Shown one piece after another: positions 1 to 64,000 of a stretch of DNA of 64,000 nt. This stretch comes from Streptomyces coryli (GTDB lineage Bacteria; Actinomycetota; Actinomycetes; Streptomycetales; Streptomycetaceae): the NCBI RefSeq assembly GCF_011044975.1, contig NZ_JAAKZV010000019.1:1-64000 (forward strand), read 5' to 3'. The notes beneath the pieces are model-generated. The model saw only the letters and a program-made list of their open reading frames with translations. It did not search any database and had not been told where the DNA came from. Each line of letters opens with the position of its first letter. The first letter of the stretch is position 1. The position numbers and the translations under genes are program-made.

Positions 1-58
1 CCCAACCCCCAAGTCCCCTGTACCCACGCCAGCTTAGAGGCCCGAACCAAGCGCCCGC

Positions 59-1018
<960 letters not shown>

Positions 1019-1041
1019 TTAGGTTTCCCTTGCAGTACAGA

Positions 1042-1068
1042 GCCTGCGGAGCTACTGACGCCGCAGGC
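1042..1068 (+). promoter_or_regulatory. Terminator-like hairpin in the cold-shock mRNA leader
   Basis: GCCTGCGG (1042-1049) pairs perfectly with CCGCAGGC (1061-1068) around an 11-nt loop and is followed at once by TTTTGTAGTTTT. This looks like an intrinsic terminator, yet it sits inside the leader of the cold-shock gene, and the gene on the other side is divergent. It may act as an attenuator or as a cold-responsive structure; the role is inferred. Confidence 0.55.
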
Positions 1069-1138
1069 TTTTGTAGTTTTCAGACTTCTTTGTAGGTTCT
1101 GGAGCAGAGGGCAACCCTTTTAGGCCCAAGGAGGGCTT

Positions 1139-1342
1139 ATGGCTACCGGAACCGTCAAGTGGTTCAACGCCGAAAAGGGCTTCGGCTTCATCGCCCAGGA
1201 CGGCGGCGGTCCCGACGTCTTCGTCCACTACTCCGCCATCAACGCGACCGGCTTCCGTTCGCTTGAGGAGAACCAGATCGTCACCTTCGACGTCACGCAG
1301 GGCCCGAAGGGCCCGCAGGCGGAGAACGTGCAGCCCAGCTGA
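1139..1342 (+). CDS. Cold-shock protein, CspA family
   Basis: A 67-residue single cold-shock domain (OB fold) that binds single-stranded RNA and DNA and acts as an RNA chaperone. RNP1 (KGFGFIAQ, about residues 14-21) and RNP2 (VFVHYSAI, about 27-34) are both intact, and the length is standard. An AAGGAGG site lies a few bases upstream of the ATG. The gene has a long structured leader and is followed by a strong terminator, so it is probably monocistronic. It resembles the streptomycete ScoF-type proteins; the exact paralogue cannot be set from sequence alone. Confidence 0.95.
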
Positions 1343-1368
1343 AGCTGAGCTTTTGATTCTCACCTGAG

Positions 1369-1398
1369 ACGGCCCGGGACCTTTCGGTCCCGGGCCGT
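1369..1398 (+). terminator. Intrinsic terminator after the cold-shock gene
   Basis: A 13-bp perfect stem, ACGGCCCGGGACC with its complement, around a TTTC loop and followed by TTCG. It lies between the convergent cold-shock and acyl-CoA ligase genes and could serve both strands. Confidence 0.85.
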
Positions 1399-1422
1399 TT
1401 CGTGTTCCCGCAGGCAGCGCCC

Positions 1423-3168
1423 CTACTCGTACAGCGCGTCGATCTCCTTCGCGTACAGCCGTGCCACCGCCGCCCGCCGCACCTTCAGCGTCGGGGTGAG
1501 CGCGCCGGAGTCGATCGAGAAGTCCTCGTCCAGGATCGCGAAGTTCCGGATCCGTGCGGGCCGCGCCACCTTCTCGTTCGCCGCGTCGACCGCCTCCTGC
1601 ACCAGCTCGCGTACCCGCGGCTCCCGCGCCGGCGGCCCGGTCAGGCCCAGCCGGCCGACCTCCTCCTCGTCCAGCGTGATCAGCGCTACGGGATGCGGCC
1701 GCCGGTCGCCGATCATGATCGCCCGGGAGACCCAGCGCGACTGCTGGATGCCGAATTCGACCAGGGACGGCGTCAGGTTCTTCCCGGCCGAGGTGATCAC
1801 GATGTCCTTCTTGCGGCCGGTCACCCGCAGATAGCCGTCCTCGTCCAGGGACCCCAGGTCGCCGGTGTGCAGCCAGCCGTCCGGGTCCAGCGCCTCCGCC
1901 GTGGCGGCCTCGTTCGCGTGGTAGCCGGAGAAGATCATCGGGCCGCGGGCCAGGATCTCCCCGTCCTCGGCGATACGGACCTCGCAGCCCGGGATCGGCT
2001 TGCCCACCGCCCCGTGGCGGCAGGCGTCCGGGTGGCTGAGCGAGATGATCCCCGCCGACTCCGTCATCCCGTACCCCTCGTACAGCGGAATGCCGCACGC
2101 CCGCAGGAAGTCCAGGGTCTGCGGGGCGATCGGGGCGCCGCCGGAGTTGGCGTGCCGCAGCCGGCCGCCGAAGGCGCCGCGGACCAGGCTGAAGAGCTTG
2201 GCGTCGGCCGCCTCGTAGCGCTCCAGCAGCTCGCCCGCCGGCTCCTGGCCGGCCGCGCGCAGCTCGTCCACCTCGACCCCGGTGCGTATCGCCGCGTCGA
2301 AACGGTCCTTGCCGTCCGGGCCCTGGCTCTCGGCGAGCGCCTGGACCTGGGAGTGCACCTTCTCGAAGAGGCGCGGGACCGACGGCAGATGGGTGGGCTG
2401 GGCCTGGCCGAGCTCGGCGACGATGTTCTCGATCCGGCCGCCGAAGAAGTGCAGCGTCGAGCCGGCCAGCAGCGTCGCCATCTCGGTGAGCTGGGCGAGG
2501 AGGTGGGCGAGCGGGAGGTAGATGTACGTGCAGTCGCCCGGGCCCATGTGCTGGAAGCCCTCGGTGGCGTCGCGGATGGCGGACGAGTTGCCGTGCGTGA
2601 GGCGGCAGCCCTTGGGCAGGCCCGTGGTGCCGGAGGTGTAGATGATCGTCGACAGGTCGTCGTCCGTGACGGATTCGGCGCGGGCGAGCTGGTCCGCCTC
2701 CGGGGCGGGTTCGGGAACGCGGTCCATACGCAGCGGCGCGTCCTCGCCGGTCATGTGCACCACGTGCTGCAGCTCCGGCAGCTTGTCCCGCAGCCGCGCC
2801 ACCTTCTCCGCCTGCGCGGCGTCCTCGACCAGGATCGCCGTGGCCGCGGAGTCCGACAGCACCCAGCTGACCTCTTCATCGCCCGCCGTCGGATAGACCG
2901 GCACCAGCACGGCCCCGGCGGCCAGCACCCCGAAGTGCGCGTACGTCCACTCCGGCCGGGTCTCGGCGAGGATCGCCACCCGGTCGCCCTTGCGGACGCC
3001 GAGGCCCATCAGGCCGCGGGCGATCCGCCGGACGCGGTCGCGCAGTTCGTCGTACGTGACATCGGGGACCGCCTCGGGGCCGCCGCGCAGCGCGGGCAGC
3101 TCACCGAAGCGGTCGGCGGTCCATTCCGTGAAGAGCGCGAGGGTACGGGGGCGTTGTGGCTCGGTCAT
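1423..3168 (-). CDS. Long-chain fatty acid-CoA ligase (AMP-forming)
   Basis: Activates a fatty acid through an acyl-adenylate to acyl-CoA. The 581-residue protein has the ANL-superfamily order: the P-loop-like TIIYTSGTTGLPKG near residue 165, GYGMTES near the middle, a GWLHTGDLG motif and the C-terminal GRKKDIVITSAGKN hinge. I place the start at the ATG before TEPQRP because GGAGGTGG precedes it; a longer open frame upstream is spurious. It is divergent from an AraC-type regulator that may control it. A second ligase of the same class lies at 15.9 kb. The acyl chain length is unknown. Confidence 0.9.
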   Translation of the reverse strand: MTEPQRPRTLALFTEWTADRFGELPALRGGPEAVPDVTYDELRDRVRRIARGLMGLGVRKGDRVAILAETRPEWTYAHFGVLAAGAVLVPVYPTAGDEEVSWVLSDSAATAILVEDAAQAEKVARLRDKLPELQHVVHMTGEDAPLRMDRVPEPAPEADQLARAESVTDDDLSTIIYTSGTTGLPKGCRLTHGNSSAIRDATEGFQHMGPGDCTYIYLPLAHLLAQLTEMATLLAGSTLHFFGGRIENIVAELGQAQPTHLPSVPRLFEKVHSQVQALAESQGPDGKDRFDAAIRTGVEVDELRAAGQEPAGELLERYEAADAKLFSLVRGAFGGRLRHANSGGAPIAPQTLDFLRACGIPLYEGYGMTESAGIISLSHPDACRHGAVGKPIPGCEVRIAEDGEILARGPMIFSGYHANEAATAEALDPDGWLHTGDLGSLDEDGYLRVTGRKKDIVITSAGKNLTPSLVEFGIQQSRWVSRAIMIGDRRPHPVALITLDEEEVGRLGLTGPPAREPRVRELVQEAVDAANEKVARPARIRNFAILDEDFSIDSGALTPTLKVRRAAVARLYAKEIDALYE

Positions 3169-3234
3169 CGGCTCCACCTCCGTAGAAGAAGCTAGGCAGC
3201 CGTGATCCGTCCGGTCATGGCCGGAAGTGTCACC

Positions 3235-3240
3235 TACGCT
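3235..3240 (+). promoter_or_regulatory. Probable -10 box of the AraC-type gene
   Basis: TACGCT fits TAnnnT. It lies downstream of an upstream in-frame GTG (3202) and so supports starting the AraC-type protein at the later ATG. The neighbouring sequence has TGAC/GTCA half-sites that could form an operator; this is inference. Confidence 0.35.
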
Positions 3241-3273
3241 GACCTGACAGCTCATCAGGACTACCGTGCAGCC

Positions 3274-4380
3274 ATGGGCGAGCCGCGGGAGCACGACAAC
3301 GGGCAGCACAACGGGGGCAGAACCGTCACCGTGCACCACGTCCGCGCCGCCCTCCGTGGCGTCGAGCGGCGCGGCCTGGACACGCTGCCGCTGCTCCAGT
3401 ACGCCGCGATCGCGCCGCTGCTGCTCGCCGACGACCGGGCGCGGGTGACGCCGGAGCAGTTCACCCGGCTGATCCAGGCGCTGCATGTGGTGATGGACGA
3501 CGAGTTCCTCGGCCTCGGCCCGGCGCGCAGCAAGCGCGGCACCTTCGCGATGATGTGCTACGCGGCGATCGGCTGCAGCGATCTGCGGGGCGCGCTGCGC
3601 CGGGCGGCGCGGTTCTACGCGCTCTTTCCCGGCGGGCCCGAGCTGACGCTCGAGGTGCGCGGCGACCCCAGCGATCCCGGCGATACCAGTGCCCCCGGCG
3701 CCGAAGCCGTGCTGGCGATACGGAACGAGGCCGAGTTCCACGACCCGTTCCTCTCCGAGTGCCTGATGGTCATCTGGCACCGGCTCTCCAGCTGGCTGAT
3801 CGGCCGCCGGATACCCCTCGCCACCGCCGACTTCGGCTTCCCCCCGCCGGTGTACGCCGACGAGTACCCGGCGCTCTTCGGCTGCCCGGTGCGCTTCGGC
3901 GCTGCCCATACCGAGGCGCGCTTCGCCGCGCACTGGCTCGCCGCCCCGGTCGTACGGAAAGAGAGCGAGCTGGAGGTGCTGCTCCGCCGGGCGCCCGCGG
4001 ATCTGCTGTCCCGGCGCGAATACGGCACGACGGTGAGCGAACAGGTGCGGCACGCGCTCGCCGCCGCGCTGCGGGACGGTGGCCGGCGGCGGCCGCGGCT
4101 GCCGGAGCTGCGCGAGGTCGCGGGGCGTCTCGCGGTGAGCCCGGCGACGCTGCGGCGGCGTCTTGAGGCGGAGGGGACGTCGTTCACCGAGCTGAAGGAC
4201 ACCGTGCGGCGGGACGCGGCGATCACCTCGCTCGCCCAGGGGCAGGAGCCGATCGCGGGGCTGGCGGCGCGGCTGGGGTTCGCGGAGGACGCGTCGTTCC
4301 ACCGGGCGTTCCGGCGCTGGACGGGGACGACGCCGGGGGCGTATCGCGGCGGCTGTGAGACATCGGGTCAGCAAAGCTGA
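3274..4380 (+). CDS. AraC-family transcriptional regulator (OruR/ArgR-like N-terminal domain)
   Basis: A 368-residue protein whose first 230 residues resemble the PF12625 ligand-binding domain, and whose C-terminal 100 residues hold the double helix-turn-helix. The signature region LAARLGFAEDASFHRAFRRWTG lies close to the end. It is transcribed away from the acyl-CoA ligase across a short intergenic region, so a role in controlling that gene and a fatty-acid ligand are likely but inferred. An in-frame GTG 24 codons upstream is a poorer start because it precedes the probable -10 box. Confidence 0.88.
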   Translation: MGEPREHDNGQHNGGRTVTVHHVRAALRGVERRGLDTLPLLQYAAIAPLLLADDRARVTPEQFTRLIQALHVVMDDEFLGLGPARSKRGTFAMMCYAAIGCSDLRGALRRAARFYALFPGGPELTLEVRGDPSDPGDTSAPGAEAVLAIRNEAEFHDPFLSECLMVIWHRLSSWLIGRRIPLATADFGFPPPVYADEYPALFGCPVRFGAAHTEARFAAHWLAAPVVRKESELEVLLRRAPADLLSRREYGTTVSEQVRHALAAALRDGGRRRPRLPELREVAGRLAVSPATLRRRLEAEGTSFTELKDTVRRDAAITSLAQGQEPIAGLAARLGFAEDASFHRAFRRWTGTTPGAYRGGCETSGQQS

Positions 4381-4465
4381 GCCCTAAGGACAGCCCGCTC
4401 GTTACTGATGCGTCATTACGTTTCTCGTCCGACCTGCTCCCTCACAGCAGACGAACGGAGCTTTC

Positions 4466-5626
4466 ATGAGCCGCAAGCTCGCCGCCATCGCGGCGGCACT
4501 CGGGCTGGCCTTCGCGCTCCCGGCCACCGGCATCGCGGATGCCGCCCCGACCGCCTCGGCCGCCGCCCCCGGCGACCTGGTCACCACGTCCAGTACAGAC
4601 TTCCGCACCCTCAACCCGCAGCTGTCCAAGGCCTGGCACATCGAATACGGATCGACCTCCGGCACCGACAAGCCGAACACCGTCTCCGGCACGGTGATCG
4701 TGCCGCGCGACGGCCGCACCGGCACCCGCCCGCTGATCACCTACGCCGTGGGCACCGTCGGCATAGACGACAGCTGCGCCCCGTCCGCGGGCTTCCCGTA
4801 CGGCACGACGCTCGAGGGCAACCTCATCGCCCAGGCGATCCAGCGCGGCTATGCCGTCGCCGTCACCGACTACGAGGGCCTCGGCACCCCCGGCGACCAC
4901 ACGTACACGGTCGGCCGCGCCGCCGGCACCGCGATGCTCGACGCCGCGCGGGCGGCACAGAAGGTGCCGGGCGCGCGGGCAGCCGGCGTCAACGAGAACT
5001 CGCCCGTCGGCATCATGGGCTACTCCCAGGGCGGCCAGGCCGCGAGCTGGGCGGCGCAGCTGCACAAGGCGTACGCGCCCGAGCTGAAGGTCAAGGGCAC
5101 GGCGACCGGCGGGGTGCCGGCGGACCTGATGAAGGCCGCCGAGTTCAACGACGGCGGGCTCGGTTCGGGCCTGATCCTGATGGCGGCGGTCGGCCAGAAC
5201 GCCGCCTTCCCTGAGCTGAAGCTCGACTCGTATCTGAACGACCGGGGCCGCTCGCTGGTCGGGACGATCAAGAAGAACTGCGTCGCCGTCAACGCGGTGG
5301 CCGGCGCCTTCACGAAGATCACCGACGTGACGACCAAGAACCCCCTCGAACAGCCCGACTGGCAGGCGCGGCTAGCCGAGTCCAAGCTCGGCGGGACCGC
5401 CCCGGACGCGCCGGTGTACCTCTACCACGCGCAGAACGACGAGCTGATCCCGCGCGCGCTGGGCGAGGGCCTGCGGGCCGACTGGTGCGCGAAGGGGGCG
5501 CCGGTGTCGTACAAGACGATCCCGGTGCTTGAGCACGTCAGCGGCGTCATCGCGGAGACCCCGTCGGCGCTGAGCTGGCTGGGCGACCGCTTCGCCGGAA
5601 AGCCGGCCGCGGGTAACTGCGGCTGA
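4466..5626 (+). CDS. Secreted lipase (LIP/secretory lipase family)
   Basis: A 386-residue exported alpha/beta hydrolase. A signal peptide covers about residues 1-30, with a hydrophobic core and small residues at the likely cleavage site. The nucleophile elbow GYSQG (Ser about 187) sits after a GTPGDHTY segment; a late Asp (QNDELIP, about 328) and a late His (LEHVSG, about 359) complete a plausible triad. This matches the PF03583 family, which hydrolyses triacylglycerols or other esters. It is convergent with a second secreted esterase, and the two share a terminator hairpin. The natural substrate is unknown. Confidence 0.88.
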   Translation: MSRKLAAIAAALGLAFALPATGIADAAPTASAAAPGDLVTTSSTDFRTLNPQLSKAWHIEYGSTSGTDKPNTVSGTVIVPRDGRTGTRPLITYAVGTVGIDDSCAPSAGFPYGTTLEGNLIAQAIQRGYAVAVTDYEGLGTPGDHTYTVGRAAGTAMLDAARAAQKVPGARAAGVNENSPVGIMGYSQGGQAASWAAQLHKAYAPELKVKGTATGGVPADLMKAAEFNDGGLGSGLILMAAVGQNAAFPELKLDSYLNDRGRSLVGTIKKNCVAVNAVAGAFTKITDVTTKNPLEQPDWQARLAESKLGGTAPDAPVYLYHAQNDELIPRALGEGLRADWCAKGAPVSYKTIPVLEHVSGVIAETPSALSWLGDRFAGKPAAGNCG

Positions 5627-5635
5627 GACGGTGCG

Positions 5636-5664
5636 GGGGCTCGGTCTACTGCACCCCGAGCCCC
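5636..5664. terminator. Bidirectional terminator between two secreted hydrolases
   Basis: GGGGCTCGG (5636-5644) pairs with CCGAGCCCC (5656-5664). It lies just after the lipase stop and overlaps the last codons of the convergent esterase. Confidence 0.6.
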
Positions 5665-6653
5665 TTCGCCAGCACCGGCCAGCTGGACTTGAACTCGGTC
5701 TGCCAATGCGGCCATTCGTGCGAGCCGCCCTGGTAGAAGTGCACCGTCGCCGGGATGCCGAGGGCCTTCAGGCGGTCGGTGAAGCTGTGCGCCTGCACCC
5801 ACAGGGCGCCCTCGAGGACGCCGCCGACGATGAGGTTGGCGAAGTCCTTGTTCGGGCCGAAGCCGGTGCCCTGGGAGACGTAAAGGCCGAGGCCTTTGAG
5901 CTTTTCGGCCTGGGTGTAGGGGTTGTTGGCCTTCCAGGTCGACCGGTTCAGGAGCGGGCCGCCCCACAGGCCGGTGGGGAAGAGGCCCTCGCGGCCGACG
6001 ATCGCGGACACGGTCGTCGGCATCCCGGTGTTGAGGGTGTCGAGAATCCCGCTGTACGAGGCGGCCGCGGTGTACGTGCCCGGGTGCCGGACGGCGGCGG
6101 CCATCGCGCTGTAGCCGCCGGAGGAGATGCCGGCGACGGCACGGGTGCCGTTCGCGCGGTAGTTCTTCTGCAGCAGCTGCCAGACCTCGGTGTTCTGGAA
6201 GGTGTCGTAGTCCGGGCTGTTGCTGCCGAAATTCCACCACTTGCTGACGATGCCGGTCGGCCCGGCGTCGGGGATGACGGTGATGACGTCCTTGTCCGCC
6301 ATGAACTCCTCGACGTCGGTCTGCTCGGTCCAGTCCGAGAACTTCCCGTCGGCGCCGTGGAGGAGATAGAGCACGGGATACGTGCGGTTGGGCTCGGCGT
6401 CGTACGACTTCGGCAGCAGGACCCGTACCGGCGCGGACTTGCCGCCGAGCGCCGGGGACTGCACGGTCAGGTCCACGGCCTGCGCGCCCGCCTGCGTCGT
6501 CTGCGTGATCCGGGCGCCGTCGTCGGCGGCGACCGGCGTGGTGCCGGCGTCCGCGGCGGTGCTGAGGGCGCCGCCGGTGAGCGCGAGAGCGGCGGCCAGG
6601 AGCACGGCGGCGAGCTTGCGGCGGGGGCGCCTGAGGCGACGGGTTCCAGACAC
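5646..6653 (-). CDS. Secreted esterase, antigen 85/esterase D fold (PF00756)
   Basis: A 335-residue exported alpha/beta hydrolase. The N-terminus has a twin-Arg-rich, basic start followed by a long hydrophobic stretch ending near ADAG, consistent with export. The oxyanion-region motif YLLHGADG, the nucleophile GISSGGYSA and the late catalytic His in GGSHEW are visible, as in mycolyltransferase-like and feruloyl-type esterases. Streptomycetes lack mycolic acids, so an ordinary ester substrate is more likely than trehalose mycolate. It is convergent with the secretory lipase. Confidence 0.85.
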   Translation of the reverse strand: MSGTRRLRRPRRKLAAVLLAAALALTGGALSTAADAGTTPVAADDGARITQTTQAGAQAVDLTVQSPALGGKSAPVRVLLPKSYDAEPNRTYPVLYLLHGADGKFSDWTEQTDVEEFMADKDVITVIPDAGPTGIVSKWWNFGSNSPDYDTFQNTEVWQLLQKNYRANGTRAVAGISSGGYSAMAAAVRHPGTYTAAASYSGILDTLNTGMPTTVSAIVGREGLFPTGLWGGPLLNRSTWKANNPYTQAEKLKGLGLYVSQGTGFGPNKDFANLIVGGVLEGALWVQAHSFTDRLKALGIPATVHFYQGGSHEWPHWQTEFKSSWPVLAKGLGVQ

Positions 6654-6742
6654 GACGCAAGGGTCGGCGGTCTTGCGCGCGGCGGTAAGTCGCCGGACTG
6701 ACAGTCGTCCAGGGCCGTTCTGTCAGCGAGGTGACAACCACG

Positions 6743-6748
6743 TACGCT
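6743..6748 (+). promoter_or_regulatory. Probable -10 box of the MqnE-like gene
   Basis: TACGCT, about 40 nt upstream of the start codon of the MqnE-like gene. It suggests the truncated gene still has a promoter of its own. Confidence 0.3.
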
Positions 6749-6788
6749 CTGCCTGACGGCACCGAGCAGGGATGGGGCGTAACGGATC

Positions 6789-7367
6789 ATGAACGCGGAG
6801 CTCAAGCGCCAGCTGGAGAAGAAGGTCGCGAGCGGAGAGCGCCTCGACCGGGCCGACGGCATCGCGCTCTACGAGTCCGGGGACCTGGCGTGGCTGGGCG
6901 GCCTCGCGCACGGGGTGCGCACGGCGCGGCACGGGGACGCGGGGTTCTTCGGCGCGGGTGACGCCGTCGAGGCGCCGCTGTCGTACGGGGCCGACGCCGG
7001 CGAGCTCGTCGATGAGCTGCTCGCGCTGCGCGAGCAGGAGGGCTTCGAGGTCCTGGTCCCCACCCGCGCCTCGGACGCGGTCACCGGCGCCCAGACGCTG
7101 AAGACGTACGCCGTCGCCCGCCTGCTGGTGGACACCATCCCGCACCTGCGGACCTCGGCCGACGCCGACGGCGAGCAGGGCGCGAAGCTGGCGCTGCAGC
7201 ACGGGGCGGATGAGCTGGCGGGCGACCTCAGCGATGAGGACCTGGTCATCCTGATCCGGGAGGCGGGCTTCCGTCCGGTGGAGCGGGGTGCGTCCTACGC
7301 GGTCGTCGCCGAGCACCCGGGGCCGGACGCGTCTTTGCGTGAGACGCCGCAGGCAATGCGCCTCTGA
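6789..7367 (+). CDS. MqnE-like protein lacking the radical-SAM core
   Basis: A 192-residue protein built from the two ends of aminofutalosine synthase MqnE. Residues 1-50 match the MqnE N-terminus (ERLDRADGIALYE, DLAWLGGLAH). Residues about 70-192 match its C-terminus (ELVDELLALRE, LKTYAVARLL, LALQHGADEL, LIREAGFRPVER, ETPQAMRL). The roughly 200 residues between, including the CxxxCxxC iron-sulfur loop, are gone, and two further short blocks near the C-terminus are also missing. The protein has no cysteine at all, so it cannot be a radical-SAM enzyme. The frame is intact with normal codon use, which argues against recent decay. Function unknown; a full mqnE is expected elsewhere in the genome. 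Confidence 0.8.
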   Translation: MNAELKRQLEKKVASGERLDRADGIALYESGDLAWLGGLAHGVRTARHGDAGFFGAGDAVEAPLSYGADAGELVDELLALREQEGFEVLVPTRASDAVTGAQTLKTYAVARLLVDTIPHLRTSADADGEQGAKLALQHGADELAGDLSDEDLVILIREAGFRPVERGASYAVVAEHPGPDASLRETPQAMRL

Positions 7368-7418
7368 GCGGCCGCGTGCCGGTCGCATCGGCGGCCGCCG
7401 GAAACGTCCGGGCCCACC

Positions 7419-7437
7419 CGTCCCGCCATGCGGGACG
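7419..7437 (+). terminator. Small hairpin after the MqnE-like gene
   Basis: CGTCCCGC (7419-7426) and GCGGGACG (7430-7437) form an 8-bp stem with a 3-nt loop between the MqnE-like gene and the promoter of the acetyltransferase gene. No T-run follows. Confidence 0.4.
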
Positions 7438-7477
7438 CCTGCCCCCGAGGGGTACGGCCCGGATTAGCCTCGCTCCT

Positions 7478-7999
7478 ATGCATTTCCAGCTCGACCCCCC
7501 GATCGACCGCCCGCTCCGCGATCAGCTCCTCGCCCTCTGGTCGGACGTCACCGACGCGGGCGGGGCCGTCGGGTTTCTGCCGGGGACCGATCCGGAGGAG
7601 ATACGGCCCGAGCTCGTGCGGCATCTCGTCGCCATGGCCGAGGGGCGGGCGCGGCTGCTCGTCGGGCGGGACGAGGAGGACGGGCGGGTGACCGCCAGCG
7701 CGTTCGTGTACTTCAACGGGCACCGGCTGATGAAGCACTGGATCTGGGTCTACACCGTGATGGTGCACCCGGAGCAGCAGGGCGGCGGCAGCGGCCGCGC
7801 GCTGATGGCCGCCGTCGCCGAGGCCGCCCGCGGGTTCGGCGGCATCGAGGGGATCCGGCTCACCTGCCGCGGCGGCACCGGGGCCGAGCACTTCTACGCC
7901 GCGTGCGGATACAAGGAGGTCGGGCGGGTGCCGGGGGCGATCCGTACCGACGACGGGGACCGCGACGACATCACCATGTGGCTGCCCCTGCATACTTAG
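7478..7999 (+). CDS. GNAT-family N-acetyltransferase
   Basis: A 173-residue protein with a single GNAT domain. The acetyl-CoA-binding motif A is visible as VMVHPEQQGGGSGRALM near residue 92, followed by EHFYAACGYKEVGR typical of motif B. A longer upstream reading is rejected because a -10 box TAGCCT (7465-7470) ends 7 nt before this ATG, so the mRNA is probably leaderless. The acceptor substrate is unknown. It is followed closely by a DUF4229 gene and may share its transcript. Confidence 0.85.
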   Translation: MHFQLDPPIDRPLRDQLLALWSDVTDAGGAVGFLPGTDPEEIRPELVRHLVAMAEGRARLLVGRDEEDGRVTASAFVYFNGHRLMKHWIWVYTVMVHPEQQGGGSGRALMAAVAEAARGFGGIEGIRLTCRGGTGAEHFYAACGYKEVGRVPGAIRTDDGDRDDITMWLPLHT

Positions 8000-8049
8000 G
8001 GAGCGAAGGGGAGGAAGCCCCGTAAGCCCCGTATTGCAGGAGAGAGAAG

Positions 8050-8394
8050 TTGTCCGCCGTGAGCACCCCCAAGCCGAGCGCCGCCCTCCGCTACACCGCG
8101 ATGCGTCTGGGCATCTTCGCCGTCTGCTTCATCGTCCTCGCCGGCCTGGTCCGGCTGCGGGTGCTGCCCGCGGGCCTGGGCGACTCCAACTATCTGTGGG
8201 TGCTGCTGCTCGCGCTCGTCGTCTCGATGCCGCTGAGCCTCGTGCTGCTGCGGCGCCAGCGGGACGAGATGTCCGCGCAGATCGTCGGCCGCATGGACCG
8301 TGCGAAGGAGCGGCTCGACGCGAACCGCGACATGGAGGACGAGGCCGTCGACAACGCCGCCGCCGCCGAGCGACGGAACGACGCGCAGCAGTAA
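8050..8394 (+). CDS. DUF4229 small membrane protein
   Basis: A 114-residue protein with two hydrophobic segments (about residues 20-40 and 50-70) followed by a charged C-terminal tail rich in Asp, Glu and Arg, as in the DUF4229 family common beside menaquinone genes in actinobacteria. The TTG at 8050 has AGGAGAGA about 5 nt upstream; a GTG nine bases later is the alternative start. No enzymatic residues are evident. The function is not known. Confidence 0.75.
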   Translation: MSAVSTPKPSAALRYTAMRLGIFAVCFIVLAGLVRLRVLPAGLGDSNYLWVLLLALVVSMPLSLVLLRRQRDEMSAQIVGRMDRAKERLDANRDMEDEAVDNAAAAERRNDAQQ

Positions 8395-8448
8395 CAGCAC
8401 GTAGCGACACGCGGGCCAGGCCTGTGTACCTGGTCACAGTGGGGCCGT

Positions 8449-8472
8449 ATACCAAAGCTTGGCTTTGAGTAT
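8449..8472 (+). promoter_or_regulatory. Imperfect palindrome overlapping the -35 box of the leader-peptide gene
   Basis: ATACCAAAGC, a TTG centre and GCTTTGAGTAT form an inverted repeat with one bulge. The right arm overlaps the probable -35 TTGAGT (8465-8470), which lies 18 nt from the -10 TAACGT (8489-8494). A repressor operator is the simplest reading; the regulator is not identified. Confidence 0.45.
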
Positions 8473-8501
8473 CCCAAAGCGCCGGTGTTAACGTTTTCGA
8501 C

Positions 8502-8609
8502 ATGAGGTCTTCCGCTTACGTGCCGCAGCAGCCGACGAGCACCCTGCTCGTCGAGCGCCTGCACGTCGACCTCTGCCGCCGCGTGGCCGCGGCCTGTATG
8601 GGCCGCTGA
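8502..8609 (+). CDS. Leader peptide of the Cys-containing 'putative leader peptide' type
   Basis: A 35-residue peptide ending LHVDLCRRVAAACMGR, the HVDLCR...C pattern seen in short leader peptides before sulfur-metabolism genes in streptomycetes. Two Cys codons lie near its end. The -10 TAACGT ends 7 nt before the ATG, so it is probably leaderless and translated first. A hairpin begins at its stop codon and the DAACS transporter follows 66 nt later. Coupling of transporter expression to charged tRNA-Cys is inferred from this arrangement. Confidence 0.65.
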   Translation: MRSSAYVPQQPTSTLLVERLHVDLCRRVAAACMGR

Positions 8610-8636
8610 CCTGCGCGCTTTCTGCGCCGCCAGGTC
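8608..8636 (+). promoter_or_regulatory. Hairpin at the leader-peptide stop codon
   Basis: GACCTG (8608-8613) pairs with CAGGTC (8631-8636), and inner GCGC arms (8615-8618, 8624-8627) extend the stem. The left arm overlaps the leader's TGA, so a translating or stalled ribosome would control whether it folds. No T-run follows, so an effect on translation or Rho access is more likely than intrinsic termination. Confidence 0.45.
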
Positions 8637-8675
8637 CCCGGCTTCCCCATCTCTTCTTCCCCACGGAGTGCCCGC

Positions 8676-10052
8676 GTGTCCACGCCCGCCCCTGCCGCCG
8701 AGTCCAAGTCCGGCGCCCCGGAAAAGTCTCGTCGAATACCCAAGATCCCCTTCTGGGTGCAGATCATCGCCGGTCTCGTCATCGGTGTCCTGCTCGGCTG
8801 GGCCGCCCGCAGCGGCGACGTCAGCTGGCTGAAGACCACCCTCGAGGAGGTCGGCAACACCTTCGTCAACCTGCTCAAGCTGGTCGTCGCGCCGCTGGTC
8901 TTCTTCGCCATCCTGGTGTCGATCACCAATCTGCGTAAGGTCAACAACGCCGCCCGGCTGGCCTCCCGCACGCTGCTGTGGTTCTTCATCACCTCGCTGA
9001 TCGCGGTCGGCATCGGCCTCACCATCGGCCTGCTGACCAACCCCGGCTCCGGTACGGGCCTGACCCCGAAGGACGGCGCCAAGCCGGACCAGTCCGGGTC
9101 CTGGATCGACTTCCTGCACGAGATCGTCCCGACGAACATCATCACGCCCTTCACCGAGCTGAAGGTCCTGCAGATCGTCTTCATGGCCGCCGTCCTCGCC
9201 TTCGCCGCGCTGAAGCTCGGCCCGAAGGCGCAGCCGGTCATCGACCTCAGCGAGACCGTTCTCGAGCTGCTGCAGAAGGCCCTGTGGTGGGTCATCAAGC
9301 TCGCCCCGATCGGCACCATCGGCCTCATCGGCTTCGCCATCGCCGACTACGGCTGGAACCTGATCTCGAAGTACGCGACCTTCACCGCCGACATCTACAT
9401 CGGCTGCGCGATCGTCCTCTTCGGCGTCTACCCGCTGCTGCTGGCGACGGTCGCCAAGGTCAACCCGCTGCAGTTCTTCCGCGGCGCCTGGCCCGCGATC
9501 CAGCTGGCCTTCGTCTCCCGCTCCTCGGTCGGCACCATGCCGGTCACCCAGAAGGTCACCGAGCGGCTCGGCGTCCCGAAGGACTACACCTCCTTCGCGG
9601 TGCCGTTCGGCGCGACGACCAAGATGGACGGCTGCGCCGCGATCTACCCGGCGATCGCCGCGATCTTCGTCGCCGACATCTTCGGCGTCAGCCTGGAGCT
9701 GCGGGCCTACGTCCTGATCGCCTTCGTCTCGGTCATCGGCTCCGCGGCCACCGCGGGCCTCACCGGCGCGACGATCATGCTGACCCTGACCCTGTCGACG
9801 CTGGGCCTCCCGCTGGAGGGCGTGGGCCTGCTGCTGGCCATCGACCCGATCCTGGACATGATGCGCACCGCCACCAACGTGGCAGGGCAGGCGGTCGTCC
9901 CGGTCATCGTCGCGGCCCGCGAGAAGATCCTGGACCGCGAGGCGTTCGCCTCGGCGACCAGCTTCGATGTGTCGGACCTGGACGACGACGCCCAGTCGCC
10001 CGCGGCGACCGAGCAGCCGGAGCAGCGGCAGCCCGTCGGCGCGACGGCCTAG
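8676..10052 (+). CDS. Dicarboxylate/amino acid:cation symporter (DAACS), possible cystine carrier
   Basis: A 458-residue polytopic membrane protein of the SLC1-like family that includes GltP, DctA and TcyP. Family motifs are visible: the serine-rich re-entrant loop SRSSVGTMP near residue 285 and [11 protein letters not shown] and [16 protein letters not shown] in the second half. It takes up an acidic amino acid, dicarboxylate or cystine with cations. The Cys-type leader peptide upstream points to L-cystine; this is inference. It starts at GTG after a weak GGAG site and ends before a strong terminator. Confidence 0.88.
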
Positions 10053-10073
10053 TACGGCCCGTTACGGACCGCA

Positions 10074-10115
10074 CGCCGGTGCCCGCGTCCCCTTCCCGGG
10101 GCGCGGGCACCGGCG
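10074..10115 (+). terminator. Intrinsic terminator after the DAACS gene
   Basis: CGCCGGTGCCCGCG (10074-10087) pairs perfectly with CGCGGGCACCGGCG (10102-10115), with an additional CCCC/GGGG inner stem. Confidence 0.85.
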
Positions 10116-10213
10116 TTCGCGTATCCGTAAAAAATCTTCGCGAGAGCATGTAGTGGAGCGGCATGCCCGTTCGTCATTCCCACGACGAACCGAACCGCGA
10201 AGGGATCGAAGCG

Positions 10214-10558
10214 ATGAAGTACCTGATGCTGGTGTGCACCGACCCGGCCTACGTACCCGGTCAGGGCGACGGGGCGCCGGACGTCGAGGACTGGGTCTCC
10301 GAGATGGACGGCAAGGGAATCCGGCTGCTGGGCAGCCGCACCCGCCCGGCGAGCGACGCCACCACGGTGCGGGTCCGCGACCGCGAGGTGCTGCTCACCG
10401 ACGGGCCGCACGCGGAGACCAAGGACCTGATGGCCGGCTTCGACGTCCTCGACTGCGCCGACCTCGACGAGGCGATCGAGGTCGCGTCCAAGCACCCGAT
10501 GGCGTGGCACGGGATGATCGAGCTCCGGCCGTTCTGGCCCGACGACGCGGACGACTGA
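10214..10558 (+). CDS. DGPF (YCII-related) protein, ECF42 partner
   Basis: A 114-residue YCII-fold protein with the [10 protein letters not shown] motif near residue 60 that names the DGPF family. Genes of this family are the usual partners of ECF42 sigma factors, and here the sigma gene begins 8 nt after the stop codon. I start at the ATG giving MKYLMLVC; an earlier in-frame start adds 17 unsupported residues. The family's biochemical role is unclear; it may be the regulated target of the sigma factor. Confidence 0.88.
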
Positions 10559-10566
10559 CCGGCCCG

Positions 10567-11781
10567 GTGGAGCCCAAGGACCGTATCGCCGGGATCTACG
10601 CCGACGGGTGGAGCCGGATCGTGGCCACCATGATCCGGTTCACCGGCGGCGACTGGGATCTGGCGGAGGAGTGCGCGCAGGACGCGTTCGCGCAGGCGCT
10701 GCGGAAGTGGCCGGAGCAGGGCGTGCCGGACCAGCCGCTGGCCTGGCTGACCACCGCCGCCCGGCATCGCGCCGTCGACCGCATCCGCCGGGCGTCGACC
10801 GAGGCGGCGAAGCTACGGCAGGTGGCGGCGATGGAACCTGAGCAAGGGCCGGCGTACACACGCGACAGCGAGATCCCGGACGAGCGCCTTGAGCTGATGT
10901 TCACCTGCTGCCATCCGTCGCTGCATCTGCACGCCCAGGTCGCGCTGACGCTGCGCAGCCTGACCGGCATGAGCACCGCGGAGATCGCCCGCGCGTTCCT
11001 CGTACCGGAACGGACCATGGGCCAGCGCCTCTTCCGCGCCAAGCAGAAGGTCGCCCACGCGGCCATCCCGTTCCGGGTGCCGCCGGCGCACCTGCTGCCC
11101 GATCGCCTCCCCGCCGTGCTGCACGTCCTCTATCTGCTCTTCAACGAGGGCTACGGCGACCCGGAACAGACCCGGCTGTCCCGGGAGGCCATCCGTCTCG
11201 CCCGCGTGCTCGCGGCGCTGATGCCCGACGAACCCGAGGCGCAGGGCATGCTCGCGCTGATGCTGCTGCACGACGCCCGGCGGCCGGCGCGGATCGGCGC
11301 GGACGGCGAGCTGGCCACCCTCGAGGACCAGGACCGCTCGCTGTGGGACCAGAGCGAGATCGCGGAGGGGCTGGCGCTCCTCGAGCGCACTCTGCGGCGG
11401 CGCCGGGCAGGCCCGTTCCAGATCCAGGCGGCCATCGCGGCGTGCCATGCCACCGCGCCGACGGCCGACCGGACCGACTGGCCGCAGATCGCCGGGTTGT
11501 ACGAGCAGCTCTCGCGCGTCGCACCCGGCCCGGTCACCGAGCTGAACCGGGCCGTGGCGATCGGCATGGCCAAGGACCCAGAGACGGCGCTGCCGCTGGT
11601 CGAGGCGATCGCCGAGGGCGGGGAGCTGGACGGGTACTACCTGCTGCACGCCACCCGCGCCGAACTGCTGCGGCGCACGGGCCGCGCGGAAGCGGCCCGG
11701 GAGAGCTACCGCGCGGCCCTCGACCTGGCGCCGACCGACGCCGAACGCCGGCACCTACGGAACCGCCTGCGGCTCCTGTGA
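10567..11781 (+). CDS. ECF42-type RNA polymerase sigma factor with long C-terminal extension
   Basis: A 404-residue protein. Sigma region 2 ([32 protein letters not shown]) covers about residues 1-75 and region 4 ([30 protein letters not shown]) about residues 135-165. The remaining 230 residues form a helical, TPR-like extension (ECF42/DUF6596 type) containing LYLLFNEGY and TELNRAVA. Such factors usually lack a classical anti-sigma; the extension is thought to control activity. It starts at GTG right after the DGPF gene, and its 3' end overlaps the convergent MFS gene by 27 nt. Confidence 0.92.
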
Positions 11782-13269
11782 CAGCCCCACCCGCCGGTCC
11801 ACCGGCTGCGGCGAGCGAGGACGGCCGCGCACGCTCCGCAGCGTGAACGCCCCCAGGGCCGCGTGCAGTCCCGCCGCCACCAGACCGACGACCTGCAGTC
11901 CCGTGGTGAAGGCGGACTTCGCCTCGGCGGCGGCCGCTCCGGTGAGGCCGGGGAGTTCGAGCGTCTCCGGGAGGGTGGCCGCCAGGTCAGGGCCCGTCAC
12001 CCGGAACAGCACCGTGGCGAGCGAGCCGAGGAGGGCGATGCCGAGGGCGTTGCCGATCTCGTTGCTGGTCTCGGCGATCGCGCCCGCGGCCCCGGCGCGC
12101 TCGGGCGGTGCCGCGGCGACGGCGGTATCGGCGACGACGGCGAAGGAGATGCCGTAGCCGACGCCGGAGACCACGGTGGCGGCGACGTACCAGCCGGCCC
12201 CGCTGCCGCTGCCCACCGGCAGCAGCAGAAGCAGGCCGCCGGCGATGAGGAAGTGGGTGGCGATCAGCGCGGCGCGGGTGCCGATCCGGGCAACGGCCAT
12301 CGGCGTGACGACGGCGGTGACCGTCAGGACGACGGCGCCGGGGAGGGCGACCAGCGCGGCCTGCAGGGCGCTCAGACCGAGCACCGACTGCAGGTAGATG
12401 CCGCCGAGATACGCCACCGCCGACCACGCGGCGAGCGGCAGCAGCCCGGTGATGACGGCGATCGCGAAGAGCCGGTCGCGGAAGAGCCGGAAGTCGATCA
12501 GCGGCTGGTCGAGGCGCAGTTGGCGGCGTACAAAGGCCGTGAGGGTGGCGACTCCGGCCGCGAGGGTGAGCAGCGCGGAGGCGGTCAGCCCTGCCGCTGC
12601 CAGGTGCTTGATCCCGTAGACGCTGAGCAGGGTGCCCGCGGCCGACAGCACCACGCTGCGGGCATCGACGCGGCCCGTACCGCCGGAGCGGACCTCCCGG
12701 AGCAGGACCGGAGCCAGGGCGAGAAAGAGCGCCACGACCGGGAGATTGATCAGGAAGACCGAGCCCCACCAGAAGTGGCTCAGCAGCTGCCCGCCCGTGA
12801 CAGGCCCGATCGCGAAGCCCGCGGCGAAGGCGGCCGCGAAGATGCCGATCGCGCGGGCCCGTTGGCGGCGGTCGGTGAAGAGCTCGCTGAGTACGGCCAG
12901 CGCCGACGGCAGCAGCGTGGCCCCGGCGATGCCCATCAGCGCGCGGAAGGCGATCAAGAGCTCGGGGGTCGGGGCGAAGGCGGCGCCCAGCGAGCCGGCG
13001 CCGAAGGCGGCCGTGCCGATCATGAGCAGCTTCAGCCGGCCGTAGCGGTCGCCGAGGTTGCCGAAGGCGATGAGCAGCGAGCCGACGGCGAAGCCGTACA
13101 CATCCAGAATCCACAGCGACTGGTCGGCGGTCGGCGACAGCGCCGCGGAGATCTGCGGCATCGCGAGGAAGAGGACCGAGCCGTCCATGGCCACCAGCAG
13201 GACGGGGCCGAGGATCACCAGCAGGCCGAGCCAGGCCCGCAGTCCGGGGTTTGCGCTTGGTGCGTTCAT
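11755..13269 (-). CDS. MFS drug:H+ antiporter, DHA2 (14-TM) family
   Basis: A 504-residue polytopic protein of the EmrB/QacA type. Motif A ([11 protein letters not shown]) follows the second helix near residue 75 and motif C (GPVTGG) lies near residue 160. It probably exports a toxic small molecule. The start is set at the ATG before NAPSANP; upstream codons in the same frame lie in the promoter region. A MmyB-type HTH regulator is transcribed divergently from a gap of about 115 bp and probably controls it. Substrate unknown. Confidence 0.9.
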
Positions 13270-13371
13270 GGTCACGACGGTCCGCCGCCGCGCGCCGGGC
13301 AGCCAGCCACCTGTCGTGGGTACACCCCGCAGGGATACCTTCCGGCCTCCCGGATCACCGCCCGCCCGGCC

Positions 13372-13377
13372 TAGGCT
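13372..13377 (+). promoter_or_regulatory. -10 box of a leaderless regulator gene
   Basis: TAGGCT ends 7 nt before the ATG of the XRE regulator, so the transcript should begin at or next to that ATG. This decides against the GTG at 13379 as start. Confidence 0.5.
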
Positions 13378-13384
13378 CGTGAAC

Positions 13385-14230
13385 ATGCAGCTGGAGAGCC
13401 TCGGTGCCTACCTCAAGACCCGCCGCGACCGCGTCACGCCGGACGACATCGGGCTGCGCACCTACGGCGCCACCCGCCGCGTGCCGGGCCTGCGCCGCGA
13501 GGAGCTGGCGCAGCTCGCCGGGGTGAGCGCCGGCTACTACACGCGGCTGGAGCAGGACCAGGCGGGCCTCGCCTCCGACCAGGTCCTGGACGCGCTCGCG
13601 GGCGTGCTGCGCCTGGACCCGGCCGAGTCGGCCCATCTGCACAACCTCGCCCGCCGGACGACGACTTCGCGCCTCGTACGCCCCGAGCCCGAGACGCCGC
13701 ACCCGCGGGTGCTCGCGCTGCTGTCGTCACTGGGCGAGTCCATGCCCGCCCTCGTCCTCGGCCGCCGCGGCGACGTGCTGGCCTGGAACCGTACGGGCCA
13801 CGCCCTGCACGCCGGACACGTCGGCTTCGACGCCCCCGGCGACCCGGACCGCCGCCCGTCCGTCCCGCGGATGTTCTTCCTGGACCCGCTCACCCGCGAC
13901 TCCCTCCGCAACTGGGACGAGCTGGCCCGCATCCACGTCGGCTACCTGCGCCTGACCGCCGGCCGCTACCCGGACGACGCCGCCCTCGCCGAGCTGATCG
14001 GCGAACTCGCCATGGGCAGCCGCGACTTCTCCCGCCTGTGGGCGGAGGGCGACGTCGCCGACTGCACCACGGGCCCGATGCTGCTCCGCCACCCGACCGT
14101 CGGCCGCACCGACATCGACTACCAGGTCTGGCTCCAGCCCGACAGCCCCGACCACCGCCTCGAGGTCTACACCCCGCGCGACCCCGCCTCGGCGGACGCG
14201 CTGCGGCTGCTCGCGGGGAGCCTCAGCTAG
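13385..14230 (+). CDS. XRE-family regulator with MmyB-like ligand domain
   Basis: A 281-residue protein. The N-terminal HTH (RREELAQLAGVSAGYYTRLEQ, about residues 36-57) is followed from about residue 105 by a PAS-like MmyB domain (ALVLGRRGDVLAWNRTG), which in this streptomycete family binds small ligands such as fatty acids. It is divergent from a DHA2 exporter, making it the likely repressor or activator of that gene. Its last codons overlap the convergent SDR gene by 8 nt. Confidence 0.88.
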   Translation: MQLESLGAYLKTRRDRVTPDDIGLRTYGATRRVPGLRREELAQLAGVSAGYYTRLEQDQAGLASDQVLDALAGVLRLDPAESAHLHNLARRTTTSRLVRPEPETPHPRVLALLSSLGESMPALVLGRRGDVLAWNRTGHALHAGHVGFDAPGDPDRRPSVPRMFFLDPLTRDSLRNWDELARIHVGYLRLTAGRYPDDAALAELIGELAMGSRDFSRLWAEGDVADCTTGPMLLRHPTVGRTDIDYQVWLQPDSPDHRLEVYTPRDPASADALRLLAGSLS

Positions 14231-15158
14231 TACGGAAGTAGTGCCCCTGGTCGAGGTCGGCCAGCAGGCCCGGCTGCGTCGGCGCCCAGTCGACCAGTTC
14301 GCGGGTGAGCGTGGCGGAGGCGGGCTGGTCGGCGGTCAGCACCATGGTCAGCCAGCCGAAGTGGTCCTGGGCCCGCTCCGGCGGGACGGACTCGACCGGC
14401 AGGTCCAGATGGCGGCCGATGACCTCGGCGATGTCGCGCAGCGGCACGCCCTCGTCGGCGACGGCGTGCAGCGTCGAGCCCGCCGGGGCGGTCTCCAGCG
14501 CGACGCGGAACAGGTGCGCGGAGTCCAGGCGGTGGACGGCGGGCCAGCGGTTGGCGCCGTCGCCGTAATAGCCGGAGACGCCCTTGTCGCGGGCGGTCTG
14601 CACCATCGTCGCCACGAAGCCGTGGTCGCCCTCGCCGTGGTTCGTGCGCGGCAGGCGCACCACCGACGAGCGGACGCCGCGGCCCGCGAGGCCCAGCACG
14701 TACTCCCCGGTCGCCATCCGCGCGACCGCGCCGGCCGCCTCCGGCGGGACCGCGTCGAGCGGCGGCAGGTCGTGCCCGTCCCGCTCGGTCGCCACCTTCC
14801 CCGCTTCTACGGGCGTGCCTGAGGCGAGGACGAACGGCTTGTCCGTGCCGGCGAGTGCCTCCCCCATCGCCTCGACGGCGGCACGGTCGGCGTCGGCCGC
14901 GGACTTGAAGTCGCCCTGGAGAACGGCGACTTCGTGGTTGAACGCCAGGTGGATCACGCCGTCCGCGGCGGCCGCGGCGTCCCGCAGGACGTCCAGGTCC
15001 TCGAGCGAGCCGCGGACCGGCTCGACGCCGGCCTGGCGCAGCGCGTCGGCGGAGGCGTCCGAGCGGGCCAGCCCGAGCACCTCGTGGCCGCCCTCGATCA
15101 GGTCGGGCACGACGGCGGAGCCGATCCAGCCGGACGCGCCGGTGACGAAAACACGCAT
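14223..15158 (-). CDS. NAD(P)-dependent epimerase/dehydratase-like SDR
   Basis: A 311-residue extended short-chain dehydrogenase. The cofactor motif GASGWIG is at residues 7-13 and an acidic-to-Arg pattern (LARSD) follows. The active-site YxxxK is not clear in the usual place, so it may be an atypical SDR acting as reductase or redox sensor. The ATG before RVFVTG has GGAGG about 8 nt upstream. It is divergent from a TetR regulator, and two operator-like repeats lie between the two genes. Confidence 0.82.
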   Translation of the reverse strand: MRVFVTGASGWIGSAVVPDLIEGGHEVLGLARSDASADALRQAGVEPVRGSLEDLDVLRDAAAAADGVIHLAFNHEVAVLQGDFKSAADADRAAVEAMGEALAGTDKPFVLASGTPVEAGKVATERDGHDLPPLDAVPPEAAGAVARMATGEYVLGLAGRGVRSSVVRLPRTNHGEGDHGFVATMVQTARDKGVSGYYGDGANRWPAVHRLDSAHLFRVALETAPAGSTLHAVADEGVPLRDIAEVIGRHLDLPVESVPPERAQDHFGWLTMVLTADQPASATLTRELVDWAPTQPGLLADLDQGHYFRTS

Positions 15159-15178
15159 GATCAAAACCTCCATCTGAC

Positions 15179-15195
15179 GACAGTCACTGACATCA
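15179..15195 (+). promoter_or_regulatory. Operator-like repeat A (TetR/SDR intergenic)
   Basis: GACAGTCACTGACATCA; 16 of 17 bases match repeat B at 15210-15226, 31 bp further on (about three helical turns). Its core GTCAcTGAC is itself an inverted repeat. Probable binding site for the adjacent TetR regulator, close to the SDR start. Confidence 0.55.
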
Positions 15196-15209
15196 GACTA
15201 GCACGCGAT

Positions 15210-15226
15210 GACAGGCACTGACATCA
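15210..15226 (+). promoter_or_regulatory. Operator-like repeat B (TetR promoter)
   Basis: GACAGGCACTGACATCA, nearly identical to repeat A. It lies directly before the -10 TACGAT (15229-15234), so a bound repressor would block transcription of the TetR gene itself. Confidence 0.55.
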
Positions 15227-15240
15227 CGTACGATCTGCGC

Positions 15241-15804
15241 ATGGTCAGATGGGCGCCCAACGCGCGCGGCCGCCTCGAGCAGGCGGCACTGGAGCTCTTC
15301 GGCGAGCGCGGTTACGACGCGACCACCGTGAAGGAGATCGCCGAACGGGCGGGCCTGACGGAGCGCACCTTCTTCCGCCACTTCGCCGACAAGCGTGAGG
15401 TGCTCTTCGGCGGGACCACGCTGCAGGACGGCCTGGTCGGCACGCTCGCGGAGATCCCGGAGGACACGGCGCCGCTGGCCGCGGTGGCGGCGACCCTGGA
15501 GGCTGCCGGGGAGCTCTTCGACGGGCGCCGCGACCTCGTCCGGCAGCGGCAGGCCCTCATCGCCGCTCACCCAGAGCTCCAGGAACGCGAGCTGATCAAG
15601 CTCGCCACGCTCGGCTCGGCGCTCGCCGCGGCGCTGCGCGAGCGCGGCATCGCGGAGCCGGCCGCGAGCCTCGCCGCGGAAGCGGGCATGGCCGTTTTCA
15701 AGGTCGCGTTCGAGCGCTGGCTCGAAGACGCGGAGGAGCAAGCCTTCACACAACATCTGCGGGACGGCTTCGCCGGGCTCAAAACCCTCACAGCAGGCGC
15801 TTGA
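15241..15804 (+). CDS. TetR-family transcriptional regulator
   Basis: A 187-residue regulator. The HTH lies in residues 8-55 (ERGYDATTVKEIAERAGLTERTFFRHFADKREVLF), followed by a helical ligand and dimer domain. The -10 TACGAT ends 6 nt before this ATG, favouring a leaderless start here over the ATG at 15208, which lies inside the operator region. It probably represses itself and the divergent SDR gene through repeats A and B. A related inverted repeat before the downstream acyl-CoA ligase may be a third target. Confidence 0.9.
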   Translation: MVRWAPNARGRLEQAALELFGERGYDATTVKEIAERAGLTERTFFRHFADKREVLFGGTTLQDGLVGTLAEIPEDTAPLAAVAATLEAAGELFDGRRDLVRQRQALIAAHPELQERELIKLATLGSALAAALRERGIAEPAASLAAEAGMAVFKVAFERWLEDAEEQAFTQHLRDGFAGLKTLTAGA

Positions 15805-15829
15805 CGCGGCATTCCCCCGTAGACGAAAT

Positions 15830-15847
15830 GTCAGTACGGTTACTGAC
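15830..15847 (+). promoter_or_regulatory. Inverted repeat before the second acyl-CoA ligase
   Basis: GTCAGTA, CGGT, TACTGAC: a perfect 7-bp inverted repeat 39 nt before the ligase start. The TACTGAC arm resembles the CACTGAC core of the TetR operator repeats, so co-regulation is possible. Confidence 0.45.
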
Positions 15848-15885
15848 GGGTTACACCATGCAGTGCAACTCTTCGGGGGCCGCTG

Positions 15886-17817
15886 ATGTCGCAACAGACC
15901 GCGCCTGTCCACAAACTCGTCACCGACCGCCTCACGCCGGGTGCCGCCGTCCCCGAACTGACGCCGCCCGCCCTCGGGTTACACAACGGATCCCGCGAGG
16001 CCGCCGTCCCGCTGCTCGTCCCCGCCGTCGTCCGGGGCTCGCTCGCCGAGATCCCCTTCGACAACGCCGCCGCGGAGCCCAAGACCGCCGTCCTCGCCCG
16101 CAAGGACCGGGACGGCAGCTGGCAGGACGTCTCCGCCGCCGAGTTCGCGCTGCAAGTGCAGGCGCTCGCCAAGGGGTTGATCGCGCAGGGGCTCCGCCCC
16201 GGCGAGCGGATCGCGATCATGTCCCGTACGACCTACGACTGGACGCTGCTGGACTTCGCCGCCTGGGCCGCCGGGCTGATCACCGTCCCGATCTACCCCA
16301 CCTCCTCCGCCTTCCAGGCCGCCTGGATCCTCAACGACTGCGGCGCCGTGGCCTGCGCCGTGGAGAACGTCGAGCAGGCCCGGATGCTCAGCGCCGAGCG
16401 CCGCGACGTCCCGTATATGCGCCACCTGTGGCAGCTGGACACCGGCGCGCTCAGCCGGCTCGCCGCCGAAGGGCGGCACCTGCCCGACAGCGAGGTGCGG
16501 CGCCGCCGCCGCGAGCTCACGCCTGACTCCGTCGCGACGGTGATGTACACGTCCGGCACCACCGGGCGTCCCAAGGGCTGCGTGCTCACCCACGGCAACT
16601 TCTTCGCCGAGGTCGACAACGCCATCGAGCTGCTCTACCCGGTCTTCAAGGCGGTCAGCAAGGACCCCGCCTCCACCCTGCTCTTCCTCCCGCTCTCCCA
16701 CGTCCTCGGCCGGATGACCGCCATCGGCTGCATGCGGGCGCGGGTGAAACTCGGGCACGCGCCCAGCATCGCCACCGAGGATCTGCTGGAGGACCTGAGC
16801 GGCTTCCGCCCGACCTTCCTGGTGGCCATCCCGTACGTCCTGGAGAAGGTCTACAACACCGGCCGCGCCACCGCCGAGGCGATGGGCCGCGCCGCCTCCT
16901 TCGACCGCGCCGCGCAGATCGCGGTCCGGTACGGGGAGGAGATCGAGGCCGAGTTGCACGGGACGGGACCGGGGCCCAGCCTCCCGCTCAGAGCCGCCCG
17001 CAAGCTCTACGACCTGCTCGTCTACCGCCGCATCCGCGCCGCCCTCGGCGGCCGCGTCCGCTACGCCATCTGCGGCGGCTCCCCGCTCGGCCGCCGTCTC
17101 GCCGCCTTCTACGCGGGCGCCGACGTCATGGTCTTCGAGGGCTACGGCCTCACCGAAACCACCGCCGCCACGACCGTGACGCCGCCGCTGCGCCCCAAGC
17201 TCGGCACCGTCGGCTGGCCGATGCCGGGCTCCGCCGTCCGGATCGCCGACGACGGCGAGGTGCTGGTGCGCGGCGGGCAGCTGTTCTCCGGTTACTGGGA
17301 CGCGACGACGCAGCGGGTGGAGCCGGCGACGATGGACGGCTGGTTCCCGACCGGTGACATCGGCGAGCTGGACGACGAGGGCTATCTGACGATCACCGGC
17401 CGCAAGAAGGACCTGATCGTCACCGCCTCCGGGAAGAACCTGGCCCCGGCCCCGCTGGAGGACCGGCTGCGCGCCCACCCGCTGGTCAGCCAGTGCATGG
17501 TGATCGGCGACAACCGCCCGTACGTCTCCGCCCTCATCACCCTCGACGACGACGGCCTCGCCCACTGGCGCACGATGCGCAAGCGCGAATACGCCGCCGT
17601 GGACGAGCTGATCCGCGACGAGCTGCTGCTCAAGGACCTGCAGCGGGCGGTGGACGAGGCCAACCTGCTGGTCTCGCGCGCCGAGTCCATCCGCCGCTTC
17701 ACGGTGCTGGCGGAGGACTTCACCGAGCGCAGCGGCCACCTGACGCCGTCGCTGAAGCTCAAGCGGCGGCGGATCCTGCGGGACTTCGCGGAGACGATCG
17801 AGGGGCTGTACGGGTAA
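15886..17817 (+). CDS. Long-chain acyl-CoA synthetase, FadD15-like
   Basis: A 643-residue ANL-superfamily enzyme that makes acyl-CoA through acyl-AMP. Visible motifs are VMYTSGTTGRPKGC (about residue 220), a GYGLTETTAATT loop, GWFPTGDIGELDDEGYL and the hinge GRKKDLIVTASGKNLAP. It is longer than the ligase at 1.4 kb and belongs to a different subgroup, close to mycobacterial FadD15. The inverted repeat upstream and the TetR gene just before it suggest control by that regulator. It ends 18 bp from the convergent Lrp gene. Confidence 0.9.
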   Translation: MSQQTAPVHKLVTDRLTPGAAVPELTPPALGLHNGSREAAVPLLVPAVVRGSLAEIPFDNAAAEPKTAVLARKDRDGSWQDVSAAEFALQVQALAKGLIAQGLRPGERIAIMSRTTYDWTLLDFAAWAAGLITVPIYPTSSAFQAAWILNDCGAVACAVENVEQARMLSAERRDVPYMRHLWQLDTGALSRLAAEGRHLPDSEVRRRRRELTPDSVATVMYTSGTTGRPKGCVLTHGNFFAEVDNAIELLYPVFKAVSKDPASTLLFLPLSHVLGRMTAIGCMRARVKLGHAPSIATEDLLEDLSGFRPTFLVAIPYVLEKVYNTGRATAEAMGRAASFDRAAQIAVRYGEEIEAELHGTGPGPSLPLRAARKLYDLLVYRRIRAALGGRVRYAICGGSPLGRRLAAFYAGADVMVFEGYGLTETTAATTVTPPLRPKLGTVGWPMPGSAVRIADDGEVLVRGGQLFSGYWDATTQRVEPATMDGWFPTGDIGELDDEGYLTITGRKKDLIVTASGKNLAPAPLEDRLRAHPLVSQCMVIGDNRPYVSALITLDDDGLAHWRTMRKREYAAVDELIRDELLLKDLQRAVDEANLLVSRAESIRRFTVLAEDFTERSGHLTPSLKLKRRRILRDFAETIEGLYG

Positions 17818-17835
17818 CGGGCCTGGATGGTCGAG

Positions 17836-18321
17836 CTACTCGACGTCCTCCGCCAGCTCCCCCACCCGGTGCTCCCACTTGGTCGACAGCACGATCGTCG
17901 ACCGGGTACGGGAAACGCCCTTGATGCCGGACAGCCGCCGGATGGTCCGCTCCAGGCCGTCCACGTCGCCCGCACGCACCTTCAGCATGTACGAGTCGTC
18001 GCCCGCGATGAACCAGCAGTCCTCGATCTCGGTGACATCCCGCAGCCGGTGCGCCACGTCCTCGTGGTCCACCGCGTCGGACAGCTGCACGCCGATCAGC
18101 GCGGTCACGCCGAGCCCGAGTCTCGCCGCGTCCACGGTGGCGCGATAGCCGGTGATCACGCCGGCCGTCTCCAGCCGGTTGATCCGGTCGGTGACGCTGG
18201 GGCCCGAGAGCCCCACCAGCCGGCCCAGCTCCGCATACGAGGCCCTGCCGTTTTCGCGCAGGGCCTTGATGAGCTGCCTGTCGACCTCGTCCATGTTGGT
18301 GTAGCGCCTTCCGTCACTCAC
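17836..18321 (-). CDS. Lrp/AsnC-family regulator next to menaquinone genes
   Basis: A 161-residue regulator with an N-terminal winged HTH (ELGRLVGLSGPSVTDRINRLE, about residues 31-51) and a C-terminal RAM ligand domain with the GDDSYMLKVR strand. GTG at 18321 overlaps the stop of the UbiX-type gene as GTGA, indicating translational coupling; ATG at 18294 is an alternative with GGAAGG upstream. Its place at the end of a quinone-gene run suggests local regulation, which is inference. Confidence 0.88.
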   Translation of the reverse strand: MSDGRRYTNMDEVDRQLIKALRENGRASYAELGRLVGLSGPSVTDRINRLETAGVITGYRATVDAARLGLGVTALIGVQLSDAVDHEDVAHRLRDVTEIEDCWFIAGDDSYMLKVRAGDVDGLERTIRRLSGIKGVSRTRSTIVLSTKWEHRVGELAEDVE

Positions 18322-19027
18322 GGCTGTCTCTCCCGGGGTGCTGCGCCCCCAGCTCCCCTTCCCACCTGCGATAGAGCTTGTGCGGCACGCCGGCCGAGTC
18401 AAGCACCCGGCCCGCGACGAAGTCGACGAGGTCCTGGATGCCGGTGGCGCCCGCGTAGAAGGCGGGCGACGCCGGCAGCACCACGGCGCCCGCCTCGTCG
18501 AGGGCGACCAGGTGCTTGAGGGTCGTACCTGCCAGCGGGGTCTCGCGCACGGCGACGACCAGCGGCCGCCGCTCCTTGAGCGTCACGCTCGCGGCCCGCT
18601 GCAGCAAATCCTTGGAGAGCCCGAGCGCCACCCCCGCGACACACGCGGTGGAGGCCGGGACGATGAGCATGCCCTTCGCCGGATACGAGCCGGACGACGG
18701 GCCCGCCGCGAGATCACCCGCCGCCCAGTGGCGTACGGCATCGTCGGGCAGATGCACGTCGAAGGCGTCCTTGCGGCCGCCCGCCCCGGTCGCGAGCCAG
18801 CGGCGCAGGTCCTCGCGCCAGTGCGCGTCGCGGAAGGGGCTCCCGGTCTCGTCGAGGATCGTCAGCCGGGCCGCCCGGCTGACCACCAGGTCGACGGCTT
18901 CGCCCGCGTGCAGGAGGGCGCGCAGCACGGCCGCGGCATACGGGGTGCCGGAGGCCCCGGACACCCCGACGATCCAGGGACGGCGGGCGTTGCCCGCGGC
19001 GCTGGGGGTCGAAGGCGGCTGGTCCAC
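18314..19027 (-). CDS. mqnM: UbiX-type flavin prenyltransferase (MqnM)
   Basis: Makes prenylated FMN, the cofactor used by UbiD-type decarboxylases. The 237-residue protein has the UbiX/Pad1 signatures VGVSGASGTPYA near residue 20, the PASTACVAG segment near residue 125 and the KERRPLVVAVRETPL motif that holds the phosphate-binding residues. It starts at GTG. The partner decarboxylase gene lies 1.7 kb upstream on the same strand, with the prenyltransferase gene and an opposite-strand rhomboid gene between. In the futalosine pathway this protein is called MqnM. Confidence 0.9.
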   Translation of the reverse strand: MDQPPSTPSAAGNARRPWIVGVSGASGTPYAAAVLRALLHAGEAVDLVVSRAARLTILDETGSPFRDAHWREDLRRWLATGAGGRKDAFDVHLPDDAVRHWAAGDLAAGPSSGSYPAKGMLIVPASTACVAGVALGLSKDLLQRAASVTLKERRPLVVAVRETPLAGTTLKHLVALDEAGAVVLPASPAFYAGATGIQDLVDFVAGRVLDSAGVPHKLYRRWEGELGAQHPGRDSRE

Positions 19028-19121
19028 ACCCTGAGCCTATCGGGCGTGGGCAGACGCGGAACTGGGGCGGGGTGGTCGAGCGTTCATTAAGGTAGGACGA
19101 GTGGTCTGAAGGGGGCATTCG

Positions 19122-19745
19122 GTGGCGTACGAACCTGACGGTGGTACTGGCTCCCGATTCACCGCCCGGCAGGGCGGTCAGCGAGCCAAGCAGGCGCTCG
19201 TCTTCATGGCGGCGTGGGTGGCGCTGCTGTGGCTGCTCGAGGGCATCGACAGCATCACGGGACATGCGCTGGACACGTTCGGCATCCAGGCGCGGGACTT
19301 CGGCGAGCTGCGCGATGTGATCCCGGCGTCCTTCATGCACTTCGGCTTCAGCCACCTGGCGGCGAATACGGTGCCGCTGCTGGTGCTCGGCTTCCTCGCG
19401 GCGCTGCGGGGGCTGAAGGTGTTCGTGGGCGTGATCCTCACGATCATGATCATCAGCGGGCTCGGGGTGTGGTTCATCGCCCCGCCCGACTCCAACACGG
19501 CGGGCGCCTCCGGCGTCGTCTTCGGCCTCTTCGGCTATCTCGTGGTCCGCGGCTTCGTGGACAAGCGGGTCACGGACGTGCTGATCGGCGTGGTGGTGGC
19601 GGTCCTGTACTGGTCGATCCTCGCCGGCGCCTTCCCGACCAACGAGGCGATCTCCTGGCAGGGCCACCTCTTCGGCCTGATCGGCGGCGTGGCGGCAGCG
19701 TTCTTCTTCAGCGACCGGCGCATGCCGAAGCTGTTCAAACGCTGA
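19122..19745 (+). CDS. Rhomboid-family intramembrane serine protease
   Basis: A 207-residue polytopic membrane protein. The catalytic Ser is in NTAGASG (Ser about 130) and the catalytic His in WQGHLFGLIGG (His about 182); HFGFSHLAAN (about 73-82) matches the conserved second-helix His/Asn region. The gene lies between menaquinone genes on the opposite strand, which need not mean a shared function. GTG start with AAGGGGG upstream. Substrate unknown. Confidence 0.9.
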   Translation: MAYEPDGGTGSRFTARQGGQRAKQALVFMAAWVALLWLLEGIDSITGHALDTFGIQARDFGELRDVIPASFMHFGFSHLAANTVPLLVLGFLAALRGLKVFVGVILTIMIISGLGVWFIAPPDSNTAGASGVVFGLFGYLVVRGFVDKRVTDVLIGVVVAVLYWSILAGAFPTNEAISWQGHLFGLIGGVAAAFFFSDRRMPKLFKR

Positions 19746-19808
19746 TCCAACCCACCCGCCCGTTGCTCTTGCGACAGGCGTCGCGCGGCTTCCGGCGCGA
19801 TGAGGTCT

Positions 19809-19828
19809 CGGCCGGCGGCCGCCGGCCG
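19809..19828. terminator. 20-bp perfect palindrome between convergent genes
   Basis: CGGCCGGCGGCCGCCGGCCG is its own reverse complement and ends one base before the stop codon of the UbiA-type gene. It probably ends transcription from both the rhomboid and the prenyltransferase sides. Confidence 0.5.
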
Positions 19829-20743
19829 TCAGATCGTCAGGCCCCTGACCAGCAGATCCAGCAGCGCGCAGACGAAGAGCGCGATGCCGATGAAGCCGTT
19901 GACGGTGAAGAAGGCTCGGTTCAGGCGGCTCAGGTCGCCCGGCTTGACCAGGCTGTGCTCGTAGACGAAGGCCACCGCCACGATGACCAGGCCGAACCAG
20001 AAGAACCCGCCCGCGTCGGTGGCCAGCGCGTACCAGGCGAAGAGCAGCACCGTGACCACATGGCAGGCGCGGGCGCCGTACAGCGCGGCCGGGATACCGA
20101 AGCGGGCCGGGACCGACTTCACGCCGTGGGCGCGGTCCGCGGCCACGTCCTGGCAGCCGAAGATGAGGTCGAAGCCGCCGATCCAGATGCCGACCGCGAG
20201 GCCGAGGATCACCGCGTCCCAGGACCAGCTGCCGCTGATCGCGATCCAGGCGCCGACCGGGCCCATCGCCTGGGCCAGGCCCAGGATCGCGTGCGGGAAG
20301 TTCGTGAACCGCTTCCCGTACGGATAGACCACCATCGGCACGATCGCGATGGGCGCGAGCGCCAGGCAGAGCGGGTTGAGCAGCGCCGCGGCGCCCAGGA
20401 AGACGGCCAGCGCCACCGCGGCGCCGGTCCACCCCTGCCGTACGGAGACGGCGCCGGTGACGATCTCCCGCCCGGCCGTGCGCGGGTTCTTCGCGTCGAT
20501 CTCGCGGTCGATGATCCGGTTCGCCGCCATGGCGAAGGTGCGCAGGCCGACCATGGCGATGGTGACGAGCAGCAGCCGGCCCCAGTGGATGTTCTCGTCC
20601 CACTGGAACATCGCGGTGAGCGCCGCGATGTACGCGAACGGCAGCGCGAACACCGAGTGCTCGATCATGACCAGGCGCAGAAACGCCTTCACCTTGCTGC
20701 TGGGCTGTGGTGCGGGCCCGACGACCCCTTCGGCAGCGGCCAT
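19829..20743 (-). CDS. mqnP: UbiA-family prenyltransferase of menaquinone synthesis (MqnP)
   Basis: Attaches the polyprenyl chain to the naphthoquinone precursor in the membrane. The 304-residue polytopic protein has both Asp-rich metal motifs: NRIIDREID (about residue 76) and DLIFGCQDVAADRAHG (about residue 195). The ATG overlaps the UbiD-type stop codon as TGATG, so the two genes are translationally coupled. It belongs to the pathway-specific subgroup found with futalosine genes. Confidence 0.92.
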   Translation of the reverse strand: MAAAEGVVGPAPQPSSKVKAFLRLVMIEHSVFALPFAYIAALTAMFQWDENIHWGRLLLVTIAMVGLRTFAMAANRIIDREIDAKNPRTAGREIVTGAVSVRQGWTGAAVALAVFLGAAALLNPLCLALAPIAIVPMVVYPYGKRFTNFPHAILGLAQAMGPVGAWIAISGSWSWDAVILGLAVGIWIGGFDLIFGCQDVAADRAHGVKSVPARFGIPAALYGARACHVVTVLLFAWYALATDAGGFFWFGLVIVAVAFVYEHSLVKPGDLSRLNRAFFTVNGFIGIALFVCALLDLLVRGLTI

Positions 20744-22188
20744 CAGAGTCCGTACTCCTTCCATCTGCGGTCGACCTTCGCCGCCGTCTCCGGGTCGGAG
20801 ACCACCATCTCCGGCCAGCCGCGGTCGTAGCCCTCCTCGGGCCACTTCGTGGTGGCGTCGATGCCCGCCTTGCCGCCCCAGAACTGCTGGTACGAGGCGT
20901 GGTCGAGATGGTCCACCGGGCCCTCGACGACGGAGAGGTCGCGGGCGTAGTCCGTGTTCCCGAGCGCCCGCCAGGCAACCTCGTGCAGGTCGTGCACGTC
21001 GCAGTCGGCGTCGACCACGATGATCAGCTTGGTCAGCGACATCATGTGCGCGCCCCAGACGGCGTGCATGACCTTCTGCGCGTGCTTCGGGTACTTCTTG
21101 TCGATCGAGACGATCGCGCAGTTGTGGAAGCCGCCGGCCTCGGGGAGGTGGTAGTCCACGATGTCCGGGATGATGATCTTGAGGAGCGGAAGGAAGAACC
21201 GCTCGGTGGCGCGGCCCAGCGGCCCGTCCTCGGTCGGCGGGCGGCCGACGACGATGGACTGGAGCAGCGGGCGCTTGCGCATGGTGACGCAGTCGATGGT
21301 CAGGGCCGGGAAGGGCTCCTGCGGGGTGTAGAAGCCGGTGTGGTCGCCGAAGGGGCCCTCCGGGAGCATCTCACCGGGCTCCAGCCAGCCCTCGATGACG
21401 ACCTCGGCATTGGCCGGGACCTGCAGCGGGACGGTCTTGCAGTCGACCATCTCGATCCGCTTGCCCTGGAGGAAGCCGGCGAAGAGGTACTCGTCGATGT
21501 CGCCGGGGAGCGGCGCGGTGGACGCGTAGGTGACGGCCGGCGGGCAGCCGAAGGCGATCGCGACCGGCAGCTTCTCGCCCTTACGGGCGGCCACCTGGTA
21601 GTGGTTCCGGCTGTCCTTGTGGATCTGCCAGTGCATGCCGATGGTGTTGCGGTCGTGCCGCTGCAGCCGGTAGAGCCCGAGATTCCGTACGCCCGTCTCC
21701 GGGTCCTTGGTGTGCGTCAGCCCGAGGTTGAAGAAGGACCCGCCGTCCTCCGGCCAGGTGAAGAGCGCCGGGAGCTGGTCGAGGTCGACGTCGTCGCCCT
21801 GCAGGACCACCTCCTGCACCGGCGCGTCCTTCACCTTCTTCGGCGGCACGTGCGTCATCCCGGCCAGCTTCCCGAAGGCCTCGCGGAAGCCGGTGAAGCC
21901 CTGCGGCAGCTCGGGCTTCAGCAGCCCGCCGATCTTGTCGCTGATGTCCTCGTACGAGTCCAGGCCGAGGGCCTTCAGCAGCCGCCGGTCGGTCCCGAAG
22001 ACGTTCATGGCCAGCGGCATCGCCGCGCCCTTGACGTTCTCGAAGAGCAGCGCGGGCCCGCCCGCCTTGTTGACCCGGTCGGTGATCTCACCGACCTCGA
22101 GGTACGGATCCACCTCGGCCTTGATCCGCTTGAGGTCACCGTCGCGCTCCAGCGCCCGCAGCAGCGAGCGGAGATCGTCGTAAGCCAT
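20743..22188 (-). CDS. mqnL: UbiD-type decarboxylase of menaquinone synthesis (MqnL)
   Basis: Removes the carboxyl group of the naphthoquinone intermediate using prenyl-FMN. The 481-residue protein shows the UbiD hallmarks: IGMHWQIHKD near residue 180, a PEGPFGDHTGFY motif near residue 285 with the catalytic Glu-Arg-Glu network region, and KLIIVVDADCDVHD near residue 395. It is the first gene of the coupled mqnL-mqnP unit. Length is standard. Confidence 0.93.
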   Translation of the reverse strand: MAYDDLRSLLRALERDGDLKRIKAEVDPYLEVGEITDRVNKAGGPALLFENVKGAAMPLAMNVFGTDRRLLKALGLDSYEDISDKIGGLLKPELPQGFTGFREAFGKLAGMTHVPPKKVKDAPVQEVVLQGDDVDLDQLPALFTWPEDGGSFFNLGLTHTKDPETGVRNLGLYRLQRHDRNTIGMHWQIHKDSRNHYQVAARKGEKLPVAIAFGCPPAVTYASTAPLPGDIDEYLFAGFLQGKRIEMVDCKTVPLQVPANAEVVIEGWLEPGEMLPEGPFGDHTGFYTPQEPFPALTIDCVTMRKRPLLQSIVVGRPPTEDGPLGRATERFFLPLLKIIIPDIVDYHLPEAGGFHNCAIVSIDKKYPKHAQKVMHAVWGAHMMSLTKLIIVVDADCDVHDLHEVAWRALGNTDYARDLSVVEGPVDHLDHASYQQFWGGKAGIDATTKWPEEGYDRGWPEMVVSDPETAAKVDRRWKEYGL

Positions 22189-22267
22189 GCCGCCCAGTAT
22201 CCGTCACCGCTGATTGGTCCCGTAAAGCACCGCCCCTTTGGCCCTTCAGCGCGTGCCCTGACCAGGC

Positions 22268-22273
22268 CAGGCT
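22268..22273 (+). promoter_or_regulatory. -10 box of the leaderless B3/B4 gene
   Basis: CAGGCT ends 6 nt before the ATG of the B3/B4-domain gene, so its mRNA is probably leaderless. Confidence 0.4.
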
Positions 22274-22279
22274 GGGCAC

Positions 22280-22990
22280 ATGACACGCACTTTCCACCAC
22301 TCCGACGCCCTGTGGGCGGACCACCCCGGTCTTGTCGCCGGGGTGCTGCACGCCTCCGGACTCGACGCTCTTACGGACAGCGGCCCGCGGGTCGCTGTCT
22401 ACACCGATATCGCCCGGGAGCGGCTCGCCGGCGTCGGCACGGAGAGCGAACTCGGCGAGATCCAGGCATGGCGGCGGGCCTTTGCCGCGATGGGGCTGAA
22501 GCCGACGCAGTACCGGTGTGCGTCGGAGTCGCTGCTGCGGCGGCTGCGGAAGGAGGGGTCGCTGCCGCGGATCAATCCGCTGGTGGATCTGTGCAATGCG
22601 GTGTCCGTCGCGTACGGGATCCCGGTGGCGGCGATCGACGCTGGTCGGGTGGCGTGGCCGCTGCAGGTGCGGCATGCGGAGGGGGACGAGACGTACGAGA
22701 CCTTCGGCGGGGCGGTGGAGCACCCGCAGCCCGGGGAGGTCACCTTCGCGGACGCGGGCGGGCGGGCGCATGCCCGGCGCTGGACGAACCGGCAGTCCGG
22801 GTACTCGGCGGTGGGGTCCGGGACGACGGAGGTGCTGATCGTCGCCGAGGCGGTGCACGAGACGGCGGCGCAGGACGTACCGAAGCTGGTCGCGGCGCTG
22901 GCGGACGAGCTGCGGACGCTGTGGGGGGCGTCGGCGCGGACGGCGGTGCTGACCCCTTCCGAGTCCCGCTTCGAGCTCCCGGGCCGGTAA
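22280..22990 (+). CDS. B3/B4 tRNA-editing-like domain protein
   Basis: A 236-residue protein that consists largely of the B3/B4 domain (PF03483) found in the beta chain of phenylalanyl-tRNA synthetase, where it removes mischarged tyrosine. The family segments AFAAMGLKPTQYRCASESLLRR (about 75-95) and NPLVDLCNAVSVAYGIPVAAID (about 107-128) are clear. Free-standing copies may act as trans-editing factors or have another ligand; the sequence does not decide. Single gene between divergent mqnL and the next same-strand gene. Confidence 0.82.
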   Translation: MTRTFHHSDALWADHPGLVAGVLHASGLDALTDSGPRVAVYTDIARERLAGVGTESELGEIQAWRRAFAAMGLKPTQYRCASESLLRRLRKEGSLPRINPLVDLCNAVSVAYGIPVAAIDAGRVAWPLQVRHAEGDETYETFGGAVEHPQPGEVTFADAGGRAHARRWTNRQSGYSAVGSGTTEVLIVAEAVHETAAQDVPKLVAALADELRTLWGASARTAVLTPSESRFELPGR

Positions 22991-23055
22991 CGGGGGCGTG
23001 GCCCGTACCCTGGACGGAGCACACCGCACCGCCGCACCGTCAAGGGGTCCGCGAC

Positions 23056-23397
23056 ATGCTCAGGTATCTGCCGTTCCTGCTGGTCCTGGCGCTGTGGATC
23101 TATGCCTTCATCGACTGCCTCAACACCCCGGAGAAGGAAGTCCGCAACCTCCCGAAGCTGGTGTGGGTCGCGATCATCGTTCTCTTCGGCACGGTGTTGT
23201 TCGGCCCGCTTGCGTGGCTCTTCGCCGGCCGCCCCCGCGGCCCTCGGATCGCCGCAGCGGGCGGCGGCTCCTCCCGCGGCCGCGGCCCGCGCCGCGGCGG
23301 CTGGGTCGCCCCGGACGACAACCCGGACTTCCTCCGCTCCCTCGACGACGACAAACGCCGCAACGAGGACGGCCAGGGGCCTGAGGACGGCCGCTGA
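23056..23397 (+). CDS. PLDc_N-domain small membrane protein
   Basis: A 113-residue protein with two membrane segments (about residues 4-18 and 38-58) flanking a short loop with the DCLNTPEKEVRNLPKLVW signature of the PLDc_N domain (PF13396). The rest is a Gly/Arg-rich basic stretch and an acidic tail, with no phospholipase catalytic motif. Function unknown; such proteins are common in streptomycetes. Confidence 0.78.
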   Translation: MLRYLPFLLVLALWIYAFIDCLNTPEKEVRNLPKLVWVAIIVLFGTVLFGPLAWLFAGRPRGPRIAAAGGGSSRGRGPRRGGWVAPDDNPDFLRSLDDDKRRNEDGQGPEDGR

Positions 23398-23416
23398 ATA
23401 TAGACGTGCTAACCTC

Positions 23417-23428
23417 TCGTATATACGA
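23417..23428 (+). promoter_or_regulatory. Palindromic operator of the VapBC operon
   Basis: TCGTATATACGA is a perfect 12-bp palindrome just after the probable -10 TAACCT (23410-23415), over the expected transcript start. VapB-VapC complexes usually repress their own promoter at such sites. Confidence 0.6.
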
Positions 23429-23439
23429 CAGGGGTGGCC

Positions 23440-23685
23440 ATGACGAAGATGCTCATCGACATCGATGAAGAAGCCCTCGCCAAGGCGCAGGCGGCGTTCG
23501 GCACCAAGACCAAGAAGGACACCGTCAACCGGGCCTTGGCAGAGGTGACCGAACGCCTGGACCGGGCCGCGGCTTTGCGGGAGTTGCAGCGCCTCGCCGT
23601 CGAGGAGGGCGCACTGGACCTCGACATGCTCGGCGACAAGACCAGGTACCGCCCCAGCAGCGACCCGGGCCAGGATGTGGCGTGA
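23440..23685 (+). CDS. vapB: VapB-family antitoxin
   Basis: An 81-residue protein with the short N-terminal ribbon-helix-helix-like strand MTKMLIDIDEEALAKAQAAFG, followed by KKDTVNRAL, as in the VapB family (PF09957). The C-terminal half would wrap the toxin. It overlaps the toxin start by GTGA, and the palindrome just upstream supports autoregulation. GTG at 23434 is an alternative start adding two residues. Confidence 0.88.
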   Translation: MTKMLIDIDEEALAKAQAAFGTKTKKDTVNRALAEVTERLDRAAALRELQRLAVEEGALDLDMLGDKTRYRPSSDPGQDVA

Positions 23686-24089
23686 AGTACCTGGCCGACA
23701 CCTCGGCAGTCCATCTCATCCTGCGCGACCCGGCCAACGACCTCGGCTGGAACGACACCGTCGCAACCGGAATCGTCGGCCTCGGCGACATCACGGAGCT
23801 GGAGGTGATGCGCTCCGCGATGTCCACCGGGCACGGCACCCGCCTGCGCACCGTCCTGCGCGACGTGTTTCCGTGGGTGCCGACACCCGACGGCGTCTAT
23901 CAGCGCGCCCTTGAAGTCCAGCAGCTCCTCATCCGCCACGGGGAACACCGCGGCGCCGGCCCCATCGACCTCCTCATCGCGGCCACCGCAGAGCTGTCGG
24001 ACCTGACGCTCCTGCACTGCGACAAGGACATACTGGCCATCGCCAAGCACACCCAGCAGCCCACCGAGTACATCCACCGCTCCGGCTGA
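23682..24089 (+). CDS. vapC: VapC-family PIN-domain ribonuclease toxin
   Basis: A 135-residue PIN domain. The acidic active-site residues are all present: Asp6 in LADTSAV, Glu in DITELEV (about 41), Asp in GPIDLLIA (about 95) and Asp in LHCDKDI (about 114). It cleaves RNA, in characterised members often tRNA or rRNA. GTG start overlapping the antitoxin stop. Probably active given the intact residues; target unknown. Confidence 0.9.
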   Translation: MKYLADTSAVHLILRDPANDLGWNDTVATGIVGLGDITELEVMRSAMSTGHGTRLRTVLRDVFPWVPTPDGVYQRALEVQQLLIRHGEHRGAGPIDLLIAATAELSDLTLLHCDKDILAIAKHTQQPTEYIHRSG

Positions 24090-24133
24090 CGGTCCGTACG
24101 TCCGGCCCCCGCCCAGTGCGGACACGCTGACCG

Positions 24134-24162
24134 TTGGCGCGGGGGAACTGCGCGCTGACACT
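24134..24162 (+). promoter_or_regulatory. Promoter of the cytosine permease gene
   Basis: TTGGCG (24134-24139), a 17-nt spacer and GACACT (24157-24162), with the -10 ending 6 nt before the ATG. The spacing suggests a leaderless transcript. Confidence 0.45.
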
Positions 24163-24168
24163 GGCGGG

Positions 24169-25638
24169 ATGACTGCCGCCTCCGATGCCGCCTCGGCCAG
24201 TGCATCGTCCGCCACCGCCTCCGCCGCCGCCGGTTATGGCGGCAAGGTCACCGCCGTCGAGACCGCCGGGGCCGAGCCCATTCCTGATGCCGAGCGGCAT
24301 GGCACGCCGCTGCAGTTGTTGTGGACGTGGGCGTCGCCGCAGCTGGAGTTCGCGACCGTTTATATCGGGGTCATCTCCGTTCTCTTCTTCGGGCTGAGCT
24401 TTTGGCAGGCTGCTGCCGCGCTCATCCTCGGGACCGCCTGCGGGGCCGCCGCGCACGGGGTGCTCAGTCTCGACGGGCCGCGGTTCGGGGTGCCGCAGAT
24501 GGTCGCCGGGCGGATCGCCTTCGGGCGTACGGGGAATGTGCTGCCCGCTTCGCTCAATGCCGCCGTCGCCGGGGTCGGCTGGTTCGCCGTGAACTCCGTC
24601 AGCGCCGCCTTCGCGCTCAACACCCTCACCGGGCTGCGGCCGCTGCCCAGCCTGCTGCTCGTCGTCGCCGCCGAGATCGCGATCGGCTTCGTCGGGCACA
24701 ACTTCGTGCACACCTTTGAGCGTTACGCCTTCCCGGTGCTCGGCATCGTCTTCCTGCTGGCGGCGGGGTGGATCATCAGCGGCGCGGACCTCGGCGCCCC
24801 GGCGGCCGCGGGCGGGCCCGGCACCACCGCGGGCTTCCTGCTCGCGTTCAGCGCCGCCTTCGGGTACGCGGCGGGCTGGAATCCGTACGCCGCCGACTAC
24901 GCCCGCTATCTGCCGCGCGCCGCCGCCAAGTCCAAGGCCACGGCGCTCTTCCCGGCGCTCGGGATGTTCGTGTCGATCTCCGTCGTCGCCGTCACCGGCG
25001 CCGCCTCCGCGACCGTCGCCGCGCCCGAAGGGGCCTCCCCCACCGACGCGTTCACCGCGCAGCTGCCCGGCTGGCTCGGCAATCTCGTCCTCGTCGGCAT
25101 CGTGCTGGGCGCGCTCTCCGCCAACGCCCTCAACATCTACTCCTCCGCCATCTCCATCACCGCCCTCGGCCTGAAGCTCCCGCCGTGGCTGAACCGCGCC
25201 ACGCTGTGCGTCGTCGCCGGCGCGGGCGGCACCGCGGCGGCGTGGGCTTCGCTGGCGGACGCGGGGCATGCGTATGAGGCGTTCCTGCTGGTCATCGCGT
25301 ACTGGGTGGCGCCCTGGCTGGCCGTGACGCTGACCGAGCGGGTGCTGTCCCGGCGTACGGACGACGCCGTGCTCGCCGCCCGCATCGCCGATCCCGCGCA
25401 CCGCAACTGGGCGGGCCCGATCGCGATGCTCGCGGGCATCGCCGTATCGGTGCCGCTCTTCTCCAACCAGGAGAAGTACGTCGGCTGGGCCGCCGAGCGC
25501 TGGCCCGACATCGGCGACCTGACGTGCGTCGTCGGCTTCGTGGTCGGGGCTGTCGTCTACGCCGCGCTCAGGCCGCTGCTGGGCAAGGGCGTGACCGCCG
25601 CGACGGAGGCCTCCGAAGCCCCCGCCAGGATGCGGTGA
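24169..25638 (+). CDS. NCS1-family nucleobase permease (probable cytosine permease)
   Basis: A 489-residue polytopic transporter of the purine/cytosine permease family. The first-helix region LLWTWASPQLEF, a GWFAVNSVSAAFALNTLTG segment and NPYAADYARYLP near residue 245 are typical. A cytosine-deaminase gene and a PucR regulator next to it suggest cytosine or a related base as substrate. The last 82 nt overlap the convergent PucR gene. Confidence 0.88.
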   Translation: MTAASDAASASASSATASAAAGYGGKVTAVETAGAEPIPDAERHGTPLQLLWTWASPQLEFATVYIGVISVLFFGLSFWQAAAALILGTACGAAAHGVLSLDGPRFGVPQMVAGRIAFGRTGNVLPASLNAAVAGVGWFAVNSVSAAFALNTLTGLRPLPSLLLVVAAEIAIGFVGHNFVHTFERYAFPVLGIVFLLAAGWIISGADLGAPAAAGGPGTTAGFLLAFSAAFGYAAGWNPYAADYARYLPRAAAKSKATALFPALGMFVSISVVAVTGAASATVAAPEGASPTDAFTAQLPGWLGNLVLVGIVLGALSANALNIYSSAISITALGLKLPPWLNRATLCVVAGAGGTAAAWASLADAGHAYEAFLLVIAYWVAPWLAVTLTERVLSRRTDDAVLAARIADPAHRNWAGPIAMLAGIAVSVPLFSNQEKYVGWAAERWPDIGDLTCVVGFVVGAVVYAALRPLLGKGVTAATEASEAPARMR

Positions 25639-26954
25639 GCGCACGCCGCCACCAGGAAGGCGGTGTGCTGCTCGGGGTCGGTGACCGGGACGCCGAGCAG
25701 CGACTCGATGCGTTCGAGGCGCTGGTAGAGCGACTGGCGGCCGATGTGCAGCAGCGCGGCGGTACGGGTCGGGCTGCAGCCGTGCCGCAGGTGCACCTCC
25801 AGGGTGCGGACGAGGTCGCTCGGGTGCGCCGCGTCCCAGGCGACCAGCGGGCCGAGCGCGTCGTCGGCGAGGCGGGCGAGGCGGGCCCGGTTCGCCTCCA
25901 ACCCGCCGCGGGTCAGCTCGCGTTCGAGCGCGAGGGCGCCGGCGGAGACGATCCGCGGGGTCCGGTCGCCGTCGGTGGCGGGCTCGGCGGGCGCGGTCGC
26001 GGGCTCGGGGTCCGGGACGGTCAGCGCCAGTTCGAGGGTCTCCCGGGCCGCGCGCAAGGTCTCGCTCCAGCGCAGCCAGCCGCCACCGGCGGGGATGGAG
26101 TGGCCGAGGGCGGCGGTGATGCGGGCGGGGGCGGGGCTCCCGGAGGGCGCCATCGTCGCGGACGGCGCGGTCATCCCGGACGGCGCGGTCGATCCGCCCT
26201 TCACCCCCGCAGCTGCCTGCGCCAGCGCCGCCCGTACCGCCCGCACCGCCTCCCCGCCCCGCTCCGGCGGCGGCACCGCCAGCAGCGCGAGGGTGTCGCC
26301 CGGGAAAGCGGCTCGCAGCACGCCGCCGAAGCCCAAGGCCCGCACCGCCCCGTCCAGCACCCCCCGCGCGGCCGCCGCGGGCCCGTGCAGGCAGACCCCG
26401 ACCAGCCGGTGCCCGGCGGGCGGCCGGAACCCGGCCAGCGCGGAACGAGCCGTCACCTCGGGCTGGTTGAGCGCCCGCCCCTCCGCGAGGTCGGCGAGCA
26501 GCGCGGCCGCCGCGTCGCCGCCCGGCGGGTGGTGCCGGGTGGCGGCGGTGAGCAGCCGGGTGACGATGACGGTGTTGGCGGCCTGGGTGATGCGGACGAA
26601 CGGCACCACCCGGTGCAGCGCGATCAGCGGCAGGCCGAGCCGGCGGCTCTCGGCGACGATCTCCTCCGGCATCGCGGCGAGCCCGCGCCCCACCTCGACG
26701 GCGACGCCCGCCACGCCGCGGGCGGCCAGCTCGCGGACGTACGCGCGGCGGGTCTCCGCGTCGGCGGTGCGGATGCCGAAGCCGTTGGTGAGCAGCAGCT
26801 CGCCGCCGTCGAGGAAGGACACCGCCTCGTACACCTCGCTGGAGTGCACCCAGCGCACCGGGTGGTCCAACGCGCTCGCGCCGGCCAGGACTTCGGGCGC
26901 CGCTTCGCGGACCGTGTCGAGGGTGAGGATCTCGCGGAGGGTGAGTGCGGCCAT
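25557..26954 (-). CDS. PucR-family regulator of nucleobase metabolism
   Basis: A 465-residue regulator with the N-terminal purine-catabolism PucR domain (LREILTLDTVREAAPEVLAG, HSSEVYEAVSFLDGGELLLTNG), a central GGDEF-like region and a C-terminal PucR HTH (LEVHLRHGCSPTRTAALLHIGRQSLYQRLERIESLLG). AGGGAGG lies 8 nt upstream of the ATG. A low-complexity insert near residue 275 repeats APSGMTAPSATMAPSGS-type units. It lies between the permease and the deaminase and probably regulates both. Confidence 0.9.
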   Translation of the reverse strand: MAALTLREILTLDTVREAAPEVLAGASALDHPVRWVHSSEVYEAVSFLDGGELLLTNGFGIRTADAETRRAYVRELAARGVAGVAVEVGRGLAAMPEEIVAESRRLGLPLIALHRVVPFVRITQAANTVIVTRLLTAATRHHPPGGDAAAALLADLAEGRALNQPEVTARSALAGFRPPAGHRLVGVCLHGPAAAARGVLDGAVRALGFGGVLRAAFPGDTLALLAVPPPERGGEAVRAVRAALAQAAAGVKGGSTAPSGMTAPSATMAPSGSPAPARITAALGHSIPAGGGWLRWSETLRAARETLELALTVPDPEPATAPAEPATDGDRTPRIVSAGALALERELTRGGLEANRARLARLADDALGPLVAWDAAHPSDLVRTLEVHLRHGCSPTRTAALLHIGRQSLYQRLERIESLLGVPVTDPEQHTAFLVAACAHRILAGASEASVAAVTPLPSSGLSAA

Positions 26955-27066
26955 GGACTGGGCCTCCCTTGCGGGAACAGGGCGGACACTTCGTCGGGGG
27001 CGGGGACGCCCGGAGAGTACGTGTCGCACGTTGCCGTGGTGTTTCCCGCCGCGGAGAGTGGTGGGC

Positions 27067-27507
27067 ATGGACGCACACCGCATGCTGGCGACCGCGGTCG
27101 ACGAGGCCCGGGCCGGACTCGCCGAAGGTGGCATTCCCATCGGCGCCGCCCTCTACGGCCCCGGCGGCGAACTGCTCGGCCGCGGCCACAACCGCCGGGT
27201 GCAGGACGGCGATCCGTCGCTGCACGCGGAGACCGCCGCCTTCCGCGCGGCCGGGCGGCAGCGGACGTACAAAGGCACGACGATGGTGACGACGCTGTCG
27301 CCGTGCTGGTACTGCAGCGGTCTGGTGCGGCAGTTCGGCATCTCGCGGGTGGTGATCGGCGAGGCGCGGACCTTCCACGGCGGCCATGACTGGCTGGCGG
27401 AGCACGGTGTGGAGATCGTGCTGCTGGACGACCCCGAGTGCGCGGCCATGATGGCCGACTTCATCGAGAAGCACCCCGACCTGTGGAACGAGGACATCGG
27501 CGCATGA
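27067..27507 (+). CDS. Cytosine deaminase, fungal-type (CDA fold)
   Basis: Converts cytosine to uracil, or deaminates a related base. The 146-residue zinc enzyme has His53-Ala-Glu55 (SLHAETAAF) and Cys80/Cys83 (SPCWYC), the same arrangement as yeast Fcy1, which is of similar length. It overlaps the oxygenase gene downstream by ATGA. The permease and PucR regulator next to it make a coherent salvage unit. Confidence 0.87.
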   Translation: MDAHRMLATAVDEARAGLAEGGIPIGAALYGPGGELLGRGHNRRVQDGDPSLHAETAAFRAAGRQRTYKGTTMVTTLSPCWYCSGLVRQFGISRVVIGEARTFHGGHDWLAEHGVEIVLLDDPECAAMMADFIEKHPDLWNEDIGA

Positions 27508-28463
27508 GCGGCATTCCCACCATTGATCTCGCCCCGTGGCGCGCCGGCGACCCGGCGGAGCGCGCCCGGATCGCGGCGACCGTCGACGAAGCGCTGCAGA
27601 CGGCCGGCTTCCTGCTGGTCACCGGCCACGGCGTGGACCCGTCCCTGCGTACCGAAATCCGGGACGCGGCAAGGGAGTTCTTCCGGCTGCCGCCCGCCGT
27701 GAAGGAGCCGTACGCGGTCAAGGTCGGCGGCCGCGGCTGGCTCGGCCCGGGCGCGGAGGCGAACGGCTACGCGGAGGGGACCGAGACCCCGCCGGACCTC
27801 AAGGAGTCCTGGTCCCTCGCCGCCGAGGAGCCGACCGGGGACGCGGCGGTGGACGCGGAGTGGTTCCTGCCGAACGTCTGGCCCGCGGAGGCGCCGCGGC
27901 TGCGCGAGCTGGTGGAGACGTATCTCGCGCAGATGCGGGCGCTGTCCGACGAGCTGCTGGAGCTGCTCGCGGTGGCGCTGGGCGCGGAGCCCGACTTCTT
28001 CACCCGGCACACCAGCCACCCCACCTGGGGCTTCAACGTCAACTGGTACCCCGGCACCGAGGTCGTCGGCGCCCCGGCCCCCGGCCAGTTCCGCATCGGC
28101 CCGCATACGGACTTCGGCACGGTCACGGTCCTCGACCGGCAGCAGGGCAAGGGCGGCCTCCAGGTCCACACGGACGCCGGCGGCTGGGAGGACGCCCCGT
28201 ACGACGCCGACGCCTTCACCATCAACATCGGCGACCTGATGGCCCGCTGGACCGGCGACCGCTGGCGCTCAGGCCGCCACCGCGTCCTCCCACCCCCGGC
28301 GGACACCCCCGCGGAGGAGCTGATGTCGCTGGTCTACTTCTACGAATGCGACCCGGCCACCCGCGTCGAATCCGTCCCGGCCCCGACCGGGCGGGTGGCG
28401 TACGAGCCCGTCGACTCGCACGCCTACCTCCGCGACAAACTGAACGCGATCGCAGTCGGCTGA
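27504..28463 (+). CDS. Isopenicillin N synthase-like Fe(II) oxygenase
   Basis: A 319-residue non-haem iron oxygenase with the DIOX_N domain (about residues 4-115) and the catalytic double-stranded beta-helix. The iron ligands HTD (PHTDFGT, about 198-200) and a second His in SGRHRVLPP (about 256) are present. The usual RxS motif that holds the 2-oxoglutarate carboxylate reads L-M-S here, so the Arg is missing. Coupled by ATGA to cytosine deaminase, it may act on a pyrimidine; this is inference. Confidence 0.85.
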   Translation: MSGIPTIDLAPWRAGDPAERARIAATVDEALQTAGFLLVTGHGVDPSLRTEIRDAAREFFRLPPAVKEPYAVKVGGRGWLGPGAEANGYAEGTETPPDLKESWSLAAEEPTGDAAVDAEWFLPNVWPAEAPRLRELVETYLAQMRALSDELLELLAVALGAEPDFFTRHTSHPTWGFNVNWYPGTEVVGAPAPGQFRIGPHTDFGTVTVLDRQQGKGGLQVHTDAGGWEDAPYDADAFTINIGDLMARWTGDRWRSGRHRVLPPPADTPAEELMSLVYFYECDPATRVESVPAPTGRVAYEPVDSHAYLRDKLNAIAVG

Positions 28464-28472
28464 CCGCCAGGG

Positions 28473-29417
28473 TTACGGGCGCTGCCCCGGCCTGTCGACG
28501 ATGGCGCGCTGCAGGTTGGCGCTGGTGCCCAGGACCGTGCCCGGCTCGCAGGCGAGTTCCGGCTCGCCGTCGGTGCGGCCCTCGAGGAGGACCTCGCGTT
28601 CGCCGAGGTATTCCAGGGTCTTCTTGTCGAAGATCAGCTCGACCCGGGTCTCGACGCCGTGGTTCGCCTGGCGGGTGATCGCGACCCCGGGGCGGCCGAG
28701 GAAGTCGACGGCGTCGTTGACCACGGTCACGCCCGGGATCTTCGCGGTCGCCCGGTACATGGCGGCGCTCACCTTCGGCGGCAGGACGGACTCCCGGATC
28801 GTGTCGCCGACCAGCGTGAAGGCGGCCGCGTCCGTGGTCTTCTCGGCGTCGCGCTTCTCGTAGAGCCAGTCGTACATGCCCTTGGTGGTGGTGGGCAGCT
28901 TCTCGTACTCGCGGTAGTTGTCGGCGTCCTTGCCGCCGTACGACTCCTGCCAGCGCAGCTTCTCGTCCTTCGGGAAGACCCGCCGGTCGCGCAGCAGGCC
29001 GTCGTGCCTGCCGTCCACCGATTCCCAGATCTCGCGCTCGGTGGCGGGCTTCAGCTTGCACGGCTCGCCCTTGACCGAGTCGTACGAGATCTTGCTCCGG
29101 ATGTACATGAACTGGTCGTCCCGCACCTCGCGCGGCGCCGGCTCCGCGGCCGCCACCGCGGCGATGCGGTGCAGCAGTTGAGTCGCGGGCTCGCCCCGCG
29201 CGGGGACGTCGCCGGCCGGGTCGCCGGACTCAAGACCGACGATCAGGCCGGCCGCCACCGTCGCGACCGCCCCGGCGGCGATCGCGGGGCGCAGCCACGG
29301 GCGGCGCTTCTGGACAGGGGCTTCGGACTGCCGGATCTCGCGCATCAGGTGCTCCTTCAGCAGGAGGTGACGGCCCGGCGGAAGGTCCCTTTCGGGGTTG
29401 GTCGGGAAGTCGTTCAT
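28473..29417 (-). CDS. CU044_5270-family membrane-anchored protein, sigma partner
   Basis: A 314-residue protein with a short cytoplasmic N-terminus, one membrane segment (about residues 44-64) and a large external domain of the CU044_5270 type, including DDQFMYIRSKISYD and WESVDGRHDG. Such genes follow ECF sigma genes in streptomycetes and are candidates for anti-sigma or output proteins. The ATG overlaps the sigma stop as ATGA. No zinc anti-sigma HxxxCxxC motif is visible. Confidence 0.82.
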   Translation of the reverse strand: MNDFPTNPERDLPPGRHLLLKEHLMREIRQSEAPVQKRRPWLRPAIAAGAVATVAAGLIVGLESGDPAGDVPARGEPATQLLHRIAAVAAAEPAPREVRDDQFMYIRSKISYDSVKGEPCKLKPATEREIWESVDGRHDGLLRDRRVFPKDEKLRWQESYGGKDADNYREYEKLPTTTKGMYDWLYEKRDAEKTTDAAAFTLVGDTIRESVLPPKVSAAMYRATAKIPGVTVVNDAVDFLGRPGVAITRQANHGVETRVELIFDKKTLEYLGEREVLLEGRTDGEPELACEPGTVLGTSANLQRAIVDRPGQRP

Positions 29418-30028
29418 CGCTGTCCCTCCGGGGTGGGCCTCGCCGCAGGTTTGCGGCCACCTCTCAGCTGTCCGCCACTGCCCGGCGGTTCCACGCCCAG
29501 CTCGGCCGCGAGTTTGGTACGGGCCCGGGACAGCCGGGAGCGCACCGTGCCCACCGGAATGCCGAGCGCGTCCGCCGCGTCCTCGTAGGAAAGCTCCGCC
29601 CACGCACACAGCGCGAAGACCTCGCGCTCCTGCCGGCGCAGCCGCAGCACCGCGTCCCGTACGGACGCGATCCGCGCGAGGTCGTCGAGCCGCCCCGCGA
29701 CGTCGTCGGCGAAGTCCGGCTCGGCGGTCCGGTCGCGCGGCAGCCGGTCCATCGCGGCGGCGTGCCGGCGCAGGCCGCGGCGGGTATTACGGGCGGTGTT
29801 GGTGGCGATCCCGAGCAGCCAGGGCCGTAACGAACCGCCCTCCGCCTCCACCCGCTCGCGCAGCCGCCACGCCTCCAGGAACGTCAGCGAGACGACGTCC
29901 TCGGCGGTGGCCCAGTCGCCGGTCAGGCGGTAGGCGTGGTTGTAGACGGACCGCGCGTACGCGTCGAAGACTTCTCCGAACGCGTCCGCGTCCCCCGCCC
30001 TGATCCGTGCTCTCAGAGTTGACCCCAC
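29414..30028 (-). CDS. ECF RNA polymerase sigma factor
   Basis: A 204-residue sigma factor: region 2 in residues about 10-80 (RLTGDWATAEDVVSLTFLEAWR, PWLLGIATNTARNTRRG) and region 4 in about 120-180 (CAWAELSYEDAADALGIPVGTVRSRLSRARTKL). It starts at GTG, and this codon and its GGGGAGGGG ribosome site lie inside a stable hairpin. It is coupled to a CU044_5270-type gene. The C-terminal tail is Gly/Arg-rich and disordered. Confidence 0.92.
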   Translation of the reverse strand: MGSTLRARIRAGDADAFGEVFDAYARSVYNHAYRLTGDWATAEDVVSLTFLEAWRLRERVEAEGGSLRPWLLGIATNTARNTRRGLRRHAAAMDRLPRDRTAEPDFADDVAGRLDDLARIASVRDAVLRLRRQEREVFALCAWAELSYEDAADALGIPVGTVRSRLSRARTKLAAELGVEPPGSGGQLRGGRKPAARPTPEGQR

Positions 30029-30060
30029 ACCCCTCCCCTGTCCGCGGAGGCGTGTGGGGT
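30022..30060 (-). promoter_or_regulatory. Hairpin covering the ribosome site and start of the ECF sigma gene
   Basis: On the minus strand ACCCCACAC pairs with GTGTGGGGT (9 bp) and, after one mismatch, CCTCC pairs with GGAGG. The 3' arm holds the Shine-Dalgarno sequence and the GTG start of the sigma gene. It lies 17 nt after the ccsB stop and could also end that transcript, though no T-run follows. Confidence 0.6.
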
Positions 30061-30076
30061 TCCCGGAACTCCCGGA

Positions 30077-31165
30077 CTAGACCCCCGAGTACGAGTGCAG
30101 CCCGTCGACGAACATGTTCACGCCGTAGTAGTTGAAGAGGAAGCACAGGAACGCGACGATCGCGAGATACGCCGCCTTGCGGCCCTTCCAGCCGGCCGTG
30201 GCGCGCGCGTGCAGGTAGCAGGCGTAGACGACCCAGGTGATGAAGGACCAGACCTCCTTGGGGTCCCAGCCCCAGTAGCGGCCCCAGGCGCTCTCGGCCC
30301 AGATCGCGCCCGCCACGATGGTGAAGGTCCAGAACGGGAAGACGGCCGCGTTCACCCGGTACGCGAACTTGTCCAGCGACGCCGCCGCCGGCATCCGGGA
30401 CAGCACCGACTTGGCGAACGAGCCGGGCTGCGGGCCGCTCGGGTCGGCGACCTTGGCCTCGAAGCGGTCGCGGAAGAGGTAGAGGATCGTCGCGACCGCG
30501 CCCAGGTAGAAGAGCGCGCCGCAGGTGATCGCGAGCGAGACGTGGATCCACAGCCAGTACGAGTCGAGGGCCGGGACCAGCTGGTCGGACTCGGTGTAGA
30601 GGACGGTGACCGCGAGACCGAGGTCGAGCAGCACCGTGGTGATCAGCGGCAGGCCCATCCAGCGGACGTTCTTCTTCGCCGCCAGGAAGATCAGATACGC
30701 GCCCACGGCCACCATCGAGAAGGTGGTGGAGAACTCGTACATGTTGCCCCACGGGGCGCGCTGCACCGACCAGCCGCGGGTGAACACCCCGGCGAAGTGC
30801 AGCAGGAACGCCAGCACGGTCAGCGAGATCGCGAAGCGCCCGTAGAGATCACCCTGTTCGTCGCCGGCCGCCGCGCCCGGGCCGTCGGGCACGTCGCGGG
30901 TGCCGGCGGCGGAGCGGGTGACGACCTTCGGCCGCTCCAGCACCGCGGTGCCGCCGGCCTGCTTGACGGCGACCTTCACCGAGTCGGCGGGAGCGGCGTC
31001 GGCCGCGGTCAGCGCGGCGGCGGTCTTCCCGACCTTGCTGCGGCTGCCGAAGACCCACTCGGCGATGTGCGCGAGGAAGGCCAGCACGTAGACGGCCATG
31101 GCCGAATACACCAGATAATTGCTGATGTTCGCCAGATTCTCGTTGGTCGCGGCAGCGATGTTCAC
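30077..31165 (-). CDS. ccsB: Cytochrome c biogenesis protein CcsB (ResC)
   Basis: One half of the System II haem-export and cytochrome c synthetase complex (ResB-ResC) in the membrane. The 362-residue polytopic protein has the tryptophan-rich WWD-like domain near the C-terminus (AESAWGRYWGWDPKEVWSFITWVVYACYLHAR) and conserved His residues for haem. It overlaps resB by ATGA. Length is normal for actinobacteria. Confidence 0.93.
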   Translation of the reverse strand: MNIAAATNENLANISNYLVYSAMAVYVLAFLAHIAEWVFGSRSKVGKTAAALTAADAAPADSVKVAVKQAGGTAVLERPKVVTRSAAGTRDVPDGPGAAAGDEQGDLYGRFAISLTVLAFLLHFAGVFTRGWSVQRAPWGNMYEFSTTFSMVAVGAYLIFLAAKKNVRWMGLPLITTVLLDLGLAVTVLYTESDQLVPALDSYWLWIHVSLAITCGALFYLGAVATILYLFRDRFEAKVADPSGPQPGSFAKSVLSRMPAAASLDKFAYRVNAAVFPFWTFTIVAGAIWAESAWGRYWGWDPKEVWSFITWVVYACYLHARATAGWKGRKAAYLAIVAFLCFLFNYYGVNMFVDGLHSYSGV

Positions 31166-32901
31166 GCTCGCGCTCCTTCTTCCTGGTCTTCGGATACGGG
31201 CGGCGCCGCCGGGTGCAGCGCCACCGCAAGATCAGCGAGTTCCTCGGGCAGCTTCGCGCTCTCGCTGCGGCCGAGCCCGGCGAGCTCCACCGTCGTACGG
31301 CCGTCGGCGTCCTCTGACGCCCGCACCCACACCCGGCGCCGCTGGATGAACAGCGACCCGGCGAGGCCGAAGATGGCGGCCATGGCGCCGCCGAGCGCCC
31401 AGCCGTTGCCCTTCTGCTGGGAGATCTGGAAGCTGGCCCACTGCTCGTAGCCCTCGAACTTCAGCGAGCCCGCGCCGTTCGGCAGCTTCATGGTCTCGCC
31501 GGGCAGCATCATCTGCGCGAGCGGCCCGCCGCCCTTGCGCTTGAACTGCTTCATGTTCTTGGTCTCGAGCTGGTAGACGTTCTGCGGGATGCCCGCGTCC
31601 AGGCCCAGGTCGCCGTGGTAGGCGGTGAGGAAGAGCACCGGATAGTCGGGCTCGGGGAACTGGGAGAACATCGACCCGGAGCCCTTGCCGCCGTACGTCG
31701 GGACGAAGAAGCCCTGGAAGGCCAGCTGGTCCTTCTTGCCGTTCTTGTCCTTGGCGTCGGTGACCTTGATGGCGCCGGACGAGGTCAGGTTGCCGTCCTG
31801 CGGCAGGAACGGAACCGGGCCCTTGTACGCCGTCTCGCCCTTGCCGTCGGTGACCGTGACCACGGGCGCGTAGCCGTGGCTCATCAGATAGATCTTGGTG
31901 TCGTCGACGGTCAGCGGGTGGTTCGAGCGGATCGCGGACTTCTGCGGCTTGCCGTCGGCGCCCTTCCACCAGGTGACGTCGGCGCGGAATTCGCGGGCGG
32001 AGCCCTTCTGCGGGCCGCTGCGGGCGAACTTCGCGGTGAAGTCGTTGAGCGTGAAGCCGAAGGGGTCGAGGTCCTCGGCGCCGGAGAAGGTGCCGGGCCG
32101 GAAGTCGTCGTACTGGGTGAGCGTGTTGGAGAAGCCGTCGCCCTCCATCACCAGCTTGCCGCCGTCGGCCTTCCACAGCTGCCCCACCGCGAAGGCGATG
32201 AGCAGCACGAAGAGCGCGATGTGGAAGAGCAGATTGCCCGCCTCGCGCAGATAGCCCTTCTCGGCCGCGACCGCGCCGCCGCTCGTATAGGCGCGGAAGC
32301 GGCGCTTCTTCATCATCCGCTGGGCGGCTTCGAGGACCTCGTCGGCCGGCTTCTCGGTCTGCCAGGTGGTGTACGCCGGGAGCCGGTCGAGGCGCCGCGG
32401 CGCCTTCGGCGGCTTGGCGCGCAGCTGGCCGACGAACTGCCAGGAGCGCGGCACGATGCAGCCGGCGAGGGAGATGAACAGCAGGATGTAGATCGCCGAG
32501 AACCACACCGAGCTGTAGACGTCGAAGAGCTGCAGCTTGTCGTAGATCGGCGCCAGGGTCTCGTGCTGCTCGCGGAAGCGGTCGACCTTGATCTGGTCGA
32601 CGGAGGTCTGCGGGATGAGCGAGCCGGGGATCGAGCCGAGCGAGAGCAGGAAGAGCAGGATCAGCGCGACCCGCATGGAGGTCAGCTGCCGCCAGATCCA
32701 GCGCACCCAGCCGGTGATCTCGCGCCCGGTCCAGGCGATGGCGCCCGCGGTGCCGGGGCGGCGTACGCCGCCGAACGATCCGGCGACGGCTTGGCCCTGC
32801 GGGGCCGCCGCGTCCTCGTCCACCGGGGCGGTGGAGAGCTGGGAGGTGGCGGCCTCGAGATCAGAATCGGTGGTGGCCCCACGCTGGTCGGTCGTGGACA
32901 T
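31162..32901 (-). CDS. resB: Cytochrome c biogenesis protein ResB
   Basis: Partner of CcsB in System II cytochrome c maturation. The 579-residue protein has membrane segments near residues 75-95, 130-150 and 225-240, a large extracytoplasmic domain, and a last membrane segment near residue 520. The WIWRQLTSMRVALILLFLLSLGSIPGSL start of the core is typical. It lies 3 nt after the ccdA stop on the same transcript. Confidence 0.92.
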   Translation of the reverse strand: MSTTDQRGATTDSDLEAATSQLSTAPVDEDAAAPQGQAVAGSFGGVRRPGTAGAIAWTGREITGWVRWIWRQLTSMRVALILLFLLSLGSIPGSLIPQTSVDQIKVDRFREQHETLAPIYDKLQLFDVYSSVWFSAIYILLFISLAGCIVPRSWQFVGQLRAKPPKAPRRLDRLPAYTTWQTEKPADEVLEAAQRMMKKRRFRAYTSGGAVAAEKGYLREAGNLLFHIALFVLLIAFAVGQLWKADGGKLVMEGDGFSNTLTQYDDFRPGTFSGAEDLDPFGFTLNDFTAKFARSGPQKGSAREFRADVTWWKGADGKPQKSAIRSNHPLTVDDTKIYLMSHGYAPVVTVTDGKGETAYKGPVPFLPQDGNLTSSGAIKVTDAKDKNGKKDQLAFQGFFVPTYGGKGSGSMFSQFPEPDYPVLFLTAYHGDLGLDAGIPQNVYQLETKNMKQFKRKGGGPLAQMMLPGETMKLPNGAGSLKFEGYEQWASFQISQQKGNGWALGGAMAAIFGLAGSLFIQRRRVWVRASEDADGRTTVELAGLGRSESAKLPEELADLAVALHPAAPPVSEDQEEGARA

Positions 32902-32904
32902 GGA

Positions 32905-33672
32905 TCAGATCCCTACAGTGAAGTTCGACGACCAGACCTGCATGTCGTAGACGATGCGGTCCCAGACCCCCGTGACGAGCAGGATGCCGACCGCGACGAG
33001 CATGCCGCCGCCGATCCGCATGACCCACACGTAATGCTGCTTGACCCAGCTGAAGGCGCCGAGCGCCCGCCGGAAGGCGATCGCGGCGAGCACGAAGGGC
33101 AGCCCGAGCCCGACGCAGTACGCCACCGTGAGCAGCGCGCCGCGCCCGGCGCTGGCCTCGTTCGTGGACAGCGTCAGCACCGCGGCCAGCGTCGGCCCGA
33201 TGCACGGCGTCCAGCCGACGCCGAAGAGCACCCCGAGCATGGGCGCGCCCGCCAGCCCGAGGGCCGGCTTCTTGTGGATACGGAACTCGCGCTGCGTCAG
33301 CCCGCCCAGAATCCCCATGAAGGCGAGGCCGAGCACTATGGTCAGCGACCCGAGCACCTTGGAGATGGTCTCCTGGTGCTCCTTGAGCTCGTAGCCGACG
33401 CTGCCGAAGAAGGTGCCGAAGGAGACGAAGACGGCCGTGAAGCCGAGCACGAAGAGCCCGGCGCCCATGGCCATCCGCCCGCGCCGCGCCTCCGCGAGGT
33501 CGGTGCCGCTGACCCCGGTGACGTACGACAGATAGCCGGGCACCAGCGGCAGCACGCACGGGGAGAAGAAGGAGACGAGGCCGCCGGCGACCGCGATCGG
33601 CAGGGCCAGCAGCAGGGCCCCGCTCAGTACGGTCTGGTTCTCGCCGGTGACGGCCGCGAGCGTCTGCAGCAC
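32905..33672 (-). CDS. ccdA: CcdA-type thiol-disulfide transporter
   Basis: A 255-residue protein with about six membrane helices that moves reducing power across the membrane to keep apocytochrome c thiols reduced. The two redox Cys are visible in [17 protein letters not shown] (about 38) and [12 protein letters not shown] (about 158). GTG start; follows the ResA-like gene by 9 nt and precedes resB. Confidence 0.93.
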
Positions 33673-33681
33673 CTCAGGTCA

Positions 33682-34302
33682 CTACTCCGCCGGCTTCTCG
33701 GCGACCACCGGGTCGAGCGCCTTGCGCAGCTCCTTCTCGGTGAGCGGCTTCAGCGCGCGGGCGGCGATCTTGCCGTCGCGGTCGAGGATGAGGGTGGAGG
33801 GGATGGCCTGCGGCGACAGCGTGCCCTTGGGGAACTTCAGGATGAGCTTCCCGGCCGGGTCGTACAGGCTGGGGTACTTGATCCCGAAGCTGCGGTCGAA
33901 GGCCTTGGCCTGGTTGACCTCGAGGTCGCGGGTGTTGATGCCGAGGAACTGCACGTCCTTGTCCTCGGTGTCGTCGGCGACCTTCTTCAGGTTCGGCGCC
34001 TCGGCACGGCAGGGGGCGCACCAGGAGCCCCAGACGTTTATGACGACGACCTTGCCCTTGAAGTCGGAGAGCTTCAGCTGGTCGCCGTGGGTGGTCTTGC
34101 CGGAGATGTCCGGGGCCGCGATGCGGTCGGCGGCCTTGACCGTGCTGATCTTGCCGGTGCCGGCGACGAACTGGGTGTTGTTGCCGCCGGACGCCTTGTT
34201 GCCGTCATCGGAGCCGCAGCCCGCGAGCAGTATCGCGGTGGCACCGGCGAGGGCCAGCGCGGCGCCGTTACGCCGCGCTCGGGGGCCGCTCGAAAAAATC
34301 AT
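33682..34302 (-). CDS. ResA/TlpA-like thioredoxin lipoprotein
   Basis: A 206-residue lipoprotein that reduces the haem-binding Cys pair of apocytochrome c outside the membrane. The lipobox LLAGC (Cys about 29) follows a hydrophobic stretch, and the thioredoxin active site WCAPC lies in INVWGSWCAPCRAEAPN (about 93-98). The ATG before IFSSG is chosen; the longer open frame upstream overlaps the neighbouring gene. It gets electrons from CcdA. Confidence 0.92.
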   Translation of the reverse strand: MIFSSGPRARRNGAALALAGATAILLAGCGSDDGNKASGGNNTQFVAGTGKISTVKAADRIAAPDISGKTTHGDQLKLSDFKGKVVVINVWGSWCAPCRAEAPNLKKVADDTEDKDVQFLGINTRDLEVNQAKAFDRSFGIKYPSLYDPAGKLILKFPKGTLSPQAIPSTLILDRDGKIAARALKPLTEKELRKALDPVVAEKPAE

Positions 34303-34352
34303 GTGAAAAGTTTCCCATGCCCAACTTGGGGATCTTGCGCACCCCCCTCTAT

Positions 34353-35096
34353 CTACTTCTTGCCGGTGGCGTTCGCGGCCGCGCCGCGGATCGCGCCCCG
34401 GCCGAGCCGCCGCTGCGCGCCCGCGAGGAGGTGCGCGGGCACCAGGTCGCGGGCGGGTTCGCTGTAGCCGACGGAGACGATCGTGTCGCCCTCGTACGTG
34501 AAGGAGGTCAGCGACGCGAGGGTGCACTGCCGGCGGCGCGGGTCGTGCCACAGCCGGCGGCCCTCGACGTAGGACCGCAGCGTCCAGATCGGCAGCTGAT
34601 GGCTCACGGCCACCGCCTCATGCCCGCGGGCCGCGTCCTTGGCGGCGTCGAGGGCGCCCATCATGCGCACGACCTGCGTCACATACGCCTCGCCCCAGGA
34701 GGGCTTGAAGGGGTTGGAGAAGTGCCGCCAGTTGCCCGGCTTGCGCAGGGCGCCGTCGCCGACACCGAAGGTCTTGCCCTCGAAGACGTTCCCCGCCTCG
34801 ATGAGGCGCGCGTCGGTGGCGATCTCCAGGCCGTGCGCCTTGGCGATCGGCGCCGCGGTCTCCTGCGCGCGCTCCAGCGGGGAGGCGGCGACGTACTGGA
34901 TGTCGCGCCCGGCGAGGGACTCGGCGACCCGCTCGGCCATCTTCCGGCCGAGGTCGGAGAGGTGGTAGCCGGGCGCCCGCCCGTACAGGATGCCGTCCGG
35001 GTTGTGCACCTCGCCGTGCCGCATGACGTGCACGACGGTGATGTCCTTGTCGCTGCTGGTGCCTTTATGGCCTTCGTTGCCCATGGCAGCCATCAT
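34353..35096 (-). CDS. Histidine phosphatase superfamily protein
   Basis: A 247-residue phosphoglycerate-mutase-like phosphatase. The catalytic motif is [13 protein letters not shown] (RHG with His about 27), an [11 protein letters not shown] motif holds the acid and Arg, and a second His appears in AVSHQLPIW (about 164). The start overlaps the hemL stop as TGATG, and further in-frame ATGs lie a few codons on. Substrate not known; it is conserved between hemL and the cytochrome c genes in streptomycetes. Confidence 0.87.
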
Positions 35097-36409
35097 GCGC
35101 TCGCTTCCGCCGCCGCCCGGGCCGCCGCGGGCAGCGCGTCGGCGATCCGCTGGACGGCGCGGTCGTCGTGGGCGGTGGAGACGAACCAGGACTCGAAGGC
35201 GGACGGCGGCAGATAGACGCCCTGCTCCAGCATCGAGTGGAAGAAGGGCGTGAAGCGCTCGGCCTGCTGCGCCTTGGCGGAGGCGTAGTCCGTGACCGGC
35301 GTCTCGGAGAAGAAGACCGAGAACATGTTGGACGCGTTCTGCACCTGGTGCGGCACGCCCTCCTTGCTGAGCGCGTCGTGCACCAGCCCCTGCAGCTGCC
35401 GCGAGACGGCGTTCACCTTCTCGTACGCGGCGTCGTCCAGCAGCCGCAGCTGCGCGACGCCCGCGGCGGTGGCGACGGGGTTACCGGAAAGGGTGCCTGC
35501 CTGGTAGACGGGCCCGGCGGGCGCGAGGTGCGCCATGACATCCTTCCGGCCACCGAAGGCCGCGGCCGGGAAGCCGCCGCCCATCACCTTGCCGAAGGTC
35601 ATCAGGTCGGGCACGACACCGTCGACGCCGAACCAGCCGGCCTTGCTGGTACGGAACCCGGTCATCACCTCGTCGGAGATGAAGAGGGCGCCGAACTCCT
35701 GGCACAGGTCCTTGAGCCCCTGGTTGAAGCCCTCCCCCGGCGGCACCACGCCCATGTTCCCGGGCGACGCCTCGGTGATCACACAGGCGATCTCGCCGGG
35801 GTGCGCCTCGAAGGCGGCGCGGACGGCTGCCAAATCGTTATACGGAAGGACAACCGTCTCACCGGCCTGCGCCCCGGTGACGCCCGGCGTGTCCGGGAGG
35901 CCGAAAGTCGCCACCCCGGAGCCGGCCGCGGCGAGCAGCGCGTCGACGTGGCCGTGGTAGCACCCGGCGAACTTGATCACCTTCGCCCGCCCGGTGAACC
36001 CGCGGGCGAGCCGGATGGCGCTCATGGTCGCCTCGGTCCCGGAGGACACGAGTCGTACCTGCTCAACGGGCTGGATGCGCCGGACGATCTCCTCGGCGAG
36101 CTCGACCTCGCCCTCGCCCGGGGTGCCGAAGGAGGTGCCGCGCGCGACCGCGTCCTGCACGGCGGCGATGACCTCGGGGTGCGAGTGGCCGAGGATCATC
36201 GGTCCCCACGAGCACACAAGATCGACGTATTCGCGCCCGTCGGCGTCGGTCAGGTACGGACCCGTACCCGACACCATGAATCGGGGCGTACCTCCCACGG
36301 CGCGGAAGGCGCGCACCGGAGAGTTCACGCCGCCGGGTGTCACGACGGCCGCGCGGTCGAAGAGCGTCTGCGAGACTGGAGCCTGGTACGAGTAAGTCAC
36401 GCAAGCCAT
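35093..36409 (-). CDS. hemL: Glutamate-1-semialdehyde 2,1-aminomutase
   Basis: Makes 5-aminolevulinate from glutamate-1-semialdehyde in C5-pathway haem synthesis. The 438-residue PLP enzyme has the family motifs [13 protein letters not shown] near the N-terminus, [11 protein letters not shown] (about 150), SDEVMTGFR (about 245) and the PLP-Lys segment [11 protein letters not shown] (about 272). First gene of a minus-strand run into cytochrome c maturation, linking haem supply to its use. Confidence 0.95.
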
Positions 36410-36560
36410 GTTCTCAGAGCCGTGGAGTAAGGCGCTTCAGGGGCGTTTCGCGGCCGATCCTCTGGGGAGGACTCTGAGACGATGATCGGGTTGCGCGGCG
36501 GGGGCTGCGAGTGGTCGGGTGGAGATATGCATCGCGGTGGCGACATTGGCGAAGGGACGG

Positions 36561-36656
36561 ATGACCGAGGGCCAGGCCCCCGGCGAGCCAAGTCTGGCCG
36601 CCACCGACGACCCTCCGAGAGCGGTTCTGCCGGCCGGAGCGGCCGCATGGGTGTGA
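36561..36656 (+). CDS. Possible 31-residue small protein, coupled to the next gene
   Basis: ATG preceded by GAAGGGA; reads MTEGQAPGEPSLAAT onward and ends GTG TGA, so its stop overlaps a GTG start of the next gene (GTGA at 36653-36656). The coupling and GC-rich third positions suggest it is translated. There is no known domain, and it may be only a translational leader. An alternative is an N-terminal extension of the next protein from an ATG at 36482. Confidence 0.35.
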   Translation: MTEGQAPGEPSLAATDDPPRAVLPAGAAAWV

Positions 36657-37081
36657 CCTATAAGTACTTCGGCGCCCCCGACGGCGCCACCGCCGCCCGC
36701 GTCCCGATCTCGATGCGCCCCGAGGAGCTCGGCGGCGACGAGCTGGGCCAGGGCATGTTCTCCAAGATCAAGCCGGAGACGATGGCGGCGATGGTCCTCA
36801 CCGGCATCGAGGGCATACCCCTCCACAAGGTCCCGCCGCTCGAGCTCGTCGTCCTGCACCCCGACTACGCGGTGGTGCGCCTCCCGATGACGGTCGTCGA
36901 CCCCCTCCGCGGCATCGGCGAGGAAGCGGTCGGCGCGGCCGCCTTCATCTGGTCCACGGTCCCGGACCGGGGTGGGCCCCGCGATGCCTTCGCGGTCTAT
37001 CAGATGCTCCACGAGTGGCAGGACTTCGCGGACCGGCTGCATGAGGCGGGGCATCAGCTTTATTGCTTGGTGTGGCCATAG
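36647..37081 (+). CDS. Conserved hypothetical protein
   Basis: A 144-residue soluble protein beginning MGVTYKYFGAP. It has no motif I recognise; the middle is alpha/beta-like with LELVVLHPDYAVVRLPMTVVDPLRG, and the end FADRLHEAGHQLYCLVWP is hydrophobic and aromatic. GTG at 36653 is an equally good start and overlaps a small upstream ORF by GTGA. An in-frame ATG at 36482 would add 55 low-complexity, Arg/Gly-rich residues and seems less likely. Confidence 0.6.
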   Translation: MGVTYKYFGAPDGATAARVPISMRPEELGGDELGQGMFSKIKPETMAAMVLTGIEGIPLHKVPPLELVVLHPDYAVVRLPMTVVDPLRGIGEEAVGAAAFIWSTVPDRGGPRDAFAVYQMLHEWQDFADRLHEAGHQLYCLVWP

Positions 37082-37120
37082 ACGGCCTGCCGGCCTTGCA
37101 TCGTCCGGGATAATCGACGC

Positions 37121-37477
37121 ATGACGCACGCACACAGCGATGTGGAGTTGTACCGAGCGAAGTTCGCGCAGCGGCTGCCCCACGCGCTGGATGAGCTGCG
37201 CGGTCCCGAGCACGGCGTGGTGCAACTGCCGCTCCATGTGGCCTGGTCGGGCCTGACCTCCTACGACCTGGACCTGCCGCGCCAGCGCATGCTGCTGTAC
37301 TGCACGGTGCTGCACGAAGGGCTGCACGACGACCTCGTCGCCTTCCTCAATCGCGAGCTGCTGCTGACGCTGTGGCCGGTGCTGCGCACCTTGGTGGGCC
37401 GCAACGTACGCACCGTGTGGGAGGACGCCTTCCCGGAGCTGGCCGCGCAGGCCGACGCCTCCGGAGCCGCGGCGTGA
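37121..37477 (+). CDS. Unknown 118-residue partner of an AbiEii-type nucleotidyltransferase
   Basis: A mostly helical acidic protein with no recognised domain and no HTH like that of classical AbiEi antitoxins. It overlaps the nucleotidyltransferase gene by GTGA, so the two should be made together. Visible stretches are VELYRAKFAQRLPHALDEL and NRELLLTLWPVLRTLVGRNVR. A role as antitoxin or adaptor is inferred from the arrangement only. The GATAAT at 37109-37114 ends 6 nt before the ATG, suggesting a leaderless start. Confidence 0.65.
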   Translation: MTHAHSDVELYRAKFAQRLPHALDELRGPEHGVVQLPLHVAWSGLTSYDLDLPRQRMLLYCTVLHEGLHDDLVAFLNRELLLTLWPVLRTLVGRNVRTVWEDAFPELAAQADASGAAA

Positions 37478-38139
37478 AACTGCCGGAGCTGCACGCCCGG
37501 CTCCTGGCGGACGTCCTGGCCATCGGCGCACCGTACCCACTCGTCCTGACCGGCGGTTACGCCGTCCAGGCACATCGCCTGCTGGAGCGCCCCAGCCAGG
37601 ACCTCGACTTGGCCACCGAGAACCCCGCCCCCATGACCGAGATCGCCGACACGGTGTGCGCAGGTCTGGAAAAGAAGGGGTGGCAGGTCGCGATGCTGGA
37701 GACGGCGCCGCTGTCGGCTCGCTTCACCGTGACCGATCCCGTCACGGAGCAGGAGTGTGAGGTCGACATCCTGAAGGAGATCTTCTGGCGTCCGGCCGTG
37801 GAGACCTCCGTCGGGCCGGTCCTGGCGGAGGAAGACGTCATCGGCACCAAGATCCGTGCCCTGGCCGACCGGCGCGCCCCGCGCGACCTCATTGACGCCT
37901 ACGCCTTCTCACGCCGCTGGTCCACCGCCGATCTGGAAGAGTTCGGCCGCCGCCACGCCCGGGACCGCTTCGAGCTCGAGGACCTGCAGGCCAATCTGGC
38001 GGGCGCGGAGTGGATCGACGACCCCTACTTCGCCGCGTACGGCCTCGACGACGACACCATCGCCGCCCTGCGGGCCTGGGCTCAGCAGTGGGCCGACGAC
38101 CTGGCCAGGCGCCTGCATGAGGACATTGACGACGACTGA
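37474..38139 (+). CDS. AbiEii/AbiGii-type nucleotidyltransferase toxin-like protein
   Basis: A 221-residue nucleotidyltransferase of the PF08843 family, whose AbiEii members transfer nucleotides to targets such as tRNA in phage-defence toxin-antitoxin systems. The nucleotidyltransferase motif is LTGGYAVQAHRLLERPSQDLDL (about residues 24-45, with D-x-D), a further Asp lies in ECEVDILKE, and the KIRALADRRAPRDLIDAY motif is at about 129-146. GTG start coupled to the gene before. It may be a toxin or a housekeeping relative; activity untested. Confidence 0.8.
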   Translation: MKLPELHARLLADVLAIGAPYPLVLTGGYAVQAHRLLERPSQDLDLATENPAPMTEIADTVCAGLEKKGWQVAMLETAPLSARFTVTDPVTEQECEVDILKEIFWRPAVETSVGPVLAEEDVIGTKIRALADRRAPRDLIDAYAFSRRWSTADLEEFGRRHARDRFELEDLQANLAGAEWIDDPYFAAYGLDDDTIAALRAWAQQWADDLARRLHEDIDDD

Positions 38140-38162
38140 CCGTCCCCTGTCCCGCCGTTTCC

Positions 38163-38954
38163 TCAGCCCTTCGGACGCGGAGCCACATACAGCGTCTGTG
38201 ACCCCCGCCCCAGCGGCCCCTTCTCGTCATGCAGGCCCGACTCCGCCAGTCCGATGCCCGAGCCGTCCACGCTGGTCCTGGCGTCCACGCAGACCCATTC
38301 GCCCTGGGGGTGGCGGTGGAGGTTGACCGTGAGGTCGGCGTTGACGAAGACGTAGCGGGTGAAGTCGATGGCGCCGCTGATGCCGTTGCCCGAGTCGGCG
38401 GCGAGCAGGACGCGGGTGAGCGGGGTGGTCTCCTCGCCCGCGATCAGCGGGACGCGGGTCCGGAACCAGGCGGTGGCGGGGCCGAGTTCGCGGAACGATC
38501 CGGCGGTGAAGCGGACCTCCATCGCGGTGTGGTAGCCCTGCTCCCAGGGCACCGGGAAGAAGCCGTCGTCCTTCGCGCCCTCCGGCCCTGCCACCTCGGG
38601 TCCTGACAGCACGGTCGGCGCCGAGTCGGGCGACGTCCGTGCGCGCAGCACCGTCACGCGCATCACCTCCCGCCCGTCGTCGGGGCTCAGCGTGGCCTCG
38701 ACGAGCTGGATGCTGCGGCCGTCGCGCAGGATGCGGGTGCTGACCGTCAGGGGAGCCACCGGGACGGGGCGCTGGATCTCATACGTGGCGCGGGCGACCC
38801 GCAGCTCGTCGCGCCGCCCCGCCGCCTCCTCCGCGGCGAGCGCGAGCAGCGCGGCGGGCGGGCCGGCGTGCTGGGCGCCGACGTCCCAGGGGCCGGTCGT
38901 GTACGGGGTGGACAGGAACCGGTCGTCGGCCACCCGCTCGTAGAACGCGTCCAT
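38163..38954 (-). CDS. Acyl-CoA thioesterase-like double hotdog protein
   Basis: A 263-residue protein of the TesB-like thioesterase superfamily (PF13622 type), with two hotdog halves. PWDVGAQHAGPPAALLA near residue 22 and RVARATYEIQRPVPVAPLTV near residue 55 mark the first half; the second contains ADSGNGISGAIDF and NLHRHPQGEWVC. It probably hydrolyses acyl-CoA. A TetR-type AAGCGCTT palindrome lies just upstream of its start. Confidence 0.8.
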   Translation of the reverse strand: MDAFYERVADDRFLSTPYTTGPWDVGAQHAGPPAALLALAAEEAAGRRDELRVARATYEIQRPVPVAPLTVSTRILRDGRSIQLVEATLSPDDGREVMRVTVLRARTSPDSAPTVLSGPEVAGPEGAKDDGFFPVPWEQGYHTAMEVRFTAGSFRELGPATAWFRTRVPLIAGEETTPLTRVLLAADSGNGISGAIDFTRYVFVNADLTVNLHRHPQGEWVCVDARTSVDGSGIGLAESGLHDEKGPLGRGSQTLYVAPRPKG

Positions 38955-38969
38955 GAACGCGAGCGTACT

Positions 38970-38977
38970 AAGCGCTT
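38970..38977 (-). promoter_or_regulatory. AAGCGCTT palindrome upstream of the thioesterase
   Basis: AAGCGCTT followed by GCT, 16 bp upstream of the thioesterase start, resembles the AGCGCTTGCT cores bound by TetR/KstR-type regulators of acyl-CoA metabolism. The regulator is not identified here. Confidence 0.35.
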
Positions 38978-38980
38978 GCT

Positions 38981-39000
38981 CAGATGTCAGCAGATGTCAG
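38981..39000. repeat. Exact tandem repeat, 2 x 10 bp
   Basis: CAGATGTCAG occurs twice in a row. It spans the gap after the AAGCGCTT site and touches the last codon of the TIGR03086 gene. It may be a regulatory site or a chance duplication. Confidence 0.5.
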
Positions 39001-39578
39001 CGGCCCCGCGGATCTCTCCCCGACAGCGCCAGCGCGCGCTCGAGCGCAGGCGCGTCGTCCGCCACGGGGACCGGCTCGGCGAAGCCGTCGTACTGGCGGT
39101 AGATCTCCGCGTGCTCCGCCACCACGCCCAGGATGAACTCGCCCGTCGCCTCCGGCAGTCGCAGCTCCTGGCCGGTGACCCGGGCGACGTCCCAGCCGTG
39201 GACGGCCAGCTCCTTCACCACCAGCGCCGCGATCACGGACGCGTCCATCTTCGCGAAGCCCGTATCGACCTCGCCCTCCCAGGCCGCCGGGTCCGCCCAG
39301 GCGGCCACGGCGCGGTCCAGCTGAGCGGCGTAGGCCCCGGCCCAGCCGGGCTCGGCGGCGAAGTCGCGCTTGGTGAGGTCCTCGGGGAGCTGCTTGCGCA
39401 GGGCGCGGTGTTCCAGGCCGTGGGAGCTGTAGAGGATCCAGTGGTTGAGCAGGGCGCCAAGGTCCCACTCCGGGCAGTGGGTGGGGGTGGTCATCGGGAG
39501 CGTGGGGTCGACGCCGCGGGCGATGCGGGACGCTTCGGCGGCGGCTGCTTGCATGTGCGGGTAGATGTCGTTCTTCAT
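38997..39578 (-). CDS. TIGR03086-family metal-binding protein (DinB/maleylpyruvate isomerase-like)
   Basis: A 193-residue four-helix protein. The conserved metal-site motifs are CPEWDLGALLNHW (about residue 35-47) and KELAVHGWDVARVTG (about 122-136), as in the mycothiol-dependent maleylpyruvate isomerase/DinB group. Such proteins may be mycothiol- or bacillithiol-type transferases in actinobacteria; the substrate here is unknown. It is divergent from an AraC-family regulator. Confidence 0.82.
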   Translation of the reverse strand: MKNDIYPHMQAAAAEASRIARGVDPTLPMTTPTHCPEWDLGALLNHWILYSSHGLEHRALRKQLPEDLTKRDFAAEPGWAGAYAAQLDRAVAAWADPAAWEGEVDTGFAKMDASVIAALVVKELAVHGWDVARVTGQELRLPEATGEFILGVVAEHAEIYRQYDGFAEPVPVADDAPALERALALSGRDPRGR

Positions 39579-39643
39579 GTCCTCGACGCTATGACCTGGG
39601 GTGATCCCCGGTCTTGAACAAACGCGACAGCTATCGTGAGCGC

Positions 39644-40507
39644 ATGGGCGGCGGAGGCGGCGAGCGCGGGCGCGGGGTGCTGCACCCCGAGGAGCAGGAG
39701 AACTACGCGACGCTGCACCGCTACGAGCCGGGCCCGGCCGCCGCGCCCTTCGTCGAGTACTACTGGCACGTCACCTGGCAGGTCCCGGGCACCGGCCCGT
39801 ACGAGGCGAAGGTGCTCTCCCACCCGAATGTCCACCTGGTCTTCGAGGAGCCGGGCCCACTCGTCTACGGCGTGGACCGCGGGCTCTTCGTGCGCGAGCT
39901 GTACGGGCGCGGGCAGGTGCTCGGGGTCCGGTTCCGGCCGGGCGGCTTCCGCGGCTTCGCGGGCGGGCCGGTGGCGGAGCTGGCCGACCGGCGGGTGCCG
40001 GCGGCGGAGTTCTTCGGCCCCGAGGTCGAGGACGTGTCGCGGGCCGTGCTCGGCGCCGGGAGCGGGACAGGCAGCGGGGCCGGGAGCGGGGCCGACAGCG
40101 GCGCAGGCGGCGGGGCCGCCATGGTGGCGATCGCCGAGGAGTTCCTGGTGCCGCGACTGCCGGACGCCCCCGATCCGCAGGCGGTGCGGATCGCGGCGGC
40201 GGTGGAGCGGGTGACGGCGCAGCCGCAGCTGTTCCGGGTGGACCAGCTGGCCGCGGAGTTCGGGGTCACGGTGCGTACGCTGCAGCGGCTCTTCGCCGAA
40301 TACGTCGGCGCGAGCCCGAAGTGGGTGCTGCGCCGCGCCCGGCTACACGAGGCCGCCACCCGAGCGGACGCAGGCGGCACGGTCGACTGGGCCGGCCTGG
40401 CCGCCGACCTCGGCTATGCCGACCAGGCGCATTTCGTACGGGACTTCACCGGCGCGGTCGGGGCGTCGCCGGGCCGGTACACGGGAACGGGGCGCGACAC
40501 GGGCTGA
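39644..40507 (+). CDS. AraC-family regulator with DUF6597-like N-terminal domain
   Basis: A 287-residue regulator. The N-terminal domain (APFVEYYWHVTWQV, VLGVRFRPGGFRGF) resembles the DUF6597 sensor common in AraC-like proteins. A Gly/Ala/Ser-rich linker (about 138-163) leads to the AraC HTH domain ending DLGYADQAHFVRDFTGAVGASPGRY. The -10 TATCGT (39632-39637) ends 6 nt before this ATG, so a leaderless start is chosen over the TTG at 39614. It probably controls the divergent TIGR03086 gene. Confidence 0.85.
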   Translation: MGGGGGERGRGVLHPEEQENYATLHRYEPGPAAAPFVEYYWHVTWQVPGTGPYEAKVLSHPNVHLVFEEPGPLVYGVDRGLFVRELYGRGQVLGVRFRPGGFRGFAGGPVAELADRRVPAAEFFGPEVEDVSRAVLGAGSGTGSGAGSGADSGAGGGAAMVAIAEEFLVPRLPDAPDPQAVRIAAAVERVTAQPQLFRVDQLAAEFGVTVRTLQRLFAEYVGASPKWVLRRARLHEAATRADAGGTVDWAGLAADLGYADQAHFVRDFTGAVGASPGRYTGTGRDTG

Positions 40508-40514
40508 CAGGGGG

Positions 40515-40543
40515 TTTCCGGGTGAACGCCAAGGGAACACGAT
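40515..40543 (+). promoter_or_regulatory. Promoter of the methyltransferase gene
   Basis: TTTCCG (40515-40520), a 17-nt spacer and CACGAT (40538-40543), with the -10 ending 6 nt before the ATG: probably a leaderless transcript. Confidence 0.4.
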
Positions 40544-40549
40544 GAAGCC

Positions 40550-41335
40550 ATGGCGAGAACCGCCCCCTCCCGCGACCGCTCCCGGCTCCTCTACAAGGCG
40601 GCCTACGCGCTCCGCCGCCCCGGCCGGGTGCCCCGCTATGCCCGCCGCAGCCTGCGCGACGCCATGCTGCGGGCCCGCTACGGCCGCGACCACGTGGCGT
40701 ACTACCGCGCCGTGATGGCCTCCGACTCCGAGCGGAGCGCGGAGTCCGCGGTGGGCGGGCCGACGTCGTCGCGGGAGGCGTGGCTGCGGATCGGGAAGTG
40801 GCAGTACGAGTACCTGCTCGCGCACGGGCTCAAGCCCGCGGACCGGCTGCTGGAGATCGGCTGCGGCAACCTCCGCGCCGGCTGGCGCCTCATGCGCTAC
40901 CTCGAGCCGGGCCACTACTACGGCATCGACATCTCCCCGCACATCCTGCTCTCCGCCAAGGACACGGTCGTCCGCTACGGCCTGCAGGACCGGCTGCCGC
41001 ATCTGACGCTGACCGACAACCTCAGCTTCGACTTCCTGCCCGCGGACCACTTCACGGTGATCCACGCGCACAGCGTCTTCTCGCACACCCCGCTGGAGGT
41101 CATCGAGGAGTGCTTCGAGCACGTCGGCCGGATCCTGGCCCCCGGCGGGTTCTTCGATCTCACCTTCGACCGCACCGAGGGCCGCGAACACCACGTGCTG
41201 CGCGAGGACTTCTACTACCGCACCGAGACCCTGGCCGCGCTCGCCGCCCGGCACGGCCTGTCCGCCGAACTGATGGCGGACTGGGAGGCCATGCCGCACG
41301 GGCAGTCCAAGCTGCGGATCAGAGCCGACCGGTGA
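40550..41335 (+). CDS. Class I SAM-dependent methyltransferase
   Basis: A 261-residue Rossmann methyltransferase. The SAM motif I is LLEIGCGNLRAGWRLM (about 99-114), with the acidic residue in YYGIDISPHIL (about 125) and motif IV in FTVIHAHSVFSHTP. A basic N-terminal 60 residues precede the domain and may bind nucleic acid or a membrane. Substrate unknown. Its end overlaps the convergent PPOX gene by 17 nt. Confidence 0.82.
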   Translation: MARTAPSRDRSRLLYKAAYALRRPGRVPRYARRSLRDAMLRARYGRDHVAYYRAVMASDSERSAESAVGGPTSSREAWLRIGKWQYEYLLAHGLKPADRLLEIGCGNLRAGWRLMRYLEPGHYYGIDISPHILLSAKDTVVRYGLQDRLPHLTLTDNLSFDFLPADHFTVIHAHSVFSHTPLEVIEECFEHVGRILAPGGFFDLTFDRTEGREHHVLREDFYYRTETLAALAARHGLSAELMADWEAMPHGQSKLRIRADR

Positions 41336-41729
41336 CCTTATCCGGCGTGACGCGCACGATCACGCGCTCGCCGTCGCTCACCGACGCGGGGTTGAAGTCG
41401 GCGTAGTCCTTGCCCGTGAACTTCCGCGCGACCTGATTGACGAAGGTGTGGTCGGTGTCCGGCGTGACCGTGGCCGTGCCCCGGACCTCGGCGTAGGCAT
41501 ACGGGGAGTCCGGCGGCTGGATGAGCACGGTGACGCGCTCGTCACGGGCCGCGTTCCGGCCCTGCTGGCGGGTGGCCGTGGTGGAGAAGAGCAGGTCGTC
41601 GCCCTCGCGGGTGATCCAGACGACGGTCAGGTGCGCACGGCCGTCGGGCTGCAGCGTCGCCACGGTGGCGAAGGCGTTGGTGTCGTCGAGATGCTTCTTC
41701 AGGGCGTCGGAGAGTACGGCGTCGGCCAC
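41319..41729 (-). CDS. PPOX-class F420-dependent oxidoreductase
   Basis: A 136-residue split-barrel flavin/F420-binding protein of the TIGR03618/PPOX type. Family segments are FATVATLQPDGRAHLTVVWITREGDDLLFST and RDERVTVLIQPPDSPYAYAEVRGTATV. Such enzymes use coenzyme F420 to reduce small molecules. Substrate unknown; the gene stands alone. Confidence 0.85.
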   Translation of the reverse strand: MADAVLSDALKKHLDDTNAFATVATLQPDGRAHLTVVWITREGDDLLFSTTATRQQGRNAARDERVTVLIQPPDSPYAYAEVRGTATVTPDTDHTFVNQVARKFTGKDYADFNPASVSDGERVIVRVTPDKVTGRL

Positions 41730-41819
41730 GGCGGATCCTCTACGGTCGATGGAGACGAGTCCGCAGCATCAACACCCGCCACGGCAGCGGCATTCCGCAC
41801 CACGCCGCGGACCCGTCAC

Positions 41820-42449
41820 CTACGGCCACCCGTAAGGATCCCGCCCCAAAAACGCCAGCAGCCGCTCCCCGGACCCGGCCTCCACCCCCGCCTCGCGCGG
41901 CAGCGCGAACCGCACCGGCCGGTCCGCCGCCGAGACGAACAGCGGGGCCAGCTCCAGCAGTTCCTCCGCCAGCGCCTCCGGCAGCGGCCGGTCCGCGCCG
42001 CAGGCCCGGGCGATGTCCCAGCCGTGCACCGCCGTCTCGATCGCGCCGGTGCTGGTCACGATGGCGGCGGTTAAAGGCGTACCGCCGACGGAGATCGTCT
42101 CCCGGTCGTTCGCGTCCGAGCCGCTCCACAGCCCCAGCAGCATGCGCCCCCTGGCCCGTACCGCCGCGACCGGGTCCGCCGAGGCGGCGGGGGCTATCGG
42201 CGGGCGGGCCGAGCCGACCGCGATGGTGCCCGCGGCCGCGGCTTCGCAGAGCGCGCCGAGGGAGTCGTCGAGATGCAGCAGCAGGCCGCGCAGGTCCCAG
42301 TCGGCGCAGGGCGTCGGGTTGGCCAGGGTGGCCGGGGTGACCAGGCTCAGATTGCCCAGGGCGTACCCGAGGCCGCGCTCCAGCAGGCTTACTCCGGCGG
42401 TCAGCAGCGCCACCGCGGACGCGTCATCGCACTCGCCCCCAGAATTCAT
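41820..42449 (-). CDS. TIGR03086-family metal-binding protein (second copy)
   Basis: A 209-residue relative of the protein at 39 kb. The motifs CADWDLRGLLLHLDDSLGAL (about 43-62) and ETAVHGWDIARACG (about 142-155) carry the metal ligands. The ATG overlaps the sigma gene stop as ATGA, so this copy is co-expressed with the SnoaL-fused sigma factor. A thiol-transfer role is possible; not proven. Confidence 0.85.
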   Translation of the reverse strand: MNSGGECDDASAVALLTAGVSLLERGLGYALGNLSLVTPATLANPTPCADWDLRGLLLHLDDSLGALCEAAAAGTIAVGSARPPIAPAASADPVAAVRARGRMLLGLWSGSDANDRETISVGGTPLTAAIVTSTGAIETAVHGWDIARACGADRPLPEALAEELLELAPLFVSAADRPVRFALPREAGVEAGSGERLLAFLGRDPYGWP

Positions 42450-43456
42450 CGCGTCGGCTCATCGGCGGGCAGCGTGGCCGGCAGGCCGGCGTCCGTGAAG
42501 AGCCGCTCGTCGAAGAAGGCGGCGCAGTGGGTGACCTGGCCGTCCGCGTCGAGCTCCAGCACCTGGTACTGCCACGGGCGGAAGTCGCCGGTCTCGCCCT
42601 TGTTGCGCAGGTACAGGCCGAAGGCGAGCTGGCCGTTGGCGGAGCTGATCCGCAGCCGCATGTCGCCGGGGCCCGCCGGGCACTGGGACTCGATGAGGGT
42701 GCCGATGGCCTCCGGGCCCTGGTACCAACCCGGGAACGGGGGCATCTCCCAGACGGCGTCCTCGGTGAAGAGCTGGGTGAGCAGCTTGACGTCCTTGCGC
42801 TCGAACGCGTCCACCCACTTGTCCAGCACCTCGCGCTGAGCGGCGTCGGTCGGCTCGTTGACCGCGTCCTCCTGCGGCGCCATCTTGGCGATCTGGGCGT
42901 GCGCGCGCTGCAGGGCGCTGTTGACCGACGCGGTGCTCGTGTCGAGCAGCTCGGCGACCTCCGCGGCCTTCCACTTCAGCACGTCGCGCAGGATCAGCAC
43001 CGCGCGCTGCTTCGGCGGCAGATACTGCAGCGCGGCGATGAAGGCGAGCCGGATCGACTCCTTGGAGCCGACGATCGACGCCGGGTCGGTGGAGTCCCCG
43101 CCGGCCGAGCCCACCATCGCGTCCGGGATCGGCTCCAGCCACGGCACCTCGCCGGCCTCGACGACCTGCTCGGACGGGTTGGCGGCGGGCGCGCCGAGCC
43201 CGGTGGGCAGGGGGCGCTTGCCGCGCGACTCGAGCGCGGTCAGGCACGCGCGCGTGGCGATGGTGTGCAGCCAGGTGCGCAGGCTCGATCTGCCCTCGAA
43301 GCGGTCATACGCCTTCCAGGCCCGCAGATACGTCTCCTGCACCAGGTCCTCGGCGTCGTGCACCGACCCGAGCATGCGATAGCAGTGCGCGAGCAGCTCC
43401 CGCCGGAACGGGTCCGCGGCCTGCGGAAAGTCCTCGATCGCTACCTTCTCCGCCAT
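42446..43456 (-). CDS. ECF sigma factor with SnoaL-like C-terminal domain (SigG/ECF56-like)
   Basis: A 336-residue protein. Sigma region 2 (HCYRMLGSVHDAEDLVQETYLRAWKAY, WLHTIATRACLTALES) and region 4 (LPPKQRAVLILRDVLKWKAAEVAELLDTSTASVNSALQRA) fill the first 200 residues; residues about 210-330 form a SnoaL-type pocket (WVDAFERKDVKLLTQLFTEDAVWEMPPF). Such domains replace anti-sigma factors by intramolecular control. GGGAAGGGG lies about 10 nt before the chosen ATG. Coupled to a TIGR03086 gene. Confidence 0.9.
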   Translation of the reverse strand: MAEKVAIEDFPQAADPFRRELLAHCYRMLGSVHDAEDLVQETYLRAWKAYDRFEGRSSLRTWLHTIATRACLTALESRGKRPLPTGLGAPAANPSEQVVEAGEVPWLEPIPDAMVGSAGGDSTDPASIVGSKESIRLAFIAALQYLPPKQRAVLILRDVLKWKAAEVAELLDTSTASVNSALQRAHAQIAKMAPQEDAVNEPTDAAQREVLDKWVDAFERKDVKLLTQLFTEDAVWEMPPFPGWYQGPEAIGTLIESQCPAGPGDMRLRISSANGQLAFGLYLRNKGETGDFRPWQYQVLELDADGQVTHCAAFFDERLFTDAGLPATLPADEPTR

Positions 43457-43596
43457 GGCAGTGGCCCCTTCCCGTTCGCCCTGAGTGCGCTGCGCAATGC
43501 TCATGTACGTATGGACCGGCACGACCGCCGGAATTCATCGCGGTCTGCCGGAAAAACTAGCGGGCCCGACTGACAAGCACCACTGACCTGCACGAA

Positions 43597-43624
43597 CTGC
43601 TCGTAACGGACTGCTCATAACGGA
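43597..43624. repeat. Tandem 14-bp repeat upstream of the SnoaL-fused sigma gene
   Basis: CTGCTCGTAACGGA and CTGCTCATAACGGA follow each other directly, differing at one base. They lie about 140 bp upstream of the sigma gene start and downstream of the SDR stop. Possible regulatory repeat; function unknown. Confidence 0.5.
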
Positions 43625-43632
43625 CCCGCGGA

Positions 43633-44316
43633 CTACCAGTCCAGCCGCTGCCCGTCCCGGAAGAAGCCGCCCGTCGGCCCGCCGTCCGCGAGCACGGCCG
43701 CCCACACCACGCTCGCCGCCCCCGCCGCCACCGGCCGCCCGCCCGCGCCGCCCATGTCGGTCGCGACCCAGCCGGGGCACACGGCGTTGACCAGCACGCC
43801 GTCGCCGCGCAGATCGGCGGCGAGCATGACGGTCAGCGCGTTCAGCGCGACCTTCGACGTGCTGTACGCGGGCGTGCTCGCACCGAGCGAGCCGATCGCG
43901 CCGACCTCGCTGCTGACGTTCACGATCCGCGGGTGCGCGGAGGCGCGCAGCAGCGGCAGGAAGGCCTGCACCATCCGCCACGGGCCGAGCACGTTCGTGT
44001 CCAGCGCGCCCGCCACCACCTCCAGATCGGCGGTCGCGGGCCGCTGCCACGTGTCGTACGAGATCGCCGCGTTGTTGACCAGCACGTCGAGGCCGCCGAA
44101 GCGATCGCGCACTTGGGATGCGGCCGCCGCCGCGCTGCCCGCGTCCGTGACGTCCAGCACCACCCCGTGCACGTCACCGCCCAGCTCGGCCGCCGCCTTC
44201 TCCGCCGCGCCGGGCCCGCGCGCGGTCAGCACCACCGTGTGCCCGCGCTCCGCCAGCTGCCGGCAGACCTCCCGCCCGATCCCGCGGTTGCCGCCGGTCA
44301 CCAGGGACACCGTCAC
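43633..44316 (-). CDS. Classical SDR oxidoreductase
   Basis: A 227-residue short-chain dehydrogenase. The cofactor motif TGGNRGIG is at about residues 7-14, NNAAIS at about 85, the catalytic Ser in VNVSSEVG (about 132) and YSTSK (Tyr about 150, Lys 154). This resembles carbonyl reductases. GTG start overlaps the stop of the NmrA-like gene, so the two are coupled. Substrate unknown. Confidence 0.87.
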   Translation of the reverse strand: MTVSLVTGGNRGIGREVCRQLAERGHTVVLTARGPGAAEKAAAELGGDVHGVVLDVTDAGSAAAAASQVRDRFGGLDVLVNNAAISYDTWQRPATADLEVVAGALDTNVLGPWRMVQAFLPLLRASAHPRIVNVSSEVGAIGSLGASTPAYSTSKVALNALTVMLAADLRGDGVLVNAVCPGWVATDMGGAGGRPVAAGAASVVWAAVLADGGPTGGFFRDGQRLDW

Positions 44317-45146
44317 GACGCGAAGTCCCCCGCGTGCGCCCGCGCCCACTGCGCGAAGGTCCGCGGGTCGCGCCCGGTCACCTCGCGCACGGTCGGCAGC
44401 ACCGGCGACTCGTCCAGGTCCCCGTCCACGTAGAAGCGGAAGAAGGCGTCCACATACTCCTTCGGCATCGCCGCCTCCATCTCCGCCCGCGCCTCGGCGT
44501 CCGGCTGCGCCTCGAAGCGCAGCTCGCACCCGAGCGTCTCGCCGAGGATGCGCACCTGGTCGGCGGGCAGCAGCGGCTCGGGTCCTGACAGGTCGTAGAC
44601 CCTGCCGTCGTGCCCGTCCGCCAGCAGCGCCACGGCCGCCACCTCACCGATGTCGTACGGGTCGATGGAAGCGATCGGCACCCCGGCGAACGGCAGCCGC
44701 AGCACGTCACCGGCCCGCAGCTGCGGCAGCCAGCGCAGCGCATTGGCGTCGAAGGCGCTCGGCCGGATGATCGTCCACGGCAGCCCTGCGGCCCGGACCG
44801 CTTCTTCGGTACGGACCATGTACGCCGTCACGGCATTGGTCATGTCCCCGGTCGCCGCCGAGCGCCCGGACAGCTGCACCACGCGCTCGACGCCGGCGCC
44901 CTTCGCCGCCGCCAACAGCCCGGGCATATCGGCGTATCCGGGCAGAAAGAAGACGCCGCGGACGCCGGCCAGCGCCGGGGCCAGCGACGCCGGGTCGTTG
45001 AGGTCGCCGGCGACGGCCTCGGCGCCCTTCGGCAGCCCGGCCGCGTCGCCGGTACGGGTCAGGGCGCGCACCGGCGCCCCGCGGTCGAGCAGCGCGCGGA
45101 CGACCTCGCGGCCGACGTTGCCGGTGGCTCCTGTCACCAAGTACAT
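44313..45146 (-). CDS. NmrA/atypical SDR NAD(P)-binding protein
   Basis: A 277-residue protein of the NmrA-like atypical SDR family. The N-terminal YLVTGATGNVGREVVRALL holds the NAD(P) motif GATGNVG; the usual YxxxK is absent. Such proteins act as redox sensors or quinone/azo reductases. It is divergent from the FAD monooxygenase gene and coupled to a classical SDR. Confidence 0.87.
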   Translation of the reverse strand: MYLVTGATGNVGREVVRALLDRGAPVRALTRTGDAAGLPKGAEAVAGDLNDPASLAPALAGVRGVFFLPGYADMPGLLAAAKGAGVERVVQLSGRSAATGDMTNAVTAYMVRTEEAVRAAGLPWTIIRPSAFDANALRWLPQLRAGDVLRLPFAGVPIASIDPYDIGEVAAVALLADGHDGRVYDLSGPEPLLPADQVRILGETLGCELRFEAQPDAEARAEMEAAMPKEYVDAFFRFYVDGDLDESPVLPTVREVTGRDPRTFAQWARAHAGDFAS

Positions 45147-45235
45147 GCGAACTCCCGCTCTTTACCGATCAGTAGCCGCGCTCGCCTCCGCTATGTTTCC
45201 GGGCATCGATCATCCGACCGGCACGGGAGGCACGT

Positions 45236-46663
45236 GTGAACGGTAACCGCAGCGTCGTAGTCGTGGGGGCCGGGCCCACCGGGTTACTGCTCGCCGGCGA
45301 CCTCGCCGAGGCCGGCATCGAGGTCACCCTGCTCGAGAAGCGCCGCCGCGAGATCAGCAATCTCTCCCGCGCCTTCGTCCTGCACGCCCGCTCCCTGGAG
45401 CAGCTCGACGCCCGCGGCCTGGCCGACGAACTGGTCGCCAAGGGCAAGCAGCTCCCCGGCCTGCAAGCCTTCAAGCACCTCAACCTGGACCTGTCGAAGC
45501 TGCCGTCCCGCTTCAATTACGTGCTCGTGCTGCCCCAGTACGAGGTCGAGAAGGTGCTGCTGCACCGGGCCGAGAAGCTGGGCGTGCGGCTCTCGTACGA
45601 CACCGAGGTCACCGGCCTGACGCAGAACGCCGACCGGATCGTGGTCGAGACGGCCGGCGGCGAGACGTACCCGGCCGCGTACGCCGTCGGCACCGACGGC
45701 CTGCACAGCCGCATCCGCGAGGCGATCGGCCTCCCCTTCCCCGGCAAGTCGGTGATCCGCTCCGTCGTGCTGGCCGACGTGAAGCTCGCCGAGCCCCCGC
45801 CCACGCTGCTCACCGTCGGCGCCCGCGGCAACGCCTTCTGCTTCATCGCCCCCTTCGACGACGGCTACCACCGGGTGATCGGCTGGGACCGCCGCCGCAA
45901 CGTCCCGGAGTCCGAGCCGCTCGACCTCGACGAGATCAAGGCCGTCGCGCACACCGCCCTCGGCCGCGACTTCGGCATGCACGACGCCCGCTGGATGTCC
46001 CGCTTCCACAGCGACGAGCGGCAGGCCCCGTCGTATCGCGTCGGCCGCGCCTTCCTCGCCGGCGACGCGGCCCACGTCCACACGCCCGCGGGCGGCCAGG
46101 GCATGAACACGGGCCTGCAGGACGCCGCGAACCTGAGCTGGAAGCTGGCGTCCGCGCTGCACGGCGGCCCTGACCTGCTGCATTCGTACGAGTCCGAGCG
46201 CCACCCGGTCGGCAAGGCGGTGCTCCGCAGCAGCGGCGGCATGGTCCGCCTGGCGATGGCCTCACGCCCGTGGACGATCGCGGCCCGCGCGGCGGTCGCA
46301 ACGGCGCTGAACGTGGCGAAGCCGGTGAGCATGCGGGTGGCGGGCCAGATCTCCGGCGTCGGCTACGTCTACCCGGCCCCGTCCGGCGCCCACCGCCTGG
46401 CCGGCCACCGGGTGCCGGACCTGCCGCTGGCGGAGGGACGGCTGTACGAGGCGCTGCGGGAGCGGAAGTTCGTGCTGGTGGGCGCGGACGCCGGGGCGGC
46501 GGGCCGCGAGGACCGGGTGGTGGCGGCCGGCCGCGCGAACGGCCGGACGGGACCGGCGATCCTGGTCCGCCCCGACGGCTATGCGGCCTGGGCCGGCGAT
46601 GCGGCGGACACCCGCGGGATCGAGACGGCGCTGGCGGACTGGACGGGGCCGCGGGAGGCGTGA
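45236..46663 (+). CDS. FAD-dependent aromatic-type monooxygenase
   Basis: A 475-residue group A flavin monooxygenase. The FAD motif VVVGAGPTGLLLAGDLAEAG is at about residues 8-27, the DG motif in YAVGTDGLHSRIREA (about 152) and the GD motif in AFLAGDAAHVHTPAGGQGMNTG (about 272-293). A thioredoxin-like C-terminal domain typical of the PheA/MhpA group covers the last 80 residues. It hydroxylates an unknown aromatic or polyketide substrate. GTG start. Confidence 0.88.
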   Translation: MNGNRSVVVVGAGPTGLLLAGDLAEAGIEVTLLEKRRREISNLSRAFVLHARSLEQLDARGLADELVAKGKQLPGLQAFKHLNLDLSKLPSRFNYVLVLPQYEVEKVLLHRAEKLGVRLSYDTEVTGLTQNADRIVVETAGGETYPAAYAVGTDGLHSRIREAIGLPFPGKSVIRSVVLADVKLAEPPPTLLTVGARGNAFCFIAPFDDGYHRVIGWDRRRNVPESEPLDLDEIKAVAHTALGRDFGMHDARWMSRFHSDERQAPSYRVGRAFLAGDAAHVHTPAGGQGMNTGLQDAANLSWKLASALHGGPDLLHSYESERHPVGKAVLRSSGGMVRLAMASRPWTIAARAAVATALNVAKPVSMRVAGQISGVGYVYPAPSGAHRLAGHRVPDLPLAEGRLYEALRERKFVLVGADAGAAGREDRVVAAGRANGRTGPAILVRPDGYAAWAGDAADTRGIETALADWTGPREA

Positions 46664-46697
46664 CGAAATGCCCTCGCGGGAGCTTCCCTGGCCTGGT

Positions 46698-46703
46698 TAC
46701 GAT
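46698..46703 (+). promoter_or_regulatory. -10 box before the Thr leader peptide
   Basis: TACGAT ends 6 nt before the first ATG of the short leader ORF, suggesting that the transcript starts at that codon. Confidence 0.4.
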
Positions 46704-46709
46704 GGACGC

Positions 46710-46766
46710 ATGATGCAGCGCGCAGCGATGAGCACGACGACGCCGGAGCCAGTCCCGGCGCGCTGA
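46710..46766 (+). CDS. Threonine-codon leader peptide of the ThrRS-like gene
   Basis: An 18-residue ORF, MMQRAAMSTTTPEPVPAR, with three ACG Thr codons in a row (46734-46742). It is probably leaderless, is followed 14 nt later by a strong terminator, and then by a threonyl-tRNA synthetase-like gene. This is the arrangement of amino-acid attenuation. The Thr-codon segment (46732-46743) also differs at few positions from the terminator's 5' arm and could pair with its 3' arm. Confidence 0.55.
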   Translation: MMQRAAMSTTTPEPVPAR

Positions 46767-46780
46767 TCGATGTCTTAGAG

Positions 46781-46820
46781 ACGACGAAGCCCCGGGGCGA
46801 GTGCCCCGGGGCTTCGTCGT
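46781..46820 (+). terminator. 18-bp terminator/attenuator between leader and ThrRS-like gene
   Basis: ACGACGAAGCCCCGGGGC (46781-46798) and its exact complement (46803-46820) around a GAGT loop. It follows the Thr leader and precedes the synthetase, so it can act as an attenuator; it may also end the monooxygenase transcript. Confidence 0.8.
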
Positions 46821-46868
46821 GTTCGGCTCCGTGAGTGCTCCGCCCCGTATGAGATGAGGAGCACTCCC

Positions 46869-48083
46869 ATGGGAGAGATCAAGGACCATCGCCGGCTCGG
46901 GCGGGAGCTCGGGCTGTTCGGCAGCGATCCGCTGATCGGGGCGGGGCTGCCGTACTGGCTGCCCGCGGGGGCCGCCGTGCGGCAGGCGCTGGAGGATTAC
47001 ATCGCGGAGGCGGAGCGGAGAGCCGGGTATCAGCGGGTGTACTCGCCGGTGCTCGGGAAGCGCGAGCTGTACGAGCTGTCGGGGCACTGGCAGCACTACA
47101 GCGACGACATGTACCCGGCGATGGAGCTTTCCGGCGACGAGCAGATGGTGCTGCGCCCCAGCCTCTGCCCGCACCACGCGGTCATCTACCGCTCCCGCGA
47201 GCACAGTTACCGCGAGCTGCCGCTGCGGATGTCCGAGCTCGGCGGCATGTACCGGTCCGAGCTGTCCGGCGTGCTGGGCGGCCTGACCAGGGTGCGTGCC
47301 ATCCAGCTCAATGACGCGCATGTCTTCTGCACGCTGGAGCAGGTGGCGGAGGAGGCGCGGGCGGCGCTCGGGCTGATCCGGGCGGCGTACGAGGCGATGG
47401 GGATCGTCCCCGCCCGCTACCGGCTGTCGCTGCCGGGGCCCGGCGGCAAGTACGTCGACAAGCCGGAGCTGTGGGAGCGGTCCGTCCCGCTGCTGCGGGA
47501 GGTCCTGGACGCCTCGGGAGTCGCGTACGAGGACGGGCCCGACGAGGCCGCCTTCTACGGGCCGAAGATCGACGTCCAGGTCGTCGACGCGGCCGGAAGG
47601 GAATCGACCCTGTCGACCGTGCAGCTGGACTTCCATCAGCCGGAGGTCTTCGGGCTCGAATACGTCGGCGCGGACGGCGGGCGGCACCGCCCGGTGATGG
47701 TGCACCGGGCGATCATCGGCAGCGTGGAGCGGGCGGTGGCGCACCTGATCGAGGCGCACCAGGGCCGGTTCCCCGCGTGGCTGGCGCCGGTGCAGCTGGC
47801 CGTCCTGCCGCTGGGCGACGAGCAGGTCGACGCGGGCGCCAAGCTCGTACGGCGCTGCGTCGAGGCCGGTCTGCGCGCCGAGCTGGTCGCGCCTGACCGC
47901 GGCACCCTCGGGGCCAGGATCCGGGCGGGGCGGCTGGTCCCGTACCAGGCGGTCGTCGGACCGCGGGAGGCGGCGGCGGACGAGGTCTCGCTGCGGGTAC
48001 GCGGTGGTGAGCAGGTCGGGCCGCTCCCGGTGGCGGCGGCGCTGGAGCGGCTGGGGCAGGAGTGCAGCCCCGCGTACCCCTGA
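46869..48083 (+). CDS. Short threonyl-tRNA synthetase-like protein without editing domain
   Basis: A 404-residue class II synthetase of the ThrRS type. It has the catalytic core (zinc Cys in SLCPHHAVIY about 101, zinc His in LNDAHVFC about 151 and MVHRAIIGS about 281) and the C-terminal anticodon domain, but lacks the N-terminal TGS and editing domains of the usual 650-residue enzyme. GAGGA lies 8 nt before the ATG. Probably charges tRNA-Thr as a second, regulated copy; such copies can give resistance to ThrRS inhibitors. Confidence 0.88.
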   Translation: MGEIKDHRRLGRELGLFGSDPLIGAGLPYWLPAGAAVRQALEDYIAEAERRAGYQRVYSPVLGKRELYELSGHWQHYSDDMYPAMELSGDEQMVLRPSLCPHHAVIYRSREHSYRELPLRMSELGGMYRSELSGVLGGLTRVRAIQLNDAHVFCTLEQVAEEARAALGLIRAAYEAMGIVPARYRLSLPGPGGKYVDKPELWERSVPLLREVLDASGVAYEDGPDEAAFYGPKIDVQVVDAAGRESTLSTVQLDFHQPEVFGLEYVGADGGRHRPVMVHRAIIGSVERAVAHLIEAHQGRFPAWLAPVQLAVLPLGDEQVDAGAKLVRRCVEAGLRAELVAPDRGTLGARIRAGRLVPYQAVVGPREAAADEVSLRVRGGEQVGPLPVAAALERLGQECSPAYP

Positions 48084-48116
48084 CGCGGATGGCACACCTG
48101 TGCTGCAATAGCGCGC

Positions 48117-48932
48117 GTGCTTCGCAGACCAGTGAAGACCCAGCCGGAGCCCGTGCCCCCGCCGCCGGGCCGCCGCAAGGCGCTGGCCGAGCTGCCCGCC
48201 CATCTGCCGTCCGGGCAGCGGGAGTTCGCCACCGCGCTGCGCTCGCTGTACGAGGAGACGGGCCTCAGCCTCTCCGAGCTGGAGGCCCGGCTCCCCGTCA
48301 GCCGCTCCACGCTGTCCCGGTATCTGCGCGGTGAGGGGCTTCCGGACGTCGCCGTGCTGCGGCTGTGGTGCGAGCTGCATCCGGCGGGGCGGGAGCGCGG
48401 GGACGCGGTGCTCGGTGAGCTGACGGCGCTGCTGGGGCGGGCGGCGTCGCCGGGGCCCGCCGCCACCCCGGCGGAGCCGCGGCCGCAGCCGGGCGAGCCC
48501 GGTCCGCGCACGCGATTCCGGCGCCTGGCCGTCGTGCCGCTCGTCGTGGGCGTGGCGGCGGCCATCGCGATCGGCTTCTGGATCACCGGCCCCGAGAACG
48601 CGGAGACCCCCCGCCGCCCCGTCACCGTCCACAACGTCGTCCAGTCCTGCCAGCACAAGGACACCCGCCCCGCCGACTGCTCCCTGGGCCTCGCCAAGGA
48701 CCCGTATCTCCCCTACAGCGCCGACAACCGCGGCGCCCGCGTCTGGGACGACCAGCGGCTCAGCGCCGACTGCCGGATCACCGACGGCGTGGTGGTGACG
48801 GACGAGAAGGGGCGGCACAGCAGCATCTGGTACCGCGTCGACCACGCCGGGAAGCGGCTCTGGCTGCCCGGCATCCGCATCCTCCCCCGCGAGCTCGGCA
48901 AGCCCGGCGGGCTGCCGCTCTGCACGCGCTGA
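48117..48932 (+). CDS. HTH-domain membrane protein of unknown function
   Basis: A 271-residue protein with an N-terminal XRE-like HTH (LSLSELEARLPVSRSTLSRYLRGEGLPD, about residues 50-78), a Pro-rich linker, one membrane segment (about 138-157) and an external domain with four Cys (SCQHKDTRPADCS, DCRIT, LCTR). The external part resembles the DUF2690-type domain often fused to HTH in streptomycetes; not certain. It may link an outside signal to gene expression. GTG start. Confidence 0.75.
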   Translation: MLRRPVKTQPEPVPPPPGRRKALAELPAHLPSGQREFATALRSLYEETGLSLSELEARLPVSRSTLSRYLRGEGLPDVAVLRLWCELHPAGRERGDAVLGELTALLGRAASPGPAATPAEPRPQPGEPGPRTRFRRLAVVPLVVGVAAAIAIGFWITGPENAETPRRPVTVHNVVQSCQHKDTRPADCSLGLAKDPYLPYSADNRGARVWDDQRLSADCRITDGVVVTDEKGRHSSIWYRVDHAGKRLWLPGIRILPRELGKPGGLPLCTR

Positions 48933-49140
48933 CCTGCGGAAACGGTCACAGGACGGGACGTAAGACCCACCCCAGGTCAACCGATCGGCTGACGTTTGCC
49001 TCATCCGTCCCGCACGCCGGGTTTGCCCAGTACGACGACGGGTTGGCCCTGGTTGCGGCCCCAGGATGGATATCAGAGCGGGACGGCAGGAAACGGCCTC
49101 CGACCCGTCCCCCCTCCCGAGCACCTGGAGCTGAACCCTC

Positions 49141-49689
49141 ATGAAGAAGCAGATCTCGAAGCGCGCCCGCATCGTCACCGGCAGCGCCCTCGTCGCCGCC
49201 ATCGCCGTCGGCGGTGCCGGCGCCGTCACCGCGAACGCCGCCGACGCCCCGGCCGCGAAGCCCGGCAACGCCGCGGCCAAGAACACCACCTCCTCGACGC
49301 ACCTCACCATCGAGGCCGCCACCAAGGCCGCGAACGCCGCCCTGGACGCCGCGAAGAAGGAGAACCAGCGCGTCTCCGTCTCCGTCGTCGACCGCAACGG
49401 CAACACCATCCTCACCATGCGCGGCGACGGTGCGGGCCCGCAGTCGTACGAGGCCTCCGAGAAGAAGGCGTTCACCGCCGTCTCCTGGAACGCCCCGACC
49501 TCCGAGCTGACCAAGCGCCTGGAGAAGGCCCCGACGCTGAAGGACATCCCCGGCACCCTGTTCCTCGCCGGTGGCGCCCCGGTCACCGTCAAGGACGCCC
49601 CGGTCGCGGGCATCGGCGTGGCCGGCGCCCCGTCCGGCGACCAGGACGAGAAGTTCGCCCAGGCCGGCGTCGACGCGCTGAGCAAGTGA
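49141..49689 (+). CDS. Secreted HbpS/GlcG-type haem-binding protein
   Basis: A 182-residue exported protein. The signal peptide covers about residues 1-33 (GGAGAVTANAADA). The rest matches the HbpS/GlcG fold (PF03928): LTIEAATKAANAALDAAKKENQRVSVSVVDRNGNTIL and GVAGAPSGDQDEKFAQAGVDAL. HbpS of Streptomyces binds haem outside the cell and signals through the SenS-SenR system. No senSR genes lie next to it here. Confidence 0.85.
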   Translation: MKKQISKRARIVTGSALVAAIAVGGAGAVTANAADAPAAKPGNAAAKNTTSSTHLTIEAATKAANAALDAAKKENQRVSVSVVDRNGNTILTMRGDGAGPQSYEASEKKAFTAVSWNAPTSELTKRLEKAPTLKDIPGTLFLAGGAPVTVKDAPVAGIGVAGAPSGDQDEKFAQAGVDALSK

Positions 49690-49846
49690 CTTCTGCCCGG
49701 CTCCGGGACCGCGCCGAGCGCTGATGTCCCGAACCGGTAGAACCAGGCCCCGGCGGCGTACGGATCCCCCCATCTCGTGCGCCGCCGGACCTGTCACACC
49801 CCCTTCCCCCATGTTCTTCCGCCTGCTGGAGCCGAAGGAGCCGACC

Positions 49847-50443
49847 ATGAAGGCCCACGACCGCGCCCTTCTGGAAGCCGCGGACTTCGGCGACGCCGAC
49901 GCCGTGCGTACGGCCCTCGCCGCGGGCGCCTCCGTGGAGGCCCGCGACGCGAACCGCCGCACCCCGCTGCTGCTCGCCGCGCTCGGCGACCACCTGGCCG
50001 CCGCCGAGGCGCTGGTCGCGGCCGGCGCCGACGTCAACGCCCAGGACGACCGCGACGACAGCGCGTGGCTGGTCACCGGCGTCACCGGCAGCGTCGCCAT
50101 GATGCGCGCGCTGCTCCCGGCGGGCCCCGACCTGAAGGTCACCAACCGCTTCGGCGGCATCTCCCTCATCCCGGCCAGCGAGCGCGGCCACGTGGACTAC
50201 GTCCGCGCCGTGCTCCGCGAGACCGACATCGACGTGGACCACGTCAACCGCCTCGGCTGGACCGCCCTCCTGGAGGCGGTCATCCTCGGCGACGGCGGCC
50301 GCGCCCACCAGGAGATCGTCGAGCTGCTGATCGTCGCCGGCGCCACCCCCCACCTGCCCGACAGCGACGGCGTCACCCCGCTCCAGCACGCCGAGCGGCG
50401 CGGCTTCGACGAGATCGCGGGTCTGCTCCGGGCCGTACGGTGA
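49847..50443 (+). CDS. Ankyrin-repeat protein
   Basis: A 198-residue cytoplasmic protein made of about five to six ankyrin repeats; clear units are NRRTPLLLAALGDHLAAAEALVAAGADVNAQ, LGWTALLEAVILGDGGRAHQEIVELLIVAGAT and DGVTPLQHAERRGFDEIAGLL. It acts by protein-protein contact; the partner is unknown. It overlaps the lipoprotein gene by GTGA. Confidence 0.88.
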   Translation: MKAHDRALLEAADFGDADAVRTALAAGASVEARDANRRTPLLLAALGDHLAAAEALVAAGADVNAQDDRDDSAWLVTGVTGSVAMMRALLPAGPDLKVTNRFGGISLIPASERGHVDYVRAVLRETDIDVDHVNRLGWTALLEAVILGDGGRAHQEIVELLIVAGATPHLPDSDGVTPLQHAERRGFDEIAGLLRAVR

Positions 50444-51552
50444 GGCGCGCGGCGCCGGCCGCCGCGGCCGCGGCGGTCCTGCTGCTGGCCGGGTGCTCCG
50501 CCCAGCAGCAGGACGCGGCCCCAGCTCCTAGCAGCGCGACTCCGAGCAAGAAGGCGGCCGAGCAGGCCGATCGCTCGCCGGAAGGCACCCTCCTCGTAGC
50601 CGACTTCGGCGCCGACACCGTCACCTTCATCGACCCCGACAAGGGCGCGTACGACTCCGTGAAGGTCGGCACCGCCCCGTACGGCCTGGTCGTCGGCGAC
50701 GACGGCCGCGCCTGGGTCGCCACGGCCGAGGGCGTCACGGTCGTCGACACCGAGACCCGCGAGCGAGTGGGCCGGATCGCGTACGAGACCGGCGGCCTCG
50801 GGCGGCCCACGCACGGCGAATACCGCGGCGGCGGCATGGGCATCGCCCTCGCCCCCGACGGCAAACACGCCTACGTCGGCGTCAACCGCCCCGGTGGCAA
50901 CGGCACCGTCGAGTCCATCGACACCCGCACCCTGAAGGTCACCGGCACCGCGGACGTCGGCCGCCGCCCGTTCGACGTGGACGTCTCGCCGGACGGCGAC
51001 GAGGTGTACGCCACCGGCCACGACTCGTACGACGTCACCGTCGTACAGGCGGGCAGCATGAAGACCCGCCGCATCGAGGTCGCCCCGTACGGCACCGCCG
51101 GCGGCCTCGGCGGCTGGCTGAAGCCGCACTACGCGGTGGTCCGCCCGGCGGACGGCAAGCTGCTGTTCCCCTTCGAGGGCGAGCGGCTGGTCGTCCTCGA
51201 CCCGGAGACCGGCGCGTCCCGGATCGAGAAGATGACCGCCAACACCCACCAGCACGGCGTGGCGTTGACCGACGACGGCACCCTGCTGGCCGTCGGCACC
51301 GGACCGATCGACCCGGCCGAGGACAAGGGCCCGTCGCTCACCGTCCGCGCCCCGGACGGCAAGGAAAAGGTCATCCCCCTCGACGGCCCGCACGAGGACG
51401 TCGCCGCCTCCCCCGACGGCCGGACCGCCTACGTCACCGGCGGCTTCACCCGCGACGGCTACTGGAACGGCATCACGGTCGTCGACCTCGACTCGGGCGA
51501 CACCCGCCGACTCCCGGCGGGCGAACGGCCGTTGGGGGTCGCCGTCCTCTAA
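50440..51552 (+). CDS. Beta-propeller lipoprotein (YncE-like)
   Basis: A 370-residue exported lipoprotein. The lipobox LLAGC (Cys about 20) follows a short hydrophobic stretch. From about residue 45 the protein is a seven-bladed YVTN-type propeller with repeating units such as GTLLVADFGADTVTFIDPD, HAYVGVNRPGG and AYVTGGFTRDGYWNGITVVDLDSGD. Probably binds a ligand or protein at the cell surface. GTG start coupled to the ankyrin gene. Confidence 0.87.
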   Translation: MRRAAPAAAAAAVLLLAGCSAQQQDAAPAPSSATPSKKAAEQADRSPEGTLLVADFGADTVTFIDPDKGAYDSVKVGTAPYGLVVGDDGRAWVATAEGVTVVDTETRERVGRIAYETGGLGRPTHGEYRGGGMGIALAPDGKHAYVGVNRPGGNGTVESIDTRTLKVTGTADVGRRPFDVDVSPDGDEVYATGHDSYDVTVVQAGSMKTRRIEVAPYGTAGGLGGWLKPHYAVVRPADGKLLFPFEGERLVVLDPETGASRIEKMTANTHQHGVALTDDGTLLAVGTGPIDPAEDKGPSLTVRAPDGKEKVIPLDGPHEDVAASPDGRTAYVTGGFTRDGYWNGITVVDLDSGDTRRLPAGERPLGVAVL

Positions 51553-51561
51553 CAGGCCGGC

Positions 51562-52329
51562 CTACGCCCCCCGCCGGATCCGCCCCTCGTACCGCGCCTC
51601 CAGCTCCTTGTTGTGGGCATCCCCCGCCGGGATGTTCGCCGACAGGTACACCGGCGGCTTCACCCCCGCCGCCAGCAGCAGCCGGATCGTTTCGGCGACG
51701 ATCTGCTGGACCAGGAAGGCGCCCGTGATCGACGAGATCGCGCAGGCGGTGCCGCCGCCCGGCAGCTCCAGCAGGGAGTCGCCGAAGGGGGCGCCGTTGT
51801 CCAGCACCACGTCCGCGAAGTCCGGCAGCCGCTTGCCCGACGGGTGCCGGGAGACCGCCTGTTCGCCGTGCGCCGCCGAGGTGATCGCGATCAGCGGGTG
51901 GCCGTGCTCCTTCACCACCGCGGCCATCTCCACGATCGCGCCGTTGATGCCGGAGTTGGAGGCGATCACCCACAGGTCCTGCGGGCGCGGGGCGGTCAGC
52001 TCGTACAGCCGCCGGGCGGTCGCCGGGTCGCGCTCCAGGTGCGAGTCGCCGAGGAACTCCGGCGGCTCGCCGCCGCGGAGCACGAAGTCGCGCAGGGCGA
52101 CCTTGTTCGTCGGTACGAAGCCGCCCGCCCGGCCCGATATCTCGGTGGCGAGCGCCTCCGAGTGGCCGGTGCCGAAGGCCTGGACCACGCCGTCCTTCCG
52201 CAGCGCGCCGGCGAAGAGCGCGGCCGCGGCGAGCACGGCCTCGCGCTGTTCGCCGTCCACCTTGCGCAGTGCGGCCAGAGCGGCCGCGGCGTAACTGTCC
52301 GCTCCGATACCGTCGTTCCGGTCTGTCAT
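51562..52329 (-). CDS. SIS-domain phosphosugar-binding protein (UPF0309-like)
   Basis: A 255-residue SIS-fold protein; the SIS motif region is VVQAFGTGHSEALATEISGRAGG (about 50-72), and VIASNSGINGAIVEMA (about 121) is the phosphosugar-binding Ser loop. Likely an isomerase or regulator of amino-sugar phosphates. Divergent from a BadF-type sugar kinase gene across 36 bp, suggesting one pathway. Confidence 0.85.
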   Translation of the reverse strand: MTDRNDGIGADSYAAAALAALRKVDGEQREAVLAAAALFAGALRKDGVVQAFGTGHSEALATEISGRAGGFVPTNKVALRDFVLRGGEPPEFLGDSHLERDPATARRLYELTAPRPQDLWVIASNSGINGAIVEMAAVVKEHGHPLIAITSAAHGEQAVSRHPSGKRLPDFADVVLDNGAPFGDSLLELPGGGTACAISSITGAFLVQQIVAETIRLLLAAGVKPPVYLSANIPAGDAHNKELEARYEGRIRRGA

Positions 52330-52365
52330 GTCTCTCCCAACGCCTTGGCTGGAGCAACATTCTCC

Positions 52366-53340
52366 ATGAGTCTCGTGATCGGCATAGACGCCGGCGGCAC
52401 CCGGTTGCGCGCCGCCCTCGCCTCCCCCGAGGGCGTGCTGGCCACCGCCGCCTCGGGCGCGGGCAACCCCCGCTCCGTAACGGAGGCCGCCCTCGCCGAC
52501 CACCTGACCGAGGCGATCGCCGCCGTCTGCCCGCCGCAACACGCCGGTGATGTACGGGCATTGGCGGCCGGCTTCGCGGGTGCCCGCAGCCCGTCCGCCG
52601 CCGACCCGGAGCCCGACGACCCGGGCAGCCGCGCCGCCCGCGCCGCCCTCGCCACGGCGCTGCGCCGCTGCGGCGTGACCGGCGCCGCGGTGCGGATCAC
52701 CGGCGACATCGAGATCGCCCTCGCCGCGGGCCCCGGCGGCCCGCGCGACGGCCTCGTCGTCGTCGCCGGTACGGGCGCGGCCGCGGCCCGGATCCGCGGC
52801 GGGCTGCAGGTCGCCGCCGTCGACGGCCACGGCTGGCTGCTCGGCGATGAGGGCAGCGGCTTCTGGATCGCCCGCCGCGGCCTGCGCGCCGCCGTCCGCG
52901 CCCTGGACGGCAGCGGCCCGCCCACCGCCCTCGTCCGCACCCTCGTGGCGGCGACGGGCTCCCAACCGGACCTTCCCGCGGCGGACTTGCGCCTCCACCT
53001 GATCGACGCCGCCGTGGCCCACGACCCGCCCCCGCGCCTCGCGTCGCTCTGCCCCGTCGTCGTACGCACCGCGGAGGAGGGGGACGACGTCGCCGCCGCC
53101 CTCCTCGACGAGGCCGCGAACCGGCTCCTGGAATCCCTCACCACTCTGCGCCCGGAACCCGGCGAACCCCTGGTCACGACGGGCGGCCTGCTCGGCCCGG
53201 CCGGCCCGCTGCTCTCCCGCTTCACCGCCCGTACGGCCGCCCTCGGCGTCCACCCGCACCCGGTTCCGGACGGCCTCGCCGGCGCGCTCGTACTGGGCAG
53301 GTCTGACGCCGGACACCGCGCCCTGCTCCCGCCGACGTAG
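52366..53340 (+). CDS. BadF/BcrA-type ATPase, probable N-acetylglucosamine/muramic acid kinase
   Basis: A 324-residue ASKHA-superfamily kinase. The phosphate loop IGIDAGGTRLRAAL (about 5-18), ITGDIEIAL (about 108), VVAGTGAAAARI (about 130) and GDEGSGFWIA (about 158) are typical of GlcNAc kinases. Together with the divergent SIS protein it probably handles an amino sugar; the exact sugar is unknown. Confidence 0.83.
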   Translation: MSLVIGIDAGGTRLRAALASPEGVLATAASGAGNPRSVTEAALADHLTEAIAAVCPPQHAGDVRALAAGFAGARSPSAADPEPDDPGSRAARAALATALRRCGVTGAAVRITGDIEIALAAGPGGPRDGLVVVAGTGAAAARIRGGLQVAAVDGHGWLLGDEGSGFWIARRGLRAAVRALDGSGPPTALVRTLVAATGSQPDLPAADLRLHLIDAAVAHDPPPRLASLCPVVVRTAEEGDDVAAALLDEAANRLLESLTTLRPEPGEPLVTTGGLLGPAGPLLSRFTARTAALGVHPHPVPDGLAGALVLGRSDAGHRALLPPT

Positions 53341-53434
53341 CCGCACTGCCTCCCGCCACCCGACGCGCCGCACCCCCTCCCGCCAGCACGATCGATCCGT
53401 CACCTCAACTCAACTCCCGGAAGAGGACGGACCG

Positions 53435-54175
53435 ATGACCACCACACTCATCACCCCGGACACGACCCCCAAGCCGCACGCCGGCGCCCCGCCCAAGCTC
53501 TCCGCCGACCGCCTCCGCCTCGCCCAGCTGGAGACCCTCAACACCCCCCGGCTGCGTTACGGCCTGCTCGCCCGCGCGCTCTTCAAGCAGATGGACCTGG
53601 TCTACGGGAAGGAGCGCACGCTGGTGAAGTTCACGATGCTGGAGTTCATCGCCCGGGTCCCGTACCAGGCCTGGGAGCGCATGGGCTACCACGCCCTCGC
53701 CCGCGTCCGCCGCCGCTCGGCGCTCGCCAAGCGGGTCCACGAGCGGATCGCGGAGACCCGCGAGGAGCAGGACAACGAGCAGTGGCACCTGCTGATCCTG
53801 CAGGACCTGGTGCAGCGGGCCGGCCACAAGCAGTCGTTCCTGCTGCACCGGCTGGCGCCGTGGCTGGTGGCGTTCTTCTACTACCACGTCTCCTGGCTGC
53901 TGTTCCTGGTGAAGCCGGAGTGGAGCTACCGCCTCAACGCCGACTTCGAGGACCACGCCGAGCACGAGTACATGGCCTACGTGGCCGAGCACCCGGAGCT
54001 GGACCGCACCCCGGCGCCGACGACGTACGCCGAGGAGTACGGCCACTACGCGACGGTGGCCGACCTGCTGCGGCAGATCGGCCACGATGAGCGCGTCCAC
54101 AAGGAGGACAGCGTCGTCCACATGAAGGCGCCCCGCTTCCAGGACGCACCGGAGCCCGCCGGCTCAGCGGCGTGA
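53435..54175 (+). CDS. Alternative oxidase-like diiron protein
   Basis: A 246-residue protein of the alternative oxidase family (PF01786), which oxidises quinol and reduces oxygen to water without pumping protons. All six metal ligands can be placed: Glu in FTMLEFIARVP, Glu and His in NEQWHLLIL, Glu in DFEDHAEHEY, and Glu and His in GHDERVHKED. Hydrophobic helices lie at about 145-165. Here the quinol would be menaquinol, since the organism uses the futalosine pathway. Its stop overlaps the convergent GlsB-type gene by 12 nt. Confidence 0.82.
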   Translation: MTTTLITPDTTPKPHAGAPPKLSADRLRLAQLETLNTPRLRYGLLARALFKQMDLVYGKERTLVKFTMLEFIARVPYQAWERMGYHALARVRRRSALAKRVHERIAETREEQDNEQWHLLILQDLVQRAGHKQSFLLHRLAPWLVAFFYYHVSWLLFLVKPEWSYRLNADFEDHAEHEYMAYVAEHPELDRTPAPTTYAEEYGHYATVADLLRQIGHDERVHKEDSVVHMKAPRFQDAPEPAGSAA

Positions 54176-54421
54176 CACCGCCCGGAAGACGATCAGCAGG
54201 ACGATCGCGCCGGCGATGGCGGCAAGCCAGGTGGCGGAGTCGTAGAAGCCGGTGGTGATCGGCCGGTCGAGGAAGGTGGCGGACGCCCAGCCGCCGATGA
54301 AGGAGCCGGCGATGCCGATGGCCGTGGTGCCGATGCAGCCGCCGCCGTCCTTCCCGGGCAGCAGGAACTTCGCTACCGCCCCGGCGACGAGGCCCAGGAT
54401 CAGCCAGGCGATGATGCTCAC
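54164..54421 (-). CDS. GlsB/YeaQ/YmgE-family small membrane protein
   Basis: An 85-residue protein with three membrane segments and the family motifs LGLVAGAVAKFLLPGKDGGG (about 9-28) and GIAGSFIGGWAS (about 36-48). It is stress-associated in several bacteria; mechanism unknown. No operon partner. Confidence 0.88.
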   Translation of the reverse strand: MSIIAWLILGLVAGAVAKFLLPGKDGGGCIGTTAIGIAGSFIGGWASATFLDRPITTGFYDSATWLAAIAGAIVLLIVFRAVSRR

Positions 54422-54528
54422 GATCGCGTCCCACCTTTCTGTGCACAGTGTCGTACAGGAAGACGAGGCACGCCCGGCAGCCGGTTTCCCGCTATGCCGG
54501 AATCATGAGTGATCTCCCACACCTACCC

Positions 54529-55170
54529 TTATGCGGGCTTTAGCTCCTCGGTCAGCGCCGCCGCCACCGCGTCCCGCACCTCCGCCTCACCGGGCGCGGG
54601 CCGCCCGGCCTCGGCGGCCAGCTCGGCGAGGGACGTCATCGGGACCTCCGGGAGCCGGCAGGCGGCGAAGGTGGAGAAGGGCGCGAGGTCGGGGTCGACA
54701 TTGAGGGCGAAGCCGTGGCTGGAGACCCCGCCCCGGATCCGCATCCCGATCGAGACCAGCTTCCGCCGACCGTCCGGCGTCCACACCCCGACCAGGCTGT
54801 CCGCGCCGGGCGGGGTCTCGCGGCGGACGGCGGGGAAGCCGAGGCCGTCGAGCGCCTTGATCAGCCCGACCTCCGTACGCCGCACGAAGTCCCCGGGACC
54901 GAGGTCGCGCACGCCGACGATGAGATAGCCGATGAGCTGTCCTGGCCCGTGATACGTGGCGTGCCCGCCCCGGTCGACCTCGACGAGCGGGATGTCCCCG
55001 CCGGACGGCAGCTCATCGGCCCCCGTATGCGCGCTGTACGTGATCACCGGCGGATGGCTCAGCAGAAACAGCCGGTCCCCGGCCTCCCCGCGCTGCCGCT
55101 CCCCGACCCAGCCGCGCATCGCCTGCTGGGCCTCTTCGTACGGCACTTCGCCGAGATCAACGCGCTCCAC
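54529..55170 (-). CDS. lipB: Octanoyltransferase LipB
   Basis: Transfers octanoyl from acyl carrier protein to lipoate-requiring enzymes such as pyruvate and 2-oxoglutarate dehydrogenases. The 213-residue protein has [18 protein letters not shown] (about 74-91) and the Lys/Cys region [25 protein letters not shown] (catalytic Lys about 140). GTG start is chosen because it begins [14 protein letters not shown], typical of the family. lipA is not in the window. Confidence 0.93.
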
Positions 55171-55181
55171 GCCATCCGAGG

Positions 55182-55922
55182 CTACGCCTCGCGGTGCACC
55201 TTGTGATTGGCGGCCTGGGCGCGCGGGCGGACGACGAGGAGATCGACGTTCACGTGCGACGGGCGGGTGACCGCCCAGGTGATGGTGTCGGCGACGTCGT
55301 CGGAGGAGAGCGGGGCGCTGACGCCCGCGTAGACGGCTGCCGCCTTCTCCTCGTCGCCGCGCATCCGGGTCACCGCGAAGCCCTCGGTCTTCACCATCCC
55401 CGGCGCGATCTCGATCACCCGGACCGGCTCGCCGTTCAGCTCGAGCCGCAGGGTGCCGGCGACGGAGTGGACGGCGTGCTTGGCGGCGACGTAGCCGCCC
55501 CCGCCCTCGTACGGGGTGAGCCCGGCGGTGGACGAGACGATCACGACGGTGCCGTCGCCGGAGGCGCGCAGTTTGGGGAGCAGGGCTTGGGTGACGTTGA
55601 GGACGCCGATGACGTTGACCTCGTACATCGCCCGCCAGTCGCGCACGTCCCCGTCGGCGACGGGCTCGGTGCCGAGGGCGCCGCCGGCGTTGTTGACGAG
55701 CACGTCGCAGCGGTCGAGGGAGGCGGCGAACTCCTCGACGCCGGCCCGGTCGGTGACGTCGAGGGCGTACACGTCGGCGTTCGCGCCGATCTCCTTGGCC
55801 AGCCCCTCGAGCCGCTCCAGCCGGCGGGCGGTGAGAATCACCCGGTACCCGGCCGCGGCGAGCTGCCGTGCGGTGGCGGCGCCGATGCCGCTGCTGGCTC
55901 CGGTGACGACGGCGGTGCGCAT
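55182..55922 (-). CDS. Classical SDR oxidoreductase (3-hydroxyacid dehydrogenase-like)
   Basis: A 246-residue short-chain dehydrogenase of the YdfG type: TGASSGIG (about 7-14), NNAGGA (about 81), Ser in VIVSSTAG (about 131), YVAAKHA (Tyr about 146, Lys 150). YdfG-like members act on 3-hydroxy acids such as L-allo-threonine or serine. Start at the ATG before RTAVVTG. Upstream in-frame codons are spurious. Confidence 0.88.
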
Positions 55923-55981
55923 GGGGGACTCCTGGGGGTGCTGCGACGGGGTGCTGCAAGGGGACAGAAGCCCAGGATACG

Positions 55982-55987
55982 TAGGCT
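55982..55987 (+). promoter_or_regulatory. -10 box of the leaderless YnfA-type gene
   Basis: TAGGCT ends 7 nt before the ATG of the YnfA-type gene. Confidence 0.45.
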
Positions 55988-55994
55988 GCCGCCC

Positions 55995-56339
55995 ATGGCC
56001 CCTTCTATGGCAGCCCGCTCCATCGCCCTCTTCCTCGCCGCCGCCCTCTTCGAGATCGGCGGCGCCTGGCTGGTCTGGCAGGGCGTCCGCGAACACCGCG
56101 GCTGGGCATGGATCGGCGCGGGCGTCCTGGCCCTGGGCGTCTACGGCTTCGCGGCGACGCTGCAGCCGGACGCCCACTTCGGGCGGATCCTGGCGGCGTA
56201 CGGGGGCGTCTTCGTCGCGGGGTCGCTGGCGTGGGGCATGGCTCTCGACGGCTATCGGCCGGACCGGTGGGATGTGATCGGCGCGCTGGTCTGTCTGTCA
56301 GGGGTGGCTGTCATCATGTACGCGCCGCGAGGGGAGTAG
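55995..56339 (+). CDS. YnfA-family (UPF0060) membrane protein
   Basis: A 114-residue protein with four membrane segments, related to small multidrug resistance exporters. The YnfA signatures [10 protein letters not shown] (about 19-28), [20 protein letters not shown] (about 54-73) and [18 protein letters not shown] near the end are clear. A -10 box sets the leaderless start. Some YnfA proteins export dyes; role here unknown. Confidence 0.9.
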
Positions 56340-56365
56340 CAGCCGAGCCGCTAGGGGGCGGGGGC

Positions 56366-57478
56366 ATGGAGACGGTGTACGACGGTGTGCTGGAGGTGGC
56401 GTACGGCCAGTTCTACGTCGAGAGCCGCACCGACGTCGGAGAGCTCGAGGAAACCCGCGCGGGCCAGCGCAACGGCCTGTGCGGCGCCGCTGTTCCCGGG
56501 CACCTCTTCCTGACCACCGGTCTGCACACGGGCGGTGTGGGCCTCGCGGTCGAGGTGCACGACCACGAGCCGCCCCTGGACGACACCTGGGACGAGATCG
56601 TCGAGGCCTCTTTCCACCCGGCCTCGGCATCCACGTCCGTGGTGCCCTGGGGCGACGGCCCGCTGTGCCGCATCCCGCTTGCGGAGGCCGACCACCGCGT
56701 CCGCTATTGCGCCCGCGCCATGGACGAGGCCCGCGAGCGGGAACTCGAGATCCTCGAAGAGGACATCATCGTGGACCGCTATCTGCTGCAGTTCTGGCCC
56801 GCGCCGTCCGCACCGGACGCCATCATCAAACAGACCTCCCGCTCCGCCGCGTACTGGCACGACGTGGCCCGCAGGGAGCCGCCGCCCCCGACCCCCGAGC
56901 AGCGGGCCGAGATCGAGCAGCGCAAGCGGGAGAAGGAGGAGCGGGACGCCCGTGCCCGGCGCGAGGCGATGGAGCTGCGGGATTGGGGCGGCAGGCTGCC
57001 CAGCGACCGCCTGCGCCAGGTCCGCGGCAATGTCCACGCCATCCGCAGGGAGGACCCCGCCCTCGCCCACGCCATCGACGACGCCGGCCCGGAGGTGCAG
57101 CGGGCGCTCGCGCGCTGGGCAGCCCGCCGCGCCTACGCCGAGACCGGGCTGACGGATGTCGCCTGGATCGCGCCCGCCCTCGCCGCCCTGGAGGCCGGAC
57201 GCCCGCTGCCGCCGCCTTTCGACGAACCGGACGACACCCCGCTGTGGAACCGCTTCCACACCGACCCGCGCATACCGCACACCCTGGTGGACTTCCCCGA
57301 GGGCGGCCGGCGCAATGTGCTCCAGCAGGCGATGGCGTTCCCCGCGCTTCGGCATGCGGCCGACCCCGACCCGCTGCGCGCCGCGCTGGACGCCCTGTCC
57401 GACGCCATCGCCACGTACGGCAGCGCCTACCCGGCCCTTCTCGCCGAAGTCCGCCGCGAGTTCAGCCTCCCGGGCTGA
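56366..57478 (+). CDS. Hypothetical 370-residue protein
   Basis: No family recognised. The N-terminal 165 residues look beta-rich (VYDGVLEVAYGQFYVES, LTTGLHTGGVGLAVEVHDHE) and end in QFWPAPSAPDAI. A Pro-Glu-Lys-Arg-rich segment (about 175-205) is followed by a helical C-terminal region with repeating WAARRAYAETG and AFPALRHAADPDPLRAAL. No signal peptide or membrane helix. It may be a conserved streptomycete protein of unknown role; the 3' end overlaps the convergent VanX-like gene by 17 nt. Confidence 0.55.
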   Translation: METVYDGVLEVAYGQFYVESRTDVGELEETRAGQRNGLCGAAVPGHLFLTTGLHTGGVGLAVEVHDHEPPLDDTWDEIVEASFHPASASTSVVPWGDGPLCRIPLAEADHRVRYCARAMDEARERELEILEEDIIVDRYLLQFWPAPSAPDAIIKQTSRSAAYWHDVARREPPPPTPEQRAEIEQRKREKEERDARARREAMELRDWGGRLPSDRLRQVRGNVHAIRREDPALAHAIDDAGPEVQRALARWAARRAYAETGLTDVAWIAPALAALEAGRPLPPPFDEPDDTPLWNRFHTDPRIPHTLVDFPEGGRRNVLQQAMAFPALRHAADPDPLRAALDALSDAIATYGSAYPALLAEVRREFSLPG

Positions 57479-58124
57479 GCTCCACCTCGCCGTACAGCGC
57501 CGCCGGCGCCCCCGTGTGCAGCGCCCAGTAGCGATCGCCATACGACCAGTGCCACCACTCGGTCCCGTAATTGACCAGCCCGGCCCCACCCAGCGCCGCC
57601 CCCAGCAGCTCCCGGTTCTCCCGCGCCCCGGCCCCGATGTTGGGAGCCGCCGTGTAGCAAGCCCCCTCGCTCTCCTCCGGATTGGCGTTCACCCGCGTCC
57701 CCATGTCGAGCTGCGCGCCGTCCGCGTCCGCCAGCGTCAGGTCCACCGCCGCCCCCGCCGAGTGCGGCGCGATCTCCGGCGGCGATACGTAGCGGCTCGC
57801 CGCCGTGTGCACCCGCTCCTCCGGCCACTCCGGATTCGCGGCCCGCAACTCGGCGGCGTACGACGCGAAATACCGCCGCTGCAGCGCCGGCGGCCGATAC
57901 CCCTCGATGAACAGCAGCCGCAGCCCGTCCGGCAGCTTCCGCTCCGCCTCCACCAGCCGTTCCACCACGCCCGTACGCAGCCGCGCGAAGGCCGCCGCGG
58001 CATCGGCGCGGTAGTCGCTCACCAGCAGCCCCGCATCCCGGACATCCACCAGCGGCGCACCGCACTCCGCCACCGGAATCGACGTGACCCGCGGGTCGGA
58101 CATGAGAATGACGTCAGTGCTCAT
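57462..58124 (-). CDS. D-Ala-D-Ala dipeptidase-like M15 peptidase (VanX family)
   Basis: A 220-residue zinc peptidase. The metal motif HSAGAAVD fits HxxGxAxD (about 120-127), and the last ligands are in GTEWWHWSYG (Glu about 188, His about 191). VanX-type enzymes remove D-Ala-D-Ala; a vanHA-type set is absent here, so a general peptidoglycan dipeptide role or resistance cannot be decided. It follows the two-component genes on the same strand by 12 bp. Confidence 0.85.
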   Translation of the reverse strand: MSTDVILMSDPRVTSIPVAECGAPLVDVRDAGLLVSDYRADAAAAFARLRTGVVERLVEAERKLPDGLRLLFIEGYRPPALQRRYFASYAAELRAANPEWPEERVHTAASRYVSPPEIAPHSAGAAVDLTLADADGAQLDMGTRVNANPEESEGACYTAAPNIGAGARENRELLGAALGGAGLVNYGTEWWHWSYGDRYWALHTGAPAALYGEVELSPGG

Positions 58125-58136
58125 CCGCCAACAAGA

Positions 58137-58823
58137 TCATGCCGCCCCCGGCGACACCAGCCCCGTCTCGTAGGCCATCACCACCGCCTGCGCCCGGCTG
58201 GCCAGGTCCAGCTTGGCCATGGTGCGGTTGAGATGCGTCTTGACCGTGGCCTCGCTGATGAAAAGCCGGTCGGCGATCTCCAGGTTCGACATGCCGCGCG
58301 CCGTCAGCCGCAGCACCTCCGTCTCGCGGGCGGTCAGCCCGGCGAGTTGGGCATGGTCCGCCGGCAGCGACGGCGCTTCCGGCTCCCGCTCCACGAAGGC
58401 CTCCACCAACCGCCGGGTGACGCTCGGCGCGAAGAGCGTGTCGCCGCCGGCGACCGCCGCGACCGCCGCCAGCAGCCGCTCCGGCCCTGTGTCCTTGAGC
58501 AGAAAGCCCGACGCCCCGGCGCGCAGCGCGTGGTAGACGTATTCGTCCAGGTCAAAAGTGGTGAGGACCAGCACCCGCGGCGGCGGCTCCGCCGATCCCG
58601 CCGCCTCCGCCAGGATGCGCTCGATCGCCGTGATGCCGTCCATCCCGGGCATCCGGATGTCCATCAGGATTACGTCAGGACGGGTGCGCTTCGCCTCGGC
58701 GATGGCCTCCTCGCCGTCCCCGGCCTCCGCGACGACCTCGATGTCCGCGGCCGTACGGAGCAGGCCCACGATCCCGGCACGGATCAGGAACTGGTCGTCG
58801 ACCACGAGCACCCGAGTCGTCAT
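58137..58823 (-). CDS. NarL/LuxR-family response regulator
   Basis: A 228-residue response regulator. The receiver has VDDQ (acidic pair about 8-9), phosphoacceptor Asp in VILMDIRMPGMDG (about 53) and Lys in LLKDTG (about 107). The LuxR-type HTH (LTARETEVLRLTARGMSNLEIADRLFISEATVKTHL) lies near residue 165-200. It follows the sensor kinase by 18 bp. Confidence 0.93.
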   Translation of the reverse strand: MTTRVLVVDDQFLIRAGIVGLLRTAADIEVVAEAGDGEEAIAEAKRTRPDVILMDIRMPGMDGITAIERILAEAAGSAEPPPRVLVLTTFDLDEYVYHALRAGASGFLLKDTGPERLLAAVAAVAGGDTLFAPSVTRRLVEAFVEREPEAPSLPADHAQLAGLTARETEVLRLTARGMSNLEIADRLFISEATVKTHLNRTMAKLDLASRAQAVVMAYETGLVSPGAA

Positions 58824-58841
58824 CCGCCGCGAACAGCTCCT

Positions 58842-60059
58842 TTATTGGCCCTCATTGCCCGCTGCCATCGCAGAAGTCGGCAGCGTGAGCCGGACGCCGA
58901 ACCCCCCTTCGGGGCGCGGACCGACGGCCACGGTTCCGCCGTAGAGCTTCGCGCGCTCGCGCATACCAATCAAGCCGTGCCCGGTGCCTGTGACGCGTTC
59001 GTCGACAGGTGTGGCCGAAACCGCACCCACGCCGTCGTCGGTGATGCTCACCTGCAGCTGATGCGGCAGGTACAGCACACTCACCTGCGCACTGGCAGGG
59101 CGCGCGTGCTTCAGCACATTCGTCAGCGCCTCCTGCACGATCCGGTACGCGCACAGCTCGATCCCCGGCGGCAGCGGCCGCACCTCCCCGCGCACGCTCA
59201 GCTCCACCGGCACCCCGCCCGCCCGCACCCGCTCGACCACCTCGCCGAGACCGTCGAGCGCGGGCATCGGCGTGTACGGTTCGTCGCCGCTCGCGGACCC
59301 GATGACCCCCGACCGCAGCAGCGTCAGCATCCGCCGCATCTCCTCCAGCGCCTCGCTGCTGGTGTCCTCGATGACGGCGAGCGAGTCGGCGGCGGTGGCG
59401 GGGTCCGTACGGAAGACATAGCGGGCGAGGCCCGACTGCACCGCGATCACGGACATGTGGTGCGCGATGACATCGTGCAGCTCGCGGGCGATCCGCGCCT
59501 GCTCGTCGGCGACCGCGCGGCGGGCCTTCTCGTCCTGTTCGCGGCGGAGTTGGGCGGTGAGCTCCGCGAGCCGCTCGCCGCGCTCCGCCGACTGCCGGGC
59601 ACGGGCGCCGAAGCGGACCAGCACCGAAGGGAAGACGGCCGCCTGCGCCACCACGGCCGGCATCGAGCCGCGCGGGCTGACCACGCCCCCGAAGATCCAC
59701 ACCCCGGCCACCAGCGCCGCGCAGCCGGCGGCGGTACGGAGCGGGCGCATCGAGGCGACGGTGTAGATGGCCATCAGCGGCGCCAGGCTGTTCACGGCGG
59801 GCCAGAAACCGGCCCCCACGTACGCCGCCCACAGCAGGCAGATGACGGCGCAGACCGCGACAGGGCGGCGGCGGCGCACGGCGATCGGCAGGTTGATCAG
59901 GCAGGTCAGGACGTAACCCCACGCGCTCAGCGGCGGATAGCCCTCGCTGGGCCGCTGCTCGCCCAGCAGCAGGGCGCAGACGAGGAAGCCGAGCGCCAGA
60001 GCCACGTCCACGGCCTGCGGATGCCGGGACAGCCGGGATATCGGGGTGGGCGGCCGCAT
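58842..60059 (-). CDS. Membrane sensor histidine kinase (HisKA_3 type)
   Basis: A 405-residue kinase with five or so N-terminal membrane segments (residues about 15-155), the phospho-His box ARELHDVIAHHMSVIAVQSG (His about 195) and the HATPase region ending in DDGVGA and GTGHGLIGMRERAKLYGG. Partner of the response regulator just downstream; stimulus unknown. I start at the ATG before RPPTPIS; an earlier codon 13 residues upstream is also open. Confidence 0.9.
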   Translation of the reverse strand: MRPPTPISRLSRHPQAVDVALALGFLVCALLLGEQRPSEGYPPLSAWGYVLTCLINLPIAVRRRRPVAVCAVICLLWAAYVGAGFWPAVNSLAPLMAIYTVASMRPLRTAAGCAALVAGVWIFGGVVSPRGSMPAVVAQAAVFPSVLVRFGARARQSAERGERLAELTAQLRREQDEKARRAVADEQARIARELHDVIAHHMSVIAVQSGLARYVFRTDPATAADSLAVIEDTSSEALEEMRRMLTLLRSGVIGSASGDEPYTPMPALDGLGEVVERVRAGGVPVELSVRGEVRPLPPGIELCAYRIVQEALTNVLKHARPASAQVSVLYLPHQLQVSITDDGVGAVSATPVDERVTGTGHGLIGMRERAKLYGGTVAVGPRPEGGFGVRLTLPTSAMAAGNEGQ

Positions 60060-60341
60060 CGCCGCAGCGTATCGACGGCCCGGCGGCCGCGGCGTCAATC
60101 GGTCGGCGTACCGCGGAAGTTGTACGCAACCGCGCCCGTACGACGAGGGTCACGGCGAATCCCCAACCAGGACGGGACGACCGCCCCGGACACCATCCGT
60201 ACCTTGGAATCACTGCACAACAGGCGGCCCACGGGGGAAACACGGGGGACCGGCCGCCACGGAGGGCCGCGGGCCGGCTGGGGGAACGCACGGGGGAAGC
60301 CCGGCCCGCGGACCGCCCTCCACACCGGAGGGCGGTCCGGG
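60060..60341. other. Non-coding stretch with four G5 runs between RtcB and the sensor kinase
   Basis: 282 bp with no gene I can support. Four runs of five Gs occur at 60233-60237, 60244-60248, 60280-60284 and 60292-60296, three of them inside ACGGGGGA. The promoter of the sensor kinase must lie here. The G runs could form a quadruplex or part of a small RNA; this is not shown. Confidence 0.5.
60310..60338 (-). terminator. Terminator after rtcB
   Basis: GGACCGCCCTCC (60310-60321) pairs perfectly with GGAGGGCGGTCC (60327-60338). It begins 3 bp after the rtcB stop codon on the minus strand. Confidence 0.75.
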
Positions 60342-61535
60342 TCAGCCCTTCACGCAGACGACCTGCTTGAGCTTCGCCACCACCTCGACCAGGTCCCGCT
60401 GCTGGTCGATGACCTGCTCGATCGGCTTGTACGCGCCCGGGATCTCGTCCACCACGCCGGAGTCCTTACGGCACTCGACGCCGCGGGTCTGCTCCTCCAG
60501 GTCGCGGGCGGTGTAGCGCTTCTTGGCCGCGGTACGGCTCATCCGGCGACCCGCGCCGTGCGAGGCGGAGTTGAAGGAGTCGGCATTGCCGAGGCCGCGG
60601 ACGATGTACGAGCCGGTGCCCATGGAGCCCGGGATGATCCCGTAGTCGCCGCCGCCCGCGCGGATCGCGCCCTTGCGGGTGACGAGCAGGTCCATGCCCT
60701 CGTAGCGCTCCTCGGCCACGTAGTTGTGGTGGCAGGAGATGACGTCGTCGAAGGTGACCTTGGCCTTCTTGAACTCCTTGCGCACCACGCCCTGCAGCAG
60801 CGCCATCATCACCGCGCGGTTGCGCTTGGCGTACTCCTGCGCCCAGAACAGGTCGCGCCGGTACGCCGCCATCTGCGGGGTGTCCGCGATGAAGACGGCG
60901 AGGTCGCGGTCGACCAGGCCCTGGTTGTGCGAGAGCTGCTGCGCGACGCCGATGTGGTGGTCGGCGAGCTCCTTGCCGATGTTGCGGGAGCCGGAGTGCA
61001 GCATGAGCCAGACATTGTCGGACTCATCCACACAAACTTCCACGAAGTGATTTCCGCCCCCGAGCGTCCCCAACTGCCCGTGCGCCCGGCTCTCCCGCGG
61101 CTTCACCGCCTCCGCAAGCTCGTCGAAGCCCGTCCAGAAGTCGTCCCACCCCTGCGCCGACAGCCCGTAAAGCTGCGCCGGATCCACCGGCTCGCCATGC
61201 ATCCCGCGGCCGACCGGGATCGCCTGCTCGACCTTGGAGCGCAGCCGGGACAGGTCCCCCGGCAGGTCGTTGGCGGTCAGCGAGGTCTTCACCGCGCTCA
61301 TGCCGCAGCCGATGTCCACGCCGACCGCCGCCGGGCAGACCGCGCCGCGCATCGCGATCACCGAGCCGACGGTGGCGCCCTTGCCGTAATGCACGTCGGG
61401 CATCACCGCGAGGCCCTTGATCCAGGGCAGCGTGGCGACATTGCGCAGCTGCTGCATCGCGGAGTCCTCGACCCCGGCCGGGTCGGTCCACATGCGGATC
61501 GGCACCTTGACGCCGGGCACCTCTACGTACGACAC
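60342..61535 (-). CDS. rtcB: RNA-splicing ligase RtcB
   Basis: Joins RNA 2',3'-cyclic or 3'-phosphate ends to 5'-OH ends through a guanylated His, with Mn and GTP. The 397-residue protein has PDVHYGKGATVGS (about 48), VGVDIGCGMSAVK (metal Cys, about 76), LGGGNHFVEV (about 156), HSGSRNIGKE (about 175) and NSASHGAGR, whose His takes GMP. GTG start with GGGGGA upstream. No rtcA or archease gene is next to it. It probably repairs RNA or ligates fragments made by toxins such as VapC; this last point is inference. Confidence 0.93.
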   Translation of the reverse strand: MSYVEVPGVKVPIRMWTDPAGVEDSAMQQLRNVATLPWIKGLAVMPDVHYGKGATVGSVIAMRGAVCPAAVGVDIGCGMSAVKTSLTANDLPGDLSRLRSKVEQAIPVGRGMHGEPVDPAQLYGLSAQGWDDFWTGFDELAEAVKPRESRAHGQLGTLGGGNHFVEVCVDESDNVWLMLHSGSRNIGKELADHHIGVAQQLSHNQGLVDRDLAVFIADTPQMAAYRRDLFWAQEYAKRNRAVMMALLQGVVRKEFKKAKVTFDDVISCHHNYVAEERYEGMDLLVTRKGAIRAGGGDYGIIPGSMGTGSYIVRGLGNADSFNSASHGAGRRMSRTAAKKRYTARDLEEQTRGVECRKDSGVVDEIPGAYKPIEQVIDQQRDLVEVVAKLKQVVCVKG

Positions 61536-61648
61536 AAGTCCCCCTAATAGTGCTTGCACGCAAGAAAACGGAAATATCCGGTGCAACGCCGTCGGGTCGG
61601 TCACACGACCGGCACAACCAGCAACACGTGCGATAAACATTGTGTCCA

Positions 61649-61664
61649 CCGGCAACTTTGCCGG
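61649..61664 (+). repeat. Inverted repeat upstream of the DUF3558 gene
   Basis: CCGGCAA, CT, TTGCCGG: a perfect 7-bp inverted repeat in the divergent region between rtcB and the lipoprotein gene, 55 bp before the latter's start. Possible operator or leader hairpin. Confidence 0.45.
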
Positions 61665-61719
61665 GGCAACAGCTTTTCCACCCAAAGACCCAGCCAAGCG
61701 GGACGAAGGGAGCGATTTC

Positions 61720-62583
61720 GTGCCGAACGTGCAGCGCAGATCGGGCCGCCTCGGCGGCGCCGTCGCGGCCGCGGCCGCCTTCTCGACGCTCGCGCTGGCG
61801 CTCGCCGGCTGCACCGGCTCCGGCGGCAACGGCCTGGTGGACGACGGCGAGGACAGCGGCACGGCGTCGTCGCCCAGCGCCGCCTCCTCCGGGAAGTACC
61901 GCACCCTCCCCGAGGCCTGCGCCTCCGTGGACTCGGGGCAGCTCAGCGACCTGCTGCCCGGCGCCGAATCCGCGGACGCCGCCGACGACGGCAACGCCTC
62001 ACCGGGCGCCGACGCCGAGGGCAAGGCCCCGTCGGAGGCGCTCGCCGGGAAGCCGATCCTGACGTACGACAGCCAGCGCCGGGCCGGCTGCGAGTGGCAG
62101 ACCGAGTCGGCGCAGGGGCAGCACCAGCTGAAGGTCAGGTTCGAGCGCGTCGTCAGCTACAACGACAACCTCAGCGACGACGACCGGGCGGCCGAGGTCT
62201 TCCTCTCCCGCGCCGAGAAGCACGGCTTCGACCCGGCGTCCTCCACCGTCCCGACCGAGGAGCCGACGGCGGGCGACGACGCCTCGGGTTCCGGCGACCC
62301 GTCGCCGTCCGAGTCCGGCTCCACCGGCTCCGCGGACCCGTCCCTGGCGGCCCCGCGCGCGCTCGAGGATCTGGGCGACGAGGCCTTCCTGGACGACGAC
62401 GCCTCGGCCGCGGACACCAGCGCCCGCCGCGACGTCACTGTGGTATTCCGCACCTCCAACGTCGTCGTGACCGTCGAGTACGGGCAGTCCCTGACCACCC
62501 CGAATCGCATTCCGGCCCCCGCTGACCTGCAGGGCAAGGCCGAGGACGTAGCCGAGCAGCTGGCTGAGGACCTCACGGAGTGA
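61720..62583 (+). CDS. DUF3558-family lipoprotein (first copy)
   Basis: A 287-residue exported lipoprotein with the lipobox ALAGC (Cys about 31). The DUF3558 core includes YRTLPEACASVDSGQLSDLLPG and AGCEWQTE, with strands ending in FRTSNVVVTVEYGQS. An acidic Ser/Asp-rich insert (about 185-215) interrupts the domain. GTG start with GAAGGGA upstream. Surface-attached; function unknown. A second copy follows 97 bp later. Confidence 0.87.
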   Translation: MPNVQRRSGRLGGAVAAAAAFSTLALALAGCTGSGGNGLVDDGEDSGTASSPSAASSGKYRTLPEACASVDSGQLSDLLPGAESADAADDGNASPGADAEGKAPSEALAGKPILTYDSQRRAGCEWQTESAQGQHQLKVRFERVVSYNDNLSDDDRAAEVFLSRAEKHGFDPASSTVPTEEPTAGDDASGSGDPSPSESGSTGSADPSLAAPRALEDLGDEAFLDDDASAADTSARRDVTVVFRTSNVVVTVEYGQSLTTPNRIPAPADLQGKAEDVAEQLAEDLTE

Positions 62584-62680
62584 CGCGGAGCGCTACGCTC
62601 GCGAATTGGCCTTACGGCCCCGTACGTCCGCAGAATCCCCCTAGCCTGACCTACGGTCCCCAAGAGTTAGCGAAGGAAGC

Positions 62681-63382
62681 ATGCACCGCTCAGCCCACCG
62701 ACTGACCCGCATACTGGCCGCCTCCGCGGCCGTGCCCGCGATACTCCTCGCGACCGGCTGCTCCATGCTGGGCGGCGGGGACGACGGCTCCGGCTCCGAG
62801 TCGACGCCCTCGCAGAAGCCGGAGGCGACGCCGACCGTGAAGGCGGCGAAGTACAGCAAGCTGCCGGACGCCTGCTCCTCGATCCCGGAGAAGACGGTCA
62901 AGGCCCTCGTCCCGAAGGTGAAATCCCCCTCCGGCACCGCCGTGAAGTCCTCCGACGCCGCCGCCCGCGGCGGCTGCACCTGGTCCGGCCTCGACGACAA
63001 CGGCCTGAAGGGCTCCGACTTCCGCTGGCTCGACGTCTCCTTCCAGCGCTACGAGTCCGACACCGCGCTCGGCACCGGCGAGAAGCGCGCGGAGGCCTTC
63101 TTCAAGAAGCAGACCGCCGCGCTGGCGAAGCCGGAGGGCGGCAAGGACGTCGGCACGGGCCGCGCCGAGGGCATCGGCGACGAGGCGGCGACCGTCTCGT
63201 ACAAGGAGACCAAGGACAAGGAGACCTACGTCAACCAGACGGTCATCGCCCGTACAGCCAACGTCGTGGTCACGGTGAACTACAACGGCGCCGGCCTGCA
63301 GGGCGCCAAGGACCCGAAGTCCGCCGACCTGCTGAAGGACGCCCAGCAGGCGCTCGCGTCCGCGGTGAGCGCTGTCAAGTAA
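62681..63382 (+). CDS. DUF3558-family lipoprotein (second copy)
   Basis: A 233-residue lipoprotein with the lipobox LLATGC (Cys about 27) and a shorter DUF3558 domain (YSKLPDACSSIPEKTVKALVP, RGGCTWSGLD, ARTANVVVTVNYNG). It is a tandem paralogue of the gene before, without the acidic insert. GAAGGAAG lies just before the ATG. Function unknown. Confidence 0.87.
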   Translation: MHRSAHRLTRILAASAAVPAILLATGCSMLGGGDDGSGSESTPSQKPEATPTVKAAKYSKLPDACSSIPEKTVKALVPKVKSPSGTAVKSSDAAARGGCTWSGLDDNGLKGSDFRWLDVSFQRYESDTALGTGEKRAEAFFKKQTAALAKPEGGKDVGTGRAEGIGDEAATVSYKETKDKETYVNQTVIARTANVVVTVNYNGAGLQGAKDPKSADLLKDAQQALASAVSAVK

Positions 63383-63460
63383 CCCAGGGAGCGGCTGCGC
63401 GCCGCCGCACAACTGTGCGAGGCTATGCGCTGCATCAGCGACCTGGGAGGGACCGAAGCG

Positions 63461-64000
63461 GTGGCCGCGGTAAAGCTGAACCGGACACACCGGATACTGA
63501 TCACGATCGTGGTCCTGGGCGCCGTCGTCATCGCGGCGATCGGCTTCGCGGGCTCGTACGCCGCGGTGCGGGAGCTCGCCGAGGACAAGGGCTTCGGCCG
63601 GTTCGCGGTCTTCTTCCCGATCGGCATCGACGCCGGGATCATGGTGCTGCTGGCGCTGGATCTGCTGCTGACCTGGATCCGGATCCCGTTCCCGCTGCTG
63701 CGGCAGACCGCCTGGCTGCTGACGGCGGCCACGATCGCGTTCAACGGCGCGGCCGCGTGGCCGGACCCGCTGGGCGTCGCGATGCACGCGATCATCCCGG
63801 TGCTGTTCGTCATCTCGGTCGAGGCCGCCCGGCATGCCATCGGCCGGATCGCCGACATCACCGCCGACAAGCACATGGAGGGCGTGCGGATCAGCCGCTG
63901 GCTGCTCGCCTTCCCCTCCACCTTCCTGCTGTGGCGCCGGATGAAGCTCTGGGAGCTCAGGTCGTACGACGAGGTGATCCGCCTCGAGCAGGACCGCCTC
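63461..64000 (+). CDS. DUF2637-domain membrane protein, cut by the window end
   Basis: At least 180 residues, running off the window's right edge. GTG start with GGGAGGGA 8 nt upstream; begins VAAVKLNRTHRILITIVVLG. The visible part has about four membrane segments with the DUF2637 features FAVFFPIGIDAGIMVLLALDLLLTW and NGAAAWPDP, followed by a charged helix RWLLAFPSTFLLWRRMKLWELRSYDEVIRLEQ. Related proteins (SpdB-like) occur in plasmid transfer and in streptomycete chromosomes; role unknown. Confidence 0.85.
   Translation, partial: MAAVKLNRTHRILITIVVLGAVVIAAIGFAGSYAAVRELAEDKGFGRFAVFFPIGIDAGIMVLLALDLLLTWIRIPFPLLRQTAWLLTAATIAFNGAAAWPDPLGVAMHAIIPVLFVISVEAARHAIGRIADITADKHMEGVRISRWLLAFPSTFLLWRRMKLWELRSYDEVIRLEQDRL

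Follow-up and report, generated by a model that had tools for sequence, protein, structure and literature searches.

The open reading frame at 6789..7367 (+) of the window, i.e., the whole 64-kb stretch of DNA analysed here, is read, with a probability of about 0.5, as a selected pseudoenzyme derived from MqnE (aminofutalosine synthase), which would probably serve the futalosine pathway as a non-catalytic partner while some other enzyme synthesizes aminofutalosine. Pseudoenzymes are catalytically dead homologues retained as scaffolds or regulators. Here, homology to an active enzyme, loss of catalytic residues and purifying selection among relatives are all found. Streptomyces use menaquinone as their respiratory quinone; in other bacteria, the futalosine pathway serves as a drug target. 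In some Streptomyces the "vitamin K2 gene" mqnE is shrunken at its own usual locus, with its catalytic parts gone, and yet preserved. We refer to such genes, which lack the radical-SAM cluster loop, as coreless.

Relation of the window protein to MqnE

Translation of the window gives an open frame of 192 aa with no cysteine, in which both ends of MqnE are retained and the CxxxCxxC loop is gone. The product matches the NCBIfam model TIGR03700 (MqnE) in two stretches (E 6.2e-22) with 78 bits, which falls well short of the curated cut-off of 434.55 bits; a long coreless form from another genome, G010, scores 242 bits and is also below it. The solved MqnE structure 6xi9 is matched in three pieces (E 5.3e-14). 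In a Pfam search with E up to 1, the sole match was CofH_C, sub-threshold at E 0.0021, and Radical_SAM (PF04055) was not matched. Compared with a 387-aa Streptomyces MqnE, residues 57–208, 239–242, 252–270 and 324–341 are absent, for a total of 195 including short gaps, and the CxxxCxxC loop of the reference (C66–C73) lies inside the first of these blocks. The edges of this large block depend on the alignment, a second one giving 56–99, 105–175 and 178–214. The coreless protein therefore resembles MqnE (TIGR03700; 6xi9, 6xig) in its ends, its predicted fold and, in most relatives, its locus, whereas the window protein differs in the missing cluster cysteines, the lost residues and the low score.

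The sequence-only reading had already noticed the two MqnE ends, the absence of cysteine and the open frame, all of which are seen in the translation and in the TIGR03700 and 6xi9 matches. Its estimate of about 200 lost central residues plus two short blocks agrees with the total, whereas the main block comprises only about 150 residues. Its promoter-like −10 box was not recovered: a sigma-70 consensus scan of 6600–7480 gave no promoter-like and no terminator-like sites, although Streptomyces promoters frequently depart from this consensus. A tblastn search with the window protein and one relative as queries found no other MqnE-like gene within the 64-kb window. The features discussed below are as follows.

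59..904 (−): MqnA (VitK2_biosynth), 281 aa; domain match
6789..7367 (+): coreless MqnE, 192 aa, no cysteine; TIGR03700, 6xi9 and fold matches, relatives under purifying selection
6789..6956 (+): retained N-terminal part, MqnE residues 1–56, three helices and first strand; alignment and model
6957..7067 (+): junction where about 150 residues including the CxxxCxxC loop have been lost, followed by a kept barrel helix and strand; edges vary with the alignment
7068..7364 (+): retained C-terminal part, which includes the LALQHGADE block and PQAMRL end but not MqnE blocks 252–270 and 324–341; alignment
7478..7999 (+): GNAT acetyltransferase, a downstream neighbour of mqnE that is conserved in many compared loci; domain match and locus comparison
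8059..8394 (+): conserved small protein that comes next in the mqnE locus, with no Pfam and no NCBIfam match; locus comparison
17836..18294 (−): AsnC/Lrp regulator; domain match and locus comparison
18314..18928 (−): protein which we take, from its sequence, to be UbiX-like; ortholog cluster 5
19829..20692 (−): presumably a UbiA-like prenyltransferase of MqnP type; ortholog cluster 4
20743..22188 (−): UbiD-type decarboxylase; domain match and locus comparison

Position in the mqnE locus

In MqnE-bearing genomes, the locus runs in the order UbiD, UbiA, UbiX, AsnC/Lrp regulator, mqnE, GNAT and small protein, and in most relatives the coreless gene occupies the slot of the full mqnE in this same order. 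The window retains the GNAT side. The AsnC/Lrp regulator, which is directly upstream of mqnE in most compared loci, is about 10 kb distant in the window, and the AsnC-to-UbiD side sits at 17.8–22.2 kb with its order inverted, as would result from a local inversion with one end beside the coreless gene. The coreless gene lies away from the mqnE locus in S. abyssomicinicus and S. fragilis.

Coreless relatives and purifying selection

A scan of genome contigs revealed 11 loci with coreless relatives, every one of them in Streptomyces, and no cluster loop was found when these relatives were read out. The forms have the same ends and fall into three size classes, i.e., long (322–357 aa), middle (272–274 aa) and short (192–212 aa). 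The CxxxCxxC loop is absent from all 16 aligned coreless forms and likewise from two found by a later search, G193 (205 aa, the closest relative among the matches scored at 58% identity) and G306 (326 aa); G267 and G201, also matched by that search, proved to be full MqnE. Because only eight candidates per genome were scored, its yield at an E limit of 1e-20, namely 11 of 392 genomes, is no measure of frequency. Blocks at both ends are invariant across 12 aligned coreless sequences. All coreless genes that can be read end to end have open frames (the window, 15 relatives, G193 and G306), and that of G060 is cut by the end of a 7,114-base contig, with its last 94 residues visible. The recurrence of loop-less forms across many separately sequenced genomes makes an assembly error very unlikely as the source of the coreless form.

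Coreless genes are kept by purifying selection. Pairwise maximum-likelihood omega for eight close pairs was 0.048, 0.164, 0.102, 0.141, 0.144, 0.094, 0.078 and 0.119, with likelihood ratios against omega = 1 of 33.6 to 108; three further close pairs gave 0.194, 0.092 and 0.172 (likelihood ratios 66.3, 30.9 and 24.7). These 11 pairs are partly non-independent (G009/G011/G098 and G057/G115/G193), and the range of 0.048–0.194 refers to close pairs, the distant window pairs being set apart from it. Among the latter, the window and G193 gave omega 0.103 (likelihood ratio 73.6), a value that is approximate because t is 1.85, and the four other window pairs have t of 1.7 or more, one of them unbounded. 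For comparison, five pairs of full-length MqnE gave omega of 0.005–0.021, such that the coreless gene evolves about 10 times more freely. Constraint in the long and middle forms extends to the middle (omega 0.087–0.285) as well as to the retained ends (0.075–0.135).

The rival view that the gene is a decaying pseudogene left after another enzyme took over, its open frame being a by-product of high GC, gains something from the very different lengths among lineages and from a neutral point-mutation simulation of three coreless genes to 55% identity, in which the frame stayed open in 20, 24 and 35 of 200 runs (10–17.5%). An open frame is thus weak evidence in such GC-rich DNA, and the case rests on conservation and dN/dS. 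On these grounds decay is largely refuted and most improbable: omega is far below 1 in every close pair (likelihood ratios 24.7 to 108), the end blocks are invariant, and no readable frame is broken. The same orthologues and omega values rule out a fresh deletion, in agreement with the sequence-only reading, which had favoured a refashioned gene. Orthologues in other streptomycetes, for which it had proposed a search, occur in several Streptomyces lineages and are under selection, whereas it had tied a pseudogene to missing orthologues and relaxed selection.

Absence of full-length MqnE

With the TIGR03700 cut-off, no full-length MqnE was found in 15 of the 16 searched genomes that carry the coreless gene. 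These 16 comprise the 11 first found together with G057, G060, G083, G098 and G115; G193, G306 and the window genome stand outside the count. The one exception, among the 11 found via the coreless gene, is S. albus NRRL B-1811 (G003), which has MqnE over the cut-off on a different contig. In a sample of 150 Streptomyces genomes, MqnE was over the cut-off in 141. One of those below it, G129, possesses a full-length MqnE with the motif CTASCAYC that is split over two frames, so that MqnE-less genomes number eight of 150, and all eight contain a coreless relative (G001, G010 and G011, all three also among the 11 first found, plus G057, G060, G083, G098 and G115). In the fragmented assembly of G129 (L248), mqnC is likewise split over two frames, and the profile score alone had suggested an MqnE-less genome. 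Although the G060 assembly is also fragmented, several MqnE-less assemblies have a single large contig (G004, 7.5 Mb; G098, 6.9 Mb; G057, 8.0 Mb; G115, 8.6 Mb), so assembly gaps are unlikely to be the cause of the missing MqnE.

Most relatives occupy the very locus of mqnE, and another MqnE is lacking from 15 of the 16 searched genomes; the coreless gene is therefore the locus's own mqnE or its replacement. The paralogue assumed by the sequence-only reading is rejected on these grounds. In general, pseudoenzymes are likewise homologues of enzymes that have lost catalytic parts and are kept by selection; the difference here is that the dead copy is what stays at the mqnE locus, and most genomes show no active copy.

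A complete MqnE elsewhere in the window strain, which would make its coreless gene redundant, is quite improbable. The model for such a case is S. albus NRRL B-1811, where contig C35 carries the full MqnE together with a second MqnC and MqnA/D-type genes, and Streptomyces plasmids can bear annotated mqnE. The 15 MqnE-less relatives, among them the assemblies with single contigs of 6.9–8.6 Mb, argue against redundancy, which would also leave the selection on the coreless gene unexplained.

Another possibility is that an unrelated enzyme carries out the MqnE step and that the coreless protein has a separate task outside the pathway, in regulation or structure. This is consistent with a gene that is retained by selection but evolves faster than MqnE, and with its location outside the mqn locus in S. 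abyssomicinicus and S. fragilis. However, the gene remains in the menaquinone locus in all other compared loci, and among genomes tested for MqnE it stands beside a full MqnE in G003 only. We consider a separate task unlikely, though a serious contender to the pathway-partner reading.

The remaining futalosine pathway and menaquinone

The other futalosine enzymes are kept in the coreless genomes. MqnA/MqnD-type genes are present in 11/11 of the first-found genomes and in three further MqnE-less genomes tested, with G083 showing one only. MqnB exceeds the cut-off in 15 of 16, all but G060, and MqnC was read from all 16. None of 21 genomes has a MenD above the cut-off and none of 11 a MenB, and a switch to the classical menaquinone pathway was rejected on this basis. 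Two of the coreless loci, L007 and L008, belong to the strains S. diacarni LHW51701 and S. reniochalinae LHW50302, for which Table 3 of PMC10100901 lists MK-9(H4), MK-9(H6) and MK-9(H8), after an earlier paper. Menaquinone is therefore made without a recognisable MqnE in both. Thus, a set of Streptomyces, two of them with published MK-9, keeps the other enzymes of the pathway but not the radical-SAM step of MqnE, suggesting either that another enzyme makes aminofutalosine in MqnE-less strains or that the dead MqnE lets another enzyme do so. S. abyssomicinicus (G001) has a third MqnA/MqnD-type gene (L077), 58% identical to the window MqnA, and no second MqnE was found in its genome.

Search for a replacing enzyme

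No new radical-SAM family was common to the MqnE-less genomes G001, G007 and G010 and absent from the MqnE-bearing G045 and G051. This comparison covers 87 motif-bearing ORFs from five genomes, clustered at >45% identity, and proteins detectable by PF04055; it assumes a common replacement, whereas each lineage could use its own enzyme.

Alternatively, no new enzyme is needed if the coreless protein acts as a specificity subunit that binds the radical-SAM enzyme MqnC (or CofGH) and enables it to catalyze the MqnE reaction. MqnC is homologous to MqnE, and the 12 coreless sequences of one set all match the MqnC model as well. In addition, MqnC is kept in MqnE-less genomes that share no extra radical-SAM family, and residues not seen in 50 MqnE-bearing genomes number 10–28 in the MqnC of 16 coreless genomes versus 1–17 in ten MqnE-bearing controls. 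However, only residue 394, together with the N-terminus, departs in all five MqnE-less lineages from nearly all MqnE-bearing sequences; sites 20, 219, 273 and 386 show the same change in two MqnE-less lineages each. A first MqnC tree, from a biased MqnE-bearing sample, placed the MqnE-less genomes in one clade (90/77), whereas with 20 more genomes four changes were needed, of which the starred branches force one only, and in the larger sample the branch lengths of MqnE-less genomes overlap those of MqnE-bearing ones. We regard a specificity subunit as improbable and retain the reading in which the coreless protein is a non-catalytic partner and some other enzyme makes aminofutalosine.

MqnA sites that are fixed in 12 MqnE-bearing genomes show differences in a single clade (nine of 14, and one more at two sites), and no MqnD site was fixed in MqnE-bearing but changed in MqnE-less genomes (12 versus 13). 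As gained neighbour genes, two candidates were rejected: a uracil-DNA glycosylase, which is also near mqnE in the MqnE-bearing G042, and a lipoprotein-like gene, which has distant homologues in seven MqnE-bearing genomes. The glycosylase family gene is at or near the GNAT slot downstream of coreless mqnE (L007, 6492–7184; L010, 8349–9038), in G010 and some members of the S. albus clade.

Predicted structure and proposed role

The strand-to-helix loop face of the radical-SAM barrel holds the cluster, SAM and substrate. The model of the long form from G010 (pLDDT 83.8, pTM 0.83) has MqnE 6xig as its best match (TM 0.84), and the three large MqnE blocks it has lost, at about 66–89, 178–185 and 252–268, each fall between a strand and the next helix, a placement good to within about one residue of alignment uncertainty. 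The long form is thus predicted to be the MqnE barrel minus its catalytic-face loops. For the window form, the best of five models (pLDDT 70.7, pTM 0.67; the other four, pLDDT 43–54) retains the N-terminal helices along with some of the barrel, and short forms such as 6789–7367 are modelled as also lacking most of the barrel. The first fold match of this model is again MqnE 6xig (TM 0.78, E 1.5e-7), and on the strength of this predicted fold the likeness of the window product to MqnE is not due to chance.

The catalytic-face loops (the cluster loop, about 178–185 and 252–268) are thus the parts lost in the long family members, with the barrel kept. Given that neither a cluster site nor a SAM site remains in the sequence, aminofutalosine synthase activity is expected to be absent. 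The coreless protein would work non-catalytically, its N-terminal helices and C-terminal alpha/beta portion allowing it to dock with other menaquinone enzymes or to serve them as a scaffold, and the aminofutalosine-forming step would fall to an enzyme other than a recognisable MqnE. Binding of partner enzymes is possible and is the role we prefer among those that the sequence-only reading had raised. Regulation of MqnE is unlikely, because 15 of the 16 searched genomes lack a full MqnE on which it could act; binding of the pathway's substrate is also unlikely, the long forms having lost the strand-to-helix loops of the barrel's catalytic face. A more ambitious version, which we put forward tentatively and hold to be rather less probable than not, is that coreless MqnE arose once, then took the place of mqnE at its own locus in several lineages through gene transfer, and would constitute the necessary non-catalytic half of a new aminofutalosine-forming system in about 5% of Streptomyces species (8/150). 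Across the family, a radical-SAM fold is seen reduced to several different degrees while still under selection.

Origin and spread

In a tree of five neighbour proteins from 35 genomes, 13 coreless genomes fall into three groups, and well-supported branches force all three changes. The coreless genomes are united in none of 200 bootstrap trees, and a single clade is rejected (p-AU 0.0037). This tree covers genomes with at least 500 neighbour-gene residues, which leaves out, among others, G001, G002, G005 and G060. The mqnE gene tree, by contrast, joins the coreless forms with support of 100/99 (100/100 for nine long forms), and placing G010 and G306 with the MqnE-bearing G021 is rejected (p-AU 0.0097). 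G129 and G060 were left out of the coreless gene trees, and G129 out of the MqnC trees. The gene tree shows long branches and skewed composition, and its coreless grouping may be an artefact. G010, G306 and the S. albus clade have almost identical sets of three deletions. Taken together, the gene tree, the neighbour tree and the common deletions suggest one origin of the coreless form, followed by transfer or differential loss; given the warnings on branch length and composition, parallel loss in separate lineages may have occurred instead.

Published context and second mqn sets

No report of a coreless MqnE was found among the open-licence papers matched by literature searches, and none of those matched on radical-SAM pseudoenzymes concerns MqnE by its title. 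The word "mqnE" is absent from the main text of PMC3914697 and PMC13386864.

Second mqn sets with a full-length MqnE outside the primary locus were observed in G003 (L112 and L113, contig C35) and in G024 (L115), the latter adjoining a 2,455-residue ORF of polyketide-synthase size. They resemble the mqn genes of naphthoquinone gene clusters, such as PM100117 of S. caniferus (PMC4763440), which also form a second set outside the primary locus, and we infer that both sets belong to naphthoquinone-type gene clusters. The MqnE there is full-length, whereas the primary locus is where the coreless gene resides. In addition, annotated mqnE genes occur on seven Streptomyces plasmids (H1–H7) of 238–682 kb, with matches of about 1.16 kb.
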